A stretch of DNA of 64,000 nucleotides from an uncultured Pelagibacteraceae bacterium. Its GTDB lineage: Bacteria > Pseudomonadota > Alphaproteobacteria > Pelagibacterales > Pelagibacteraceae. Location of the stretch: NCBI GenBank assembly GCA_902628565.1, contig CACONR010000001.1, forward strand, positions 124,001 through 188,000. Direction: 5' to 3'. The notes under the pieces are model-generated. The model saw nothing but the letters and a program-made list of their open reading frames with translations, was not told the origin of the DNA and did not search any database. Positions 1-64,000 of the stretch are shown piece by piece. A program made the translations under genes and the position numbers. The stretch's first letter is position 1. Every line of letters begins with the position of its first letter.

Positions 1-255
1 ATAAGACCAGATCATATTTTTCCATATCCTATTTGTAATACGTGGATCAATTTTATTCTTTAAAGATTTTTTTCTTATATTACTAAGTATGGATTTAATT
101 CTTTTTTGATCAACTATTTGATTTTTTTTATCTTTAAGTTCTAAAACTTTTTTTACGAGAAATGTTCTCTTTTTTATAATTTTTATAAGTGAATTATCTA
201 TTTTATCTAGTTCTGATCTAATTTTGCTTAGTTTTTTTCGTTTTTGCGGCGACAT
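1..255 (-). CDS. chorismate mutase (AroQ type), 3' end cut by window edge
   Basis: The reverse strand reads 85 open codons from an ATG at 255 to the first base of the window. The protein begins MSPQKRKKLSKIRSELDKID and continues with a very basic, all-helical pattern. The LDKIDNSLIKIIKKRTFLVKKV stretch up to KDKK, then DQKR, matches the first helix and active-site lysines and arginines of AroQ chorismate mutases, which turn chorismate into prephenate. Whether it is free-standing or the N-terminal part of a PheA-type prephenate dehydratase fusion cannot be told, because the gene runs off the window. It is divergent from the heme A synthase gene, with 43 bases between the two starts. Confidence 0.75.
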   Translation of the reverse strand, partial: MSPQKRKKLSKIRSELDKIDNSLIKIIKKRTFLVKKVLELKDKKNQIVDQKRIKSILSNIRKKSLKNKIDPRITNRIWKNMIWSY

Positions 256-298
256 TTATATATTTGGATAATTAAAAAATTATTATATTTATGCGCGT

Positions 299-1315
299 AT
301 GTACACAGCAAATCATAAGATTAATTATCAATTATCTCTCTGGTTAATTTCAATGTTTTGGATTGTGTCCATTATGATTGTTGTTGGTGGTTTAACAAGA
401 TTGACGGACTCGGGTCTTTCAATTACTAAATGGCAACTTTTCTCAGGATTTTTACCACCTTTAAATCAAGATGACTGGATTTCATATTTTAATCTTTATA
501 AGCAAATACCGGAATTCAAATTACAAAATTACAATATGAATATGCAAGAATTTAAAATTATTTTTTGGTGGGAATGGGCACATCGCTTTTTAGGAAGATT
601 AATTGGTATCGGATTTTTAATACCATTAATTTATTTTTCTTTTAAAATTAGTATTTCAAAATTGTATAATTTGTATTTAATTTTTTTTCTAATATGTTTT
701 CAAGGCTTTATTGGTTGGTATATGGTCAGCAGTGGTCTTGTAGATAGAGTTGATGTAAGTCATTTTAGATTATCTATTCATTTACTGATTGCTTTTATTA
801 TTCTTTCATTAATATTCTGGAACTATCTCAAGATAAATTTAAGATATAAAACAACAAATAAAATAAATCCTTTAATACCACTCATTTTTTTAACATTGGT
901 TTTTACACAAATTGTTATAGGAGCTTTTGTATCTGGTATGGATGCTGGAAAAATTTATAATTCCTGGCCAAATATGGGTACAGGATATTTTCCTAATGAT
1001 AATGAATTTGTTAATTTATTTAAACTATCTGCTTTTAGTAATCCATCTTTAGTTCAATTTATTCATAGAAACTTAGCTTATATAATTGGATTTTATTATT
1101 TATTTATGTTTTACAAAATTTATAAGAACAAAATTTTTGATTTATACAAATCTATAAATATATTGGGTTTCTTTATTTTATTACAAATCGTATTAGGAAT
1201 AATAACAATTTTATATGGTGCACAAATCTATATAGCATCTATGCACCAAATAAGTTCAATATTTTTGGTAAGTTCTTGTATCTATTTTTTATACCTTAAT
1301 ACAAGATTTAACTAA
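299..1315 (+). CDS. ctaA: heme A synthase (COX15/CtaA)
   Basis: 338 residues, the usual length of the alphaproteobacterial/mitochondrial COX15 type. The enzyme oxidises heme O to heme A in the inner membrane for aa3-type cytochrome oxidase. About eight hydrophobic segments are visible. The hallmark GGLTRLTDSGLSITKW lies at residues 30-45. Likely heme-ligand histidines are H95 (EWAHRFLGR), H155/H161, H256 (FIHRNLA) and H316 (SMHQIS), giving the two-fold repeated pattern of the family. The ATG at 299 is the first in frame. The 3' end overlaps the end of convergent metY by 8 bases. Confidence 0.95.
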   Translation: MYTANHKINYQLSLWLISMFWIVSIMIVVGGLTRLTDSGLSITKWQLFSGFLPPLNQDDWISYFNLYKQIPEFKLQNYNMNMQEFKIIFWWEWAHRFLGRLIGIGFLIPLIYFSFKISISKLYNLYLIFFLICFQGFIGWYMVSSGLVDRVDVSHFRLSIHLLIAFIILSLIFWNYLKINLRYKTTNKINPLIPLIFLTLVFTQIVIGAFVSGMDAGKIYNSWPNMGTGYFPNDNEFVNLFKLSAFSNPSLVQFIHRNLAYIIGFYYLFMFYKIYKNKIFDLYKSINILGFFILLQIVLGIITILYGAQIYIASMHQISSIFLVSSCIYFLYLNTRFN

Positions 1316-2636
1316 CCGCCTTTAATTTACCTTTAGAAGATTTATTTAAAGCTTGGTTTAAATCCTCAATAATGTCATCTACATGTTCAATACCAATACA
1401 AAGTCTTACATAGCTTTGTGTAACTCCAGATGCTGCAAGTTCTTTTTCATTTAATTGGCTATGAGTTGTACTAGCAGGATGTATTGCTAAACTTCTTACA
1501 TCACCAATATTTGCAACATGATAAAACATTTTTAAAGACTCAATGAAAGTTTTTCCAGCCTCAATACCACCTTTTAATTCAATACCAACCATTGGCCCAT
1601 AACCACCCTTTAAGTATTTTTTTGCTCTATCAGCGATTGGTTTATCATGCTCAGTAGAGTAGATTACTTTTGTAACTTCTTTATGTTTTTTTAAAAAATT
1701 AACAACTTTTTCTGCATTCTCACAATGCTGTTTCATACGTAAAGCAACAGTTTCTAAACCCTGAATTATTGCAAATGCATTATCAGGTGCCAATGCAGAA
1801 CCGAGATCTCGTAATAAACATACTCTAGCTCTTACTGCAAAAGGAACGTTTGCTCCTGTAAGTTCAGGTACAGCTTTACCCCATATTACTCCACCATAAC
1901 TAGCATCAGGTTCATTAAATAAAGGTTGTCTTTTAGGATCAGCTGTCCAATCAAAATTACCACTATCAACAATGCTCCCTGCTATTGCAGTACCATGTCC
2001 ACCAATATATTTCGTCAGAGAATGAATTACTATGGCTGCACCATGTTCAATAGGTTTGCAAATAACTGGTGATGCAGTGTTGTCCATGATTAATGGAATA
2101 TTGTATTTTCTGCCTATATCAGAAACTTCTTTAATAGGAAAAACTCTAAGATATGGATTTGGTAAAGTTTCTCCATAAAAAGCTCTTGTTTTATCATCGA
2201 CCTTTTTTTCAAAATTTTTTGGATCACTTGGGTCCGCATATCTAATTTCAATTCCCAATTTACTTAATGTATGAGTAAATAAAGAAACAGTTCCACCATA
2301 TAGATCTGTTGAACTTACAATATTGTCACCCGCTTGAGCCACATTTAATATAGCAAAAGATGATGCTGTTTGACCTGATGACACTGTTACACAAGATAAT
2401 CCTCCTTCTAAAGCAGCAACTCTTTTTTCTAAAACATCATTAGTCGGATTCATGATTCTCGTGTAGATGTTTCCAAATTCTTTTAATGCAAAAAGATTAG
2501 CAGCATGTTCAGTATTATTAAATTGATACGATGTTGTTCTATAGATAGGTACAGCTACAGCATTTGTGGCTGGATCACTTTTATAATCACCACCATGAAT
2601 GGCTATAGTTTCTGGATTATTTCTTTTGGTACTCAT
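1308..2636 (-). CDS. metY: O-acetylhomoserine sulfhydrylase (MetY)
   Basis: 442 residues of the Cys/Met-metabolism PLP enzyme family, of the long MetY type. It makes homocysteine from O-acetyl- (or O-succinyl-) homoserine and sulfide. Visible motifs are AIHGGDYKSDP near the N-terminus, the PLP-phosphate loop VSSGQTASSF, the PLP aspartate in LIMDNTAS, and the Schiff-base lysine in IVIHSLTKYIGGHG. The very long insert with GGVIWGKAVPELTG is typical of MetY rather than MetB/MetZ. Two S-adenosylmethionine riboswitch-like elements fill the 125 bases before the start, so end-product control is expected. The GGAG ribosome site is 5 bases before the ATG, inside the second aptamer. Confidence 0.95.
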   Translation of the reverse strand: MSTKRNNPETIAIHGGDYKSDPATNAVAVPIYRTTSYQFNNTEHAANLFALKEFGNIYTRIMNPTNDVLEKRVAALEGGLSCVTVSSGQTASSFAILNVAQAGDNIVSSTDLYGGTVSLFTHTLSKLGIEIRYADPSDPKNFEKKVDDKTRAFYGETLPNPYLRVFPIKEVSDIGRKYNIPLIMDNTASPVICKPIEHGAAIVIHSLTKYIGGHGTAIAGSIVDSGNFDWTADPKRQPLFNEPDASYGGVIWGKAVPELTGANVPFAVRARVCLLRDLGSALAPDNAFAIIQGLETVALRMKQHCENAEKVVNFLKKHKEVTKVIYSTEHDKPIADRAKKYLKGGYGPMVGIELKGGIEAGKTFIESLKMFYHVANIGDVRSLAIHPASTTHSQLNEKELAASGVTQSYVRLCIGIEHVDDIIEDLNQALNKSSKGKLKAVS

Positions 2637-2640
2637 TTTT

Positions 2641-2700
2641 ACTCCTTTTTTAGTGCTTTAGCTTTATGCAAGGCGCACAATATAGTTCAAATGCCTACCG
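2641..2700 (-). promoter_or_regulatory. SAM-V riboswitch aptamer in the metY leader
   Basis: On the reverse strand, AGGC (2696-2693) pairs with GCCT (2673-2670). GTGC (2677-2674) pairs as a pseudoknot with GCAC (2655-2652), and the strand ends in AAAAAAGGAG next to the metY start. The CATAAAGCTAAAGCAC core resembles the SAM-II/SAM-V fold. SAM-V is known upstream of methionine genes in SAR11. The Shine-Dalgarno sequence forms its 3' edge, so ligand binding should block translation. I assigned it from recalled consensus and hand-drawn pairs, not from a covariance model. Confidence 0.85.
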
Positions 2701-2713
2701 ATTTAATGAAAGT

Positions 2714-2762
2714 TTCCTTTTTAGCAGTTTATGCCCGCAATAGGATCAAATCGGCAATACCT
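2714..2762 (-). promoter_or_regulatory. SAM-II riboswitch aptamer, upstream of SAM-V
   Basis: On the reverse strand, TGCC (2756-2753) pairs with GGCA (2735-2732). TCCT followed by ATTGC pairs as an H-type pseudoknot with GCTAAAAAGGA. The ATAAA and GCTAAAAAGG segments are the conserved SAM-II ligand-site strands. It sits just upstream of the SAM-V element in the metY leader, the tandem order reported for SAR11. In such tandems the first aptamer is thought to act on transcription and the second on translation. Confidence 0.82.
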
Positions 2763-2802
2763 TTTTAACAGAATAGAGTTATTTTACAAGGTAAATATAA
2801 AA

Positions 2803-2830
2803 TTGACTTTAAACTTAATAATAGTATTAA
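2803..2830 (+). promoter_or_regulatory. possible sigma-70 promoter for rplM-rpsI
   Basis: TTGACT (2803-2808) and TATTAA (2825-2830) are spaced by 16 bases. This would put the transcript start only a few bases before the rplM ATG at 2841, so the message would be almost leaderless. A weaker alternative begins at TTTACA (2783-2788). In DNA this AT-rich such matches arise by chance. Confidence 0.35.
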
Positions 2831-2840
2831 TCCTCGCTTA

Positions 2841-3299
2841 ATGACAAAATTTGTTAAAAAAAGCGAGCTAAATTCATCTTGGTTTGAAATTGACGCAAAA
2901 AATGCTGTTGTTGGAAGACTTGCAACAATTGTATCTAAAATCATTAGAGGAAAAAATAAAGCAACTTATACTCCTCATATGGATACAGGAGATTTTGTAG
3001 TTGTCAAAAATATAGAGCATGCAAAATTTACAGGAAAAAAATTCCAAAATAAAAAATATTACAGACATACTGGCCATCCTGGAGGTATTAAAGAAACAAC
3101 TCCAGAAAAATTACATGAAAAAAAACCAGGCGAGGCATTAAAATTAGCAGTTAAAAGAATGTTACCAAATGGTGTTTTAGGCAGAAAACAACTGACAAAA
3201 CTTAAAATATATGCTGGCAACAATCATCCTCACTCAGCTCAAAATCCTAAAGTAATTGAATTAGATAAGTTGAATAACAAAAATATAGCAAGAAATTAA
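2841..3299 (+). CDS. rplM: 50S ribosomal protein L13
   Basis: 152 residues, normal for bacterial L13. The signature regions WFEIDAKNAVVGRLAT, YTPHMDTGDFVVVKN, KKYYRHTGHPGG and ML PNGVLGRKQL (split here at ML/PNG) are all present in order. The protein binds 23S rRNA early in large-subunit assembly. It is followed after one base by rpsI, the standard rplM-rpsI operon. The divergent metY leader lies directly upstream. Confidence 0.98.
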   Translation: MTKFVKKSELNSSWFEIDAKNAVVGRLATIVSKIIRGKNKATYTPHMDTGDFVVVKNIEHAKFTGKKFQNKKYYRHTGHPGGIKETTPEKLHEKKPGEALKLAVKRMLPNGVLGRKQLTKLKIYAGNNHPHSAQNPKVIELDKLNNKNIARN

Positions 3300-3300
3300 T

Positions 3301-3738
3301 ATGGAAAACGCTCAAACTTCATCAAAAACAACAAAATTAAAACTTGATTTTAAAGATAGCAAATATGCAACTGGAAGAAGGAAAACATCTATTGCAAGAG
3401 TTTGGCTTAAAAAGGGTTCAGGAAAAATTTATGTAAATGGCAAATTATATAATGAGTATTTTGCTAGTGAGAATCATAAAATGCAAATTACAAGACCTTT
3501 TGAATTAATTAATCATGCTACAGATTATGATGTGAGATGTAATGTTAAAGGTGGTGGTCCAACAGGACAAGCGGGAGCAATGGTACATGGAATTTCAAAA
3601 GCTTTAGTATTATTTGATGAAAGCTTCAAATCTACCCTTAGAACTGAGAAATTAACCACGAGAGACTCCAGGGCAGTTGAAAGAAAAAAACCTGGAAGAA
3701 GAAAAGCTAGACGAAGCTTTCAGTTTTCTAAAAGATAA
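3301..3738 (+). CDS. rpsI: 30S ribosomal protein S9
   Basis: 145 residues, with an N-terminal extension of about 20 residues before the conserved YATGRRKTSIARVWLKKGSG. GGGPTGQAGAMVHGI and the C-terminal DSRAVERKKPGRRKARR, ending in FSKR, are the S9 hallmarks; the basic tail reaches the P-site tRNA. The start is one base after the rplM stop, so the pair is surely co-transcribed and probably translationally coupled. Confidence 0.98.
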   Translation: MENAQTSSKTTKLKLDFKDSKYATGRRKTSIARVWLKKGSGKIYVNGKLYNEYFASENHKMQITRPFELINHATDYDVRCNVKGGGPTGQAGAMVHGISKALVLFDESFKSTLRTEKLTTRDSRAVERKKPGRRKARRSFQFSKR

Positions 3739-3771
3739 TTTTTTTTTAATTTTTAACTGTTATAATAAGAA

Positions 3772-4794
3772 ATGCCTAAGCTTAATGTATTAGTCGCTGG
3801 ATCAACTGGTTATATTGGTATCCAATTGATAAAATTGTTAAATAAACATAAATATATAAAAATAAAGTATTTATGTGGAAACACATCAGTAGGAAAAAAA
3901 ATTTCTTACTATGATAAGACCGTTGGATTAAAAAAATTACCCAAAATTGTAAAATTTAATAAAAAATTTTTGAATGAAATTGATGTTGTATTTACAGCAC
4001 TTCCGAATGGAGAAGCACAAGTAATTTCAAAATATTTAAATAAACAGAACGTTTTAATTGATCTTGCCGCAGATTTTAGGCTTCAGAAAGCTTTAGATTA
4101 CAAAAAATGGTACAAAAAAGATCATAAAGCAAAATATAATATTAAGAATAGCATTTACTCTTTACCTGAAATTACAGGTAAAAAAATTCAAGATTATAAA
4201 ATAATTTCTTGTCCTGGATGTTATCCGACTTCTATTCTATTACCTTTAATACCTTTGTTAAAAAATAGATTAATAAAAAATCATAATATTATAATTGATT
4301 CAAAATCAGGATATTCTGGTGCTGGAAGAGGTGTACATAAAAAATATAAAGATAAAAATTTGTATGAATCTTTAAGCGCTTATGGTGTTGCATCACATAG
4401 ACATAATTCTGAAATTGAAGAAATGATAAAAAAATATGTTAAAGGAAATATTAAATTTGATTTTACTCCTCATTTATCACCAATGTTTAGAGGCATTTTA
4501 AGCACAATTTATGTTGAACTAAATAAGACCTCTTCAGTATCACAAATATTAAACACGTTGAAAAAATATTATAAAAAAGCAAATTTTATAAAAATATTAA
4601 ATAAAGATAAATTAATTAGCACAAATGACGTAATAAATACGAATAATTGCAATATATCTGTTTGTAAATCAAAAAATAAGAATAAGATAATTATACTTTC
4701 TGCTATTGATAATCTTATTAAAGGGGGAGCGGGTCAGGCAATACAAAATATGAATATGAAATTTAATTTTCCAAAAGATGCTGGTTTAAAATGA
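3772..4794 (+). CDS. argC: N-acetyl-gamma-glutamyl-phosphate reductase
   Basis: 340 residues. It performs the third step of arginine synthesis, NADPH reduction of N-acetylglutamyl phosphate to the semialdehyde. The N-terminal Rossmann motif is VAGSTGYIGIQLIKLL, the catalytic cysteine lies in SCPGCYPTSILLPL, and the SGYSGAGRG and HRHNSEIEE motifs of the C-terminal domain follow. The length matches the longer (type 1) ArgC. Its TGA overlaps the ATG of the next small lipoprotein gene (ATGA), so the two are likely translated together. Confidence 0.96.
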   Translation: MPKLNVLVAGSTGYIGIQLIKLLNKHKYIKIKYLCGNTSVGKKISYYDKTVGLKKLPKIVKFNKKFLNEIDVVFTALPNGEAQVISKYLNKQNVLIDLAADFRLQKALDYKKWYKKDHKAKYNIKNSIYSLPEITGKKIQDYKIISCPGCYPTSILLPLIPLLKNRLIKNHNIIIDSKSGYSGAGRGVHKKYKDKNLYESLSAYGVASHRHNSEIEEMIKKYVKGNIKFDFTPHLSPMFRGILSTIYVELNKTSSVSQILNTLKKYYKKANFIKILNKDKLISTNDVINTNNCNISVCKSKNKNKIIILSAIDNLIKGGAGQAIQNMNMKFNFPKDAGLK

Positions 4795-5012
4795 ATAAAA
4801 TATTATTTATAGCTTTCTTTGTATTTTTAAATGCATGTTCATTGAATATTGACTCTAAATATTGGAATGAAAAAAGTGAAAAAAAAAAGGATAATAACAA
4901 ATTGACTGAAATAATTAAAAAATCAAATAATATTAGATTAATGACAATTGAAGAGTACGAAATTTATATTAATGATTATATCAAAAAGAGTAAATTTCCG
5001 GATATTAATTAA
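4791..5012 (+). CDS. small predicted lipoprotein, unknown function
   Basis: 73 residues. The N-terminus MNKILFIAFFVFLNAC is a short signal peptide ending in a lipobox-like LNAC with Cys16. The rest is charged and hydrophilic, with a run of E and K residues (SEKKKDNNKLTE) and no domain I recognise. It is wedged between argC and hom with a 4-base overlap on the left and a 1-base TAATG overlap on the right, so it is expressed with them. Such tiny lipoproteins are easily missed. The function is unknown and nothing ties it to amino-acid synthesis beyond position. Confidence 0.75.
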   Translation: MNKILFIAFFVFLNACSLNIDSKYWNEKSEKKKDNNKLTEIIKKSNNIRLMTIEEYEIYINDYIKKSKFPDIN

Positions 5013-6304
5013 TGAGTAAAAATATAAATATTGCACTAATTGGATTAGGTCAGGTTGGAATATTTTTATATAATGAATTAAATTCAAAAAAGAAAGAAAT
5101 TGAGACAAAAACTGGAAAAAAGATAAATATTGTAGCTATATCTGCTAAAAATAAAAATAAAAAAAGACGTTTTAAAATAGATAAAAAGATTTTTTATTCA
5201 AATCCTCTAAAAATTTTTAAAGAAAAAAAAATAGATATTTTATTTGAATGTATTGGTTTATCTGATGGTATTTCCAAAAAAATAGTGGAATACGCTTTAA
5301 AAAATAAAGTAAATGTAATAACGCCAAATAAGGCATTAATTGCAAAACATGGAGATCATTTAGCGAAACTAGCTGAAATGAATAAAGTAAATCTAGAATT
5401 TGAAGCTTCTGTTGCTGGAGGAATTCCAATTCTTCGAACTATTAAAGAGGGCTTAGCAACCAATACAATTAAAAAAGTTTATGGAATTCTTAATGGGACA
5501 ACTAACTATATCTTATCAGAGATGGAAAGTAGTAACGAAAGTTTTGAAAAAGTTTTAAAGAAAGCACAGGTGCTAGGATATGCTGAACCAGGTAATCCCA
5601 AATTAGATCTTAACGGCTTTGATGCTTTCGCTAAAATTAGAATTTTATCAGCTCTCTCATTTAATATCAAAATATCAAAAAGTAAGTGTATAATGGAAGG
5701 AATTGAAAATATTAAACTAGAGGATATTAAAATAGCAAATCAATTAGGACTGAGAATAAAACTTCTTGGGATTTCTGAAATTATTAATAATCAATTATTC
5801 GAAACAGTACATCCTTGTTTAGTGAGTAAGAACTCTTACATCGGCAATGTGAATGGTGTAATGAATGCGGTTATTACAGAGGGTAAACCAGTAGGTCAAA
5901 GTATTTTACAAGGAGAGGGTGCAGGTCCTGGACCAACCTCATCATCCTTATTATCAGATTTACTATCAATTTTGAGAGGAAATATAAAACCTCCTTTTGG
6001 AATTTCTTATAATAAAAGAAAATCTATCAAACCATTTGATAATCAAAAATATTCTAATTCATTATATCTTAGGTTTGAGGTTAAGGATAAACAGGGCGTT
6101 TTATCTTTGATAACTAATCGATTATCAAAATTTAAAATCTCAGTAAAAAGAATTATCCAAACTCCTGATAAAAAAAATAAGAAGGCTACAATTGTTATTA
6201 TAAGCCACAAAACAACTGAAAAAAATATTAGAAATTGTCTGTCAATTTTTAAAAAAAATAGAAATATTCTTAAATTTCCAACTTTAATCAGACTTTATAA
6301 TTAA
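5012..6304 (+). CDS. hom: homoserine dehydrogenase
   Basis: 430 residues. It reduces aspartate semialdehyde to homoserine, the branch point to threonine and methionine. The Rossmann fold opens with NIALIGLGQVG. NVITPNKALIAKHG, EASVAGGIPILRTI, GILNGTTNYILSEM and GYAEPGNPKLDLNGFDA are the substrate and catalytic motifs, with the catalytic lysine region before GFDA. A C-terminal ACT domain (from about residue 350, RFEVKDKQGVLSLITNRLS) suggests amino-acid feedback. It starts in the stop codon of the lipoprotein gene and its own stop overlaps the next start. Confidence 0.96.
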   Translation: MSKNINIALIGLGQVGIFLYNELNSKKKEIETKTGKKINIVAISAKNKNKKRRFKIDKKIFYSNPLKIFKEKKIDILFECIGLSDGISKKIVEYALKNKVNVITPNKALIAKHGDHLAKLAEMNKVNLEFEASVAGGIPILRTIKEGLATNTIKKVYGILNGTTNYILSEMESSNESFEKVLKKAQVLGYAEPGNPKLDLNGFDAFAKIRILSALSFNIKISKSKCIMEGIENIKLEDIKIANQLGLRIKLLGISEIINNQLFETVHPCLVSKNSYIGNVNGVMNAVITEGKPVGQSILQGEGAGPGPTSSSLLSDLLSILRGNIKPPFGISYNKRKSIKPFDNQKYSNSLYLRFEVKDKQGVLSLITNRLSKFKISVKRIIQTPDKKNKKATIVIISHKTTEKNIRNCLSIFKKNRNILKFPTLIRLYN

Positions 6305-7206
6305 TGGATATTTATATAAAACTTTTCGAAGTTTTGTTTCCGGTATTTTTTGTTGTCGGTATCGGATATTATCTTGGTAAAAAAAATCCTAAAATTGATA
6401 CTACATTTATAACAAATTTTGCAGCAAATGTTGGCACACCTGCGATGATAATTTATGCGTTAAATCCAGTAAATATATCATTTGATATTTTCATCAATTA
6501 TTTTTGGTATTATGCAATCGCTATAGTTGGATTTATTATTGTAGGAATAATTATTTTATACCTTTTGAATACTAAAGATATAATAAGAGAGCTTCCACCT
6601 TTGACAATGCCTAATACAGGTAATATGGGTTTACCAATTTGCTTGTTTGCATATGGTTCACAAGGTCTTGGTGTTTCGGCAGCTATATCTGCTCTAATTA
6701 TTTTGTGTCATTTTACTTTAGGTGTTTTTTTAGCAGATAGAAAATTTAGTTTACAAGTCATACTAAAAAGCCCACCTTTTTATGCAATAATTATTGCAGT
6801 TTTTTTACTTTATTATGATTTAGAACTTCCAGGTTTTATTGAAAATACCACTTTTCTATTAATGTATGCCACAATATTTTTAATTTTAATGTCATTAGGA
6901 ATAGCACTCACAAGACTTAAAGTTTTTTCACTAAACAAGGCAATATTTTCTTCTTTAGGCCGAGTGATTGTTGGACCTATTATCGGTTATCTATTAATAT
7001 TATATTTTGGACTAGAAGGGTTTGCAGCTGGTGTATTACTGATTCAATGTTCAATGCCTAGCGCAGTTCTTAATTATCTTGTTGCATCAATTTATTCACC
7101 TAAAAAAATTGTTGATAGTGTTGCTAGTACTATTGTTGTGTCAACACTCATGTCTTTTATAACAATCCCAATTGTTGTATTCTTTGCTTTAAAATACTTT
7201 AATTAA
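6304..7206 (+). CDS. AEC-family (auxin efflux carrier) membrane transporter
   Basis: 300 residues with about ten hydrophobic helices, the size and pattern of AEC/MdcF-type carriers. Family features include FAANVGTPAMIIYAL in helix 2, MPNTGNMGLPICLFAYG around residue 100-115, and QCSMPSAVLNYLVA in the C-terminal repeat. The bacterial members move malonate, malate or other small anions, and the substrate here cannot be read from sequence. The start codon overlaps the hom stop by one base, which hints at export or import of an amino-acid-related compound. That link is only inference from coupling. Confidence 0.85.
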   Translation: MDIYIKLFEVLFPVFFVVGIGYYLGKKNPKIDTTFITNFAANVGTPAMIIYALNPVNISFDIFINYFWYYAIAIVGFIIVGIIILYLLNTKDIIRELPPLTMPNTGNMGLPICLFAYGSQGLGVSAAISALIILCHFTLGVFLADRKFSLQVILKSPPFYAIIIAVFLLYYDLELPGFIENTTFLLMYATIFLILMSLGIALTRLKVFSLNKAIFSSLGRVIVGPIIGYLLILYFGLEGFAAGVLLIQCSMPSAVLNYLVASIYSPKKIVDSVASTIVVSTLMSFITIPIVVFFALKYFN

Positions 7207-7222
7207 TCTATATCCTTCTTAT

Positions 7223-8074
7223 ATGAAGGCTATTACATTTAATCTTTTAGCGTGGGTAATGCTTCCAATTATGGATGGTTTTGCTAAATATTTAAGTGCA
7301 GAATTACCTGTATTGCAAATCACTTGGGCAAGATATTTTTTTACTGTGGCGTTCACTTTACCAATTATGTTTTTCTTTTTTCGAGAAAATCTTGTTTGGA
7401 CAGACAAACCGAGGCTACAATTTATAAGAGGCTTAATACTTTTAACAGCCAATATTTGTTTCTTTTATGCCATTTCAGTAATCTCTTTAGCAAAAGCATT
7501 AACTTTGGCATTTGTTGCACCTTTGATTGTCACAGCTTTTTCTCCAATTTTTTTAGGTGAGAAGGTTGGATTTAGAAGATGGTCAGCTGTAATTATAGGA
7601 TTTATAGGATCCTTGGTTGTTATAAGACCTGGTTTTGTAGAGATTAATTTAGCAAGTATTGCTGCGCTTGGAACAGGAATAATGTATGGATTTTATTTAA
7701 TTATTACTCGCAAGTTAAGTACTTCAGACAACCCTTTATTAACTTTATTGTTAACTGGTGTAGTAGGGGCTGTTATTATTTCATGTGTAATGCCTTTCGT
7801 TTGGATCAAGCCAACAATTAATCAGTGGTCAATGATGGCTGCTATTGGTGTATTTGCCTGCGTAGGTCATTTATTTCTAATATTATCTCTAAAATATGCT
7901 GATGCTTCAAAATTAGCTCCATTTAGTTACTTTGAGATCATCACAAACATAATTATAGGTTATTATTTCTTTAGTGATTTCCCTGATAATTGGACTTTCT
8001 TAGGTTTGTTTATTATTGTATTAAGTGGTATTTACATCTCAAGAAGAGAGAGCTTAGTAAAAAAAGTAAAATAA
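7223..8074 (+). CDS. EamA/DMT-superfamily transporter
   Basis: 283 residues, ten predicted helices in two five-helix EamA repeats (about residues 1-135 and 145-275). Seen motifs are the N-terminal LAWVMLPIMDGFAKYLSAELPVLQITWAR and, at the end of each repeat, LGEKVGFRRWSAVIIGFIGSLVVIRPG and its counterpart, followed by a positive tail. This is the drug/metabolite transporter superfamily (RhaT/YdcZ relatives). The substrate is not deducible. It starts 16 bases after the AEC gene on the same strand, so both may share a transcript. The reading of the first motif here is broken at LAWVMLPIMDG and FAKYLSAELPV. Confidence 0.87.
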   Translation: MKAITFNLLAWVMLPIMDGFAKYLSAELPVLQITWARYFFTVAFTLPIMFFFFRENLVWTDKPRLQFIRGLILLTANICFFYAISVISLAKALTLAFVAPLIVTAFSPIFLGEKVGFRRWSAVIIGFIGSLVVIRPGFVEINLASIAALGTGIMYGFYLIITRKLSTSDNPLLTLLLTGVVGAVIISCVMPFVWIKPTINQWSMMAAIGVFACVGHLFLILSLKYADASKLAPFSYFEIITNIIIGYYFFSDFPDNWTFLGLFIIVLSGIYISRRESLVKKVK

Positions 8075-8391
8075 TAGGTAATATTTATTTACTATTATTT
8101 AAAGTATTACATTAAGTATTTATTAAAAATAATTGTATTTATTATATTTTTTAAAATATAAATAATATAAATTTATAAATATTTTGGATTATTTAATATT
8201 AAAATCACCATAATATGTGCTGAAAGAGTAGAGATTTATAGTAAATTATGAAAAACATCAAATAACCCCTTAAAATAGGGACTTTTTCCGATTGCGGTTA
8301 TGAAAATTCCAAAAAAGTAGGGCAGTCTAAAAGCATTGATATAGTTGAATAATAGAGCGATGCACTAATTGAATATAGCATTTAAACGCCC

Positions 8392-8409
8392 ATAGAGGGG
8401 TCTATTTTT
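8392..8409 (+). terminator. possible small intrinsic terminator hairpin
   Basis: ATAGA (8392-8396), loop GGGG (8397-8400) and TCTAT (8401-8405) form a perfect 5-bp stem followed by four further T residues. It is short and A/T-rich, so it would be weak. If real, it ends a transcript coming from the left, either read-through from the transporter genes or a small RNA in the gap. Confidence 0.3.
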
Positions 8410-8447
8410 CGTGTATGCTAATATATGGTACAACTGAAGGGTGAATT

Positions 8448-8492
8448 ATGTTATTTAGAGAGAAATCTCGCAAAAAAGTAAAAAAGCATTAA
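8448..8492 (+). CDS. possible 14-residue basic micro-ORF
   Basis: ATG at 8448 reads MLFREKSRKKVKKH and stops at TAA 8490-8492. AAGGGTG sits 4 bases before the ATG, a good ribosome site in a genome where such sites are often weak. Seven of 14 residues are lysine or arginine. A frame this short arises easily by chance, and I know of no family. It is listed only because of the well-placed ribosome site inside an otherwise empty gap. Confidence 0.15.
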   Translation: MLFREKSRKKVKKH

Positions 8493-8533
8493 TTTTACTC
8501 ACTTTTTTAACTTAAAAAAATTTTAAAATAGCG

Positions 8534-8809
8534 TTAAATAGCTACTTTTTCAGATCTTAGTAATCTAAGCTTTTGCCTGATTCCACCTCTACCAGAGTAA
8601 CCTCCAAGAGCTCCATCAGATCTAATCACTCTATGACAAGGTATTTTTGGAGCATATGGGTTTTCAGCACAAGCATTAGCCACAGCTCTGGCTGATTTAG
8701 GGCTGTTTATAGCAGCTGCAACTTGTTTATATGTTCTTATTTTACCTTTTGGTATAGTTTTAAGGTATTTCCAGACTTTTAATTGAAATTTAGTGCCTTT
8801 AAGATGCAT
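8534..8809 (-). CDS. ogt: one-domain methylated-DNA-cysteine methyltransferase (MGMT/Ogt)
   Basis: 91 residues that cover only the C-terminal DNA-binding/active domain of O6-alkylguanine-DNA alkyltransferases. FQLKVWKYLKTIPKGKIRTY opens the domain. The recognition helix holds SARAVANACAENP with the arginine finger, and the acceptor cysteine Cys58 is in IPCHRVI, so it is not an alkyltransferase-like (Cys-less) protein. GGYSGRGGIRQKLRLL completes the family pattern. Standard Ogt/Ada proteins have an extra N-terminal domain of about 70 residues. Here an in-frame TAA lies two codons before the ATG, so no longer form exists. A GC-rich, RNA-like stretch lies directly upstream on the same strand. 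Confidence 0.88.
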   Translation of the reverse strand: MHLKGTKFQLKVWKYLKTIPKGKIRTYKQVAAAINSPKSARAVANACAENPYAPKIPCHRVIRSDGALGGYSGRGGIRQKLRLLRSEKVAI

Positions 8810-8821
8810 TTTTTACTAGAA

Positions 8822-8999
8822 ACCCCTGTTTCCTTGCACTTTTAAGGGTGCAAAGAACAGTTGTTTTGGCACGTCGTTGATGCGCTACCGCCATGCCTCC
8901 CGTTCTACATGTTCAGCGATGCTTTGCAGAACTTTCTGCCCCTTGGATTTGTACCTCTCGGCTTTTGCCCAATTGGCCAGTTAAGGGTTGCCCCTTAAT
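8822..8999. ncRNA. GC-rich candidate structured RNA, strand uncertain
   Basis: By hand count about 49% G+C over 180 bases, against roughly 30% around it, with no sustained reading frame. It can form several hairpins in a row: CTGTT..AACAG enclosing TTGCAC (8834-8839)/GTGCAA (8848-8853); GGCACG (8868-8873)/CATGCC (8892-8897, one wobble on the minus strand); GCAGA/TCTGC around a tetraloop (8926-8939); and TTAAGGG/CCCTTAA (8981-8998). Read on the minus strand the last has a GCAA (GNRA) tetraloop, which favours that strand and would place it as a leader or small RNA just before ogt. I do not recognise it as tmRNA, SRP RNA, RNase P RNA or 6S RNA. Confidence 0.55.
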
Positions 9000-9093
9000 T
9001 CATTTATACATTAACAGATATGATTTTAGAGCTGTATCACCTTTTAATTGATTCTTAAAATTTACAGAAATTCATGTGAATATTGGGGATAAA

Positions 9094-9270
9094 TCAAGCT
9101 TTGAAAACTAAGATAAAATAGCTAATTAAAAATAAGATTGCCAAAATAGATAAAAAAATAGTCTCAATGCTTTTGCCATGATTTTTATATTGAATTGAAC
9201 TTAGAATAATAAATCCTACGGAAGTAATTAAAAACCATACAGCAGGAATTTCTCCATCTATTGAACCCAT
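9094..9270 (-). CDS. 58-residue two-helix membrane protein, unknown function
   Basis: ATG at 9270 to TGA at 9094. The product begins MGSIDGEIPAVWFLITSVGF and has two hydrophobic helices (about residues 10-26 and 37-56) joined by a polar, positively charged loop (QYKNHGKSIE). No known motif is present and no clear ribosome site precedes it. A frame with two clean transmembrane segments, a charged loop between them and a plausible start is more than chance usually gives in A/T-rich DNA, but the call rests on that alone. It lies between the RNA-like element and the recombinase, in the accessory part of the window. Confidence 0.5.
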   Translation of the reverse strand: MGSIDGEIPAVWFLITSVGFIILSSIQYKNHGKSIETIFLSILAILFLISYFILVFKA

Positions 9271-9288
9271 AAATTTATATTTAAACTA

Positions 9289-9317
9289 TTGACATTAAAA
9301 ATCACTTGATATATTAC
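9289..9317 (+). promoter_or_regulatory. possible promoter of the recombinase gene
   Basis: TTGACA (9289-9294) is a perfect -35 hexamer. TATATT (9310-9315, spacing 15) or TATTAC (9312-9317, spacing 17) can serve as -10. The start of transcription would fall near 9322, inside the inverted repeat at 9321-9339 and about 30 bases before the recombinase ATG. Confidence 0.45.
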
Positions 9318-9320
9318 TAA

Positions 9321-9339
9321 TGATAATTAATTGTTATCA
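9321..9339. promoter_or_regulatory. inverted repeat at the recombinase promoter, operator-like
   Basis: TGATAA (9321-9326) and TTATCA (9334-9339) are perfect inverted copies separated by 7 bases. The repeat covers the expected transcription start of the recombinase gene, the usual place for a repressor site. Its half-sites resemble Fur boxes (GATAAT type), but A/T-rich palindromes are common here. The regulator is unknown. Confidence 0.35.
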
Positions 9340-9350
9340 ATAGTAATTAT

Positions 9351-10304
9351 ATGAGTGAACTTACAACAGACCTTAAATCACTTCATGAGGCAACTCTTAA
9401 AAATCTAAAAAGTTCAAAAGCAAATAACACTTTAAGAGCATATAAATCAGACTTTAGGGATTTTGGAGCTTTTTGTGCTAAGCACGGCTTTAACTCATTA
9501 CCATCAGAGCCAAAAATAGTTTCTTTATACCTTACGCACCTTTCTAAGAATTCAAAAATAAGCACTATAAGAAGAAGATTAGTGTCAATTAGCATGGTTC
9601 ATAAATTAAAAGGGCATTATATCGATACAAAACATCCAATTATTGTTGAAAATTTAATGGGTATAAGAAGGGTAAAAGGAAGTATTCAAAAAGGTAAAAA
9701 ACCTTTATTAATCAATCATTTAAAATCTATAATTAATGTAATTAATGAACAAAAAATTGAGGATGTAAAGAAATTTAGAGATAAGTCATTAATACTAGTT
9801 GGCTTTGGAGGTGGATTTAGACGAACTGAACTAATTTCGATTGATTATGAAGATTTAGAATTTGTGCCTGAAGGACTCAAAATAACTATTAAAAGATCAA
9901 AAACCGATCAATTCGGTGAAGGAATGATCAAAGGACTACCCTACTTCACTAATGAAACATATTGTCCAATTGTCAATCTAAAAAAATGGTTAGAAATTTC
10001 TAGAATTAAATCTGGACCAATTTTTAGAAAATTTTCTAAAGGTTCATCTTTAACTGACAAAAGATTAACCGATCAATCAGTAGTATTACTAATGAAAGAA
10101 TATTTAAATCTAGCAGGTATAGAAAATAAAAATTTTGCAGGTCATAGTTTAAGATCTGGTTTTGCTACTGTCGCTGCTGAGTCTGGTGCTGATGAACGTA
10201 GTATTATGGCAATGACTGGTCACAAAACAACACAAATGGTTAGAAGATACATTAGGGAAGCAAATATATTTAAAAACAATGCATTAAATAAAATTAAGAT
10301 TTAA
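9351..10304 (+). CDS. tyrosine recombinase / phage-type integrase
   Basis: 317 residues. An N-terminal SAM-like core-binding domain (about 10-105, NTLRAYKSDFRDFGAFCAKH) is followed by the catalytic domain. The full active set is visible: Arg in GFGGGFRRTELISI, Lys in IKRSKTDQFGEG, His-x-x-Arg in GHSLRSGFATVAA, His in MTGHKTTQMV and the nucleophile Tyr in RRYIREA. It could be a XerC/XerD-like enzyme or an integrase of a mobile element. The N-terminal region and neighbours (glycosyltransferase, GIY-YIG protein, tRNA-Glu) fit an island enzyme better than the housekeeping Xer pair. No matching attachment repeats were found. It converges with the glycosyltransferase gene, 5 bases apart. Confidence 0.92.
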   Translation: MSELTTDLKSLHEATLKNLKSSKANNTLRAYKSDFRDFGAFCAKHGFNSLPSEPKIVSLYLTHLSKNSKISTIRRRLVSISMVHKLKGHYIDTKHPIIVENLMGIRRVKGSIQKGKKPLLINHLKSIINVINEQKIEDVKKFRDKSLILVGFGGGFRRTELISIDYEDLEFVPEGLKITIKRSKTDQFGEGMIKGLPYFTNETYCPIVNLKKWLEISRIKSGPIFRKFSKGSSLTDKRLTDQSVVLLMKEYLNLAGIENKNFAGHSLRSGFATVAAESGADERSIMAMTGHKTTQMVRRYIREANIFKNNALNKIKI

Positions 10305-10309
10305 ACTTG

Positions 10310-12409
10310 CTATATTAAAGAAGCTTTTTTTCCGATAGATTTATCAACTATATATTTTGAAATTTTTACTTCATTAAATAATCTAAAATATTTTTCTTTA
10401 CCGTTTTTAGCAATTTTAATTCTTGATTTATCATTTTTTTTATAAAATTTAATTTTTTCTGCAAGATCATCAATGTGATCATAAGAAACTATTTCATTTG
10501 AATTGAAGAAATTGCTCATTTTTACTTTTTTATCAATAAAAACTAATAATCCATTTCCCATTAGTGAGGCGATTCTGTTGCTCGAATAATGTTTGGTAGG
10601 TTCTCCTCTACTGAGATTTAAGGCCATTTTCGAATTAAGTAACGATTTATAAAATTCATTTCCCCAAATAGGTTCTTGCTTTCCAATTCCATAAAAATCA
10701 TATTTTACTCCATCTATCTTTTTAATAAGTTTTTCTAAAAAAATGACTCTATTATCTGTTTTCCCCTCCTTAAGTGTAGCTCGATTAACACCATGACTCA
10801 TTGCATAAAAAACATCGTTTTCTGGTTTTAATTTGAATACATCGAAACATTCAATATTATTATCTACAGGTGTCATAAAAAAATGAATATTTTGAGTGAA
10901 TTTTTTTGAGAGTTTTAACACAGAAGGATTAGTTGTAATGAATGAATGATCTACCATTGGAAAAAATCTTTTTAACTTATCAACGTTTTCTGAGGTATCT
11001 GATAAATTTTTCATTAATGGATCTTCATTCCATTGTGAGATAATTATTTTTTTATTTATTGATCTAAAATCAGATAGGATCTCTTGATTAATGTTATCTG
11101 AGTGACCAAAAATTACTAGATCAGGATTATAATTTTTAAAGGTTTCAATTAAATAGTTGTGAAATTTGTCTCTAAAACTTAATAGATTTATACCTTTATT
11201 TTGTCTTACATAGTCTCTGTCACTAATTTCAATTACATCATGACCATTTCGGATAAAACCATTGGTAAATTTTTTACCTAGCGAAAGATTGTAAATTCTA
11301 TGATTTAATTTCTGAGCTAAATTATAGATATTTATAATTCTTAATTTATTGCCATTAATATTAGTTTTCTTGAAAGGAAATAACGAGTTTCTCATTAAAT
11401 CAATTTTTTGAGAATTCTTTTTTAATTCATGTTTTACAAAATTTTTACTTTTGATTTGAATACTTTTTCTAAATTTATCATTTCTAATAAGTTTTATGAT
11501 TTCATTTTCAATATTTTTAGTATCTAATTTTTTAAGTTTAATTGCATAATCAGTTGTTTCAGGGAGGCCTCCAGTATTAGAAATTATTGTAGCGCAGCCA
11601 CGAGAGGAAGCTTCTAAAGCTGTTCTACCAAATGGCTCTTCCCATCTTGAGGGAATAACAGCAATTTCAGATCTGCTTAAATAATCTAAAACTTTATTAT
11701 GTGGAATTTGACCAAGACTAAAGTGTCTTTTATGAGTTGGGAAATTTTGAAATCGTCTTTCTTCACCAATTGAAATAGCACTCCAATCATTATATTGATC
11801 TAAAATTTTAAACATTGATTTGCAATACAGATCATATCCTTTAGACTCATTAAGTTTTCCAACAAAAATTATTTGCTTATTTTTTTTGGTATTCTTCCTT
11901 ATTGGATCAATACTATGATAGATTATTTGGGTTTTGTTATCTGATAAATTCGGTAAATTTTCAAAAAACCTTTTTTTTACCCATTTTGAGATAAAAATAA
12001 TTTTATCAACATTTTTTAATAGATAGATTCTTTCAGCAACCGATTTAGCACCTTTCATTGTAGTTGGGTCATTATGAAAATATAAGATAATTTTTGAATT
12101 TAATTTTCCAAAAAATTCTTTAACCATAATTGGTCTATTGTGTAACTCTAAGATATCAAAATTTAAATTTTTGATTTTATTAATAATTTTATTTGAATAC
12201 TCTTTAGTTGTACTATTTAGTTTTGAATTAATATTGTCTATATTCATATAATTTTTTGTTAAATAATTTTTGTTTTTTGTACTACCTATAATGTAAGTAT
12301 TTTTTTTATATTCAGAATCTCTTATAAAATCACTTATCCATAGAGCAACTGCTCCAGCTCCTTTCAGTGTATAGTTTTCTTTATATGGTAATATTGATGC
12401 AATTTTCAT
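10310..12409 (-). CDS. double-domain glycosyltransferase (GT4 domain plus CgeB-like domain)
   Basis: 699 residues with two glycosyltransferase-like halves. Residues 1 to about 350 form a GT4/GT-B unit: the N-terminal KGAGAVALWISDFIR, the donor-side fold starting IIFVGKLNESKGYD near 180, and the donor-binding PSRWEEPFGRTALEASSRG near 255-275. Residues about 355-699 form a second, CgeB/DUF3880-like unit with DLVIFGHSDNINQEIL, SQWNEDPLM and a C-terminal NSKMALNLSRGEPTKHYSS region. It is cytoplasmic, with no signal or helix. It probably builds a surface polysaccharide; the sugar is unknown. It lies next to a recombinase and a tRNA gene, so horizontal origin is plausible. Confidence 0.85.
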   Translation of the reverse strand: MKIASILPYKENYTLKGAGAVALWISDFIRDSEYKKNTYIIGSTKNKNYLTKNYMNIDNINSKLNSTTKEYSNKIINKIKNLNFDILELHNRPIMVKEFFGKLNSKIILYFHNDPTTMKGAKSVAERIYLLKNVDKIIFISKWVKKRFFENLPNLSDNKTQIIYHSIDPIRKNTKKNKQIIFVGKLNESKGYDLYCKSMFKILDQYNDWSAISIGEERRFQNFPTHKRHFSLGQIPHNKVLDYLSRSEIAVIPSRWEEPFGRTALEASSRGCATIISNTGGLPETTDYAIKLKKLDTKNIENEIIKLIRNDKFRKSIQIKSKNFVKHELKKNSQKIDLMRNSLFPFKKTNINGNKLRIINIYNLAQKLNHRIYNLSLGKKFTNGFIRNGHDVIEISDRDYVRQNKGINLLSFRDKFHNYLIETFKNYNPDLVIFGHSDNINQEILSDFRSINKKIIISQWNEDPLMKNLSDTSENVDKLKRFFPMVDHSFITTNPSVLKLSKKFTQNIHFFMTPVDNNIECFDVFKLKPENDVFYAMSHGVNRATLKEGKTDNRVIFLEKLIKKIDGVKYDFYGIGKQEPIWGNEFYKSLLNSKMALNLSRGEPTKHYSSNRIASLMGNGLLVFIDKKVKMSNFFNSNEIVSYDHIDDLAEKIKFYKKNDKSRIKIAKNGKEKYFRLFNEVKISKYIVDKSIGKKASLI

Positions 12410-12410
12410 A

Positions 12411-12659
12411 TTAACTTATACTAAGTAAGAGTTTTCTTTTTTTTTTGTCTTTTTTTAATTTATACTCAAATGACATGGCTAATCTTTTATCATAAAATCT
12501 TTTTTTATAGATAATTTTCCACTTAAATCCTCGAGTCGACTTTGCTCCTTTATTAGTATTGTGTTTTTTAAGTCTTAATTTGAGGTTATTTGTGTATCCA
12601 ACATAAGTTTTGATAATTTTATTATTTACGCTTTTAAGCATATAAACATAAAATATCAT
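12411..12659 (-). CDS. GIY-YIG superfamily nuclease-like protein (UPF0213 type)
   Basis: 82 residues, the size of free-standing GIY-YIG proteins of the YhbQ/UPF0213 group. YVYMLKSVNNK carries the first motif (GIY replaced by YVY, as usual in this group) and TYVGYTNNLKLRLKKHN the second (YVG with the conserved arginine). SFEYKLKKDKK holds the conserved glutamate. The cellular role of the group is unsettled, and DNA-end or repair functions are suggested. The stop is one base before the glycosyltransferase start on the same strand. A tRNA-Glu gene begins 5 bases upstream, so the gene may be read through from the tRNA transcript. Confidence 0.85.
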   Translation of the reverse strand: MIFYVYMLKSVNNKIIKTYVGYTNNLKLRLKKHNTNKGAKSTRGFKWKIIYKKRFYDKRLAMSFEYKLKKDKKKRKLLLSIS

Positions 12660-12664
12660 AAATG

Positions 12665-12739
12665 TGGCGGTCCCTAGGGGAATCGAACCCCTCTTTCGAG
12701 GATGAAAACCACGTGTCCTAACCGATAGACGAAGGGACC
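12665..12739 (-). tRNA. tRNA-Glu (anticodon UUC)
   Basis: 75 bases including an encoded CCA. The acceptor stem GGTCCCT/AGGGACC with discriminator G, the D-loop TATCGGTTAGGA, the anticodon loop TTTTCAT and the T-arm GGGGTTCGATTCCCC are all clear. The anticodon stem CGTGG/CCTCG has a central U-U mismatch. It is the only gene at the right border of the recombinase-glycosyltransferase segment. Confidence 0.95.
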
Positions 12740-12749
12740 GAATTCCAGT

Positions 12750-12778
12750 TTTTTATTGTAAAATATTGTATTTATCAA
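12750..12778 (-). promoter_or_regulatory. possible promoter of tRNA-Glu
   Basis: On the reverse strand TTGATA (12778-12773) stands 17 bases before TAAAAA (12755-12750). A closer -10 match, TACAAT (12760-12755), overlaps this window but has no good -35. Either would start the transcript within about ten bases of the tRNA. Confidence 0.35.
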
Positions 12779-12784
12779 GTGTTA

Positions 12785-13090
12785 TTAGGTTGCATTATCT
12801 CCAGAATTATTTAATAAATCTTTAAATTCCTTTGATGGTTTAAACAGAACAACATTTCTTTTGGAAATTTCTTTTTCTTCTTTGGTTTTTGGATTTCTTC
12901 CAATCCTTGAATTTTTTGATCTAATTAAAAAAGTTCCAAAATTTGAAATTTTTACACTTTTTTTTTTAACTAAATTTGAAATAATTATGAAAAAAAATTC
13001 TTCAATTAAGTTTTCAGCTATTTGTTTAGAAAATCCGAGCTGCATATATACAGCATTAATAAGTTCTTTTTTTGTTAAATTTATTCTCAT
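12785..13090 (-). CDS. ihfA: integration host factor alpha subunit
   Basis: 101 residues of the HU/IHF fold. LTKKELINAVYMQLGFSK is the IHF-alpha start, KISNFGTFLIRSKNSRIGRNPKT is the DNA-bending arm with the minor-groove RNP motif, and FKPSKEFKDLLNN is the C-terminus. The length and the alpha-type N-terminus separate it from HU. It starts 3 bases after the plsX stop. In many alphaproteobacteria fabH stands between plsX and ihfA; here it does not. Confidence 0.93.
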   Translation of the reverse strand: MRINLTKKELINAVYMQLGFSKQIAENLIEEFFFIIISNLVKKKSVKISNFGTFLIRSKNSRIGRNPKTKEEKEISKRNVVLFKPSKEFKDLLNNSGDNAT

Positions 13091-13093
13091 AAA

Positions 13094-14095
13094 TTAAATA
13101 TTATCTCTAATCTTTTGAATTAGATTACCATTTACAATTTTGGTACAAACATTCAACGAATTAGAAAAACCAATATGATCAGTTCCTCCATGACTTTTTA
13201 CCACTGGTGAGTCTAAGCCAATAAAAATTGCTCCATTATATAGTCTAGGATCTAATCTTTTTTTAAACTTAGTTAAATTAGAGAAATTCAAAATTGCTGA
13301 TAATTTGCCTAAAATTGTACCTTTAAAAACTTTTTTTAGCTCATCAGTGATAAAATTTGCTGTTCCTTCTGCTGTTTTAAGGGCAACGTTACCTGTAAAA
13401 CCATCAGAAACAATTACATTTACATTTCCATCCATTAGCTCATTACCTTCTATGTAACCAGAAAAATTAAAATTATTAGATTTTTTTTCGTTGAGTATTT
13501 GAAAAGTTTCTTTTATTATTTCGTTACCCTTCAATTCTTCTGAACCGATATTTAGTAAAGCTGTATTAGGTTTTTCATTAGGATAAAGAGACTTGTATAA
13601 AGAAGCTCCCATAATTGAGAAATCAACCAAGTTTTTTGAATTACATTCAATATTTGCACCTAAATCCAATACTACACTCATACCTTTTTTATTAGGCCAT
13701 AATGCTGATAAAGCAGGTTTATCTATGTTTTCAATCATTTTAAGATTTAATTTAGCTATAACAAGTAATGCGCCAGTATTTCCTGCAGATATTACAATAT
13801 CGGTTTCTTTTTTTTTAACACTCTCAATTGCAAGCCACATGCTTGTATCTTTGCCCCTTTTTGCAGCTTCAAGAGGGCTATCTGTACTTTTAACAACATT
13901 ATCAGTATGGATTATTTCATAGAAATCTTTATTTATCTTACCTTTAATGAGAGCCTCAATATTAACTTTATTACCAAAGATTTTAAAAAAATTTTTTTTA
14001 TTCAATTTATGATTATATATAATACCATCAACTATTTTCTTAGGTGATCCATCACCACCCATTGCATCAACTGCAATTTTAGTTAAATCAGACAT
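13094..14095 (-). CDS. plsX: phosphate acyltransferase PlsX
   Basis: 333 residues, the standard PlsX length. The enzyme converts acyl-ACP to acyl-phosphate, which PlsY (encoded at 51.6 kb) uses to acylate glycerol-3-phosphate. Family motifs are IAVDAMGGDGSPK at the start, SAGNTGALLVIAKL, LDLGANIECNSKNLVDFS, LLNIGSEELKGNEI and IVSDGFTGNVALKTAEGTA. It sits in the usual rpmF-plsX order, with 11 bases between the rpmF stop and its start. Confidence 0.97.
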   Translation of the reverse strand: MSDLTKIAVDAMGGDGSPKKIVDGIIYNHKLNKKNFFKIFGNKVNIEALIKGKINKDFYEIIHTDNVVKSTDSPLEAAKRGKDTSMWLAIESVKKKETDIVISAGNTGALLVIAKLNLKMIENIDKPALSALWPNKKGMSVVLDLGANIECNSKNLVDFSIMGASLYKSLYPNEKPNTALLNIGSEELKGNEIIKETFQILNEKKSNNFNFSGYIEGNELMDGNVNVIVSDGFTGNVALKTAEGTANFITDELKKVFKGTILGKLSAILNFSNLTKFKKRLDPRLYNGAIFIGLDSPVVKSHGGTDHIGFSNSLNVCTKIVNGNLIQKIRDNI

Positions 14096-14106
14096 TTAAA
14101 TTCTAA

Positions 14107-14289
14107 TTATTCTTCTGGGTCTAAAACTTGACGACCTTTGTACATTCCGGTTTTTAAATCTAAGTGATGAGATAATCTATATTCACCAGATTTTTTATCC
14201 TCAATCACATTTTTGGATGAAAATTTCATATTTTGCGATCTCCTCATACCAGTTCTTGATGGTGTTTGTTTTCGTTTTGGAACAGCCAT
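14107..14289 (-). CDS. rpmF: 50S ribosomal protein L32
   Basis: 60 residues. [20 protein letters not shown] is the standard bacterial L32 N-terminus, followed by a short tail of the alphaproteobacterial, cysteine-free type ([20 protein letters not shown]). It lies between the CBP3-type chaperone gene (2 bases upstream) and plsX, the conserved rpmF-plsX pair. The DUF177/YceD gene often found just before rpmF is absent here. Confidence 0.97.
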
Positions 14290-14291
14290 AA

Positions 14292-14759
14292 TTATGGACT
14301 ACTTACACTTTTTAAAAAAAAATTCAAAGTTTTTTTCCTCAAATTTACGGCAAAATCATCAAAATATTCAACTAAAATATCAATTTCCTCAAAATCTTGT
14401 AAAAAAGAAGATAGTTTATTTAATTTTTCATTTTTATCTAATTTATCCCAAAAGTGAATTTCTGAAACAATAGCGTGAAATAAATTCAAATAATTTTTCA
14501 TTTTTTTATTAATTGATTGATCTCCATATCCTATCTCTCTTATGCTTAATTCTAATTGTCTAAAATTAAAATCATAAATTCTTTGTAAAATATCCTTATT
14601 TTCTTTAGTTTTAAATGTTTTTAAAAAGAAAGCAAAATGGATAAGAAAAAGTGTTAATCGATCAGAAAAGTTGTCATCTCGATTAAGTGATTTGTATAGA
14701 TTTTTATTTCTAGAGTAATTGATTAAATTGTTATAAACATTAATATAGTTTTCAGCCAT
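14292..14759 (-). CDS. CBP3-like cytochrome bc1 assembly chaperone
   Basis: 155 residues from the ATG at 14759; a TTG two codons earlier is possible but less likely. The central [19 protein letters not shown] matches the conserved G-x-GD region of the ubiquinol-cytochrome c chaperone family (Ubiq_cyt_C_chap, mitochondrial CBP3/UQCC1), which helps cytochrome b maturation. The helical, soluble protein has no membrane segment. In alphaproteobacteria this gene usually stands between a BamE/OmlA gene and rpmF, as here. Its start codon overlaps the divergent bamE start codon by two bases. Confidence 0.8.
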
Positions 14760-15243
14760 GTCCAAAATATTATATATATTTTTTTTTGCAATAGTAGTGT
14801 CAAATTGTTCTTTTAAAAAAGTTGTAAAGCATCATGGGGTTCCTTTTCTTGATAAAAAACAAAAACAATTAATCATAAATAATTCAACAAGTAATGATAT
14901 AAGAAAAATTCTTGGCACACCTTCGACACGAAGTAAATTCGATAACGATATTTGGATATACATTGAAAGAAAACAAACCCAATCTAGATTAAGAAATTTA
15001 GGTAGAATGAAAATTTTTAAAAATGATGTACTGGTTCTTGAAATTGATGATTATGGAATTTTAAAAAAAAAGGAATTCTATAACATGGAAGATATGAATA
15101 AAATAAAGGTTGTTGAAGACACAACCGAAGCATCTTTTGCAAGAAACTCGTTTATTTATGATTTCATGTCTAGTATGAGACAAAAAGTTAATGACCCTCT
15201 CGGTGTGAGGGCCAAAAAAAGAAAAGAAATTAGCCAGCGATAA
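14758..15243 (+). CDS. bamE: outer-membrane lipoprotein BamE/OmlA (SmpA family)
   Basis: 161 residues. The signal peptide ends at a lipobox with Cys17 (VVSNC). The mature part has the SmpA/OmlA two-helix, three-strand pattern: [20 protein letters not shown] is the family core and [12 protein letters not shown] the following strand. BamE is a small lipoprotein of the Bam complex that inserts beta-barrel proteins in the outer membrane. The C-terminal 40 residues are basic and look disordered. The start codon lies in the shared CATG with the divergent chaperone gene, and the 3' end overlaps hppA's end by 14 bases. Confidence 0.85.
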
Positions 15244-17335
15244 CCGCTAATAAAAGTAAAGCAACAATATTAGTTATTTTAATCATTGGATTTACAGCTG
15301 GACCAGCCGTATCTTTGTATGGATCACCAACTGTGTCTCCTGTGACTGCCGCCTTATGAGCCTCTGATCCTTTTCCTCCATGATTTCCATCTTCAATGTA
15401 TTTTTTGGCATTATCCCAGGCACCACCACCTGCCGTCATTGAAACTGCAACAAATAGACCAGTTATAATAACACCTAATAACATTGCGCCAACAGATGCT
15501 AAGGCTGCAACTTGTCCACCAATAGCAAATATTATTAAATATAAAACGATTGGTGATAAGACAGGTAATAATGAGGGGATAATCATTTCTTTTATTGCCG
15601 CTACGGTTAGTAGATCAACTAACTTTGCATAATCAGGTTTTTGTTTTCTTTTCATAATACCTGGGTATTTTTTGAATTGTCTTCTTACCTCTATAACAAC
15701 TGCACCCCCTGCTCTACCAACAGCCTGCATCCCCATTGATCCAAATAAATAAGGCAACATTCCACCTATAAGTAGTCCAACAACAACATAAGGATTAGAT
15801 AAATCAAAGGTTACAACTATTCCTTCTAATTTTGAGCCAACTTCTTTTGAAAAATGTTTAATATCCTCTGTGTATGCTGCGAAAAGAACTAGAGCCCCTA
15901 ACCCAGCAGATCCAATAGCATAACCTTTTGTAACTGCTTTTGTAGTATTGCCAACAGCATCTAAGGCATCTGTAGTTTTTCTAACGGTGTTAGGTAATTT
16001 AGACATTTCAGCAATTCCACCGGCATTATCTGTTACTGGTCCATAAGCATCTAAAGCAACAACCATACCTGCTAATGCTAACATAGTTGTTACAGCAATT
16101 GCTATACCATACAACCCAGCGATATGGTTGGTGACCAAAATACCAGCAACGATTATTAAAGCTGGTATAGCTGTAGCCTCTAATGAAATAGCTAAACCTT
16201 GAATTACGTTGGTTCCATGTCCCGTGGTAGAGGAACTCGCAACACTTTTTACAGGCCTATAGTTAGTTCCTGTATAATATTCGGTTACCCAAATTAATAA
16301 CCCTGTAATAATTAATCCTATCACGCCACAATAATATAAGCTCATTCCAGAAAATGATTTATTATTTAAATCATAAGAATTTTCTAAACCTAAAACATAA
16401 TCAGTAACTGGATATAAAATGACCAAGGAAGCTAAAGCTGACACAACAAATCCTTTATACAATGCTCCCATTACATTTTTACTTTTTCCAAGCTTGACAA
16501 AAAAAGTTCCAATAATCGAAGTTAAAATACATGCCCCACCAATTGTTAGTGGATAAATCATCATCGATAAATCTCCTGGAAAAAATATCGAGGATAAAAC
16601 CATTGTTGCAACAATAGTTACCGCATAAGTTTCAAATAAATCAGCAGCCATTCCAGCACAATCACCTACATTATCACCAACATTATCAGCTATTACAGCA
16701 GGATTTCTTGGATCATCTTCTGGTATACCAGCTTCTACTTTTCCAACTAAATCAGCTCCTACGTCAGCACCTTTAGTGAAAATACCTCCACCAAGTCTTG
16801 CAAAGATAGAAATTAAAGATGCACCAAATCCAAGTGCAACTAATGCATTTACAATTTCTCTTTCATCAACATTAAATTTTAATAATAAATAATAATAAAC
16901 AGCTATTGATAATAAAGCTAAGCCAGCAACTAACATTCCAGTCACAGCTCCAGATTTAAAGGCTACAGATAAACCACTAGCTAATCCTTTTCTAGAAGCT
17001 TCAGCAGTTCTAACATTTGCTTGAACCGAAACTAACATTCCAACGTATCCAGCTATACCCGATAAAGTTGCCCCAATAAGATAGCCTAAACCAACAAGCA
17101 TATTGAAAGCAAAACTTACAATAACCAAAACAACAACACCAACAATTGCAATTGTTTTGTATTGTCTTGCAAGATAAGCTTTTGCACCTATTTGTATAGC
17201 TGATGCAATATCTTGCATTTTAGAATTTCCAGCACTTGAATTTAAAATATTTTTTCCAGTTAAATATCCGTAAACTATGGATAATAATCCAGCACCAATG
17301 GTATATAAAAGAATAGTTTCGATGGTTGATGTCAT
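15230..17335 (-). CDS. hppA: membrane-bound proton-pumping pyrophosphatase
   Basis: 701 residues, about 16 membrane helices. The enzyme hydrolyses pyrophosphate and pumps protons across the membrane. Pyrophosphate-binding motifs are visible: [52 protein letters not shown] and, near the end, [18 protein letters not shown]. The [18 protein letters not shown] segment carries lysine at the position that marks the potassium-independent type (the potassium-dependent type has alanine). It gives SAR11 a way to save energy from biosynthetic pyrophosphate. It starts 82 bases after the thiL stop. Confidence 0.97.
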
Positions 17336-17417
17336 ATAAGCCTTAATTATGTTGTTGGTTGTTAGTTATTAAAAATCGGACAATACAAAAAAAGCTATAA
17401 AAGGCAATAAATAACTT

Positions 17418-18377
17418 TTAAAAATTATGAAAATGACCTTTATTTTTAATGGCAATTTTATTCCCTTTTTCATCAATAATTTGTGATTTTTGACCACCCG
17501 AAGAAATGTTTCCAATTTTTGAAATCTTAATACCTAAAGATTTAAACGTTCTTTTGATGATTCTGAACTTCTTTTTTGATGCAGTAAATAATATCTGATA
17601 ATCGTCACCTTTAGACACTAAGTCGATCTTTTGTAATTTTTTTGAAAGTATTATTTTTTTCAGATTTTTAGAAGTTGGAATATTAGACACATTAACTTTA
17701 TAAGATAATTTTTGTTTATTAATTAATTTATCCAAATCTGCAAAAAGACCATCAGAAATATCTATAGAGGTATTAGCAAAATTAAATAATTTTTTTGTTA
17801 AGTTGACATGTAATTCTGGAAGATAATATTTTTTAAGAAAATATTTATTGAGATCTTTTTTTAAAGTAACCTTTTTTTTTAATATTTGTAAGCCCATGTA
17901 ACTATCACCTAAGTTACCCGTTACATAGATGTCATCATTAAATTTAGCTTTATTTCTGAATATTATATTTGAGGAAAAACCAACGGAAATTATTGTAAAA
18001 CTCAATTTGTTTGAAAAAACAGTATCTCCACCCGAAATATGAATTCCAAACTTTTTTTGTTCTTTCTTTAGTGATTGAGAAATTTTACTTAAATTCAATT
18101 TTGTAAATGTTTTTTTATTTCCAGAGCCTGAAATAAAATAATATTTTGGTTTAACACCTTTGCAAATCAAATCAGAAATAGAGGATCTTAGAATTTTTTT
18201 GATAACTAAATCAGGATCTTTAAAATCAAAAAAATGAGATTTATCAATATAAGTATCTACAGAAATAACTAATTTTTTTGATCTATCAAAAAAAACATCG
18301 TCATTTAAGCTAAGTGAATTTCTATTATTTAAAGAGAGTTTTGAAAAATATTTTTTAATTATGTCAAATTCATGCAT
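17418..18377 (-). CDS. thiL: thiamine-monophosphate kinase
   Basis: 319 residues of the ThiL/PurM-like ATPase fold. It makes the active coenzyme thiamine diphosphate from the monophosphate. Motifs include the metal-binding NDDVFF and SVDTYIDKSHF, SDLICKGVKP, ISGGDTVFS, DISDGLFADLDKL and GDDYQILFT. The basic, A/T-driven composition is normal for the genome. The start overlaps the end of nusB by 8 bases. SAR11 is known to lack ThiC and to take up thiamine precursors, so ThiL would still be needed; nothing in this window tests that. Confidence 0.92.
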   Translation of the reverse strand: MHEFDIIKKYFSKLSLNNRNSLSLNDDVFFDRSKKLVISVDTYIDKSHFFDFKDPDLVIKKILRSSISDLICKGVKPKYYFISGSGNKKTFTKLNLSKISQSLKKEQKKFGIHISGGDTVFSNKLSFTIISVGFSSNIIFRNKAKFNDDIYVTGNLGDSYMGLQILKKKVTLKKDLNKYFLKKYYLPELHVNLTKKLFNFANTSIDISDGLFADLDKLINKQKLSYKVNVSNIPTSKNLKKIILSKKLQKIDLVSKGDDYQILFTASKKKFRIIKRTFKSLGIKISKIGNISSGGQKSQIIDEKGNKIAIKNKGHFHNF

Positions 18378-18774
18378 TTGTTGATCTTAATTTTTTGGCA
18401 GTATTGTCTAATAATGCATTTAAATATTTTGTTTGAGAATCATTTAAAAAGAGATTAGATGCATCAAGATATTCTTTAATGATTATCTTTATTGATAAAT
18501 TTGGTTTATATAAAATTTCATACGTTGCAGATTTTAAGATAATTTGAAATATCTTATCTAATTTAAATAAACTAAAATTATCACCTAAATTTTTTTCTAA
18601 TTCATCTACTATTATCTCGTTACGTTCAATTGTACCTAAAACAATATCCTTAATAAATTTTTTAAATCTATGTTTTGGAAATTCTATTTTGTCATCTTTA
18701 TTATACAAAACACCATATAATTTTTGAATGATAATAACTCTAGGGTTATTTTTTGGGCTATACTTTGGTCTCAT
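18370..18774 (-). CDS. nusB: transcription antitermination factor NusB
   Basis: 134 residues, all helical. VIIQKLYGVLYN, FKKFIKDIVLGTIERNEIIVDELE, and the C-terminal LKSATYEILYKPNLSIKIIIKEYLDASNLF with a final LNALLDNTAKKL follow the NusB pattern (the last long motif is read here in pieces). NusB with NusE binds boxA RNA in rRNA operons. It overlaps ribH by 4 bases (ATGA-type), the normal ribH-nusB arrangement. Confidence 0.92.
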   Translation of the reverse strand: MRPKYSPKNNPRVIIIQKLYGVLYNKDDKIEFPKHRFKKFIKDIVLGTIERNEIIVDELEKNLGDNFSLFKLDKIFQIILKSATYEILYKPNLSIKIIIKEYLDASNLFLNDSQTKYLNALLDNTAKKLRSTNA

Positions 18775-19157
18775 TTTTGAGACAAAACTGAAACAACAGC
18801 TTTTGCTGCCTCAGCACCCTTTTTTTTTCTAGCCTTTGCTTGTTTCATGTTCAAACAAGTAAGTATTCCATTTCCTATAGGTTTTTTTGAGTTAATAGCT
18901 AAATCCATAATAGCATTAGTTGAGGATTGAGATATGAAATCAAAATGTGGAGTTTGACCCTTGATAACACATCCAAGGGCAATAAAAGCATCAAATTTTT
19001 TTAAATGTTTTGAGATGGTTACAGGTATTTCAAACACACCAGGAACTTGAATTATCCTTATATTAAAATTTTTTGGAAGGTTTTTTTTTGTACTATTTAA
19101 CAAACCCAAAGAAATATCTTTATAATAATTTGCAGTGACTATTAAAATTTTTTTCAT
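18771..19157 (-). CDS. ribH: 6,7-dimethyl-8-ribityllumazine synthase
   Basis: 128 residues, somewhat shorter than the usual 150-160 because the N-terminus begins directly at the first strand (MKKILIVTANYYKDI). PGVFEIPVTISKHLKKFDAF, LGCVIKGQTPHFDFIS and the C-terminal NGILTCLNMKQAKARK match the substrate pockets; the phosphate-binding GCVIKGxTxHxD is intact. It is the penultimate riboflavin enzyme. Start and stop of ribBA and ribH share one base. Confidence 0.94.
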   Translation of the reverse strand: MKKILIVTANYYKDISLGLLNSTKKNLPKNFNIRIIQVPGVFEIPVTISKHLKKFDAFIALGCVIKGQTPHFDFISQSSTNAIMDLAINSKKPIGNGILTCLNMKQAKARKKKGAEAAKAVVSVLSQK

Positions 19158-20257
19158 TAAATCAATTCTTGTTTGGTTATCTTAATGTTATAACCCTCTA
19201 ATCCAATAACTTTTTTTGGTGTTCTAGTAATTAATATCATATTTTTGATTTTTAAATCTTTAATAATTTGAGCACCTATACCATAATTTCTTATAAGATT
19301 ATCTTTACCTTTCTTTTTAAAAATTTTATTTCTAAAACTTTTAAGTGTTTGAGTGACCGAATTTAAGTTAGTATCTTTAATAAAGATTAGTACACAATTA
19401 TTGTGTTTCTTAAAATAGTTTATTGTTTTATCAAATGAATTTGGAAGTTTTTGACTTATAAGATAATTATAAACTACATTTGATGAAATAACTCTAACAC
19501 GTGGTACGATAGATCTTTTTAGAGATCCTTTTATGAGAGCAAAGTGTTCTGATCCATCTAAAAGATTCTCATATATTTTGATCTTATATTTTTGATTTTT
19601 TACTTTGATATCAGAGGATTTTTTTAATTTTACTAATTTTTCTTTTTTTAATCGATAAGAAATTAAATCTTCAATTTTACCAATCTTAAGTTTATGTTTT
19701 TGTGCAAAATTTAAAAGTGCTTGACCCTTAGCCATTGTTCCATCTTCGTTCATTATTTCACAAATGACTGCTGAATTATTCTTTTTAGCTAACTTCGAAA
19801 TATCCACAGAGGCCTCTGTGTGACCTGCTCTTACAAGAACACCACCATCTTTTGCAATTATGGGAAACACGTGGCCGGGTGATACTATATCTTTCTTACT
19901 CACATTTTTCTTTGAAGCTATTTTAATTGTTCTTGCTCTATCTTTTGCTGATATTCCAGTAGTGATACCTTTTTTAGCTTCTATTGAAATTGTAAATGCT
20001 GTTTGATTTCTTGATTGATTTACAGGTGACATTAAAGATAAATTTAACCTTTTAGCTTGAAGACTATCTAAAGCTAAACAAATAAGGCCTCTTCCATATT
20101 TAGCCATAAAGTTAATATTCTTTGCATTTGTATCCGAGGTTGACATAACCAAATCACCTTCATTTTCTCTTTTTTCATCATCAACTAAAATGTACATACC
20201 CCCTTTTTTTGCAACATTTATTATAGTTTCTATTGATGAATAATTATTTTTTTTCAT
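19157..20257 (-). CDS. ribB: 3,4-dihydroxy-2-butanone-4-phosphate synthase with a degenerate GTP cyclohydrolase II domain
   Basis: 366 residues. The N-terminal RibB domain (about 1-205) is complete: DDEKRENEGDLVMS, the GRGLICLAL segment, GISAKDRARTI, and AGHTEASVDISKLA then CEIMNEDGTMAKG. The C-terminal RibA-like domain (about 215-366) keeps the fold but not the catalytic centre: the three zinc cysteines expected after the RVHSEC-type strand are absent (RVRVISSNVVYNY), and so is the GRGIGL loop. This is a common alphaproteobacterial layout, so a separate working RibA is needed. It starts inside the end of ribE with a 14-base overlap. Confidence 0.92.
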   Translation of the reverse strand: MKKNNYSSIETIINVAKKGGMYILVDDEKRENEGDLVMSTSDTNAKNINFMAKYGRGLICLALDSLQAKRLNLSLMSPVNQSRNQTAFTISIEAKKGITTGISAKDRARTIKIASKKNVSKKDIVSPGHVFPIIAKDGGVLVRAGHTEASVDISKLAKKNNSAVICEIMNEDGTMAKGQALLNFAQKHKLKIGKIEDLISYRLKKEKLVKLKKSSDIKVKNQKYKIKIYENLLDGSEHFALIKGSLKRSIVPRVRVISSNVVYNYLISQKLPNSFDKTINYFKKHNNCVLIFIKDTNLNSVTQTLKSFRNKIFKKKGKDNLIRNYGIGAQIIKDLKIKNMILITRTPKKVIGLEGYNIKITKQELI

Positions 20258-20837
20258 AAAAATAGTTTCTAACGTATTTTGAAAGAATATCTATTTCTAC
20301 GTTAACTAAATTACCTTTTTTAAGAGATGATAGATTTGTTAATTTATAAGTATGAGGAATTATCCAGATTTGAAAACCTTTTTTTGTCACTTTAGAAATT
20401 GTTAATGATATACCATTTATACTAATTGAAGCTTTTTCAATTATATTTTTTCTCTCTTTTTTATTAATTTCAAAATCAAATAGATAAGATTTATCAATAT
20501 TTTTTACTGATAATATTTTCCCAACAGTATCAACATGTCCTTGGCAAATATGCCCTGAAATTTTTTGACCATATTTAAGAGGAAGTTCTAGATTAATTCT
20601 ATCATTTAACTTTATGTATTTAAATTTTGATCTTTTGATAGTTTCTTTTGATAAATAAAATTCCATAGTCCTTTTTTTTATTGAAATGAGAGTAAGACAA
20701 ACTCCATCGCAAGCTACAGAAACACCTATATCTTTTAAACCTAATTTTAGATCAGATTTTACAAAAATATTAATTCCTTTTGGTCTTTTAATTATTTTTG
20801 TTATTAAACCTTTGTTGAAAATAATTCCATTAAACAT
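20244..20837 (-). CDS. ribE: riboflavin synthase alpha chain
   Basis: 197 residues in two lumazine-binding repeats. MFNGIIFNKGLITKI opens repeat 1, which contains GVSVACDGVCLTLIS; GHICQGHVDTVGKI opens repeat 2, with ISINGISLTISKV. These are the family signatures for dismutation of 6,7-dimethyl-8-ribityllumazine into riboflavin. It follows ribD after one base and overlaps ribBA by 14 bases, so the whole rib set is one operon. Confidence 0.95.
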   Translation of the reverse strand: MFNGIIFNKGLITKIIKRPKGINIFVKSDLKLGLKDIGVSVACDGVCLTLISIKKRTMEFYLSKETIKRSKFKYIKLNDRINLELPLKYGQKISGHICQGHVDTVGKILSVKNIDKSYLFDFEINKKERKNIIEKASISINGISLTISKVTKKGFQIWIIPHTYKLTNLSSLKKGNLVNVEIDILSKYVRNYFYEKK

Positions 20838-20838
20838 T

Positions 20839-21942
20839 TCAATTTTTGTAAATAGTTAATTTATCGCTAGCTAATTTAAAGTTTATCTTATGTTTATTAT
20901 ATTTGGTATTTAAAATGCTGAAAGAGGTAAAATTAACATGTTTTTTGTTTTTAGATAAATTTTTCGAACTTCTAAACATATAAAATTCATTAAATAATTT
21001 CTTTTGAAGGAAATTTTTTGTTAATATATCTCCACCTTCTACTAAAAGATTTCTTATTTCCATTCTATATAAATCTTTCAGAATTTTTTTTAGATCTAAG
21101 TTTTTGTATTTATATGTAGATTTTTTTATTAGAATAGTACCTTTCTTTTTTAAAAGTTTTATTTTTGATTTATCGTTAGAATTATGGAAAATAATAGTAT
21201 TTTCATTTTTTATCGATTTAGCTATATAACTTTTCAAATTTATTTCTAAATTTCTATCTAAAATAATTCTTTTTGGGGAGAATTGACTAAAACCCTCCAA
21301 TCTACAATCTAGTTTTGGATTATCTATATTTAGTGTTTTGCCAGAAATCATTATACCATCACTTTTTAATCTTAAGTAATGAGTCAATTTATCAGATGTT
21401 TTATCAGTAATTCTCTTTGATATTTCGCTGTAAATAATCTTATTCTTTGTTACTGCAATTTTTCCAATTACATATGGTAGTTTCTTTTTTCTATTAAAAA
21501 AATAAGATCTATATAAATTTTCTGCATCTTTTCTTAAAAGCCCCTTTTTAACTCTAATGTTGTTTTCTCTTAATATTGAATAACTCTTGCCTTTTACTTT
21601 TAAATCAATGTCATCCATTGAATAATAAACTTCTCCGATTTTATTCTTTATAATATTTTTGGTACAGGGTGGAGTGTTTCCATAATGATTACATGGTTCT
21701 AAAGTAACATACATTTTTGAGTCTTTTAAATTTTCTGAACAATTTAAAATCGCATTATGTTCTGCATGAGGTCTGCCATTATAGCCTGTTTGTCCTATAG
21801 ATATTATTCTATTATTCTTTACGATTACACATCCAACCGAAGGATTGTTTCCTGTTAAACCTCTTCGCGCATTAGCTAAATTCAAAGCTAATTTCATGAA
21901 ATTTTTATCTTGATTTGAAAATTTATCTTTTTTTGTAGACAT
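20839..21942 (-). CDS. ribD: bifunctional riboflavin deaminase/reductase RibD
   Basis: 367 residues. The N-terminal deaminase (about 12-150) has the zinc site HAE in [11 protein letters not shown] and the [11 protein letters not shown] motif. The C-terminal reductase (about 155-367) has the NADPH-binding [16 protein letters not shown] and [14 protein letters not shown]. It catalyses the second and third steps of riboflavin synthesis. [15 protein letters not shown] precedes the first helix and fits the usual RibD start; this start overlaps the nrdR end by 20 bases. Confidence 0.95.
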
Positions 21943-22381
21943 CTAGTTTGTCCACAAATTGTACAAAATCTTGTTCTTCTCTAAAATTTCTATAGACTGA
22001 AGCAAATCTAACATAAGCAACTGGATCAAGTTCTTTTAAACCTTCCATGACCATTGTTCCTATTGTATTACTCGAAATTTCATTTTGACCGAGTTCCTCT
22101 AGTGATCTTGAGATCCGACTTATAAATTTTTCAACAGTTTCAGTATCTAAAGGTCTTTTTTTAAGAGCGATATAAATTGATTTTGCAAGCTTATCTCTAT
22201 CAAAAGCAGATTTTCTTCCATTTTTTTTAACTACCATTAATTCTCTAAATTGAACTCTTTCAAAGGTAGTAAATCTCGCACCACAAACACATAATCTTCT
22301 TCTACGTATAGCGGTGCCATCCTCTGTTGGACGTGAGTCTACAACTGAGGTCTCACCTTTCTTACATATTGAACAAATCAT
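21923..22381 (-). CDS. nrdR: transcriptional repressor NrdR
   Basis: 152 residues, standard length. The N-terminal zinc ribbon has the cysteines in [17 protein letters not shown] and [15 protein letters not shown]. The ATP-cone domain follows ([20 protein letters not shown]). NrdR senses dATP/ATP and represses ribonucleotide reductase genes by binding paired NrdR boxes. It starts with an ATGA overlap at the glyA end, the usual alphaproteobacterial glyA-nrdR-ribD order. No NrdR box was found in this window. Confidence 0.96.
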
Positions 22382-23691
22382 CTATTCAAATTTTTGTAAA
22401 TCGGAAATGAAGAGCATAAATCAATTACTTCTTTCCTAACTTCTTCCTCTATTTGACTATTATCTTCTGGATTTTTGGATAATCCTTTTATCACTTTGGT
22501 TATTAATTCACCTACTTTTTCAAATTCTTTTAAGCCAAATCCTCTTGTTGTAGCAGCTTGTGAACCAAGTCTTATACCTGAAGTAATCATTGGTTTTTCT
22601 GTATCAAAAGGGATCCCATTTTTATTACAAGTAATATTGGCTCTACATAAACTCTCAGATGCTATATTTCCTTTTACACCAAAAGGTCTCAAATCAACTA
22701 ACATTAAATGTGTATCAGTACCACCTGAGTAAATTTTAAATCCATTATTTTTTAAAGTCTCAGCTAACATTTTAGCATTCGCTAAAACATTTTTTATGTA
22801 AGTTTGGAACTCAGGTTTTAAAGCTTCAAAAAAACCTGCGGCTTTGGCAGCAATGATATGCATTAAAGGACCACCTTGATAACCAGGAAAAACAGCTGTA
22901 TCGAATTTTTTTCCAAGATCTAAATCATTAGATAGAATAATTCCACCACGTGCACTTCTGAATACTTTATGTGTTGTGGATGTTACAACATGTGCATAGT
23001 CACAAGGATTTGGATATCCTTTGCCAGCTACTAAACCAGAAAAATGTGCCATATCTACCATAAGATATGCATTAACTTTATCAGCAATTTCCCTAAATCT
23101 TTTAAAATCAATTACTCTTGAATAAGCACTACCACCAGCAATAATTAATTTTGGTTTATGTTCTAGAGCAAGTTTTTCAACATTATCATAATCAATTAAT
23201 TCAGATTTTTTATCTACGTCGTAACTTATCGCATTGAACCATTTACCCGACATTGAAATTTTTAATCCATGAGTTATGTGACCTCCTGAATTTAAACTCA
23301 TACCCATAAAAGTGTCATTTGGTTTTAATAAAGCCAAAAATACCGCACCATTTGCTTGAGCACCTGAATGAGGTTGAACATTTGCATACTTACAATTGAA
23401 AAGCTTTTTTATTCTTTCAAGTGCTAGTTGTTCCGCTACATCAACATGTTCACAACCATTGTAATATCTTTTACCTGGATAACCTTCTGCATATTTATTT
23501 GTTAGAACTGATCCTTGAGCTTCTAACACAGCTTGAGAAACTATATTTTCAGAAGCTATTAACTCAATATGATTTTGTTGTCTTATTAACTCATCGTTTA
23601 TTGCCTTAAATAAATCTGGATCAGATTTTGAAAGACTTTTTTCAAAAAAATCTTGATAAGAAGAATTTATATATTTTGTTTCACTTGACAT
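22378..23691 (-). CDS. glyA: serine hydroxymethyltransferase
   Basis: 437 residues, with about 20 extra N-terminal residues compared with the E. coli enzyme. It interconverts serine and glycine with tetrahydrofolate. [34 protein letters not shown], the PLP aspartate in [13 protein letters not shown] and the lysine of [15 protein letters not shown] are intact. It supplies or consumes the one-carbon units that sarcosine oxidase (35.5 kb) also feeds. rpiB stops 7 bases upstream of its start on the same strand. Confidence 0.97.
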
Positions 23692-23698
23692 TTTTTCC

Positions 23699-24124
23699 TT
23701 ATATTCTTTTTACTCTTTTTTTATGCCTACCGCCTTCAAATTTAGTATTAATAAATGCTTCAATACATTTAAAGGCAGTATTTTTTTTTGTCAATCTAGA
23801 TCCTAATGTTATAATATTCGCATTGTTATGCAATCTAGATAATTTTGTGTTTTTTACCGAATAACACATCGCAGCTCTAATTTTTTTATGTTTATTTGCA
23901 GCCATAGACATACCCATGCCTGAACCACAAACTAAAATACCCATATTTTTGGAGTTAACACTGACCTTTTTACATAATTTATGAGCATAAAATGGGTAAT
24001 TAACCGAAATCTTTGAATTATCAGTCCCAAGATCATAAAAATTGTATTTTTTTAGAAATCTTTTTTTAATTTGCTCTTTCAAATTATATCCAGCGTGATC
24101 TGAAGAAATGAATATTTTTTTCAA
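23699..24124 (-). CDS. rpiB: ribose-5-phosphate isomerase B
   Basis: 141 residues, the RpiB/LacAB fold. [19 protein letters not shown] holds the substrate aspartate-histidine pair, and [20 protein letters not shown] contains the active-site cysteine and the anion loop. It interconverts ribose 5-phosphate and ribulose 5-phosphate, the latter being the RibB substrate encoded in the same operon. The usual neighbour glyA follows. It starts one base after the oxygenase-like gene ends. Confidence 0.95.
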
Positions 24125-24125
24125 A

Positions 24126-24716
24126 TTAATTAAATTTGTAATCTAAAACGCATGCAACTAGATGGATTCTATTTTCTTCCCCACCATTAAAAAAATTATG
24201 ATACTTTAAATTATTTGTTATCCAAACTGATCCATCAGCAGGCATATGCTTTGCTACATTATCAATAACCATTATTGATCCAGGATTTGTAATTATAGGA
24301 ATATGAAGCCTTGGTTCTGGGTCTCTATGCCAGCTTAAAGTCGATCTTGGCTCTTTTAATAAAACTCTTACTCTTCCTAGTTTGTATTTAGAGGATAGAA
24401 CATCAAAGACTTCTTTGAAATATGTATTTTTATAATCTTCTATAAATTCAGAATATGCTGACTCATTTATCATTACATCTCGCATCGCCTCTTTTCCAGA
24501 TGAGTCTGGTTTAGTCCAAAATACTCCTCTAGCTTTATTACCTTTAATTGATTCTGGATCACCTGGTATTTGAGTTAGTGATATGGCTCCAAAATTTGAA
24601 ATACCATCTACACCAGTAAAACCTCTTATAGCTAAAACATCATTGTATGCTTTCTTAAGTTCAGATATGTCAAATTTGACATCTTGCTTTTGAAAGTCAT
24701 TAAAATTTAAATTCAT
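24126..24716 (-). CDS. aspartyl/asparaginyl beta-hydroxylase-like 2-oxoglutarate oxygenase
   Basis: 196 residues. TLSWHRDPEPRLHIPIITNP carries the H-x-D iron motif, and YHNFFNGGEENRIHLVACV carries the distal region with the third histidine and the arginine that binds 2-oxoglutarate. This matches the Asp/Asn hydroxylase jelly-roll family (PF05118-like). The N-terminal 90 residues (GVDGISNFGAISLTQIPGD) are of no type I recognise. The substrate is unknown; bacterial members act on amino acids, peptides or lipids. It heads the long rpiB-glyA-rib operon, unusual for that operon. Confidence 0.75.
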   Translation of the reverse strand: MNLNFNDFQKQDVKFDISELKKAYNDVLAIRGFTGVDGISNFGAISLTQIPGDPESIKGNKARGVFWTKPDSSGKEAMRDVMINESAYSEFIEDYKNTYFKEVFDVLSSKYKLGRVRVLLKEPRSTLSWHRDPEPRLHIPIITNPGSIMVIDNVAKHMPADGSVWITNNLKYHNFFNGGEENRIHLVACVLDYKFN

Positions 24717-24804
24717 AAGATAATTTGTCTCCTAACATTGTTTATTATCTTTTTTAAGATATATTTGTATATAACATTTGTCGCATTAATTATAGAAATT
24801 TAAC

Positions 24805-25794
24805 ATGATTACAGGAAAATATCCCAGTTTAAGAATGAGACGCAGCCGTAAAAGTGATTGGTCTAGACGCTTAATTGAGGAAAATAACCTTACCCCTAGT
24901 GATTTTATATTACCAATATTTTTGATTGAAGGAAAAAATAAAAAACAATCTATTAAATCAATGCCAGGTGTTTACAGATACACTTTAGATAAATTAAATA
25001 ATCTAGTAGATAGAGCAATTAAAAAAGGCATACCTATGATTGCATTGTTTCCATACACTGAAAAAAGAAAAAAAAACGACTTAGGTACCGAGGCTCTTAA
25101 CGAAAATAATCTGGTTTGTAGAGCTCTACAGATAATAAAAAAAAATTATAAAAATGAGATTGGAATAATGTGTGATGTTGCATTAGATCCATATACCTCA
25201 CATGGCCATGATGGACTCTTACAAAACAAATATGTGTTAAATGACGAAACCATAAAAATTTTGTTAGATCAATCTTTGTTGCAGGCACAAATGGGTTGTG
25301 ATGTTTTAGCACCATCTGACATGATGGATGGTCGAATTGGTCAAATTAGAAAATATCTAGACAAACATAATCTTAAAATGACACAAATACTCTCTTATGC
25401 TGTTAAATATGCGTCAAGTTTTTATGGTCCTTTTAGAGATGCAGTTGGTTCAAAAAACTCATTAAAAGGAAATAAAAAAAATTATCAAATGGATTATAGA
25501 AATAGTGATGAAGCCTTAAGAGAGGTTGCTATGGATATTAAAGAAGGAGCTGATATGGTTATGGTTAAACCAGGTCTACCATATCTTGATATTATAAAAA
25601 AAGTTAAAGAAAACTTTAAGATTCCAGTTATGGCATATCAAGTCTCAGGTGAATATTCTTTATTAGAGCATGGAATTAGAAATAATTTGACTGACAAAAA
25701 CATTATTTTAGAAAGTCTTATTTCGTTTAAGAGAGCTGGAGCAAACGCGATTGTTAGTTATTACGCTGATAGATTAGACCAAATTATTAAATAA
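24805..25794 (+). CDS. hemB: delta-aminolevulinic acid dehydratase (porphobilinogen synthase)
   Basis: 329 residues. It joins two aminolevulinate molecules to porphobilinogen for heme. RMRRSRKSDWSRRLIEENNL is the usual N-terminus. The two active lysines are in YAVKYASSFYGPFRDA and MVMVKPGLPYLD. The metal region reads DVALDPYTSHGHDG, with aspartates and no cysteines, so the enzyme is of the zinc-independent, magnesium-type seen in alphaproteobacteria. Heme from it feeds heme A synthase at 0.3 kb. It is divergent from the oxygenase gene, with an 88-base A/T-rich gap. Confidence 0.97.
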   Translation: MITGKYPSLRMRRSRKSDWSRRLIEENNLTPSDFILPIFLIEGKNKKQSIKSMPGVYRYTLDKLNNLVDRAIKKGIPMIALFPYTEKRKKNDLGTEALNENNLVCRALQIIKKNYKNEIGIMCDVALDPYTSHGHDGLLQNKYVLNDETIKILLDQSLLQAQMGCDVLAPSDMMDGRIGQIRKYLDKHNLKMTQILSYAVKYASSFYGPFRDAVGSKNSLKGNKKNYQMDYRNSDEALREVAMDIKEGADMVMVKPGLPYLDIIKKVKENFKIPVMAYQVSGEYSLLEHGIRNNLTDKNIILESLISFKRAGANAIVSYYADRLDQIIK

Positions 25795-26475
25795 TTATTT
25801 TAAAGTACTTATAAATTGTAATCTGCTGATTGGTTGGTTTAGGTTATTTGGCTTTAAAATTGACTTTTCAAGATAATCACTTAACAATTTAAGACCTGTT
25901 AGTAAAGATCCTATATCTTCAGTTGAGTTATTTTTTTCTATTAAAAAATTAGGTATAATTCTTTTTTCTGTTGATGACTTCGATATATATTGTTTTTGAT
26001 CACCAATAATTTTTTCATTTACTAAATTCTCAAAATTTAAGTCATAGCCTAAAGATTTAAATAATTCCAACTCCCAAAAGATATAATTTTTTATCCAGTC
26101 TTTAGTGTTTAATAGAACATAAAATTCTTCTAACAAAGAAAATATTTTTGCATTTTTTTGTGACTCAGCTGTAAGTAATTTAACCAAATTCATGGCTGAG
26201 GAAATACAAGTTAATTTTTGATGATTATCAAAATATAATGGAGATAAAGCTTCTTGAATCTCTACTTTAAAATAACCCATGCTATTTTCATTTTTAGAAT
26301 TATAATTTACATACAGTTTATTTCCTATTTGAAGATAGTTCTTAATTTTTTTTGAAGTTCCACCGAAAATAATTCCGCTCACTTTACCAAAATTTTTAGT
26401 ATAAATTTCGGATATTAATGAATTTTCATTATATCTATTTTTATTTAATAGAAATCCAATATCGTCCCAAATCAT
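25795..26475 (-). CDS. recO: DNA repair protein RecO
   Basis: 226 residues. MIWDDIGFLLNKNRYNENSL begins the OB-fold, where the usual WxDEGxVL pattern is relaxed; LIKSEIYTK is read as LISEIYTKNFGKVSG. The helical C-terminal domain has FWELELFKSLGYDLNF, the most typical RecO segment. No zinc-type cysteine set is seen. RecO loads RecA with RecR at gaps. It lies last in the rsh-to-recO operon; era, often between rnc and recO, is missing. The end abuts convergent hemB directly. Confidence 0.88.
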   Translation of the reverse strand: MIWDDIGFLLNKNRYNENSLISEIYTKNFGKVSGIIFGGTSKKIKNYLQIGNKLYVNYNSKNENSMGYFKVEIQEALSPLYFDNHQKLTCISSAMNLVKLLTAESQKNAKIFSLLEEFYVLLNTKDWIKNYIFWELELFKSLGYDLNFENLVNEKIIGDQKQYISKSSTEKRIIPNFLIEKNNSTEDIGSLLTGLKLLSDYLEKSILKPNNLNQPISRLQFISTLK

Positions 26476-27140
26476 AATTTACTTTGGTTTTGTAAACATT
26501 TAATAGCAGCATTTTGCTCAGCATCTTTTTTTGAGCTACCTTCTGCTAAAAAAAACTTGGTATCAATTAATTTTACACCAACTTTAAAAAGAGGTTTATG
26601 TCTTGGTCCAGTATTTGAAATAAGTTTATAAATAGGTAATTTTTTAAATCTTTTTAAAGAGAATTCTTGTAATTTTGTTTTTGCATCAATTTGAGTTATG
26701 ACACTGTCTTTAATATTCTCTGACCATAATTCTAAAATAAATTTCTCTACAGAATTAAAACCTTTATCTAGATAAATAGATCCTATTAAAGCTTCACAAC
26801 AATCGGAAACAACTTTATCCTCTATTTTATTTTTTTTTTTCTTAATATCTAAAGTTAAAATATATTTATCAAGATTAATTTTTTTCGCAATTTGTAAACA
26901 GGTCTTCTTATTTACTAACGCTGCAAATTTTTTATCTAATATACCTTCTTTTTCATTAGGGTAAATTTCTAAAAGTTTTTTTGCAATTATTAATCCTAAA
27001 ACACGATCTCCTAAAAATTCTAATTTTTCATTATTAATTTCTTTGTTATAGCTTTTATGTGTTAATGATCTAACTAACAAATCTTTGTCTTTGAAATTGA
27101 TCTTAATTTTTTTTTCTAAAGTTTGATAATTAATTTTCAT
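26472..27140 (-). CDS. rnc: ribonuclease III
   Basis: 222 residues. The catalytic domain has NEKLEFLGDRVLGLIIA (the RNase III signature with the acidic residues) and VVSDCCEALIGSIYLD. The C-terminal dsRNA-binding domain (about 155-222) contains KLQEFSLKRFKKLPIYKL and AEGSSKKDAEQNAA. It processes rRNA and other double-stranded RNA. It overlaps lepB by one base and recO by four. Confidence 0.97.
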   Translation of the reverse strand: MKINYQTLEKKIKINFKDKDLLVRSLTHKSYNKEINNEKLEFLGDRVLGLIIAKKLLEIYPNEKEGILDKKFAALVNKKTCLQIAKKINLDKYILTLDIKKKKNKIEDKVVSDCCEALIGSIYLDKGFNSVEKFILELWSENIKDSVITQIDAKTKLQEFSLKRFKKLPIYKLISNTGPRHKPLFKVGVKLIDTKFFLAEGSSKKDAEQNAAIKCLQNQSKL

Positions 27141-27874
27141 TATTTGATCTTTTGAAAGAATCTATCAAATCTGATTGATTTGTTCCATTTCCAAAATGAA
27201 AAAATACTCCCAATAGATCTATCTGAGGAGAAGAAAATAAATTGTGCCTTTCCTACAAGATTATCTTTGTGTACATATCCTACACTTGATAGATATCTAC
27301 TATCCTTGGAACAATCTCTATTATCTCCTAAATAAAAGTAGTGATCCTTTGGAACTATAAATTTATCAGAATTTTGAAAAGTATAATCTTTTAAGTAAAC
27401 AGTTTTATGTTTTTTCCCATTAGGTAAAATTTCCTCAAAAGTAAATACATCAATGTTTCTATTTCCACAGAATATTTTATCACTTTCTGAGATTCTGGAT
27501 TTTAAAACCTCTGCGTTATTTATAAATAAATTTGAATTAATAAATTGTACTTGATCTCCGGGCAAACCAATTAATCTTTTTATATAATCAGTTCTGTTAT
27601 CTGCAGGAGTTTTGAATACAACAACATCTCCTCTTTTTGGCTCACTGAACATTACCCTTCCTGTAAAAATAGGTGGACTAAACGGAAATGAATGTTTGCT
27701 ATAACCATATGAATATTTAGTCACAAATAATCTGTCTCCAACTAACAGATTAGGCTCCATTGATGAAGATGGTATATAAAATGGTTGAAGAAATATAGAT
27801 CTAATAAAAATAGCAATAATTAATGCATAAAATAAGGTTTTTATATTTTCTTTAAAAAAATTTTTATCTAACAT
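27140..27874 (-). CDS. lepB: signal peptidase I
   Basis: 244 residues with one N-terminal membrane anchor (LFYALIIAIFIRSIFL). Box B with the catalytic serine is FYIPSSSMEPNLLVGD, box D with the catalytic lysine is DYIKRLIGLPGDQV, and box E is YLGDNRDCSKDSR. It cleaves Sec and Tat signal peptides on the periplasmic side. It sits between acpS and rnc with single-base overlaps. Lipoproteins in this window would need LspA, encoded elsewhere. Confidence 0.97.
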   Translation of the reverse strand: MLDKNFFKENIKTLFYALIIAIFIRSIFLQPFYIPSSSMEPNLLVGDRLFVTKYSYGYSKHSFPFSPPIFTGRVMFSEPKRGDVVVFKTPADNRTDYIKRLIGLPGDQVQFINSNLFINNAEVLKSRISESDKIFCGNRNIDVFTFEEILPNGKKHKTVYLKDYTFQNSDKFIVPKDHYFYLGDNRDCSKDSRYLSSVGYVHKDNLVGKAQFIFFSSDRSIGSIFSFWKWNKSIRFDRFFQKIK

Positions 27875-28260
27875 TATCTTTTAATCAAAATTGTAAATGC
27901 TATTGAATGATCTTTTTCATCAGATAGTGAAAGAAACAAATCATATTTCTTAATTTTGAACTTTTTTTTTATAATTTTATCAATTTTTTTTGATTTAAAG
28001 AAAAAAGGTTTACCCATTTTATCATTTAAAATTTCAATATCTTTAAAACTTAAATTATCTCTAATACCACTACCAAATGATTTTGATAGAGCTTCTTTAG
28101 CTGCAAATCTTTTTGCAAAAAAATTTGTCCTATTAACTTTATTTTTTGAAAATTTAAGTTCATTAGGTCCAAAAGTTCTTTTTATAAAGTTTTGGTTTTT
28201 AATCAAAGGCTGAATTCTTCTATTATTTACTACGTCAACTCCAATTCCTAATATTTTCAT
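27874..28260 (-). CDS. acpS: holo-[acyl-carrier-protein] synthase
   Basis: 128 residues, the small trimeric AcpS type. ILGIGVDVVNNRRIQPLI has the magnesium aspartate, and FAKRFAAKEALSKSFG contains the KE pair that binds CoA and magnesium. FLSLSDEKDHSIAFTIL is the C-terminal strand with the histidine-containing motif. It moves phosphopantetheine from CoA to apo-ACP. It follows pdxJ after 5 bases. Confidence 0.95.
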   Translation of the reverse strand: MKILGIGVDVVNNRRIQPLIKNQNFIKRTFGPNELKFSKNKVNRTNFFAKRFAAKEALSKSFGSGIRDNLSFKDIEILNDKMGKPFFFKSKKIDKIIKKKFKIKKYDLFLSLSDEKDHSIAFTILIKR

Positions 28261-28265
28261 TTCAG

Positions 28266-28982
28266 TTATTTAATAATTTTTTTAAATTTTTTTATTACAT
28301 TGGATAAACCAAAAAAAATCGACTCACCGATTAAATAATGTCCTATATTAAATTCTTCTATTTCTTTAAATCTTGATAATAATTCAGTTGTTTTATAATC
28401 AAGTCCATGACCAGCATGAACTTCTAAACCAATTCTCTTTGCAATAATTGAACATCTTTTAATTCTGTTAAGTTCTTTGGAATAATTTTTCTTCAATTTT
28501 ACTAATCTAGAAAGTCTACCTGTATGAATTTCAACACAATCAGATCCTAATTTATATGAGGTCTTAATATCATTAATGGATGGATTTATGAATAAACTTG
28601 TTCTAATTTTTTTCTTTTTAAATTTCAAAATTATATTTTTAATTTTATTTTTATTTTTACTTAAGTCTAAACCTCCCTCTGTGGTAACTTCTTTTCTATT
28701 TTCTGGCACTAAACAAATATAATTTGGTTTGATTTTCAATGCTTTACTTATCATTTTTGGGTTAGTTGAAATTTCCAGATTAATCAAAATCTTTTTTAGA
28801 GAACAAATTTTTTTTGCATCATTATCTTTTATATGTCTTCTATCTTCGCGAAGATGAATTGTTATTGAGTCAGCACCTGCTTTCTTTACAAATTTAGCTG
28901 CAAATATCGGGTCTGGATGTAATTCACCTCTAGCATTTCTCAGGGTTGCTATATGATCAATATTTACTCCAAGACGTTTCAC
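28266..28982 (-). CDS. pdxJ: pyridoxine 5'-phosphate synthase
   Basis: 238 residues, TIM barrel. LGVNIDHIATLRNARGE is the conserved start with the H-x-x-T-x-R-xx-R pattern. ADSITIHLREDRRHIKDND is the phosphate loop; VPENRKEVTTEGGLD, VEIHTGRL and GLEVHAGHGLDYKTT follow. It closes the pyridoxal ring from 3-amino-2-oxopropyl phosphate and deoxyxylulose phosphate. Its start overlaps the pyrE stop (4 bases). It shows that at least this step of vitamin B6 synthesis is kept. Confidence 0.96.
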   Translation of the reverse strand: MKRLGVNIDHIATLRNARGELHPDPIFAAKFVKKAGADSITIHLREDRRHIKDNDAKKICSLKKILINLEISTNPKMISKALKIKPNYICLVPENRKEVTTEGGLDLSKNKNKIKNIILKFKKKKIRTSLFINPSINDIKTSYKLGSDCVEIHTGRLSRLVKLKKNYSKELNRIKRCSIIAKRIGLEVHAGHGLDYKTTELLSRFKEIEEFNIGHYLIGESIFFGLSNVIKKFKKIIK

Positions 28983-29566
28983 TTCGTGTATCTACTTCCT
29001 GGTGTCGAAATTGGAATTAATTTCAACTCGTTTGGAATTTTGTTCTTTTTATAAGTTGGAACAGAAATTTTAAGGTGTGAAACTATATCTTTTTTTATTT
29101 TTAAATTGTTTTTTGATGACCTATCAATAATTGTTGCAAAACCCATTAATTTTGCTTTTGAATTTTTTATCAATTTTACACATTCCATGCTTGATTTGCC
29201 TGTGGTTATAACATCTTCGATAATTAATACTTTTGATCCTTTTTTAATTTGAAAACCTCTTCTTAATTTGAATTTTCCTTTTACTCTTTCACAGAAAATA
29301 GTTTCTTTTTTAAGCAGTCTTCCAATTTCATAACCGATTACTATACCGCCCATTGCTGGTGATAAAATCAAATCGAAGTTTTTAAATTTTTTCTTAATTT
29401 TACTAGCTAAAGACTTACATATTTTTTCTGCTTTATGCGGAAAACTTAATAGTTTTGCGCATTGAATATATTTTGAAGAGTGTAATCCAGAAGATAAAAC
29501 AAAATGTCCTTCTAATAACGCATTAGTTTTTCTTAAAATATCTAAGGATTTTTTGTGTGAAAGCAT
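28979..29566 (-). CDS. pyrE: orotate phosphoribosyltransferase
   Basis: 195 residues. LEGHFVLSSGLHSSKYIQC starts the fold. KGSKVLIIEDVITTGKSSMEC carries the PRPP loop with the two acidic residues, and LSPAMGGIVIGYEIGRLL is the flexible-site region. It makes OMP from orotate and PRPP. The start lies 44 bases inside the rsh 3' end; no later methionine would leave the conserved N-terminus intact, so this long overlap is likely real. Confidence 0.94.
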   Translation of the reverse strand: MLSHKKSLDILRKTNALLEGHFVLSSGLHSSKYIQCAKLLSFPHKAEKICKSLASKIKKKFKNFDLILSPAMGGIVIGYEIGRLLKKETIFCERVKGKFKLRRGFQIKKGSKVLIIEDVITTGKSSMECVKLIKNSKAKLMGFATIIDRSSKNNLKIKKDIVSHLKISVPTYKKNKIPNELKLIPISTPGSRYTK

Positions 29567-31268
29567 TTCTTTTATCTTCGTGTCTAATTATCTTAAATTT
29601 TATACCTTTTTGTTTTAGCTCTGCAATAAAATTAGTGAAATTTTTTAAATCCCTTATGATTAATTGAAATTTAAAATTTATATAGTTCGGGTTTTTGCCT
29701 GCCATAACAAGGTTTGAAATATTCAGTTTATGTTCTCCGATTAATGAACTTACATTACCAAGCTGACCGGGTTTATCTGGTAAAGATATCCATAAAGTGG
29801 TATTGTATTTTTTTACTCTTTCCTCTTTTCTTTCTCCCTTTTCATGCCAATAACGTCTTATAGCTGCCCTTGCTTTTCCTGTTTTTGTTATTGGGATCCA
29901 ATGCAATGATGGTGAATGATTTTTAGAGGTAATAATTTTAACTCGATCTCCATTTCTTAAAATAGTTTGGAGTTCACTTTTATTACCATTAATTTCACAT
30001 CCGATTGCAGTATCTCCTACTTTAGTGTGCACGGCATATGCAAAATCAATTGGAGTAGCATCTTTTGGTAATTTAATAACCGATCCTTTCGGTGTGAAAC
30101 AAAAAACATTTTCTTGGAACATTTGTAGTTTTGTATATTCATATGAATGTTCTGGATTTTCATTTTTTTCAATGATTTCTACTAAATCTTTTAACCAGTC
30201 ATATTCTTTCCAAGTTAAAGAATTAAATTTCTCAGAAGATTTATATTGCCAGTGTGAAGCAATACCCCTTTCAGCAAAATCATGCATTTCTGTAGTTCTA
30301 ATTTGAATTTCTATGGGTTTTTTATTAGATCCAATAACTGCTGTATGAATTGATTTATAACCATTAATTTTAGGTGAAGAGATATAATCTTTAAATTTGC
30401 CAGGTATACAATTGTACTCTTTATGTAATATCCCTAAAGTTTTGTAACAATCATCTATATTTTTAAGAATTATTCTAAATCCAATAATATCGGTTATTTG
30501 CTCTAGAGAAACTCGCTTCTTTTGAACTTTTCTCCAAATTGAAAAAGGTGTTTTGCCTCTTCCGTAAATTTTAGATTGTATATTATTGTCATTTAATAAA
30601 GTATTTATTTCATTAGAAAGGGACACGAAAATATCTTTTTTGTCAGATTTGATTTCATCTAATCTATTTTGAATTAATGTTCTTGCTTCAATATTTAAAA
30701 CTTCAAAAGATAAATCTTCTAGTTCATCACGAATTCTATGCATCCCCATTCTATCAGCCAATGGCGCATAAATTTCCATTGTCTCTTGTGCAATTCTTTT
30801 TCTTTTATCTTCTTTGGTAATAGCTTTTATCGTTCTCATATTATGTAAACGATCTGCAATTTTAACTAACAAAACTCTTATATCTTTTGAGGTAGCTAAA
30901 ATAAGTTTTCTAAAGTTTTCAGCTTTTGAGTTTGTTGTTGCGGTGTTTTCAAAAACTGAGATTTTTGTGACACCATCAACTAAATCTGCTACCTCTTCAC
31001 CAAATTCTCCTTTAATAGTTTCGTAAGTAGCGTAAGTATCTTCGATTGTATCATGTAATAAACCAGTGGTAATAGTAGCGCTATCTAATTTAAGATCTGT
31101 TAGGATATTTGCAACTTCTATTGGATGCACTGAATATGGATCACCTGAAGCTCTCTTTTGATTACTATGTGCTTTAACAGCAAAATCATAAGCTTTATTC
31201 AGTTTTTCAGGGTTTAAAAATTTGTTATAAATTTTTACTTTATTTATTAAATCTTCAGAATTAAGCAT
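29523..31268 (-). CDS. rsh: bifunctional (p)ppGpp synthetase/hydrolase, short RSH
   Basis: 581 residues, clearly below the 700-750 of typical RelA/SpoT. Present in order: HD hydrolase (HSNQKRASGDPYSVHP at about 35, LLHDTIEDT with the HD pair), synthetase (GRGKTPFSIWRK, DIIGFRIIL, SSPKINGYKSIHT, EIQIRTTEMHDFAERG), TGS (VFCFTPKGSVIKLPKDATP) and a C-terminal ACT (SLPDKPGQLGNVSSLIG). The linker between TGS and ACT is only about 40-50 residues, so the helical and zinc-finger/RRM-like parts are missing. The hydrolase and synthetase centres look intact. It overlaps pyrE by 44 bases. Confidence 0.95.
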   Translation of the reverse strand: MLNSEDLINKVKIYNKFLNPEKLNKAYDFAVKAHSNQKRASGDPYSVHPIEVANILTDLKLDSATITTGLLHDTIEDTYATYETIKGEFGEEVADLVDGVTKISVFENTATTNSKAENFRKLILATSKDIRVLLVKIADRLHNMRTIKAITKEDKRKRIAQETMEIYAPLADRMGMHRIRDELEDLSFEVLNIEARTLIQNRLDEIKSDKKDIFVSLSNEINTLLNDNNIQSKIYGRGKTPFSIWRKVQKKRVSLEQITDIIGFRIILKNIDDCYKTLGILHKEYNCIPGKFKDYISSPKINGYKSIHTAVIGSNKKPIEIQIRTTEMHDFAERGIASHWQYKSSEKFNSLTWKEYDWLKDLVEIIEKNENPEHSYEYTKLQMFQENVFCFTPKGSVIKLPKDATPIDFAYAVHTKVGDTAIGCEINGNKSELQTILRNGDRVKIITSKNHSPSLHWIPITKTGKARAAIRRYWHEKGERKEERVKKYNTTLWISLPDKPGQLGNVSSLIGEHKLNISNLVMAGKNPNYINFKFQLIIRDLKNFTNFIAELKQKGIKFKIIRHEDKRNAFTQKILRYFKKN

Positions 31269-31288
31269 TCATACACTATATCACTAAA

Positions 31289-31801
31289 TTAAATTTGTTT
31301 AATAGACCTAATGTCTCTATTTTTTAATGATAATAATAGTTTTTTTATAGAATGTTTTGAAACTGGATGTTTCCAAGTTTTATCTATCTCAAATAATGGA
31401 AAAAGGACGAAATTTCTTTTATGCATTCTTGAATGAGGTAGATTTAATTCGCCTTTCATTTTTTTTCTATTAAAATCAATTATATCAATATCGCACTCTC
31501 TAGGAGCATTTCGAAGTCTTTTCTTTCGTCCTAGGCTTGTTTCAATAGTTTTACAAACACTTATTAATTCAAAAGGTGATAATTTAGTTAGAACCTTAAC
31601 TACAACATTATAAAATTTAGGATTGTTATTATCAGGCCAAGACAAACTCTCATAATATCTTGATGATTTTACTATTATAATATCATTAAGAATTAATTTT
31701 GATTTAGCTAATTCAATATTACTGATTTTATTTCCTAGATTAGAACCTATGCCTAAATAGACAGGACTAACTTGATTTTCTAATATATCTTGCTCTATCA
31801 C
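31289..31801 (-). CDS. folK: 2-amino-4-hydroxy-6-hydroxymethyldihydropteridine pyrophosphokinase
   Basis: 170 residues. The start region [18 protein letters not shown] and the signature [12 protein letters not shown] with [18 protein letters not shown] are the HPPK hallmarks. It moves pyrophosphate from ATP to the folate pterin. The N-terminal [12 protein letters not shown] is longer than in E. coli. Its start lies 35 bases inside the smpB 3' end; a later start is not available before the conserved YLGIGSNLG, so the overlap seems genuine. Confidence 0.94.
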
Positions 31802-32237
31802 GATTCCAGTCTCTTTGTTTTTTTACTGCTCTTTTATCAAATTGTTTCTTACCTTTAGCTACTGCTAATTCTAATTTTGCTTTTCCCTTTTTAAAATACA
31901 TTTTTGTAGGTACTATTGTAAGACCATCTCTTTGCATTTTCCCAATTAGTTTATTGATTTCTCTTTTATTTAATAACAATTTTCTTTCATCGGTTGGATT
32001 GTGGTTTGAATAACTAGCTTGCTTATAAGATGCAATATGTGAATTTATCAAGACTATTTCACCTTTTTTTTCTATTGCATAAGAATCTGCTATGTTTACT
32101 TTACCATTACGAATTGATTTTATTTCAGAACCTTTTAAGACAATACCTGCTTCAAACAAATCCTCAAAAAAATAATTGAAACTAGCTTTTTTATTAAGAC
32201 AAATTATTTTTAAACCACTATTGGTTTTTTTTTTCAT
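31767..32237 (-). CDS. smpB: SsrA-binding protein SmpB
   Basis: 156 residues, normal length. [22 protein letters not shown] is in the first half (core [15 protein letters not shown]), with [14 protein letters not shown] and [19 protein letters not shown] in the second. It brings tmRNA to stalled ribosomes. The tmRNA gene is not in this window. It follows dapA with a one-base overlap, and its end overlaps folK. Confidence 0.96.
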
Positions 32238-33118
32238 TAAACTAGTTTTGCAGAACGAAGTGCTTTTTTAACAATATCCTTAGTTTCAGCTGTCACTTTT
32301 ACAAGAGGTAGTCTTACATCATCATCACAAAGATTTAACAATTTTGCTGCATATTTTACTGGGCTCGGGTTGCTTTCAACAAACATCGCATGATGAAGTG
32401 GTTGTAAAATCTTATCAAGTTTTTCTGCCTCTGCCATTTCATTATCATTTTTAGATTTCGATAATTTTTGAAAATCAGAGCAAAGTTTTGGAGCTATATT
32501 TGCAGTAACACTTATTGCTCCTACTCCCCCTCTTTTATTAAATTCTAAAGCATTATCATCATTACCCGTTAATTGGATGAACTCTTTTCCCATTTTGTTT
32601 AAAGATTGATCTACTCTATCTAAATCTCCAGTAGCATCTTTAACACCAATTATGTTTTTTAATTCGAACAATCGAGCCATTGTGTCAACTGACATGTCGA
32701 TAACAGATCTACCAGGTATATTGTAAATCAATATTGGAATTCCACATTTATCATTTATTGCTTTGTAATGTTGATACAAGCCTTCTTGTGTTGGTTTATT
32801 ATAATATGGAGTAACAATGAGAGCACCGTTTGCTCCAATTTTTTCTGCATGAGTTGTAAGTGAAATGGCCTCCTCAGTAGAATTCGATCCTGTACCTGCA
32901 AAAACTGGTAATTTTCCATTACTTTCTTTTACACATAACTCAATCACTCTTTCATGCTCGTCATGACTTAAAGTTGGTGACTCTCCAGTTGTTCCTGCTG
33001 GAACTAATCCATTTGTCCCATTTTGGATATGAAAATGAATTAAATTAATATATGCCTCATCATCAAGTTTATCATTTTTAAACGGGGTGACTAAAGCAAC
33101 ATTTGATCCTTTAAACAT
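32237..33118 (-). CDS. dapA: 4-hydroxy-tetrahydrodipicolinate synthase
   Basis: 293 residues, TIM barrel. The pyruvate-binding [33 protein letters not shown], the tyrosine in [11 protein letters not shown] and the Schiff-base lysine in [14 protein letters not shown] are all there. It condenses pyruvate with aspartate semialdehyde, the first lysine/diaminopimelate step. It is first in the operon dapA-smpB-folK-rsh-pyrE-pdxJ-acpS-lepB-rnc-recO. The lytic transglycosylase gene is divergent, with 43 bases between starts. Confidence 0.97.
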
Positions 33119-33161
33119 AAATACTTATAACATACATTGAAGATTCATATAGTAAAAGATT

Positions 33162-35369
33162 ATGATTAAAAAAATCTTATTTTGGATAATATTGATTAAT
33201 TTATTCGGTTTACTCACTATAGCTCAATCAGACATAATCCCATTAAAAAAACCAATGCAATCTGAAGAGCTAACCCAAAAAAAATTATTAATAGATGTGC
33301 TAAAACCTTTGCCCAAACCAATACCAAAAATAGCAAACGAAGAGATAGAAAAAAAAGTTAAATCTAAAGCTGAAAAGATAAGTGGTCTAATACTTCCTAA
33401 AAAAAAACCTTTAATCGCTGGATCAAAAAAAACAACAGAGATAAAAATATCAAAATATTATCGTAAAAAAGATTTTGCATTAGCGAAAAAAGCAATTTCT
33501 GAAATGAAAAAAGCTAGATGGACAGATGCAATAAAAACAGCCAAAAGAGCTAAAGATAAATCTATATATGATTTTATTCAATGGAGACATTTGCTTACAA
33601 AAGGAAATCAGGCTTCTTATTATGATTACAAAACCTTTATAGACACAAATGAGGATTATCCTAGAATAGGACGAATAAAATATTTAGCTGAGCATAAACT
33701 TTCTACAGACAAAGTTAGTCCAAAAAAAATTATAGACTGGTTTGGACCTGCAGAACCTTTGAGTGGTTTCGGTAAAATGATATTAGGTGAAAGTCTTATT
33801 CTAAATGGTAATAAAGAAAAAGGGATAGGATTTATTAAAGAAGGCTGGATATCAGCTGAATTATCTAAAACAGATTTAAGATTTTATCGCAAAAAATTTA
33901 AGAAATACCTCAATGCAGATGATTATATTAAGCGTGCAGAATATCTTGCCTGGAATAACAAATACTGGGATTTAAAACGATTGTTAAGATATTTACCCAA
34001 AGATTATGAGCTATTATATACAGCTAGACAACTATTAATGAGTAAATCTTATGGTGTCGATAATGCTATTTCTAAAGTTCCCCCTAATCTTAAAAATGAT
34101 GCTGGTTTAAATTACGATAGATTAAAATGGAGAAGAAAAAGAGGAAGAGTTGATAGCTCTGTAGAAATTCTTTTAAAGATAAAAAACACAAAAGATTATC
34201 TAGTGCGGCCAGACAAATGGTGGATAGAAAGAGAAATTATTTCAAGATCTCTAATATACAAAAAAAAATATGAATTAGCTTATAGAATTGCTAGTAACCA
34301 TGGAATGACTGAAGGTGCTGAATTTGCTGCAGCTGAGTGGATGAGTGGTTGGATAGCTCTGAGTTTTTTAGATGATCCTGTATTAGCCAAAGAACATTTT
34401 GAAAATTTTTATAACAACGTAGGATATCCTATTAGCACAGCTAGAGGTGCTTATTGGCTTGGTAAAACCTATAAAAAGCTTGGTGATAAAGATCTATCTT
34501 ACAAATGGTTTAAAGAAGCAACAAGTTATTTAACGACTTATTACGGTCAATTAGCATTTATGGAAATAAGCCCAAATGAAAAATTTGAACTCTCAAAAGA
34601 TATGATTATTCAAAAGGAATATCGCAATTATTTTTTTAAGAAAGACCTAGTTAAATTAATTTATTTATTAGATGAATTAGATGAAGATAAATATACTAAA
34701 CATATATTAAGACATTTAGCTAATGATGATGTTAATAGTGGTAGTGAAGTCTTGGCTGCTGAACTTGCAACAAATATAGAACGTTTTGATTTTGCAATTC
34801 AAATTTCTAAAATAGCTTCATATGAAAAAAGATTTCATAATAAATACAACTACCCAATTATAAGTACACCAAAATATATTAACGGAAGAAAAATTCCTGA
34901 TAACGCTTTTATTCTCTCAATCATAAGACAAGAAAGTGAATTTGATTTAAGTGCAAATAGTCATGCTGGTGCCAAAGGTTTAATGCAACTCATGCCTTAC
35001 ACAGCTAAACTAGTTGCCAAACAGGCAAAACTTCCCTACTCAAAATCTCGACTAACTACTGATGCTGAATATAATATTAATTTGGGATCTCATTATATTG
35101 CTGGGCTCATACTTGAATATGATGGCGCTTATCCTTTTGCTGTAGCCGCTTACAATGCTGGGCCAAAAAGAGTAAGATACTGGAAAAAAATAAACAAAAA
35201 TCCGCAAAAAAATCAAATTGATTATATCGATTGGATTGAGTTAATTAAATTTAAAGAAACTAGAAATTACGTACAAAGAGTTTTGGAAAATTATAATGTT
35301 TACAGGTATGTGCTTGAGCAAAGACCTATTGGAATGAAGGATTTTTTTAAGAACAATCCCTTATTTTAA
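33162..35369 (+). CDS. slt: soluble lytic murein transglycosylase
   Basis: 735 residues. The N-terminal signal segment is IKKILFWIILINLFGLLTIA. The middle (about 90-560) is a long chain of helical hairpins, the superhelical U/L domains of Slt70. The C-terminal catalytic SLT domain (about 575-710) has the catalytic glutamate in SIIRQESEFDLSANS, GAKGLMQLMPYTA, and AVAAYNAGPKRVRYW. It cleaves peptidoglycan with formation of anhydro-muramic acid. It is divergent from dapA and converges on tRNA-Ser. Confidence 0.94.
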   Translation: MIKKILFWIILINLFGLLTIAQSDIIPLKKPMQSEELTQKKLLIDVLKPLPKPIPKIANEEIEKKVKSKAEKISGLILPKKKPLIAGSKKTTEIKISKYYRKKDFALAKKAISEMKKARWTDAIKTAKRAKDKSIYDFIQWRHLLTKGNQASYYDYKTFIDTNEDYPRIGRIKYLAEHKLSTDKVSPKKIIDWFGPAEPLSGFGKMILGESLILNGNKEKGIGFIKEGWISAELSKTDLRFYRKKFKKYLNADDYIKRAEYLAWNNKYWDLKRLLRYLPKDYELLYTARQLLMSKSYGVDNAISKVPPNLKNDAGLNYDRLKWRRKRGRVDSSVEILLKIKNTKDYLVRPDKWWIEREIISRSLIYKKKYELAYRIASNHGMTEGAEFAAAEWMSGWIALSFLDDPVLAKEHFENFYNNVGYPISTARGAYWLGKTYKKLGDKDLSYKWFKEATSYLTTYYGQLAFMEISPNEKFELSKDMIIQKEYRNYFFKKDLVKLIYLLDELDEDKYTKHILRHLANDDVNSGSEVLAAELATNIERFDFAIQISKIASYEKRFHNKYNYPIISTPKYINGRKIPDNAFILSIIRQESEFDLSANSHAGAKGLMQLMPYTAKLVAKQAKLPYSKSRLTTDAEYNINLGSHYIAGLILEYDGAYPFAVAAYNAGPKRVRYWKKINKNPQKNQIDYIDWIELIKFKETRNYVQRVLENYNVYRYVLEQRPIGMKDFFKNNPLF

Positions 35370-35372
35370 AGA

Positions 35373-35464
35373 TGGCGGAAGAGGAGGGATTCGAACCCTC
35401 GGTACAAGTTTCCTCGCACGGTCATTTAGCAAACGACTGGTTTAAGCCTCTCACCCACTCTTCC
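35373..35464 (-). tRNA. tRNA-Ser (anticodon GCU)
   Basis: 92 bases including an encoded CCA. It has the acceptor stem GGAAGAG/CTCTTCC with discriminator G and the anticodon loop TTGCTAA closed by GTCGT/ATGAC. The long variable arm typical of class II tRNAs (around GCGAGGAAACTTGT) is followed by the T-arm GAGGGTTCGAATCCCTC. It lies 3 bases after the slt stop codon, on the other strand. Confidence 0.96.
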
Positions 35465-35528
35465 AAGAAATTTGTCGCTTTTGATTGTATTGAATAATCG
35501 ATATTAATAAAGTAATTATTCAATAATT

Positions 35529-36782
35529 ATGAAAAATAAGTATTCAATATTCTCATTAATAAAGAATGCTTTTTCTTATCACGAAAATTGGGAAAAAGCC
35601 TGGAAAGATCCTGCACCAAAAAAAGAATATGAAGTGGTAATCATTGGTGGTGGTGGTCATGGTTTAGCAACAGCTTATTATTTAGCAAAAAAACATAACA
35701 TGAAAAATATTGCTGTTGTTGAAAAAGGATGGATTGGTGGAGGAAATACTGGAAGAAATACTACTATAATTAGATCAAATTATTTATGGGATGCTAGTGC
35801 TGGTCTTTATGATCATGCTCTTAAAATATGGGAAGGTCTTTCACAAGAGTTAAATTATAATGTGATGTTTAGTCAAAGAGGGGTAATGAATCTAGCTCAT
35901 AATCTTCAAGATGTTAGAGACCTAAAAAGAAGAACACATGCAAACAGACTAAATGGCATTGATGCTGTTTATCTTAATACTGAAGAAGTTAAAAAATTCT
36001 GTCCAATAATTAATACCTCTCCTAATATAAGATATCCAGTTTTAGGTGGAACATTACAAAGAAGAGCTGGAACTGCTAGACATGATGCAGTTGCGTGGGG
36101 ATATGCCAGAGGTGCTGATGAAATGGGCGTTGATATAATTCAAAATTGTGAAGTAAAAGGAATTAAAAGAATTGGTGATTGTGTTGAAGGTATTGAAACA
36201 ACAAAAGGATTTATTAAAACAAAAAAAATAGGTGTAGTTGCGGCAGGACACTCAAGTGTTATTGCAAATATGGCTGGTTTAAAATTACCTTTGGAAAGTA
36301 AACCACTTCAAGCATTAGTATCTGAACCGGTTAAACCAATTATAGATACAGTTGTAATGTCTAACGCTGTTCATGCTTACGTAAGTCAATCCGATAAAGG
36401 TGAGTTAGTTATTGGAGCAGGAACCGATGATTACGTGTCTTACTCACAAAAAGGAAGTCATGATATTGTGGAAGGAACTTTAAATGCAATTTTAGAATTA
36501 TATCCAATATTTAGTAGAATGAGAATGCTTCGTCAGTGGGGTGGCATAGTAGATATATGCCCTGATGCAAGCCCGATTATAAGTAAAACATCAATTAAAG
36601 GTTTATACTTTAATTGTGGTTGGGGAACAGGAGGTTTCAAAGCAACACCAGGTTCTGGAGATTTATTTGCTCACACAATTGCAAATGATGAACCTCATAA
36701 ATTAAATGCTGCCTTTAATATAAATAGATTTGTCAGTGGTGATCTAGTTGATGAACATGGTGCAGCTGCAGTTGCACACTAA
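35529..36782 (+). CDS. soxB: sarcosine oxidase beta subunit
   Basis: 417 residues, the DAO-type flavoprotein subunit of heterotetrameric sarcosine oxidase. The FAD site is [20 protein letters not shown], followed by [14 protein letters not shown]. His185 in [12 protein letters not shown] lies where the covalent FMN histidine is expected in this family (recalled, not aligned). [15 protein letters not shown] near the C-terminus closes the fold. The complex oxidises sarcosine to glycine and methylene-tetrahydrofolate. It is first of soxBDAG, whose genes touch or overlap. Confidence 0.96.
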
Positions 36783-37057
36783 TGTTTTTAATTAATTGTC
36801 CTTTTTGCGGTGAGAGAGAACAAAGCGAATTTAAAGCAGGTGGTGAAGCTCACATAGTAAGACCAAAACAACCTACAGAACTAAGTGATGATGAATGGGC
36901 AGAATATTTATTCATGAGAAAAAATATAAAAGGAGTTCAGTTTGAAAGATGGAATCATATTCATGGTTGTAGAAAATGGTTCAATATGGCTAGAGATACT
37001 TCAAACGACCAAATAAAAGCTGTATACAAAATGGGTGAGAAACCACCAGTAAAATAA
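36782..37057 (+). CDS. soxD: sarcosine oxidase delta subunit
   Basis: 91 residues, the usual size. It has the zinc-binding cysteines of CPFCGERE near the N-terminus and the histidine/cysteine pair in HIHGCRKWFNMARDT. EWAEYLFMRKN is also typical. The subunit stabilises the complex and has no flavin. Its start shares one base with the soxB stop, and soxA begins one base after its end. Confidence 0.96.
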   Translation: MFLINCPFCGEREQSEFKAGGEAHIVRPKQPTELSDDEWAEYLFMRKNIKGVQFERWNHIHGCRKWFNMARDTSNDQIKAVYKMGEKPPVK

Positions 37058-37058
37058 A

Positions 37059-40000
37059 ATGTCTAATAATTTAAGATTTAAAACAAGCAAATTCATTGAT
37101 GAAACTTATCGAGTTTCTTTTAAGTTTAACAACAAAACTTATTTTGGTTTTAAAGGTGATACTCTAGCATCAGCTTTATTGGCTAATGGCATTCATCTTG
37201 TAGGAAGAAGTTTCAAATATCATAGACCTCGAGGAATTATGACATCAGGTTCAGAAGAACCTAATGCAATAATTCAATTACATGATAACTCCTCAAGAAC
37301 TGAACCCAATGTAAGAGCTACTGAAGTTGAAATTTATGAGGGTTTAGTTGCATCTAGTCAAAATTGCTGGCCTAGCGTTAATTTTGATATTGGTGGAATT
37401 AACAATCTATTATCCCCTATTCTACCCGCTGGATTTTACTATAAAACTTTTATGTGGCCTGCAAGTTTCTGGAAGAAGTATGAATACTTTATAAGAAAAT
37501 CTGCAGGTTTAGGTAAATCACCGAAAGTTGCTGATCCAGACATATATGAACATAATTATATTCATTGTGATGTTTTGGTAATAGGAGCGGGTGTATCAGG
37601 AATAATGTCAGCAAAAATGGCAGCAAAAAATGGTTTTAAGACTCTTCTAGTTGATGAAAAACCTTATTTAGGTGGATCATCTATTTATGATAACTCAGAG
37701 TTTTCAAAGATTAATAATCAATTAACAAGTTCGTGGTTAGAAAAAGAGATCAATGAAATATCTAAACTAGAAAATTTAGAAATAAAGCTAAGAACTAGTG
37801 TTGCAGCGTTTCATGGATACAACTTTTTATTAGCTCGTGAAAGTCTTACTGACCATCTGCCAATTAATCAAAGAGATAATAAAGTAAGGCATAGATTATT
37901 AAAAATTAGAGCTAAAAAAGTAATTACAGCTACTGGCTCAATAGAAAGACCATTGATATTCGATAATAATGATCGACCAGGTATACTATTATCTTCAGCA
38001 ATTAAGAAATATATCGATCTATATGGCGTAGCTTGTGGTGAAAATAATGTTCTTTTTACCAATAACGATACTGCATACGAAACTGCCATGAGCTTAATTC
38101 AAAGAGGAATTAAGATAAATGCAATAATTGATAATAGAGAACAAGTTGACTCTAAAATTTGTTACGAGGTTGAGAAAAATAATATTAAAATTTTTAAAGG
38201 TTTTTCTGTTGTTGATACTTACGGGTATAGAAGAATTAACAAAATATCCATTATGAAACTTTCAAAAGATGGTCAAACAGTAATTGGAGACAAAACTAAA
38301 TTAAATTGTGATTGTTTAGGTGTATCTGGTGGTTGGACCCCAGCAGTACATTTGTTTACACAATCTGGAGGCAAATTAAAATTTAGAGAGGAAGACCAAG
38401 TATTCATTCCTGATGTCTACCCTTCAGATCAAATAAGTGTAGGATCTTGCAATGGAGACTTTGTTTTAGATGAAATAATAAAAAATACTTTATCTTCACT
38501 GAAGAAATTTCTTAATATAGATAATTCTGAATACAAAACTCTTGAAATTATCTCAGGTTTAAATCAATCAAAGAGAAATATTTGGCTATTACCATCTGAC
38601 AAAACAATAGGAAAAACTAAATCTTTTGTTGATTATCAAAACGATGCAACTTCAAAAGATATTAAATTAGCTCTAAGAGAAGGATTTAGATCTATAGAAC
38701 ATGTAAAAAGATACACCACTACAGGTATGGGAACTGATCAAGGTAAACTTGGTAATATGCATGCTTTAGGAATCATTTCAGAAACAGCCGGAACTAAAAT
38801 AGGCGAGCATGGCACTACCACTTTTAGACCTCCTTATACACCTCTTACTTTTGGAACTATTGTTGGAAGAAATGTAGGTGAATTTTTTGATATATTTAGA
38901 CGTACTCCGATACATGATTGGCATGTTAAAAATAATGCTGAGTTTGAAAATGTTGGTCAGTGGAAAAGAGCTTGGTACTATCCCAAAGAAAATGAAAACA
39001 TGCATCAAGCAGTACAAAGAGAAAGTAAAGCCGCCAGAGACTCAGCGGGTATTCTAGATGCATCTACATTGGGAAAAATTGATATTCAAGGTACTGATGC
39101 TTCAGAATTTTTAAATCGTGTTTATACTAATGCTTGGTCAAAGCTTGCTGTTGGTAAATGTCGTTATGGTTTAATGTTAAATGAGGATGGAATGGTTTAT
39201 GATGATGGAGTAACAACTAGACTAGGTGAAAATCACTATATAATGACTACTACTACTGGTGGAGCAGCTAATGTATTAGGAAAACTTGAAGATTATCTTC
39301 AAACAGAATGGCCTGAGTTAGATGTCTATCTATCTTCTGTGACTGATCATTATGCTACAATAAGTGTTTGCGGTCCTAATAGCAAAAAAATTGTCTCAAA
39401 AGTTATTCCTGATTTAGATTTTTCTGACGAAAAGTTTCCACATATGTCTTTTAAAAATGCAAAAATTGGAAATATTAAATGTAGAGTAATGAGGATTAGT
39501 TTTACCGGAGAACAAAGTTATGAAATTAATATTCAAGCAAATTTTGGAAAATCTGTTTGGGAAAAATGTATGGACGCTGGTAAAGATTTCAATATTACAC
39601 CTTATGGAACTGAAACGATGCACTTATTAAGAGCAGAGAAAGGTTTTATAATAGTTGGTCAAGATACAGATGCAACACTAACACCAATTGATTTACAAAT
39701 GGACTGGATAGTAAGTAAAAAAAAATACGATTTTATTGGAAAAAGATCATTATATAGATCTGATACAATTAGAGAAGATAGAAAACAATTGGTTGGTTTA
39801 TTGACAGAAAATCCAGAGGAAGTTTTAGAGGAAGGTGCGCAAATAGTTTCTGATGTAAAAAAGTCACCTATTGAAATGCTTGGACATGTAACTTCAAGTT
39901 ATTATAGTCCAAATTTAAAAAAATCCATTGCATTGGGTGTTGTTAAAAGTGGGAAAAATATGGTTGGGCAAAAATTAATTATACCGATGGAAAATAAAAA

Positions 40001-40070
40001 CATAAATGTAATCGTGGCTGATCCTGTTTTTTTAGACAAAGAGGGAAAAAGATTAAATGCTAAATTATAA
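37059..40070 (+). CDS. soxA: sarcosine oxidase alpha subunit
   Basis: 1003 residues, the full size of the family. Regions in order: a ferredoxin-like N-terminal domain (FKGDTLASALLANGIHLVGR), a dinucleotide-binding domain (DVLVIGAGVSGIMSAKMAAK at about 170), a second binding segment around 300-420 and, from about 610, a GcvT-like folate-binding domain (VGKCRYGLMLNEDGMVYDDG, MHLLRAEKGFIIVGQD). It accepts the methyl group on tetrahydrofolate. Its end overlaps the start of soxG by 14 bases. Confidence 0.97.
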   Translation: MSNNLRFKTSKFIDETYRVSFKFNNKTYFGFKGDTLASALLANGIHLVGRSFKYHRPRGIMTSGSEEPNAIIQLHDNSSRTEPNVRATEVEIYEGLVASSQNCWPSVNFDIGGINNLLSPILPAGFYYKTFMWPASFWKKYEYFIRKSAGLGKSPKVADPDIYEHNYIHCDVLVIGAGVSGIMSAKMAAKNGFKTLLVDEKPYLGGSSIYDNSEFSKINNQLTSSWLEKEINEISKLENLEIKLRTSVAAFHGYNFLLARESLTDHLPINQRDNKVRHRLLKIRAKKVITATGSIERPLIFDNNDRPGILLSSAIKKYIDLYGVACGENNVLFTNNDTAYETAMSLIQRGIKINAIIDNREQVDSKICYEVEKNNIKIFKGFSVVDTYGYRRINKISIMKLSKDGQTVIGDKTKLNCDCLGVSGGWTPAVHLFTQSGGKLKFREEDQVFIPDVYPSDQISVGSCNGDFVLDEIIKNTLSSLKKFLNIDNSEYKTLEIISGLNQSKRNIWLLPSDKTIGKTKSFVDYQNDATSKDIKLALREGFRSIEHVKRYTTTGMGTDQGKLGNMHALGIISETAGTKIGEHGTTTFRPPYTPLTFGTIVGRNVGEFFDIFRRTPIHDWHVKNNAEFENVGQWKRAWYYPKENENMHQAVQRESKAARDSAGILDASTLGKIDIQGTDASEFLNRVYTNAWSKLAVGKCRYGLMLNEDGMVYDDGVTTRLGENHYIMTTTTGGAANVLGKLEDYLQTEWPELDVYLSSVTDHYATISVCGPNSKKIVSKVIPDLDFSDEKFPHMSFKNAKIGNIKCRVMRISFTGEQSYEINIQANFGKSVWEKCMDAGKDFNITPYGTETMHLLRAEKGFIIVGQDTDATLTPIDLQMDWIVSKKKYDFIGKRSLYRSDTIREDRKQLVGLLTENPEEVLEEGAQIVSDVKKSPIEMLGHVTSSYYSPNLKKSIALGVVKSGKNMVGQKLIIPMENKNINVIVADPVFLDKEGKRLNAKL

Positions 40071-40620
40071 CCATACGATAAAAGAGGAAAAATCATATCA
40101 AGGTTTACAATTGAGTGAGATGAAGCCTGTCATGAAATTGATAGTAAGGGGTAAAAAAAGAGAATTTTTATCAGCAATTGGTAAATCTTTAAATATGGTT
40201 TTACCCACAAAAGCAAATACTTCAACTCAAAGTGAAAAATTGACTGCCTTATGGTTGAGTCCTGATGAATGGATGATTTTTTCAAATGATGTTGTCAAAG
40301 AAAATACAAACACATATGACACCGAAACTATTTTAAATAAAAACATATCTAAATTAGATTTAGGAGCTGTAGTGGACGTTACAGATCAATTTGTAAGGAT
40401 TAATCTTAGAGGAGATAAGATATATGACCTCTTTCAAACAGGTTCTCCTTTTAATTTTAATGATTTTAAGAGTAAAATTGGCTCTGTAACCCAAACAATT
40501 CTCGCAAAAATAGATGTAATTATTCACAATCAAAATAAAAATGAGGTGAATTTATTTGTAAGACGCTCATTTTCTGAACACTTATTTGCTTGGATGAATG
40601 ATAGTGCGTCAAGATTATAG
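40057..40620 (+). CDS. soxG: sarcosine oxidase gamma subunit
   Basis: 187 residues, GcvT-like small subunit. ALWLSPDEWMIFS is the conserved SoxG segment (W-L-x-P-D-E-W-L), with VVDVTDQFVRINLRGDK and LFVRRSFSEHLFAWMNDSA near the C-terminus. The 14-base overlap with soxA and the complete soxBDAG order argue for one polycistronic message. The ABC binding-protein gene starts 34 bases downstream on the same strand. Confidence 0.92.
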   Translation: MLNYNHTIKEEKSYQGLQLSEMKPVMKLIVRGKKREFLSAIGKSLNMVLPTKANTSTQSEKLTALWLSPDEWMIFSNDVVKENTNTYDTETILNKNISKLDLGAVVDVTDQFVRINLRGDKIYDLFQTGSPFNFNDFKSKIGSVTQTILAKIDVIIHNQNKNEVNLFVRRSFSEHLFAWMNDSASRL

Positions 40621-40654
40621 TCACATTTAGATCTATAATAAGTTAAAAAAAATC

Positions 40655-41422
40655 ATGAAAAAATTATTTTTAATAGCAATATTTGCTCTTTTACCCTTTT
40701 CGCTTAATGCGGAGTCTAATTTAGATAAAATTTTATCTTCTGGAACACTAAAAGTTGGTACTACTGGAGATTGGGATCCTATGTCAATTAAAGACCCAGC
40801 AACTAATAAATATAAGGGTTTTGATATTGATGTTATGAAGCAACTGGCAAAAGATATGGGTGTTAAAGTTGAGTTTGTGCCCGCAGAGTGGAAAACTATC
40901 GTTTCAGGAATAACATCTGAGAGATATGACATTTCTACTAGTGTTACAAAGACACCGAAGAGAGCTGAAGTAGCTGGTTTCACTGATACATATTACAAAT
41001 ATGCAACTGTGCCACTTGTTCTAAAAAAGAATTTAAAAAAGTTTTCAACTTGGGACTCGCTTAATAAATCAAATGTAACAATTGCAACTACTCTTGGTAC
41101 TTCTCAAGAGGAAAAGGCAAAAGAATTTTTTCCAAAATCAAAATTAAACTCTGTAGAGGCGCCAGCAAGAGACTTTCAAGAAGTCTTAGCAGGTAGAGCT
41201 GATGGTAACATCACAAGTTCAACAGAGGCAAATAAATTGGTTATTAAATATCCTCAGTTAGCAATCGTTCCAGATGGTGGAAAAAATCCGGCATTTTTAG
41301 CAATGATGGTGCCAAAAGGTGATACTAAGTGGAATGATTATGTAAATAAATGGATACAGGATAAAAAATCCTCAGGTTTCTTCACTAAGTTATTAGCTAA
41401 ATATAATCTTAAAAGCTTATAA
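40655..41422 (+). CDS. ABC transporter periplasmic binding protein, amino-acid type (family 3)
   Basis: 255 residues. The signal peptide [19 protein letters not shown] ends at about residue 19. [20 protein letters not shown] is the family-3 solute-binding start; [20 protein letters not shown] and [20 protein letters not shown] are typical. The same fold is used by periplasmic cyclohexadienyl dehydratase (PheC), which this protein resembles at TTGDWDP and FVPAEWKTI, so that is a real alternative. The permease gene 40 bases downstream favours transport. The ligand is unknown; position after soxBDAG hints at a glycine-betaine-related or amino-acid compound. Confidence 0.82.
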
Positions 41423-41444
41423 AAAAATTAGTAATTAATTTTTT
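41422..41444 (+). terminator. possible A/T-only hairpin between binding protein and permease
   Basis: AAAAAATTA (41422-41430), loop GTAAT, and TAATTTTTT (41436-41444) form a perfect 9-bp stem ending in T residues. Such a weak hairpin could reduce read-through so that the binding protein is made in excess over the permease, as in many ABC operons. Only A-U pairs hold it, so it may be chance. Confidence 0.3.
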
Positions 41445-41462
41445 ATTCTTTATAAGTTAAGA

Positions 41463-42194
41463 GTGAAAAATCTATTTTTATTAATTCTATTTTTTCCATT
41501 AACTTCATGCGGTAAAAGTGAACTAAACTGGCTAATCTTATCACCAAATAACATCGAAGGATTAACTAATCTAAAATTTTTATTAAGTGGTTTAACAACT
41601 ACAATATTTATCAGTGTAATTTCGATTTTTATCTCAATAATTATTGGTCTATTAGTTGCAATTCCATCGTTAGCTAAAAATAAATTCTTAACCTACCTTA
41701 ATATTGGTTATGTTGAAATTGTAAGAGCAGTACCTTTACTAGTTTTGATTTTGTGGATCTATTACGGTCTTCCAATCATGACGGGTATAAGTTTTAGTCC
41801 ATTCGTTTCTGGTATCATAGCTTTGTCAATTAGCGAAAGTGCTTTCCAGGCAGAAATATTTAGAGCAGGAATTAATTCAATAAAAAAATCTCAATGGGAA
41901 GCTGGAAGCTCTTTAGGATTAGGTTTTTTAAGAAAATTAAGATTAGTTATTCTGCCTCAAGCAATAAAAAATATTTTACCAGCTATAGGTAATCAATTTG
42001 TGTATGTACTTAAAATGTCCTCTCTTGTGTCTATAATTGGTATTGGAGATTTAACAAGAAAAGCTAATGAATTAGTTGTGACAACTTATAGACCATTGGA
42101 AATATATACATTTCTAATTCTAGAATATTTAGTCTTGATATTAATTGTTTCTTATCTAGTCAGAAAATTAGAAAAAAAATTACAAAAAGATTAA
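41463..42194 (+). CDS. polar amino-acid ABC transporter permease
   Basis: 243 residues from a GTG at 41463. Five hydrophobic helices of the HisM/GlnP permease family follow an extra N-terminal hydrophobic segment. The EAA loop reads QWEAGSSLGLGFLRKLRLVILPQAI and is intact, with VEIVRAVPLLVLILWIYYGLP before it. The extra start MKNLFLLILFFPLTSCGKSE looks like a lipoprotein signal (Cys17 after TS), which permeases do not have. No ATPase gene is next to it; the downstream gene is on the other strand, overlapping by 4 bases. Confidence 0.9.
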   Translation: MKNLFLLILFFPLTSCGKSELNWLILSPNNIEGLTNLKFLLSGLTTTIFISVISIFISIIIGLLVAIPSLAKNKFLTYLNIGYVEIVRAVPLLVLILWIYYGLPIMTGISFSPFVSGIIALSISESAFQAEIFRAGINSIKKSQWEAGSSLGLGFLRKLRLVILPQAIKNILPAIGNQFVYVLKMSSLVSIIGIGDLTRKANELVVTTYRPLEIYTFLILEYLVLILIVSYLVRKLEKKLQKD

Positions 42195-42670
42195 TTTTTT
42201 TTTCTGTATTCCCAAGGATATTCAAAAGTCATACCCCACATACCATTCTTATTTTTTTTGGCATAGTTTTCATCCTCAATAAATTTTGAAGAATATTTCC
42301 TGTAAGCAAAAGCATAACCTTTACGAACAAGATACTTAGATAAACTTTGATTATTTACAAAACATTCAGCTAAAATTCTCTTATATCGATCTACACCTTC
42401 TTTAACGCATTTTACCTTGTTATTACTTATCTTATTGATAAGTAATTGTTTTGCTTGTATTCCGCATTCAATAACTTCATCATTCCTATTGCATATTTGT
42501 TTTATTTCAGGTGTATCAATGCCGCTAAAACGAATTTTTTCCTTGTTTAAATGAATAGTGTCTCCATCAATGACTTTTACTTTATTAGAGTTAAGATCAA
42601 GATATGTTGCCCAAAAAAAAATTAGACAAATACTAGTAAGTAAAAAGACTTTTATTTTGTTTGAAAACAT
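42191..42670 (-). CDS. staphylococcal-nuclease-like (SNase) protein, exported or anchored
   Basis: 159 residues. An N-terminal hydrophobic helix (VFLLTSICLIFFWATYL) puts the domain outside the cytoplasm. The SNase/TNase fold has KVIDGDTIHLNKEKIRFSGI with the metal aspartate, DTPEIKQICNRNDEVIECG, and DRYKRILAECFV with the catalytic arginine. The two cysteines of the CNRNDEVIEC insert could form a disulfide. It may degrade nucleic acid for phosphorus or nucleotides. Its start is 38 bases inside the MATE gene's 3' end. Confidence 0.87.
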   Translation of the reverse strand: MFSNKIKVFLLTSICLIFFWATYLDLNSNKVKVIDGDTIHLNKEKIRFSGIDTPEIKQICNRNDEVIECGIQAKQLLINKISNNKVKCVKEGVDRYKRILAECFVNNQSLSKYLVRKGYAFAYRKYSSKFIEDENYAKKNKNGMWGMTFEYPWEYRKKN

Positions 42671-44003
42671 TATTCAAAAAATACCCAATAAACATTAGAA
42701 CTGCAATTCCCATAAACCAATTTGTTACTAAAATTGTATAAAAAATATCTTCATAATCTCCTCCTTTAATATTAATCACATACCATAAACTTAAAAAAGG
42801 AAGGGCTGTTAATCTTAGAATGCTTAAATATAGACTATATAATGGTTTCTTAACTGCTTGGAATACTGCTGTAGTTATAAAAAAGACAGGATAAATTGGG
42901 CCAATTAATGCAGCAACCTTTAAGTATATTGCGCCATGCTTAATTGCCTCTGAGTTGTCTGTGAATAATGAGACTAAAAACTCTGCACCAAAAAAAATTA
43001 CTATTCCTGCGCAGATCATAAAAGATGATCCAAAAAAAAGAGCTTTTCTATATAATTCTCTTAATCTATCATAATTTTTTGCTCCAAAATTTTGTCCACC
43101 AATAGATAATACTGCAGTATTTAATCCAATTACTGGAAGCAAAAAGACTTGTTCAATTCTTAAAGCAGCACCATAACCAGCAGTAGCTAAATCTCCAAAT
43201 TGACCAATAAAGTAAAGAATATTAAATAAACCAACACCTATTAACAGCATACTAAACATCACTGGGATTGTCTGATACAAGAGTTCACCTAGAAGATCAA
43301 ATTTTGGAATAAAACACTCAGGTTTTAGATATTGTTTTAATTCACAACAATAAACTTTATATGCCAAATATATAAGACCAATAAATTGTGCAACTACAGT
43401 AGCTATTGCAAGTCCAGCTATACCAAATGCTGGAATAAAACCATAACCGAAAATAAATAATGGATTTAAAAAGATATTCAAAAAGAAACTAAAAATTAAA
43501 ACATTCCTATAACTTTTTGTATCTCCTTGTGCATTTAATGTTCCATTTAAAGAAATTTGTATCAAAACAATTAAGGTTCCATAAAAAATTACATCTAGAT
43601 ATTTTCTAGTTAGTATAATTGCCTCTTGATCTGATCCCATAAGAGAAAGTAAAAAATCTGAAACATTTAAACCAAAAAAAGTAACTAAAATCGATAAGAA
43701 GATTGCAAAAATAATTGATTGAGCAATAAATAATGATGCCTTATTTTTGTTATTAGCACCTAAATTATTTCCAATTAAAGTATTAGTTCCTGCAGTTAGT
43801 CCAACTCCTATAGCAATAATGGTAAAATAAATTGGAAATGATTTTGCAATCGCTGCTATTGCTTCAGCAGATATTCTTCCTGCAAACCATGTATCTACTA
43901 GATTGTAAAAAGTTTGAAATAATGAACCAACACTTGCTGGTATAGTTACTTTTCTTAGTAAAAACCATATTGGATCTTTGGTTAATTTGAACGATTGTGA
44001 CAA
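42633..44003 (-). CDS. MATE-family efflux transporter
   Basis: 456 residues, twelve hydrophobic helices in two MatE repeats (about 15-175 and 240-400). Conserved parts are ITIPASVGSLFQTFYNLVDTWFAGRI at the N-terminus (read as IPASVGSLFQTFYNLVDTW) and the symmetric GVGLTAGTNTLIGNNLGANN. The NorM/VmrA type exchanges sodium or protons for organic cations. The substrate is unknown. It is separated from trhO by 8 bases. Confidence 0.92.
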   Translation of the reverse strand: MSQSFKLTKDPIWFLLRKVTIPASVGSLFQTFYNLVDTWFAGRISAEAIAAIAKSFPIYFTIIAIGVGLTAGTNTLIGNNLGANNKNKASLFIAQSIIFAIFLSILVTFFGLNVSDFLLSLMGSDQEAIILTRKYLDVIFYGTLIVLIQISLNGTLNAQGDTKSYRNVLIFSFFLNIFLNPLFIFGYGFIPAFGIAGLAIATVVAQFIGLIYLAYKVYCCELKQYLKPECFIPKFDLLGELLYQTIPVMFSMLLIGVGLFNILYFIGQFGDLATAGYGAALRIEQVFLLPVIGLNTAVLSIGGQNFGAKNYDRLRELYRKALFFGSSFMICAGIVIFFGAEFLVSLFTDNSEAIKHGAIYLKVAALIGPIYPVFFITTAVFQAVKKPLYSLYLSILRLTALPFLSLWYVINIKGGDYEDIFYTILVTNWFMGIAVLMFIGYFLNNVFKQNKSLFTY

Positions 44004-44011
44004 TTAAATCC

Positions 44012-44920
44012 TTAGTTAAATTCTTTTTGAAAATTATATTTTTTTCCTGCTAGTTTTGCCTTATAAATCTGACTTTGCCTCATTCTAAAACGAGATTTTT
44101 GGTTTTTTGAGAGTTTATCAAAACAATTTGGACAAGTAACACCCTCCTCATATCTTTTAGATTTTTTATCTTTTGTTGAAATTGGTTGTCTACACCCACC
44201 GCAAATTGAATAGGTTCCTTGTACTAATCCATGTTTTAGACTTACTCTATTATCAAATACAAAACACTCACCTTTCCATAAACTGTTTTTTTGTTTAATT
44301 TTTTTTAAGTAATTTAAAATTCCACCCTTTAATTGATAAATATTTTTAAAACCTTTTTTTTCTAAAAATACAGATGCTTTTTCACACCTAATTCCACCAG
44401 TGCAAAACATTGCTATTGGCTGATCTTTTTTTAACTTTTTTAAGTATTTTGGGAAATCTCTAAAGTTGTCTATATTTGGATTTACCGATTTTTTAAAAGA
44501 ACCAACTTTATGCTCAAAAGGTTTTCTTACATCTAATAAAAAAGTTTTCTTATTTTTTATTAATTCATTCCATTTCGTTGGTTCAATATGATTATTCTTT
44601 TTTTTAATTATATTTGAGATTTTAAGATCCATTGGAACGACTTCTTTTTTAATTTTCACTTTAGATTTGTGGAAAGGTTTAAATTTACTTTTTGAATTAT
44701 TAAAACTATCAAATTCTTTAATATTAAAAATTTTTTTTAATTTAATAATTGTAGCCTTGATATCTTTATTTTTCCCAGATATAGATCCATTTAAACCCTC
44801 TTTTGATACAATAATTGATCCATATATTTTTTTATTAACTAAAAAATTATTCAATATTTTTTGATTCTTTTTCAAATTATTCATTTTTTGAAATTTATAA
44901 AATCCAAATACAGCGAACAT
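44012..44920 (-). CDS. trhO: tRNA uridine(34) hydroxylase, rhodanese family (TrhO/UPF0176)
   Basis: 302 residues. An N-terminal acylphosphatase-like domain (GSIIVSKEGLNGSISGKN) is followed by a rhodanese domain, with LLDVRKPFEHKVGSFKKSVN and the catalytic cysteine loop MFCTGGIRCEKASVFLEKKG. The C-terminal zinc-ribbon-like part has SICGGCRQPIS and GVTCPNCFDKLS. This is the YceA/TrhO family that makes 5-hydroxyuridine at the tRNA wobble position with oxygen. It shares one base with the methyltransferase upstream. Confidence 0.92.
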   Translation of the reverse strand: MFAVFGFYKFQKMNNLKKNQKILNNFLVNKKIYGSIIVSKEGLNGSISGKNKDIKATIIKLKKIFNIKEFDSFNNSKSKFKPFHKSKVKIKKEVVPMDLKISNIIKKKNNHIEPTKWNELIKNKKTFLLDVRKPFEHKVGSFKKSVNPNIDNFRDFPKYLKKLKKDQPIAMFCTGGIRCEKASVFLEKKGFKNIYQLKGGILNYLKKIKQKNSLWKGECFVFDNRVSLKHGLVQGTYSICGGCRQPISTKDKKSKRYEEGVTCPNCFDKLSKNQKSRFRMRQSQIYKAKLAGKKYNFQKEFN

Positions 44921-45570
44921 TAAATCTTCCTACAGACAGTCATTCCATCTCCAAAGGGTACCATGACCTTTTCAATTCTTTTGTCCTTTGAAATAAAATG
45001 ATTTAAATCTCTAATACTTTTCGTATATTTGTCATTTATATCTTTGTTAACAACTTCTCCATGCCATAAAACATTATCGATTATTACTAAACCCTCTTTA
45101 TTCAATAGATCTAGTGAAATTTCATAATATTTTCGGTAATTCATTTTATCAGCATCAATAAAAACTAAATCAAATTTTTCATTTCTAATACTCATCAAGC
45201 TTTCTAAAGCTGGTTTAATTATTGTTTTAATTTTGTGATTTTGATTAGCTTTTTTAAAAAAATTTTGAGCAATTTTATTTGTTTCTTCATTTTTATCTAA
45301 AGCAATTATACTACCTTCATCTGGTAATGCTAAAGCCATAGACAACGTACTTAAACCTGTAAAAGTTCCTATCTCTAAGACTTTTGTAATTTTGGAGATC
45401 TTAATAATCAAATGTAAAAATTGACATTGGGAAATAGATATCTGCATTCTTTTAATATCACCAAGTGATAAGTTATAGTCTATTATTTCTTTTTGAATTG
45501 GATGTAATTTCAAACCATTCTTAAGGATGTAATCTTGTAAATGTTTTGTGATATTAAGGTCTGAACCCAT
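44920..45570 (-). CDS. SAM-dependent O-methyltransferase (family 3)
   Basis: 216 residues. MQISISQCQFLHLIIK precedes the SAM site KVLEIGTFTGLSTLSMALAL and IIALDKNEETNKIAQNFFKK; FDLVFIDADKMNYRKYYE and VIIDNVLWHGEVV hold the metal-site aspartates and asparagine of the catechol/caffeoyl-CoA methyltransferase type. The substrate in bacteria is usually a catechol-like phenol or unknown. It starts 4 bases after the gatB stop. Confidence 0.9.
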   Translation of the reverse strand: MGSDLNITKHLQDYILKNGLKLHPIQKEIIDYNLSLGDIKRMQISISQCQFLHLIIKISKITKVLEIGTFTGLSTLSMALALPDEGSIIALDKNEETNKIAQNFFKKANQNHKIKTIIKPALESLMSIRNEKFDLVFIDADKMNYRKYYEISLDLLNKEGLVIIDNVLWHGEVVNKDINDKYTKSIRDLNHFISKDKRIEKVMVPFGDGMTVCRKI

Positions 45571-45574
45571 AACC

Positions 45575-47050
45575 TTATAATTTTTTCTTCAGGATCTCAT
45601 TGATTAATTGAGGATTAGCTTTTCCACCAGATGCTTTCATTGCTTGACCAACAAAAAAACCAAATAATTTTTCTTTACCTTGTTTATATTCAATAGCTTT
45701 TTCTCTGTTATCATTAATTATTTTATCAATTAAAGCCTCTAATGCTTTTGGATCACTTTGTTGCTTTAATCCTTTTTCCTCAACAATCTTTTGTGGGTCT
45801 TTATCTCCATCAATCATTAATTCAAAAACAGTTTTAGCTATTTTTCCTGAAATGGTTCCATTCTTAATTAGATTTATCAATATGGCGAAGTTCTTAGCAC
45901 TCACCGGACTTTGAGAAATTTCTAAACCTTTACTATTTAAAACAGCAAATAGTTCTCCTGTAATCCAATTGACTGCTAACTTAATATCTTTGTTCTTGCC
46001 CATTTTAGCTACAACTTCTTCAAAGTATTTTGCGGTATCAATATCAGACACTAAAATATTGGCTTCATAAGGAGACAATTTAAACTCTTCAATAAATCTT
46101 TTCTTTTTATCATCTGGAAGTTCTGGAATATCATTTTTAAGTTCTTCAATAAATTTTTCCGATACCTCCAAAGGTAATAAATCAGGGTCAGGAAAATATC
46201 TGTAATCATGAGCATCTTCTTTTGATCTCATTGATCTTGTCTCATTTTTCTTCGTATCAAAAAGTCTTGTTTCTTGATCAATAGTTTTGCCCTCTTCTAT
46301 TAAATCAACTTGCCGATTAGCCTCATATTCTATTGCCATTTGCATAAACTTTATTGAATTAACATTTTTAATTTCACATCGAGTGCCAAATTCTTTTGAC
46401 CCTTTAGGTCTTACAGAAACATTCACATCCGCTCTTAAAGAGCCTTCTTGCATATTTCCGTCACAAGTTCCTAGGTACCTCATTATAGATCGTAATTTTT
46501 TAATGTAAGCATTAACTTCATCTGGGGATCTTAGATCAGGCTTGGTCACTATTTCCATTAATGCAACCCCTGATCTGTTTAAATCTACAAAAGTATTTTG
46601 TGGGTCAAGATCATGAATACTTTTTCCAGCATCCTGTTCTAGATGTAATCTTTCTATACCTACTTCTTTTTGACCATTAGGCATATCCAAAATAACTTTG
46701 CCCTCACCTACTATTGGATCTTTAAATTGTGATATTTGATATCCTTGAGGTAAATCAGCATAAAAATAATTTTTTCTATCAAATACAGAGCGTTTATTAA
46801 TTTTTGCATTAAGACCAATACCAGTTTTAATAGCTTGTTTAATGCAAAATTCATTTATTACAGGTAGCATTCCTGGAAATGCAGCGTCAACTAAACTTAC
46901 TTGTGTATTTGGTTCGGCGCCGAATTTAGTTGATGAAGAAGAAAATAGTTTTGACTCAGATAATACTTGAGCATGTACTTCTAATCCGATTACAACTTCA
47001 TATTGATTATCTTTCCGATTAATCAAATATTCTGTGTTTTTCTTGTTCAC
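45575..47050 (-). CDS. gatB: Asp-tRNA(Asn)/Glu-tRNA(Gln) amidotransferase subunit B
   Basis: 491 residues. [20 protein letters not shown] is the conserved start, with [48 protein letters not shown] and [18 protein letters not shown] in order. The C-terminal YqeY-like helical domain ends in the [13 protein letters not shown] tail. GatB phosphorylates the misacylated tRNA. It overlaps gatA by 4 bases. Confidence 0.97.
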
Positions 47051-48504
47051 TTAATCCACCAATCAGTAATTTTGTTTTTAAAATTTATTTTCTCCTCCAT
47101 AGCAAAAGCAATGTTTAATATATTTTGTTCATCAAAGGCTTTACCGATTATTTGTAAACCCAGAGGATAACCTTTAGTATCGTGTCCTGCAGGAATTGAT
47201 ATACCGGGTAGGCCTGCCAAATTAACTGGTACTGTAAATATGTCATTTAAATACATCGAAACTGGATCATTTGTTTTTTCACCTATTTTAAAAGCTGAGC
47301 TAGGAGTTGATGGAGTTAAAATTGCATCAACTTTTTTATATGCCTTATCAAAATCATTTTTGATTAGTTTTCTCACTTTTTGAGCTTTAAGATAGTATGC
47401 ATCATAATAACCAGATGATAATACATAGGTTCCAATCATAATTCTTCTTTGAACTTCTGCACCAAAGCCTTCAGATCTAGTTTTTTCATACATATCAATT
47501 AAATTTTCACCTTTGGCTCTGTATCCATACTTTACACCATCATATCTTGCTAAATTAGAAGATGCCTCCGCTGGAGCAACAATATAATACGTTGGTAGAG
47601 CATAACTTGTATGTGGAAGAGATATGTCGATTGGTTCAGCACCACAATCTTTTACATATTGAATACCTTTTTGCCAAAGATCTTCAATTTCTTTAGGCAT
47701 ACCATCAACTCTGTATTCTTTTGGAATTCCAATTTTTTTTCCTTTTATATTTTTTGTAAGTTCTTTGCTATAATGATTTCTTTTGAAATTGATTGAAGTA
47801 GAATCTTTTGGATCATATGTGCTTATTACTTCTTGCAACAAAGCACAATCTTTAACGTTTTGGGCCATCGGTCCTGCTTGATCTAATGAGGAAGCAAAGG
47901 CAACTATCCCATATCTTGAGCAACTTCCGTATGTTGGTTTTAAACCTACAATTCCAGTAAATGAAGCTGGTTGTCTAATCGATCCTCCAGTATCAGTGCC
48001 AATTGTGATTGGAGTTAATTGTCCAGCAACCGCTGATGCTGAACCACCCGATGAACCACCGGGAACTAAATTCTTATCAATAGGATTTTGTACGTTTCCA
48101 AAATGACTTGTCTCATTAGATGAACCCATTGCAAACTCATCACAATTTAATTTACCCAAAAGTATTGCACCTTCATTCCAAATATTTTCAGTAACTGTAG
48201 ACTCATAAGTTGGTACAAAATTATTCAAAATTTTACTACCAGCAGTTGTTTTAACATTTTTTGTGCAGAACAAGTCTTTAACTGCCATGGGTATACCAGG
48301 TAATTTTAAATCTAAATTTGGGTTCTGATCAAACTTTTTTGCTTTATCTAAAGCCGATGTAAAATCATCTGTGATATAAGCATTTAATTCACTAGACTTT
48401 TCAGACCTCTGAATAAATGCTTTGGTCACATCTGTTGAAGAAAGTTTCTTATTTTTAATATTCTCTACTAATTCTGTTAAAGATTGTTTTGTAATGTCTG
48501 ACAT
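47047..48504 (-). CDS. gatA: Asp-tRNA(Asn)/Glu-tRNA(Gln) amidotransferase subunit A
   Basis: 485 residues of the amidase family. The Ser-cisSer-Lys triad is seen in AVKDLFC (Lys), [18 protein letters not shown] (Ser) and [16 protein letters not shown] (cis-Ser and nucleophile). GatA releases ammonia from glutamine for transfer to tRNA-bound Asp or Glu. Genes run gatC-gatA-gatB with 1- and 4-base overlaps, so the complex is made from one message. Confidence 0.97.
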
Positions 48505-48791
48505 TATTCGATTACCTTTGGTACAACAAAATAATCCTCATTATCTTCAGGAGAATTTTTAATTATTTGTTCTCTAATATTTTTACTTTTGATCACATCA
48601 GATCTAAATTTTAAAGTTGTTTCGGCTATTGATGTTAATGGCTTTACATCATCTGTTTTTAATTCATTAAGCTTTTCAATAAATTCAAAAATTGAATTCA
48701 AATCATCAGCTAATTTTTCTGCCCTTTTTTCATCGACAGAAATTCTTGATAATTTAGATATGTGTTTTATTGTTTTAAGATCTATACTCAT
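48504..48791 (-). CDS. gatC: Asp-tRNA(Asn)/Glu-tRNA(Gln) amidotransferase subunit C
   Basis: 95 residues, all helical then extended. IDLKTIKHISKLSRISVDE, LNSIFEFIEKLNELKTDDV, PLTSIAETTLKFRSDVI and the last NSPEDNEDYFVVPKVIE follow the GatC pattern exactly. It clasps GatA and GatB together. It is first in the gat operon; ruvX is divergent, 50 bases away. Confidence 0.96.
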   Translation of the reverse strand: MSIDLKTIKHISKLSRISVDEKRAEKLADDLNSIFEFIEKLNELKTDDVKPLTSIAETTLKFRSDVIKSKNIREQIIKNSPEDNEDYFVVPKVIE

Positions 48792-48841
48792 ATGCTATTT
48801 AGGTATGACGCAAACTATCATTTAAGTTAAAAATATACAAT

Positions 48842-49297
48842 ATGATCACGTTAGAGGAATTTAAAAAAAATCACTTAGATAAGTGCAGATTGATAGGTTT
48901 AGACCTTGGTTCAAAACGAATAGGAGTTTCAATTTGTGACGAAAAACAATTAATTGCCACACCATTTATAACTATAGAAAAAAAATCCTCTCAAAACCTT
49001 ATAGATCAACTTAAATCAATAATCATCAAAAACAACATAAAGGGAATCATAATAGGAAACCCCTTAAATATGGATGGCTCTTCTGGCAAATCTTCTCAAT
49101 CAGTAAAAGATGTTTCTACGTATATTGAAAAGAACATTGATATTCCAGTTTGTTTATGGGATGAGAGACTATCAACTGTTGGTGCATTTAATCTTTCCAG
49201 TCAATTAGATGTTAATGTGAGCAAAAGAGAAAAAAAAATTGATGAAAATGCTGCTGCTTTTATATTGCAAGGGGCAATAGATTTTTTGAACAATTAA
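48842..49297 (+). CDS. ruvX: RuvX/YqgF family putative pre-16S rRNA nuclease
   Basis: 151 residues of RNase-H-like fold. LIGLDLGSKRIGVSICDEKQ carries the first acidic residue, GNPLNMDGSSGKSSQSVKD the glycine-rich loop, and DERLSTVGAF plus DENAAAFILQG the other acidic residues. YqgF trims the 5' end of 16S rRNA in E. coli; a Holliday-junction role was also proposed. pyrB follows on the same strand. Confidence 0.93.
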   Translation: MITLEEFKKNHLDKCRLIGLDLGSKRIGVSICDEKQLIATPFITIEKKSSQNLIDQLKSIIIKNNIKGIIIGNPLNMDGSSGKSSQSVKDVSTYIEKNIDIPVCLWDERLSTVGAFNLSSQLDVNVSKREKKIDENAAAFILQGAIDFLNN

Positions 49298-49339
49298 TAC
49301 TTGCTATTATACAACTTTATAGCTATAGAGTTGGTTTTA

Positions 49340-50281
49340 ATGGCAATTAAAACAAATAAAGCTATTAAAATTTCTCAAAAACATCTGTTAGGTATCCAAG
49401 ATTTGTCTATAAATGATGTTAGTCTAATACTTGATGAAGCTCACAGTTTTATAAAAGTAAACCAAAGTAAAAATAAAAAAATTGATGCGCTAAGAGGAAA
49501 AACACAGATTAATTTATTTTTTGAGCCCTCAACTAGAACGCAAAGTTCATTTGAATTAGCAGGAAAAAGACTTGGAGCTGACGTGATGTCAATGAATATA
49601 AGTAATTCTGCAATTAAAAAAGGTGAAACTCTTATTGATACAGCAATGACACTAAATGCTATGCATCCTGACATCATTGTAATAAGACACCAAGACTCTG
49701 GCGCATGTAATCTACTTTCTCAAAAAGTTAATTGTGCGGTTTTAAATGCCGGAGATGGAAGAAGAGAGCACCCTACTCAAGCTTTATTGGATGCTCTGAC
49801 AATTATAAATCGAAAAAAAAAAATTGAAGGTTTAAGAATTGCCATCTGTGGAGATATCCTGCATTCAAGAGTTGCAAGATCTAATATTTATTTACTGAAC
49901 ATGTTAGGGGCAGAAGTAAATATAATTGCTCCCACAAATTTGATGCCAAAGGAGATAGAAAAATTTGGTGTTAATACATTTACCGATATGAAAAAAGGAT
50001 TAAAAGATTGTGATATTGTAATGATGTTAAGATTACAAAATGAAAGAATGACAAGTTCTTATCTCTCATCTAACAGAGAATATTATGAATATTATGGCCT
50101 TACACCAGATAAATTAGAACATGCAAAAGCTGATGCATTAATCATGCACCCAGGTCCAATGAATAGAGGTATTGAGATAGATACTAATTTAGCTGACGAT
50201 ATCAATAAAAGCGTAATTAAAGAACAAGTAGAACTAGGAGTTGCGGTAAGAATGGCCTGTTTAAAAATTTTTTGTAGTTAA
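49340..50281 (+). CDS. pyrB: aspartate carbamoyltransferase catalytic subunit
   Basis: 313 residues from the ATG at 49340; an upstream TTG at 49301 would add 13 residues ([12 protein letters not shown]) that look unlike the family, so I reject it. [20 protein letters not shown] holds the carbamoyl-phosphate loop, [18 protein letters not shown] and [12 protein letters not shown] the aspartate-side residues. It makes carbamoyl-aspartate for pyrimidines. It abuts pyrC-like gene (stop 50281, next start 50282), the usual pyrB-pyrC' arrangement. Confidence 0.96.
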
Positions 50282-51568
50282 ATGAAAAAACAATATTTTA
50301 TAAACGCTAATATAATTGACCCACACAATTCAATTAACGAAACAGGTGGTCTTATAATCTCTGAAGAAGGAAAGATAGAAGCAGTAGGAAAAAAAGTGAA
50401 TACAAATAATCTTCCTTCAAGAGAAAAACCAGTTGATTTAAATGGAAAATATATATTTCCAGGTTTAGTTGACATGAGAGTATTCGTAGGTGAACCAGGC
50501 TATGAATATAAAGAAAATTTTAGAACCTTAAGTAATGCTGCTTTAGCTGGTGGTGTAACTTCAGTAGTAACAATGCCAAATACTGATCCGATAATAGACA
50601 ACGTATCTATAGTCGATTTTTTAAAAAGAAGAGGAAGAGATAAATCTCGAATAAACATTTTTCCGTGTGCATCACTTACAAAAAATATTGAGGGAAACAA
50701 TATGACAGAATTTGGTCTTCTCCAAAGTAAAGGTATAATAGCATTTACTGATGGCATTAAAACTATTCAAAATCCCAGATTAATGTCTCGGATAATGAAT
50801 TCTGCAAAAGATATTGGCTGTTTAATAATGCAACATGCGGAAGATTATGAACTTGCAAAAAATGGGATGATAAATTCAGGCATTATCGCATCTAAATTAG
50901 GATTATCAGGTATTCCTGAGATCGCAGAAAGAATTTTGATTGAAAGAGATCTTACTTTACTTGAAAAAGTAAAATGTAGATATCATATTTCTCAATTATC
51001 ATCACAAAAATCTATTGAAGTAATCAAACATAGGAAAGAAATTGTTAAATTCACATCCGGTGTTTCGATAAATAATCTCTCTTTAAATGAAAATGATATA
51101 GGTGATTTTAGAACTTTTTTAAAACTATCTCCACCTTTGAGGCGTGAGGAAGATAGAATTGCTCTAGTGGAAGGATTAAAGGATGGATTAATAGATGTGA
51201 TTGTTTCAGATCACAAACCTGAAGATGAAGAGTCAAAGAGATTAACATTTTCTCAAGCTGCAACAGGCGCATCAGGTATAGAAACTCTATTATCTCTAAG
51301 TTTAGAATTATATCATAATGGATCTTTAAAATTAGAAACATTAATTAAAGCGCTTACTTCAAATCCTGCAAAAATTCTCAAAATAGATAAAGGTAACCTC
51401 TCCATTGGTAATGATGCAGATTTTTGTATTGTAGATATAAGTAAACCATGGATTGTAAAAAAAGAAAAATTGGTTTCAAAATCAAAAAATACCTCAATTG
51501 AAGACAAAAAACTCCAAGGTAAGGTCACGAATACATTTGTAAAAGGAAAAGAATTATTTAAGCTTTAG
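50282..51568 (+). CDS. pyrC: dihydroorotase-like protein without the metal His-x-His motif
   Basis: 428 residues, whole length of the amidohydrolase fold (FPGLVDMRVFVGEPGYEYKE at about 58). The H-x-H pair that binds zinc in working dihydroorotases is replaced by MRVF, and the later DHAPH-type motif reads SDHKPEDE. This is the non-catalytic homologue (PyrC', PyrX) that often accompanies PyrB and stabilises it. A working dihydroorotase should be elsewhere. Other features (GVTSVVTMPNTDP, QAATGASGIETLLSL) are typical. Confidence 0.93.
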   Translation: MKKQYFINANIIDPHNSINETGGLIISEEGKIEAVGKKVNTNNLPSREKPVDLNGKYIFPGLVDMRVFVGEPGYEYKENFRTLSNAALAGGVTSVVTMPNTDPIIDNVSIVDFLKRRGRDKSRINIFPCASLTKNIEGNNMTEFGLLQSKGIIAFTDGIKTIQNPRLMSRIMNSAKDIGCLIMQHAEDYELAKNGMINSGIIASKLGLSGIPEIAERILIERDLTLLEKVKCRYHISQLSSQKSIEVIKHRKEIVKFTSGVSINNLSLNENDIGDFRTFLKLSPPLRREEDRIALVEGLKDGLIDVIVSDHKPEDEESKRLTFSQAATGASGIETLLSLSLELYHNGSLKLETLIKALTSNPAKILKIDKGNLSIGNDADFCIVDISKPWIVKKEKLVSKSKNTSIEDKKLQGKVTNTFVKGKELFKL

Positions 51569-51569
51569 T

Positions 51570-52148
51570 ATGGATATTTTTTTGATAGGTATCATTTCCT
51601 ACCTCATGGGCTCGATACCTTTTGGATATATACTTACAAAGATATTTTTAAAAAAAGATATAAGAGAAATCGGATCCGGTAATATTGGAGCTACCAATGT
51701 TTTGAGAACCGGAAATAAAAGTATTGGTTATTTCACTTTAGTATTAGATATTTTAAAAGCAATTATTCCAGTTATTTATGTAAAAATTTTCTACCAAGAT
51801 TTTTTATATATTGCATCTTTATGTGCCTTTTTAGGTCATGTATTTCCAATTTGGCTTAAGTTTAAAGGTGGCAAGGGTGTTGCTACCTATGTCGGTATTT
51901 TATTTGCTATAAATTTATATTTTGGAATTATATTTTCTATTTGTTGGTTTGTAACTTTTTTTATTTCTAAATTTTCATCTCTATCATCTTTAGTGGCTTC
52001 GATATCTATACCAATCTATCTATTAATTTCTATTCAGTTTAATCAGGCAATTTTTTTTACGATCATGTTTATCTTGATTTTTTTTACTCACAGAGGAAAT
52101 ATTAAAAGATTGATAAATAAAGAAGAAACTAAGACAAAAATTTATTAA
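51570..52148 (+). CDS. plsY: glycerol-3-phosphate acyltransferase PlsY
   Basis: 192 residues, five membrane helices. MGSIPFGYILTKIFLKKDIR, GSGNIGATNVLRTGNKSIG and LKFKGGKGVATYVGILFA are the three PlsY motifs facing the cytoplasm. It uses the acyl-phosphate made by PlsX (13-14 kb). It follows the pyrC-like gene after one base and precedes topA by 36 bases. dprA, often here, is absent. Confidence 0.97.
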   Translation: MDIFLIGIISYLMGSIPFGYILTKIFLKKDIREIGSGNIGATNVLRTGNKSIGYFTLVLDILKAIIPVIYVKIFYQDFLYIASLCAFLGHVFPIWLKFKGGKGVATYVGILFAINLYFGIIFSICWFVTFFISKFSSLSSLVASISIPIYLLISIQFNQAIFFTIMFILIFFTHRGNIKRLINKEETKTKIY

Positions 52149-52184
52149 ATTGACTATCTAAAGCTTTTGGGTAGTTTGTAGTTT

Positions 52185-54770
52185 ATGAATTTGGTCATTG
52201 TAGAAAGTCCTGCTAAAGCAAAAACTATTAATAAATACCTAGGTGATAATTATAAAGTTTTAGCAAGTTATGGTCATATAAGAGATTTGCCGTCAAAAAA
52301 TGGTTCTGTCAATCCAGATCAAGATTTTAAAATGGAATGGGAAGTTGATAGTTTTTCAAAAAAATATTTAAAAGAAATAACTGATGCGGCTAAAGACTCA
52401 TCTAAAATTATATTAGCAACTGATCCTGATCGTGAAGGTGAGGCCATTGCTTGGCATGTCAAAGAATATTTGAATGAAAAAAAACTTTTAAAAGATAAAG
52501 AAATTGAACGAGTTGTATTTAATGAAATAACCAAAAAAGCTGTTATTCAAGGAATTGAAAATCCTAGACAAATTGAGCCATTACTTGTCGATGCGTATAT
52601 GGCTAGAAGAGCATTGGACTACTTGGTTGGTTTTAATATATCCCCAATCCTGTGGACAAAACTTCCAGGTTCAAAATCTGCAGGAAGAGTTCAATCTGTT
52701 GCTTTAAAATTAATTACTGAGAGAGAACATGCTATTGAGTCTTTTAAACCTGAGGAATTTTGGACTTTAAGTATTAAATTTGCTGATACTGCAAATCAAA
52801 ATTTCACTGCTAGTATTAGTCAACTTGACAACAATAAAATTGAAAAATTTTCATTCAGAAATAAAGAAGAGATAAATAAAGCTATATCAAGTATTAATAA
52901 AAAAAAATTTAGTATAACTGATATTTCTAGCAAAATAGTAAATCGTAATCCCTCTGGACCATTTACGACTTCAACTCTACAACAAACCGCATCGAGTCGA
53001 CTAGGTTTTGGTGCATCTAGAACAATGCAAATTGCCCAAAAACTTTATCAAGGTATAGAGATGGAGGGTGAGACAATTGGCTTAATTACTTATATGAGAA
53101 CTGATGGAACTAATCTATCTAAAGATGCTGTTACAAGTTTCAGAAACTATATCCAAAAAGAAATTGGTAATGAATACTTGCCTAAAGATGTTTTGAATTA
53201 TTCAGGCAAAAAAGCTAAAAATGCACAAGAAGCTCACGAAGCAATAAGACCTACTGATATTATTAGAACTCCTCAAAGTGTTAAAAAATATTTAAGTACA
53301 GATCAAAATAAGCTTTATGATCTTATCTGGAGTAGAGCTTTATCTTCTCAGATGGAGTCAGCCAAATTTGATAGAAATACTATCACCATAACGTCAGATA
53401 ATAATGATACAATTTGTAAAGCCAGTGGATCAGTTTTAAAATTTGATGGTTTCTTAAAGATTTATAATAATCAAAGCAAAGATGATGATGAAACTATTTT
53501 ACCTGCTGTATCTAAAGGACCTATTAATATTGAGGCGCTAATAGATGAACAGCATTATACACAACCACCACCAAGATATTCCGAAGCTAGTTTAGTTAAA
53601 AAACTTGAAGAGCTTGGTATTGGGAGGCCTTCTACGTATGCAAGTATTATTTCTACTATTGCCAATCGAGGTTATGCAGAAATATTGAATAAAAGATTTT
53701 TTCCTACAGATAGAGGTAAATTAATTTCAGCCTTTTTAGAAAAATTATTCTCAAAATATGTAGATTACAACTTTACAGCAGGACTAGAAGATCAACTTGA
53801 TGAGATCACTACAGGCAAAGAAAGTTGGATTAAAGTTTTGGAACTTTTTTGGAAAGACTTCAATAATAATGTTTCGGAAGTGAAAGAAAAAAGAACTAGA
53901 GAGGTATTGGATTTACTCAATGATAGTCTAGGTGAATTAATTTTTGATAAGGATAATGAAGGTAATGTAGTAAGAAAATGTCAATTATGTAGTTCCGGAA
54001 CACTTAGTTTAAAGAATAGTTTCAGAGGTGGCGCTTTTATAGGGTGTTCAAACTATCCAGAATGTAAATTTACACGACCCTTATCTAAAGCAAAAGCTGC
54101 TGCTCAAGCACAATTAGCTGAACCAAAATTTATAGGAAAACATGAAAATGGAAATGACATATTTTTGAAAAATGGCAGATTTGGCCCCTACCTTCAATAC
54201 GAGAAAATCCCTTCTGATAAAGAAGTTGAAAAAATTAGTAAGAAAAAGAAAAAAACTAAAAAATTAAATTCAGATGTAAATGAACTTTTAAAAAATGTTT
54301 CAATACCAAAAGGATTAGAATTAGAGAGTATTAATTTGGAAAAAGCTCAATTTTTATGTTCACTACCTAAATCTTTGGGAATAAATCCAGATAATCAAAA
54401 AGAGATTACATTAAACATTGGAAGATTTGGTCCTTACTTAAAATGTGAAAATAAATCAGCAAGAATAGAAAATGTTGAGGAAATATTTTCCATAGGTTTA
54501 AATAGAGCAATAACATTAATAGCTGAGGCTAAACCTGGTCGAATGTCCTCTTCTATGATAAAAGATTTGGGAGAACATCCCGAGGATAAAAAACCTGTTA
54601 GAGTCATGAAGGGTCAGTATGGGCCTTATATAAAATATAAATCACTCAATGCTACTATTCCTGAGGAAAAAGACCCCACTGAATTAACGATGGAAGAAGC
54701 TTTAATATTAATTGAGAAAAGGAGAGAATACGATAAAACAAAAAAATCAAAAAGAAAAAAAACAAAATGA
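52185..54770 (+). CDS. topA: DNA topoisomerase I
   Basis: 861 residues. TOPRIM domain with IVESPAKAKTINKYLGDNYK and the DPDREGEAIAWH motif; active tyrosine in GLITYMRTDGTNLS; one cysteine-rich zinc ribbon CQLCSSGTLSLKNSF to CSNYPECKFTRPLS at about 600; then C-terminal FGPYLQYEK/FGPYLKCEN/YGPYIKYKS repeats and a lysine-rich tail. It relaxes negative supercoils. The last 4 bases overlap the RidA-family start. Confidence 0.97.
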   Translation: MNLVIVESPAKAKTINKYLGDNYKVLASYGHIRDLPSKNGSVNPDQDFKMEWEVDSFSKKYLKEITDAAKDSSKIILATDPDREGEAIAWHVKEYLNEKKLLKDKEIERVVFNEITKKAVIQGIENPRQIEPLLVDAYMARRALDYLVGFNISPILWTKLPGSKSAGRVQSVALKLITEREHAIESFKPEEFWTLSIKFADTANQNFTASISQLDNNKIEKFSFRNKEEINKAISSINKKKFSITDISSKIVNRNPSGPFTTSTLQQTASSRLGFGASRTMQIAQKLYQGIEMEGETIGLITYMRTDGTNLSKDAVTSFRNYIQKEIGNEYLPKDVLNYSGKKAKNAQEAHEAIRPTDIIRTPQSVKKYLSTDQNKLYDLIWSRALSSQMESAKFDRNTITITSDNNDTICKASGSVLKFDGFLKIYNNQSKDDDETILPAVSKGPINIEALIDEQHYTQPPPRYSEASLVKKLEELGIGRPSTYASIISTIANRGYAEILNKRFFPTDRGKLISAFLEKLFSKYVDYNFTAGLEDQLDEITTGKESWIKVLELFWKDFNNNVSEVKEKRTREVLDLLNDSLGELIFDKDNEGNVVRKCQLCSSGTLSLKNSFRGGAFIGCSNYPECKFTRPLSKAKAAAQAQLAEPKFIGKHENGNDIFLKNGRFGPYLQYEKIPSDKEVEKISKKKKKTKKLNSDVNELLKNVSIPKGLELESINLEKAQFLCSLPKSLGINPDNQKEITLNIGRFGPYLKCENKSARIENVEEIFSIGLNRAITLIAEAKPGRMSSSMIKDLGEHPEDKKPVRVMKGQYGPYIKYKSLNATIPEEKDPTELTMEEALILIEKRREYDKTKKSKRKKTK

Positions 54771-55228
54771 GTTTTGAAGATAAAATTAGAGAACTTAATA
54801 TTAAGCTTCCTGAAGCGAAAGCACCAGTTGGTAATTATGTTGCAACAAAAATTACAGGAAAAATGTTATTCATATCAGGACAAATTTCTATTGATGATAA
54901 TGGTGAATTGATTAAAGGAAAGGTTGGTAAAGAATTGGATGTCACGGCTGGTTACAATGCTGCTAAGAGATGCGCGTTAAGTATTATTGCCCAAGTTAAA
55001 AAAGCCTGCAACAATGATTTATCAAAAATAAAATCATGTGTGAAATTAACAGGATTTGTAAACTCAACAGATGACTTTATTGATCAACCTAAAGTAATAA
55101 ATGGCGCATCTGATTTGATTGCTTCAATTTTTGGAGACGCAGGTATGCATACTAGAGCTGCTGTCAGCACAAATAGTTTACCATTAGGCGTTTCGATTGA
55201 GGTAGACGCAATATTTGAGTTAAATTAG
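54767..55228 (+). CDS. RidA/YjgF-family protein
   Basis: 153 residues, the YjgF/YER057c/UK114 fold of the longer (about 150) subgroup. LFISGQISIDDNGELIKG starts the core and HTRAAVSTNSLPLGVSIEVDA ends it, with a conserved arginine corresponding to the RidA active-site residue. RidA proteins hydrolyse reactive enamine/imine intermediates from PLP enzymes. In this long subgroup the substrate is uncertain. It overlaps topA by 4 bases and converges on ugd. Confidence 0.9.
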   Translation: MSFEDKIRELNIKLPEAKAPVGNYVATKITGKMLFISGQISIDDNGELIKGKVGKELDVTAGYNAAKRCALSIIAQVKKACNNDLSKIKSCVKLTGFVNSTDDFIDQPKVINGASDLIASIFGDAGMHTRAAVSTNSLPLGVSIEVDAIFELN

Positions 55229-55232
55229 ATTT

Positions 55233-56531
55233 TTACTTTCCAACACTAAAATATTTTAACCCTTGGTCTTTAATCTTTGATGAAGAATATATATTTCTCA
55301 TATCAAAAATCATAAACTTCTTACCTTTAACTAAACTTTTAAAATTAACAGATTTAAAATCATTCCATTCAGTATGAATAATAACAAGATCAGCCCCATG
55401 AACAGCATCTTTTATTGAAGTCTTATTAATTACATTTTTAAACTTCTTAAATTCAGTTTTATAACCAGTTGGATCAAAATATTTTATAATTGCTCCTTTT
55501 TTTGATAACCATGGTATCATTTTTAAACTTGAAGAATCTCTCATATCATCTGTATTAGCTTTAAATGTAACTCCTAAAAAGGTAATTATTTTATTTTTAA
55601 TTTTCCTATTTAGAATTCTATTAATTCTATCTAATAAAATTTTAGATCTATTTTCATTTGATTTAATTACTGATTTTATTACTGATAAATTTGTTTTAAA
55701 TTTATCTGCTGTTGTAATAATGGCTTTTGTATCTTTAGGAAAACAAGATCCACCATAAGCAGGTCCTGCTCTAAGAAATCGACTGCCTATTCTTTTATCC
55801 AATCCCATACCTATTGATATATCCTCAACGTTAATGTTAGTTTTTTCACATAAATTAGCTATTTCATTTATAAAAGTAATCTTTGTTGCTAAAAAAGCAT
55901 TAGAGGCATATTTAATCAATTCGGCGGCTCTTCTAGAAGTTTGTAAATAAGAAGCACCCTTAGAAATAAGTGGGCTATAAAGATTTTTCAAAATTCTACC
56001 TGCTCTTTTATCATTAGTTCCTATAACTACACGATCAGGATAAACAAAATCTCTTATTGCCTCTCCTTCTCTTAAAAATTCAGGATTTGAAACAACAGAA
56101 AATTTCTTTTTACTATTTCTTTTAGATAATATTTTTTCAATTTCATCTCCTGTCGTCACGGGAACTGTTGATTTTGTTATGATAATCTTAAATTTATTAA
56201 TTGAAGAACTTATTTCTTTAGAAACTTTGTAAATTTGACTTAAATCTGCTGAACTACCACCTTTTTTAGTTGGTGTACCAACACAAATAAAAATTATGTC
56301 TGAGTCTTTAATTGATTTTTTTAAATCTGTAGAAAAATTTAATTTTTTATTCTTAAAGTTCTTTAGTACTAATTCTGATAAACCAGGTTCATAAATTGGA
56401 ATCTTTCCTTTTTTTAATAAATTTATTTTGTCAACATTGTTATCTACACAGATTACATCATTCCCTAAATCAGCAAAACACACTCCGCTTACTAAACCTA
56501 CATAACCAGTACCAATCATACACAATTTCAT
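55233..56531 (-). CDS. ugd: UDP-glucose 6-dehydrogenase
   Basis: 432 residues. MKLCMIGTGYVGLVSGVCFA is the NAD site. FICVGTPTKKGGSSADLSQI, EFLREGEAIRDFVYPDRVVI, the catalytic cysteine region PAYGGSCFPKDTKAI, and VTFKANTDDMRDSSSLKMI follow. It makes UDP-glucuronate for surface polysaccharide. It overlaps galU by 4 bases, so UDP-glucose is made and oxidised by one operon. Confidence 0.97.
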   Translation of the reverse strand: MKLCMIGTGYVGLVSGVCFADLGNDVICVDNNVDKINLLKKGKIPIYEPGLSELVLKNFKNKKLNFSTDLKKSIKDSDIIFICVGTPTKKGGSSADLSQIYKVSKEISSSINKFKIIITKSTVPVTTGDEIEKILSKRNSKKKFSVVSNPEFLREGEAIRDFVYPDRVVIGTNDKRAGRILKNLYSPLISKGASYLQTSRRAAELIKYASNAFLATKITFINEIANLCEKTNINVEDISIGMGLDKRIGSRFLRAGPAYGGSCFPKDTKAIITTADKFKTNLSVIKSVIKSNENRSKILLDRINRILNRKIKNKIITFLGVTFKANTDDMRDSSSLKMIPWLSKKGAIIKYFDPTGYKTEFKKFKNVINKTSIKDAVHGADLVIIHTEWNDFKSVNFKSLVKGKKFMIFDMRNIYSSSKIKDQGLKYFSVGK

Positions 56532-57343
56532 GATTTAGCTATCTCTAAAGTTGATTTGATGTAACCACTCATGCTTCCACAATCAAGATATTTTCCAGAA
56601 AAATTATGAGCAATGAATTTTTTATCATTTTGGATTAATGTTTGGATGGCATCTGTAATATGTATTTCTCCTCCTTTACCTGGTTTTTGTTTAAGCAATT
56701 TTGAAAAAATTTCTCTAGGTAAAATATATCTTCCAATCACTGCTTTATTAGATGGTGCTTTTTTTACAGAAGGTTTTTCAATAACATCTGAAATCAAATA
56801 ATTATTCTTATTTATTTTAGTTTTTAACTTATAAATTCCCCATCTCGAAACATTATTTTTTTTAACATTCATACTGGCCATAACTGACGCGTTGTATTTT
56901 TTATGAATCTTTATCATTGATTTAGAACAATTTCTTTTAATAATAAGATCATCTGGTAACAACATTAAAAAAAAATTATGTTTTATGAATTTTTTTGTTT
57001 TCAAAACGGCATCTCCAGTGCCAAGTGGTTTGTTTTGATAAACGAATTTTATCATTTTTTTATATCTTAAAATTTTTTCGTATTCTTTCTTAATCCTTTT
57101 ATCTTTCTTTTTTTTAATAATTTTTTTATAAAAATTATCATTGTAAAAATAAGTCTTTATCATTTTCTTCTTATTTGAAATTATAAAAATAATCTCTTTA
57201 ATACCGGCATCAATGCATTCATCTAGAATGTATTGAATTCCTGGTTTACCATTAATAGGTAAAAGTTCTTTTGGAAATACACTGGTTAATGGAAGTAAAC
57301 GTGTACCCAAACCAGCTAAAGGAATAATTGCTTGTTTAATCAT
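56528..57343 (-). CDS. galU: UTP-glucose-1-phosphate uridylyltransferase
   Basis: 271 residues, GalU type. AIIPLAGLGTRLLPLTSVFP (with the basic PK pattern ELLPINGKPGIQYIL) is the nucleotide-binding start. YQNKPLGTGDAVLKTKKF, LLPDDLIIKRNCSKSM, and GGEIHITDAIQTLIQ are other hallmarks. It makes UDP-glucose for ugd and for glycosyltransferases. panC is divergent, 34 bases from the chosen panC start. Confidence 0.96.
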   Translation of the reverse strand: MIKQAIIPLAGLGTRLLPLTSVFPKELLPINGKPGIQYILDECIDAGIKEIIFIISNKKKMIKTYFYNDNFYKKIIKKKKDKRIKKEYEKILRYKKMIKFVYQNKPLGTGDAVLKTKKFIKHNFFLMLLPDDLIIKRNCSKSMIKIHKKYNASVMASMNVKKNNVSRWGIYKLKTKINKNNYLISDVIEKPSVKKAPSNKAVIGRYILPREIFSKLLKQKPGKGGEIHITDAIQTLIQNDKKFIAHNFSGKYLDCGSMSGYIKSTLEIAKS

Positions 57344-57377
57344 TCAAATGTTTTACTTATTAAAAAGTTTTATACAA

Positions 57378-58187
57378 ATGAAAATTTTATTAAATAATAA
57401 TGATTTAAATGAGGCATTAGAAAATGTGTCTAATCTAGGTTTTGTACCTACCATGGGAAGTCTTCACAAAGGCCATATATCGTTAATTAAACAATCCAAA
57501 AAAAAATGTAATAAAACTATTGTAAGTATATTTGTAAATCCAAAACAATTTAATAATAAAAATGATTTTAAGAAATATCCAAGAAATAGAAAGGAGGACT
57601 TATCGTTTTTAAAAAGACTTAAAGTTAGTTATGTATATTTACCAACTGTTAATGAAATTTATAGAGTAAAGAGATCCTCTAAGATTATAATTTCAAAAAA
57701 AGACAAGGTATTATGTGCTAAGTACAGAAAAGGACATTTCGAGGGTGTAATTGATGTAATGGAACGGCTAATTGAAAACATCAAACCTCAAAAAATTTTT
57801 ATGGGAGAGAAAGATTTTCAACAATTATATCTTTTAAAAAAATATTTAAGAAAACACTCTTCAAAAATAATAGAATGTAGAACAATTAGAGAGAGAAACA
57901 AATTAGCATTATCTTCCAGAAATTCATTATTACAAAAACGTGAAAAAAATCTGGCTGCAAAATTAATTGCCAATATTATGAAGCTTAAAAAAAAGTTAAA
58001 TAAGGAATCAAATATTAAAAAAGTACTTAATAAAACTAGAAATGAAATAAATAAATTACAAAATGTTAGGATTGAATATCTCGAATTAAGAAATATTAAG
58101 AATCTTAAAATTTCTAATAAATTAAAAAATTCAAAAATTTTCGTATCTTTTTATATTAATAATGTAAGGTTGATTGATAATTTTTAA
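57378..58187 (+). CDS. panC: pantothenate synthetase
   Basis: 269 residues from the ATG at 57378; a start at 57348 would add ten hydrophobic residues (MFYLLKSFIQ) not seen in the family. FVPTMGSLHKGHISLIKQS carries the HxGH nucleotide motif, IFVNPKQFNNKNDFKKYPR the pantoate site, and FMGEKDFQQLYLLK and ALSSRNSLL the KMSKS-like and SSRN regions. It joins pantoate and beta-alanine. panB is not adjacent. Lysine-rich composition, more extreme than neighbours. Confidence 0.93.
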   Translation: MKILLNNNDLNEALENVSNLGFVPTMGSLHKGHISLIKQSKKKCNKTIVSIFVNPKQFNNKNDFKKYPRNRKEDLSFLKRLKVSYVYLPTVNEIYRVKRSSKIIISKKDKVLCAKYRKGHFEGVIDVMERLIENIKPQKIFMGEKDFQQLYLLKKYLRKHSSKIIECRTIRERNKLALSSRNSLLQKREKNLAAKLIANIMKLKKKLNKESNIKKVLNKTRNEINKLQNVRIEYLELRNIKNLKISNKLKNSKIFVSFYINNVRLIDNF

Positions 58188-58190
58188 ATT

Positions 58191-59564
58191 TTATAAAAAA
58201 TAAGCCCCAACACCTAAAAAAGAAACAAAACCTATTACATCAGTTATTGTTGTTACGAAAACACTAGAGGCAATTGCTGGATCAATTTTCATTTTTTTTA
58301 ATGTGACTGGAACAAGTATTCCAAATAAACCTGCCACTACCATTGTCAAAATCATTGAGATCGATATTATTAATGATAATTGGTAATCTTGAAACCAGAC
58401 TTGGACGATAAAAGAACTTATAATAGCAAAAATTATTCCATTGAGAATACCAATATTAAATTCCTTAATAATGTTTTGATTAAAGTTATTTTTAGTTAAA
58501 TCATTTGTTGCTAAAGTTCTAACAGTAACTGCTAAAGTTTGCATACCTGCATTACCACCCATCGATGCAACTATTGGCATTAAAAATGCCAAGACAACCA
58601 TTTGTTCAATTGTTGCACCAAACAAACTAATACAATAGGTAGCCAGAAATGCTGTGAATAAGTTTAATAGTAACCAGTTAAATCGTCTTTTAGTTTTTGT
58701 GATAACACCATCTGTAATTTCTTCATCACCAACACCAGCTAACCTTAAAGCATCTTCCTCAGCCTCTTCTTTTAAAACTGTTAATACATCATCGGAAGTT
58801 ATCATTCCTACAAGTTTATTATTTTTATCTACAACACAAGCTGAGTTTAAATTGTAATTTTCAAATGAATTACCAACTTCTTCTCTATCCATATCCACTG
58901 GAACTAAAAAAATTGAATCATCCATAATTGAGGACATTTTTGTTTCTCTAGGTGTTCTTAATACTTTAGAGGATGGTACAGCACCAATAGGTTTAAAATT
59001 TTCATCAACAATGTAAATTTCTAAAAATTCTTCTGGTAAGTCTTTATTCTCTCTTAAATAATCAATAGTTTGTCCTACCAACCAGTTACTTGGGATTGCT
59101 GTAAATTCTCTTTGCATTATCCTAGCAGCACTATCCTCTGGATAACTAAGACCTTCTAATAAAGCAAATCGATCTTTTGGGGGTAATAAACTTAATATTG
59201 AATTTTTATCTTTTTCTTCAACATTTTCTAAAATAGCAATGGCATCATCAGACTCTAAATTTTTTAAAATCCTAACAATTGCATCTGAGGAAAGATATTT
59301 AATGATTTCTGATTGAACAGACTCGTTTAATTCAACAAATACTTCTGGATCAATCTTAAAATTATTTAATTTTATTAAACTTTCTCTGTCATTTTCACTT
59401 AAATGCTCAATAATATCAGCAGCATCAGCGGGATGCATTTCCTCAAAAGATCTAGTTATAAAAGATGCATCATTTGAGGTAATTTTGTCTGTTACAACTT
59501 TTATATATTCCTTATTAAATTCAAAATTGACTTTTTTATCTTTAATTTTTTTTATTAAAGTCAT
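58191..59564 (-). CDS. mgtE: magnesium transporter MgtE
   Basis: 457 residues. The N-terminal helical domain includes MHPADAADIIEHLSENDRES. It is followed by two CBS domains (about 140-260), a plug helix and five membrane helices at the end, with FLMPIVASMGGNAGMQT and the DPAIASSVFVTTITDVIGF selectivity region. It is a magnesium-gated channel. Its stop lies 4 bases after the panC end (convergent). Confidence 0.96.
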   Translation of the reverse strand: MTLIKKIKDKKVNFEFNKEYIKVVTDKITSNDASFITRSFEEMHPADAADIIEHLSENDRESLIKLNNFKIDPEVFVELNESVQSEIIKYLSSDAIVRILKNLESDDAIAILENVEEKDKNSILSLLPPKDRFALLEGLSYPEDSAARIMQREFTAIPSNWLVGQTIDYLRENKDLPEEFLEIYIVDENFKPIGAVPSSKVLRTPRETKMSSIMDDSIFLVPVDMDREEVGNSFENYNLNSACVVDKNNKLVGMITSDDVLTVLKEEAEEDALRLAGVGDEEITDGVITKTKRRFNWLLLNLFTAFLATYCISLFGATIEQMVVLAFLMPIVASMGGNAGMQTLAVTVRTLATNDLTKNNFNQNIIKEFNIGILNGIIFAIISSFIVQVWFQDYQLSLIISISMILTMVVAGLFGILVPVTLKKMKIDPAIASSVFVTTITDVIGFVSFLGVGAYFL

Positions 59565-59624
59565 AAATACACCTATTATTTAGACGGATCTTTTAATACA
59601 AAATGAAAAGAATACAATTTTTAA

Positions 59625-60254
59625 ATGCCTATAGAAATTAAAAAGTCCCAAAATCCAATAAAATATGAAGACGCAATATCATTTATGGAAGATCGACTTA
59701 AAAATATCGATCTAAAAAAAGTAGATGATTTGATTTGGGTTTTAGAACACGATCATATCTATACATCGGGAACAAGCTATAATGAAAATGAGATAATAGA
59801 TAAATCTATAAATATTATTAAAACTAATAGAGGTGGTAAAATAACATATCATGGACCAGGACAACTCATTTGTTATTTTGTAATTGATTTAAAGAAAGGT
59901 AAGAAAGATATTAGAAAATTCATATCTGTAATTGAAAAATCAATTATTGAAACCCTGAAACTCTATGACATAGAAACATTTGCTGATAAAGAAAATATTG
60001 GTATTTGGTACAATGATAATTCAACCATAAAAAAAGTTGCTGCAATTGGGGTCAGAGTAAGTAAATGGATAGCTTATCATGGTTTTTCTATCAATATTAA
60101 TAACGATTTAAAAAAATATGACGCAATTATTCCTTGTGGGATTAAAGATAAAGGTATTACTAATCTCAAACAAATTAAAAATCAAAATTATGATGATTTA
60201 GAAAATAAGTTAATAGAAATATTTAAAACTAATTTGAAAAATTTAATCTTTTAG
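59625..60254 (+). CDS. lipB: lipoyl(octanoyl) transferase
   Basis: 209 residues. [20 protein letters not shown] is the substrate loop, [20 protein letters not shown] has the catalytic lysine region, and [12 protein letters not shown] the active-site cysteine. It moves octanoyl from ACP to lipoyl domains of 2-oxoacid dehydrogenases and the glycine cleavage H protein. It converges on the pseudouridine synthase gene with a 26-base overlap. Confidence 0.96.
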
Positions 60255-61140
60255 TCTTCAACAACTTATTGAAATAATCTGGTAATAATGCTTTGTAAGT
60301 ATATTTTTTTTCATTAATCATAAATTTTATTTGATAGGAATGAAGCATTAAATCTTTATTTATACCTTTCGATGAAACAGATGAATTATATTTTTTATCA
60401 CCAAAAATTGAATGTCCAATGTTAAATAATTGTTTTCGCAATTGATGTTTTCTTCCTGTGATTGGTTTCATTTCTACTAAACTAGCATTGGTATTTTTAT
60501 CTATCACTTTAAAAATTGTTTTTGCTTTTTCTGTAATCTTTTTTCCATTGTCGTACCTTATCAAATTATCATTCCATTCACCTGAGTCTTTTTCAATTTC
60601 TCCTTTACATATTGCCAAATAAGTTTTGTGCACTTTTCTTAATCTAAATAAAGAGGTCAATAGTTGAGCTGTTTGTCTATTTTTTGCAATAATAAAGACA
60701 CCTGAGGTATCTTTGTCTAATCTATGAACAGAGAATGGTTTTGTTCCCTGAAATATTTCACTTTTTGCAAATATATCTACTAGATTTTTTTTTGACTTGG
60801 TACCACCTTGAACCGATATTCCTGCACTTTTATTTAAAACTATAAAATCTTCATTGTTATCTATGATCAGATTTTCGTTAGATTTTATTACCTCAATGGA
60901 TGGATTGAATTGTTTTTTTTCGTGTTTAATTTTTTCTTTAAAATCAAAATTGAAGAGTTCTATTTTATCATTTGCTTTAATTTTAAAAGAGCTTTTTATT
61001 TTTTTTTTGTTTATTTTTATTTTTCCTAACCTTAAACTCTTTTCAATAAGACTTTGCGGTACTTTTCCTAATTTATTTCTTAACCATCTATCAATACGCA
61101 TATTATTACACGTTAACTCAACGATAAAACTTCTAATCAT
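60229..61140 (-). CDS. RluC-like RNA pseudouridine synthase
   Basis: 303 residues. An S4 RNA-binding domain is at the N-terminus ([20 protein letters not shown]). The RluA/RluC catalytic domain has the active aspartate in [35 protein letters not shown] and [15 protein letters not shown]. The S4 domain and length point to RluC/RluD rather than RluA. The target 23S rRNA positions cannot be decided by sequence alone. It ends 26 bases inside lipB on the other strand. Confidence 0.92.
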
Positions 61141-61158
61141 GAATATTTAGGCTTTTAT

Positions 61159-61602
61159 TTATGCTGTGGCAGCTTTCTTATCTTCTTTTTTTTCAACTTC
61201 TTTTGCTGGATCTTTCTTTTTTTTATCAACTTTTTTGGCTTGAACGTCTCTATCAACAAATTCAATTATAGCCATAGGCGCATTATCTCCATATCTAAAA
61301 CCTGCTTTAATAATTCTTGTATAACCACCAGCTCTTTTTTCGTATCTTTTAGATAAAGTTTTTTTTACTTTATTGGCTGACTTAATATCCTGCAATTGAG
61401 AAATCAAAATTTTAGTATTATGCAAACTATCTTTTTTACCTAATGTGATTATTTTATCAGCCTGTGGCTTTAAAAATTTTGCTTTTGGTAAAGTTGTTTT
61501 AATTTGCTCATACTTTATTAAGGAATTAAGCATATTTTTAAGCAACGCTTTTCGGTGTTCAGAAGTTCTGTTTAACTTCTTATTTGCCATTCCATGTCTC
61601 AT
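61159..61602 (-). CDS. rplQ: 50S ribosomal protein L17
   Basis: 147 residues. [20 protein letters not shown] is the alphaproteobacterial L17 start; [20 protein letters not shown] and [20 protein letters not shown] complete the core. The tail of about 35 residues is lysine, glutamate and alanine-rich ([17 protein letters not shown]), an unfolded extension common in this clade. Its start touches the rpoA stop by one base. Confidence 0.97.
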
Positions 61603-62630
61603 TAGATGCTTTCCTCTAATTTTTTAGACATTTCTGCGATATTATCTGGTGGCCAATTTGGAATTTCCATCCCTAAATAAAGAGACATACCAGTTAAAAC
61701 TTCTTTAATTTCATTTAATGATTTTCTTCCAAAATTTGGTGTTCTTAACATCTCACCCTCAGATTTTTGAACTAAATCACCAATATAAATTATATTATCA
61801 TTTTTAAGACAATTCATTGATCTAACAGATAATTCAAGCTCATCTACTTTTCTTAATAAATTTTTATTAAATTCAGGCTCTGTTGAAACTTCTTTAACCG
61901 GAGCTTCCACAGGTTCATCAAAATTGATAAACATTTTTAATTGATCTTGAAAAATTCTAGCAGAATAAGCAACTGCATCTTCAGCAGAAATTGATCCGTT
62001 TGTCTCAACTTCCATCGTTAATTTATCGTAATCTAAAGCCTTACCTTCTCTCGCGGTACTTACCGAATAAGAAACTTTTTTAACGGGACTATATAATGAG
62101 TCAATTGCAATTAAACCTAAAGGTGGTTCTTCAGGTTTATTTAAATCAGCTGGAACATAACCTTTTCCAGTATTAACATTCATTTCCATATGGAAGTGAG
62201 TATTTTCATCTAAATTACAAATAACTAAATCAGGATTCAAAATTTCAACATCAGGAACTGATGCGATGTCAGATGCTTTTATTTCACCAGGTCCTTTGGC
62301 ATCTAATATTAGTTTTTTTGTTCCCTCAGCAGCACATTTTAATGCCAGAGATTTAACGTTTAATACAATATCAGTAACATCTTCTCTTACACCTTTAATA
62401 GATGTAAATTCATGAAGTACACCATCAATTTGAATTGAAGTTACTGCCGCCCCTCTGATTGAGGATAATAAAATTCTTCTAAGTGAATTACCAAGTGTTA
62501 AACCATAACCTTTTTCTAATGGTTCAGCAATAATTGTAGCGTGAGTTAAATCATCACTTATTTTAACATCAAGTTTCGCAGGTTTGATTAATGATTTCCA
62601 ATTTTTCACATTTACATTTTCTACATCCAT
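61602..62630 (-). CDS. rpoA: RNA polymerase alpha subunit
   Basis: 342 residues. The N-terminal dimerisation domain has [40 protein letters not shown], and [13 protein letters not shown]. The C-terminal domain (about 255-325) has [20 protein letters not shown] and [19 protein letters not shown] for contact with regulators and UP elements. It shares one base with rpsK upstream and one with rplQ downstream. Confidence 0.98.
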
Positions 62631-63079
62631 TAAACTCTCCTTTTTTTTGGTGGCCTAGTACCATTATGTGGCATCGGTGTTGTGTCTTTAATTGATAAAA
62701 TTCTAAATCCTCTCGCTTGTAAGGCTCTTAATGCTGTTTCTCTGCCTGAACCAGGACCCTTAACTTCCACAGATAAAGTTTTCATGCCAAACTCTAAGGC
62801 TTTAGATGCAGCAGCATCAGCAGCTATTTGCGCCGCATATGGAGTTGATTTTCTAGAACCCTTAAAACCTTTTTGTCCAGCTGATGCCCATGAAATTACA
62901 TTTCCATTAGTGTCAGCGATTGAAATAATTGTATTATTAAATGTTGATTGAACATATGCGATTCCATTTAAGATATTTTTTTTAGTTTTCTTTTTTTTTG
63001 AATAAGAACTTTTGACAGCTTTTTTTGGCGACTTATCTTGACTCAGTTCTTTATTATCTTTTTTTTCTGATTTTGCCAT
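62630..63079 (-). CDS. rpsK: 30S ribosomal protein S11
   Basis: 149 residues, with a lysine-rich N-terminal extension of about 30 residues before the core. [58 protein letters not shown] and the C-terminal [15 protein letters not shown] are standard. The protein lines the mRNA exit side of the small subunit. It follows rpsM by 2 bases. Confidence 0.98.
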
Positions 63080-63081
63080 GC

Positions 63082-63465
63082 TTATTTCTTAAGTGGTGTT
63101 AATTTTTTTCCAGCTATTGCAATAGCTTTTCCTTTTCTCGTTCGAGCATTACATCTAGTTCTCTGACCTCTTACAGGTAATTTTTTTCTATGTCTCGAAC
63201 CCCTATAACAAGCTAAATCTATTAATCTTTTTATGCTCAATGAATAATCTCTTCTAAGATCTCCCTCAACTTTAAAATTTTGATCAATATATTCTCTTAT
63301 CTTTAAAATTTCATCGTCAGTAAGTTGGTTCACTCTTTTTTCTTTAGGGATTGCTAAAGATGTGCAAATTTGTTTTGAAAATTTATCGCCAATACCATAG
63401 ATATAAGTTAGTCCTACTTGAACTAATTTATTTTGTGGGATGTTTATACCTGCAATACGAGCCAT
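63082..63465 (-). CDS. rpsM: 30S ribosomal protein S13
   Basis: 127 residues. [57 protein letters not shown] and [16 protein letters not shown] (C-terminal) are conserved. It contacts 16S rRNA and the P-site tRNA. It stands between adk and rpsK; rpmJ is not present in between. Confidence 0.98.
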
Positions 63466-63521
63466 AAGTTTTGAGATAAATTTTAGCCTTTTATATAAGA
63501 AGATCTTTCAAAGTCAACGTC

Positions 63522-64000
63522 TTAAACATTAAGAAAAGCATCTATTTTAGCGGTTATTTGTTCAATTTTAAGCGCACCATCTATTTCATAAAAATTTGAA
63601 TTTTTGGAATAGAAATCTAAAACGGGGCGTGTCATATCCATATAAGTATCGTATCTTTTTAGAATAATATTTGAATCATCATCAGATCTTTTTTCTAGAG
63701 TTTTTCTTTTTTCAACTCGTTTAATTATTACTTCTTTTGCAACATTAAGAAAAAAAATATAATCAATCTTTTGATTTGAACTTTCTAAAATAGTTTCTAA
63801 ATTTTTAGCTTGTTCTAATGACCTAGGATATCCATCAAAAATAAGTTTATTTTTAAATTTTTGATCAAAAATAACCTTTTTAATCAATTCATTAACAATT
63901 TCATCGCTTACAAATTTACCATCATTCATGTCATTGATTATCTTTTTTCCTATTTCAGAATTTTTATTAATTTCATCCCTTAGCATTTCGCCTGTTGAAA
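63522..64000 (-). CDS. adk: adenylate kinase, 5' end cut by window edge
   Basis: The reverse strand is open from the last base of the window to a TAA at 63522; 159 codons are visible. The first visible residues are STGEMLRDEINKN, the AMP-binding loop (STGDMLR in most members), so about 30 N-terminal residues with the P-loop lie outside. DGYPRSLEQAKNLE holds the DGFPR motif, and VEKRKTLEKRSDDD replaces the usual zinc or LID segment by the short R-x-DD form (RSDDDSNIILKRYDTY). It lies upstream of rpsM as in many alphaproteobacteria. Confidence 0.94.
   Translation of the reverse strand, partial: STGEMLRDEINKNSEIGKKIINDMNDGKFVSDEIVNELIKKVIFDQKFKNKLIFDGYPRSLEQAKNLETILESSNQKIDYIFFLNVAKEVIIKRVEKRKTLEKRSDDDSNIILKRYDTYMDMTRPVLDFYSKNSNFYEIDGALKIEQITAKIDAFLNV

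Follow-up and report, generated by a model that had tools for sequence, protein, structure and literature searches.

The GC-rich element at positions 8822 to 8999 of the window, the 64,000-nt stretch of Pelagibacteraceae DNA analyzed here, is a real, structured, and conserved member of a catalogued RNA family, IMES-2. A cmscan search of the whole window against Rfam 15 detected a full-length match to RF02035 (IMES-2) on the minus strand from 9005 to 8866, which covered model positions 1 to 141 with an E value of 5.8e-37 and a score of 142.6 bits, above the curated gathering threshold of 54.7 bits. An initial reading of this DNA from its letters alone (the sequence-only reading) had held that no known RNA explained the element, a statement contradicted by this match, and had advised an Rfam search that included the IMES families and 6S RNA; this search recovered IMES-2, while 6S RNA (RF00013) gave no match. 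In a permissive Rfam scan of 8050 to 9360, no family besides IMES-2 was detected at E values of up to 1. The modelled 5′ end of the RNA, at 9005, lies just beyond the limits originally given to the element. IMES-2 is said to have been first described by Weinberg et al. in 2009 and, reportedly, was found in that discovery paper to be expressed as an abundant RNA.

Several properties that had been noted by eye were reproduced by calculation. The G+C content of the element is 0.500, in comparison with 0.287 for the window, and only 10 of 63,822 segments of 178 nt, all with starts at 8815 to 8824, reach this value, making the element the single GC peak of the 64 kb. The minus strand between 8815 and 9010 had a minimum free energy of −64.5 kcal/mol, relative to −49.3 (standard deviation, 3.8) for shuffled sequences (z = −4.0; 0 of 200 as good), while the plus strand hardly departed from its shuffles (z = −1.7; 10 of 200 as good). 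On this strand the proposed GNRA (GCAA) tetraloop is present as AAGGG-GCAA-CCCUU within 8998 to 8981. The lack of a surviving reading frame was also confirmed, as no open reading frame of at least 60 amino acids overlaps the element, and the adjoining ogt gene starts on the same strand at 8809 with the T-poor sequence TTTCTAG, rather than a T run, in between. A terminator scan of 8700 to 9360 found none. Elsewhere in the window, a SAM-V riboswitch (RF01826; 83 bits) was detected at 2639 to 2705 on the minus strand.

Table 1. Features of the IMES-2 locus and its neighbors in the window
Feature	Positions	Strand	Basis
IMES-2 RNA core (Rfam RF02035)	8866..9005	-	cmscan, 142.6 bits; also recovered by genome search
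Helix P1, with GCAA tetraloop	8981..8998	-	Rfam structure; 99.9% of A2 cells paired, 5/7 pairs changed on both sides
Helices P2 and P2b	8936..8980	-	94.3% and 92.7% of A2 cells paired; 9/11 and 4/4 pairs changed on both sides
Helix P3, loop kisses P4	8902..8932	-	Outer helix 99.1% paired, 6/6 pairs changed on both sides
Helix P4, loop kisses P3	8868..8897	-	88.8% of cells paired, 5/9 pairs changed on both sides
Kissing helix, loop-3 half	8914..8918	-	Partner 8883-8887; comparative and window sequence
Kissing helix, loop-4 half	8883..8887	-	Partner 8914-8918; comparative
3′ hairpin, terminator-like in relatives	8823..8863	-	Minimum free energy structure; T run weak in window copy
Proposed −10 element TGTTAATGT	9008..9016	-	Position relative to model start; by eye across relatives
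Proposed −35 element GGTGAT (AGTGAT in most relatives)	9036..9041	-	Comparative
Tandem 9-mers TTATCCCCA then ATATTCACA, proposed protein site	9075..9092	-	Spacing classes in 98/99 loci
ogt (6-O-methylguanine DNA methyltransferase, DNA-binding domain), neighbor outside RNA gene	8534..8809	-	PF01035, 113.1 bits
58-codon hydrophobic open reading frame, upstream neighbor outside RNA gene	9094..9270	-	Read from sequence

Two alignments of the family were utilized for examining the helices. In the first (A1; 30 rows), 94.0% of the cells paired, in comparison with 79.1% in shuffled alignments and a maximum of 41.3% in slid ones, and 31 of 44 pairs had changed on both sides; the alifold energy was −42 relative to −1.1 (standard deviation, 1.2) in alignments with shuffled columns, none of 100 being as low. 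The second (A2), with 100 rows, 99 of them distinct, was fitted to the nested model rather than to the kissing helix; 94.7% of its cells were paired, and both sides had changed in 33 of its 45 pairs (39 in the nested helices plus 6 in the kissing helix). The compensatory changes by which the stems were to be judged were, hence, found in both alignments, and the nested helices are conserved across A2, with one of the nine P4 pairs, as mapped from Rfam, never being standard. A 3′ hairpin follows the RNA in those loci of relatives that were inspected by eye, its sequence differing between genera, and a run of at least five T residues occurs within 75 nt after the RNA in 71 of 98 loci, being absent from the window and its near relative L017.

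Comparative evidence supports a probable further interaction, a loop-loop kissing helix additional to the nested pairs of the Rfam model. Complementary hexamers, GCGCUA and UAGCGC, occupy the P3 and P4 loops; in the window, the helix consists of five pairs, including one G-U, and the sixth consensus pair is missing. When this helix was considered alone, 98.1% of the cells were paired, in comparison with a maximum of 53.6% for slid and 96.2% for shuffled alignments, the latter value being high because the loops are well conserved. In total, 11 double-changed cells were counted, whereas shuffles gave 0.6 and none of the 500 reached 11. These comprised C-G to U-A in four rows (g1, g8, g9, and g12) and G-C to A-U in seven rows (g5, g8, g9, and g11), such that the compensatory changes span six genera. 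Two other measures were less discriminating: further pair types showed no excess over shuffles, all 500 of which scored as high, and the number of pairs changed on both sides was reached in 33 of 500 shuffles. Loop 3 variants that have lost their palindromic character retain complementarity to loop 4, which favors pairing between the two loops over dimers formed by loop 3.

Homologues of the element, the second test proposed in the sequence-only reading, were abundant. Among near relatives, 21 of 61 matched RF02035; across the order, 200 of 397 genomes did so (75 of 151 for the more complete genomes), each of the 200 with exactly one match. All 200 belong to one family (f1) and to genera g1, g5, g8, g9, g11, and g12. 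A class-level draw of 385 genomes yielded three matches, namely, G000 and two genomes of the same family, and, among the matches listed, the named carriers were marine bacteria of the Pelagibacteraceae or Pelagibacterales. Loci that fitted a sequence pattern and were titled as being from outside SAR11 (23 of 119 among those listed) were attributed to chance, as none scored higher than 12.1 bits against the model. To look for hidden divergent copies, we constructed a broader model, R1, and applied it to 33 genomes that RF02035 did not match (24 of g1 and 9 of family f2); hits occurred in 8 genomes at 9.7 to 15.6 bits with E values of 0.24 or worse, and manual reading placed the best four at the 3′ terminus of a coding frame. 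At the sensitivity of R1, the absence of IMES-2 from these 33 genomes is real. Mapped onto a 64-row ogt tree, the presence of IMES-2 requires at least 3 changes, relative to a mean of 12.0 for shuffled labels, and well-supported branches force only one change; the tree was derived from 264 nt and comprised 51 rows with IMES-2 (ogt is adjacent at 61 loci) and 13 of the 14 rows without it, L206 having been missed. L204 and L205, near relatives of the window, lack IMES-2. We read this distribution as probable repeated loss.

Upstream of the RNA, comparison of 99 loci, many of them from close relatives and, hence, non-independent, indicated a candidate control region. A −35-like element of the form [AG]G[ATC]GAT was present in 99 of 99 loci at 31 to 40 nt before the first model base, this being the only range that the script examined. 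With a stricter pattern (AG[TAC]GAT) and a range of 10 to 70 nt, the element was found in 87 of 99 loci, always at 34 to 37 nt, the window being among the 12 missed. Measured from its first base, the tandem 18-mer was 38 bp from the −35-like element in 1 locus, 40 to 42 bp in 35 loci, and 49 to 52 bp in 63 loci and was never 43 to 48 bp away; without a range limit near those distances, 84 of 87 loci fell into the two classes, with one at 38 bp and two at 121 to 122 bp. As the two spacings are about one helical turn apart, they suggest that a bound protein has to face the polymerase. The mean best score of the 9-mers was 14.5 of 17 versus 10.0 in shuffled letters, with a score of 9, the level of chance, in L144 and L166, two loci among the 63 with long spacing. 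With at most one mismatch, the 18-mer occurred once in G000 and was found in only 3 of 20 g1 genomes, indicating that its exact sequence varies. The abutting 9-mers of the window resemble the DnaA box, the consensus of which is TTATNCACA. A generic promoter scan of the window did not select the proposed −35/−10 promoter. Use of the promoter element as the mark of a regulon was rejected, with 148 hits relative to 190 for a reversed control in 24 genomes and a pattern that misses the window's own copy; the −35-like element by itself showed no enrichment over such a control.

The genes flanking the RNA differ between genera. In the 99 loci, ogt followed the RNA in 61, mnmA preceded it in 33, and a nuclease gene preceded it in 3; of the 2 unassigned loci, one is that of g11 and the other is too close to the end of its contig. 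In g1, ogt comes after the RNA; elsewhere, the RNA is flanked by mnmA and a gene for a membrane protein in g8, g9, and g12, by a thermonuclease-like and an SRAP-like gene in g5, and by selO and rmuC in g11, the neighbors in these five latter genera having been named by manual reading of translations rather than by a family search. Where RNA and ogt were both located on one contig in such genomes, they were 165 to 212 kb apart, at 59,304 and 271,897 in G128, 303,459 and 125,095 in G061, 1,211,235 and 1,046,387 in G064, and 27,730 and 190,723 in G344, respectively. It is well supported, on these comparative grounds, that IMES-2 is probably its own transcription unit, because the 9-mers, the −35- and −10-like elements, and the RNA stay together while the neighboring genes change. 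From among the three origins offered in the sequence-only reading, a stand-alone small RNA is thus the best supported; a leader of ogt does not fit the loci of other genera, and an imported element lacks support, there being one match per genome, six carrier genera within one family, and no match to IMES-2 at an E value of 0.01 in 50,697 phage records. Neither multiple copies in the 200 genomes nor, in one phage search and one pattern scan of viral sequences, a viral presence was observed; three pattern hits in viral contigs were regarded as chance, having no match to the model at an E value of 10.

Other features of the surroundings were recorded. The 58-codon open reading frame had no Pfam match. 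A tyrosine recombinase gene (PF00589) lies near the RNA at 9351 to 10304 on the plus strand, and such a gene is also found near the IMES-2 loci L005, L007, and L009. In L007 (1603 to 1971) and L009 (1612 to 1962), with positions counted in the reoriented loci, the ogt frame continues upstream, still open, into the RNA's 3′ half, giving 122 and 116 codons; this extension looks like chance, the frame in the window being 91 amino acids long. A second conserved noncoding block is present at 8311 to 8445 (core, 8371 to 8435), between ogt and a transporter gene, with the pattern AGTTGYAC ... GACCCCTCTATGG.CGTTTAAA ... ATATTC ... TGCA. Its length is almost unchanged over 40 loci with and without IMES-2, and a similar stretch follows ogt in g8 (L219). 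No consensus RNA fold on either strand and no Rfam match were detected for this block, which is more like a DNA site, either a promoter or a recombination site. A very AT-rich stretch (8050 to 8199; 9.3% G+C) adjoins both conserved noncoding blocks.

We lean toward the reading that IMES-2 is a stand-alone RNA, with a kissing helix and a co-travelling control region, that acts in trans via a bound protein. A sigma-70-type promoter would initiate transcription close to 9005, assisted by a protein bound to the tandem 9-mers, whose position on one face of the DNA helix would be preserved. A discrete RNA of ∼180 nt would be made and would fold into a compact body in which the two largest loops pair with each other. 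This RNA would then act in trans, with a protein or ribonucleoprotein as its binding partner, in the role of a decoy, scaffold, or structural RNA. Action through a bound protein is favored over antisense pairing on the basis of the predicted structure and gene content, because most of the body is paired, the large loops are paired with each other, and Hfq was not found by a Pfam model in any of nine SAR11-order genomes (the controls, Escherichia coli and Caulobacter, were positive). A more far-reaching version, to which we assign little credence, makes IMES-2 a global regulator particular to the SAR11 lineage, in which neither Hfq nor, with the Rfam model, 6S RNA was detected here: a kissing-locked RNA, whose promoter would be driven by a growth-state protein, DnaA or some other, bound at the 9-mers, would titrate a core protein machine, and its repeated loss would mark a different growth strategy.

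The main rival is an antisense small RNA that base-pairs with mRNAs. The size and stand-alone layout of IMES-2 fit such a role, and Hfq-independent small RNAs exist, such that the absence of Hfq may be compatible with it; the same three observations that favor a bound protein, however, count against antisense action and make it rather unlikely. A 6S-like RNA that binds RNA polymerase would be of similar size, 6S RNA being likewise a stand-alone structured RNA, and would act where 6S RNA itself is undetected. The Rfam 6S model matched 0 of 25 SAR11-order genomes, with a positive Caulobacter control, which may leave room for this role, divergent 6S RNAs being of a kind that this model could miss. 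Against it, 6S RNA forms one long rod with a central bubble and IMES-2 consists of several hairpins and a kissing helix; moreover, 6S RNA is also missing where IMES-2 is missing, so that the two do not replace each other, and we regard this role as very unlikely.

The remaining rivals tie the element to the DNA around it. As a cis-acting leader or attenuator, the RNA and its 3′ hairpin would control read-through into ogt, as might be expected from the predominance of ogt as the following gene and from the hairpin of the window, which ends 14 nt before the ogt start and leaves little room for a separate ogt promoter. Other genes adjoin the RNA in g8, g9, g12, g5, and g11, however, with ogt elsewhere where it was located; the T run present after most hairpins also argues against read-through, and in the IMES-2-less loci L204 to L206 a similar small hydrophobic open reading frame precedes ogt at a distance of a few bases, and the RNA is absent from this gap. 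A leader function was, therefore, rejected as a general role, the site upstream of ogt being constant in only 61 of 99 loci, and as an explanation of IMES-2 it is quite unlikely; a cis effect on ogt in the genus of the window is possible given the close spacing. The 9-mers could alternatively be DnaA boxes of a replication origin of which IMES-2 forms a part or to which it is tied. Besides the resemblance of the 9-mers to the DnaA-box consensus, two of the four exact copies of TTATCCACA in the G128 genome are ∼3.4 kb from IMES-2, but no such boxes are near IMES-2 in G061, G083, or G068, and the GC skew of G068, sampled over 305 of 1,379 kb, has no clear switch at IMES-2. A link to the origin is, hence, extremely unlikely, and DnaA may exert transcriptional control without oriC. 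The preferred reading is that of a protein-bound, trans-acting RNA.

IMES-2 is a catalogued family from some of the most abundant bacteria of the ocean, and we know of no explanation of its function. Within the literature collection searched, no paper addressed this function, and the term "IMES" is absent from the available main text of PMC3607601, PMC3840354, PMC12678497, PMC5069720, and PMC2864571. To the nested helices of the Rfam model, the present analysis adds the probable kissing helix, an upstream tandem site with two spacings, a 3′ hairpin, and changing genomic positions, and it closes a false lead in that IMES-2 is in general no riboregulator of ogt. The kissing helix, a helically phased cassette amid changing neighbors, and absence from near relatives open this marine RNA to testable questions, namely, which partner the RNA binds, which factor recognizes the tandem site, and how lineages without IMES-2 differ.

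With respect to known systems, the GC-rich intergenic regions of "Candidatus Pelagibacter ubique" HTCC1062 were screened by Meyer et al. (2009; PMC2704228) by the same logic as that which drew attention to this element in an AT-rich SAR11 genome. The candidates in the available part of that article are tmRNA, signal recognition particle RNA, RNase P RNA, riboswitches, and leader motifs and differ from IMES-2 in including no ogt-adjacent RNA. The 6S RNA family (RF00013) differs in architecture, in having no match to the element of the window, and in being undetected in all 25 SAR11-order genomes. The window copy has nothing that breaks membership of IMES-2 (RF02035): it contains all of the nested helices of the model, and its SAR11 relatives score similarly.
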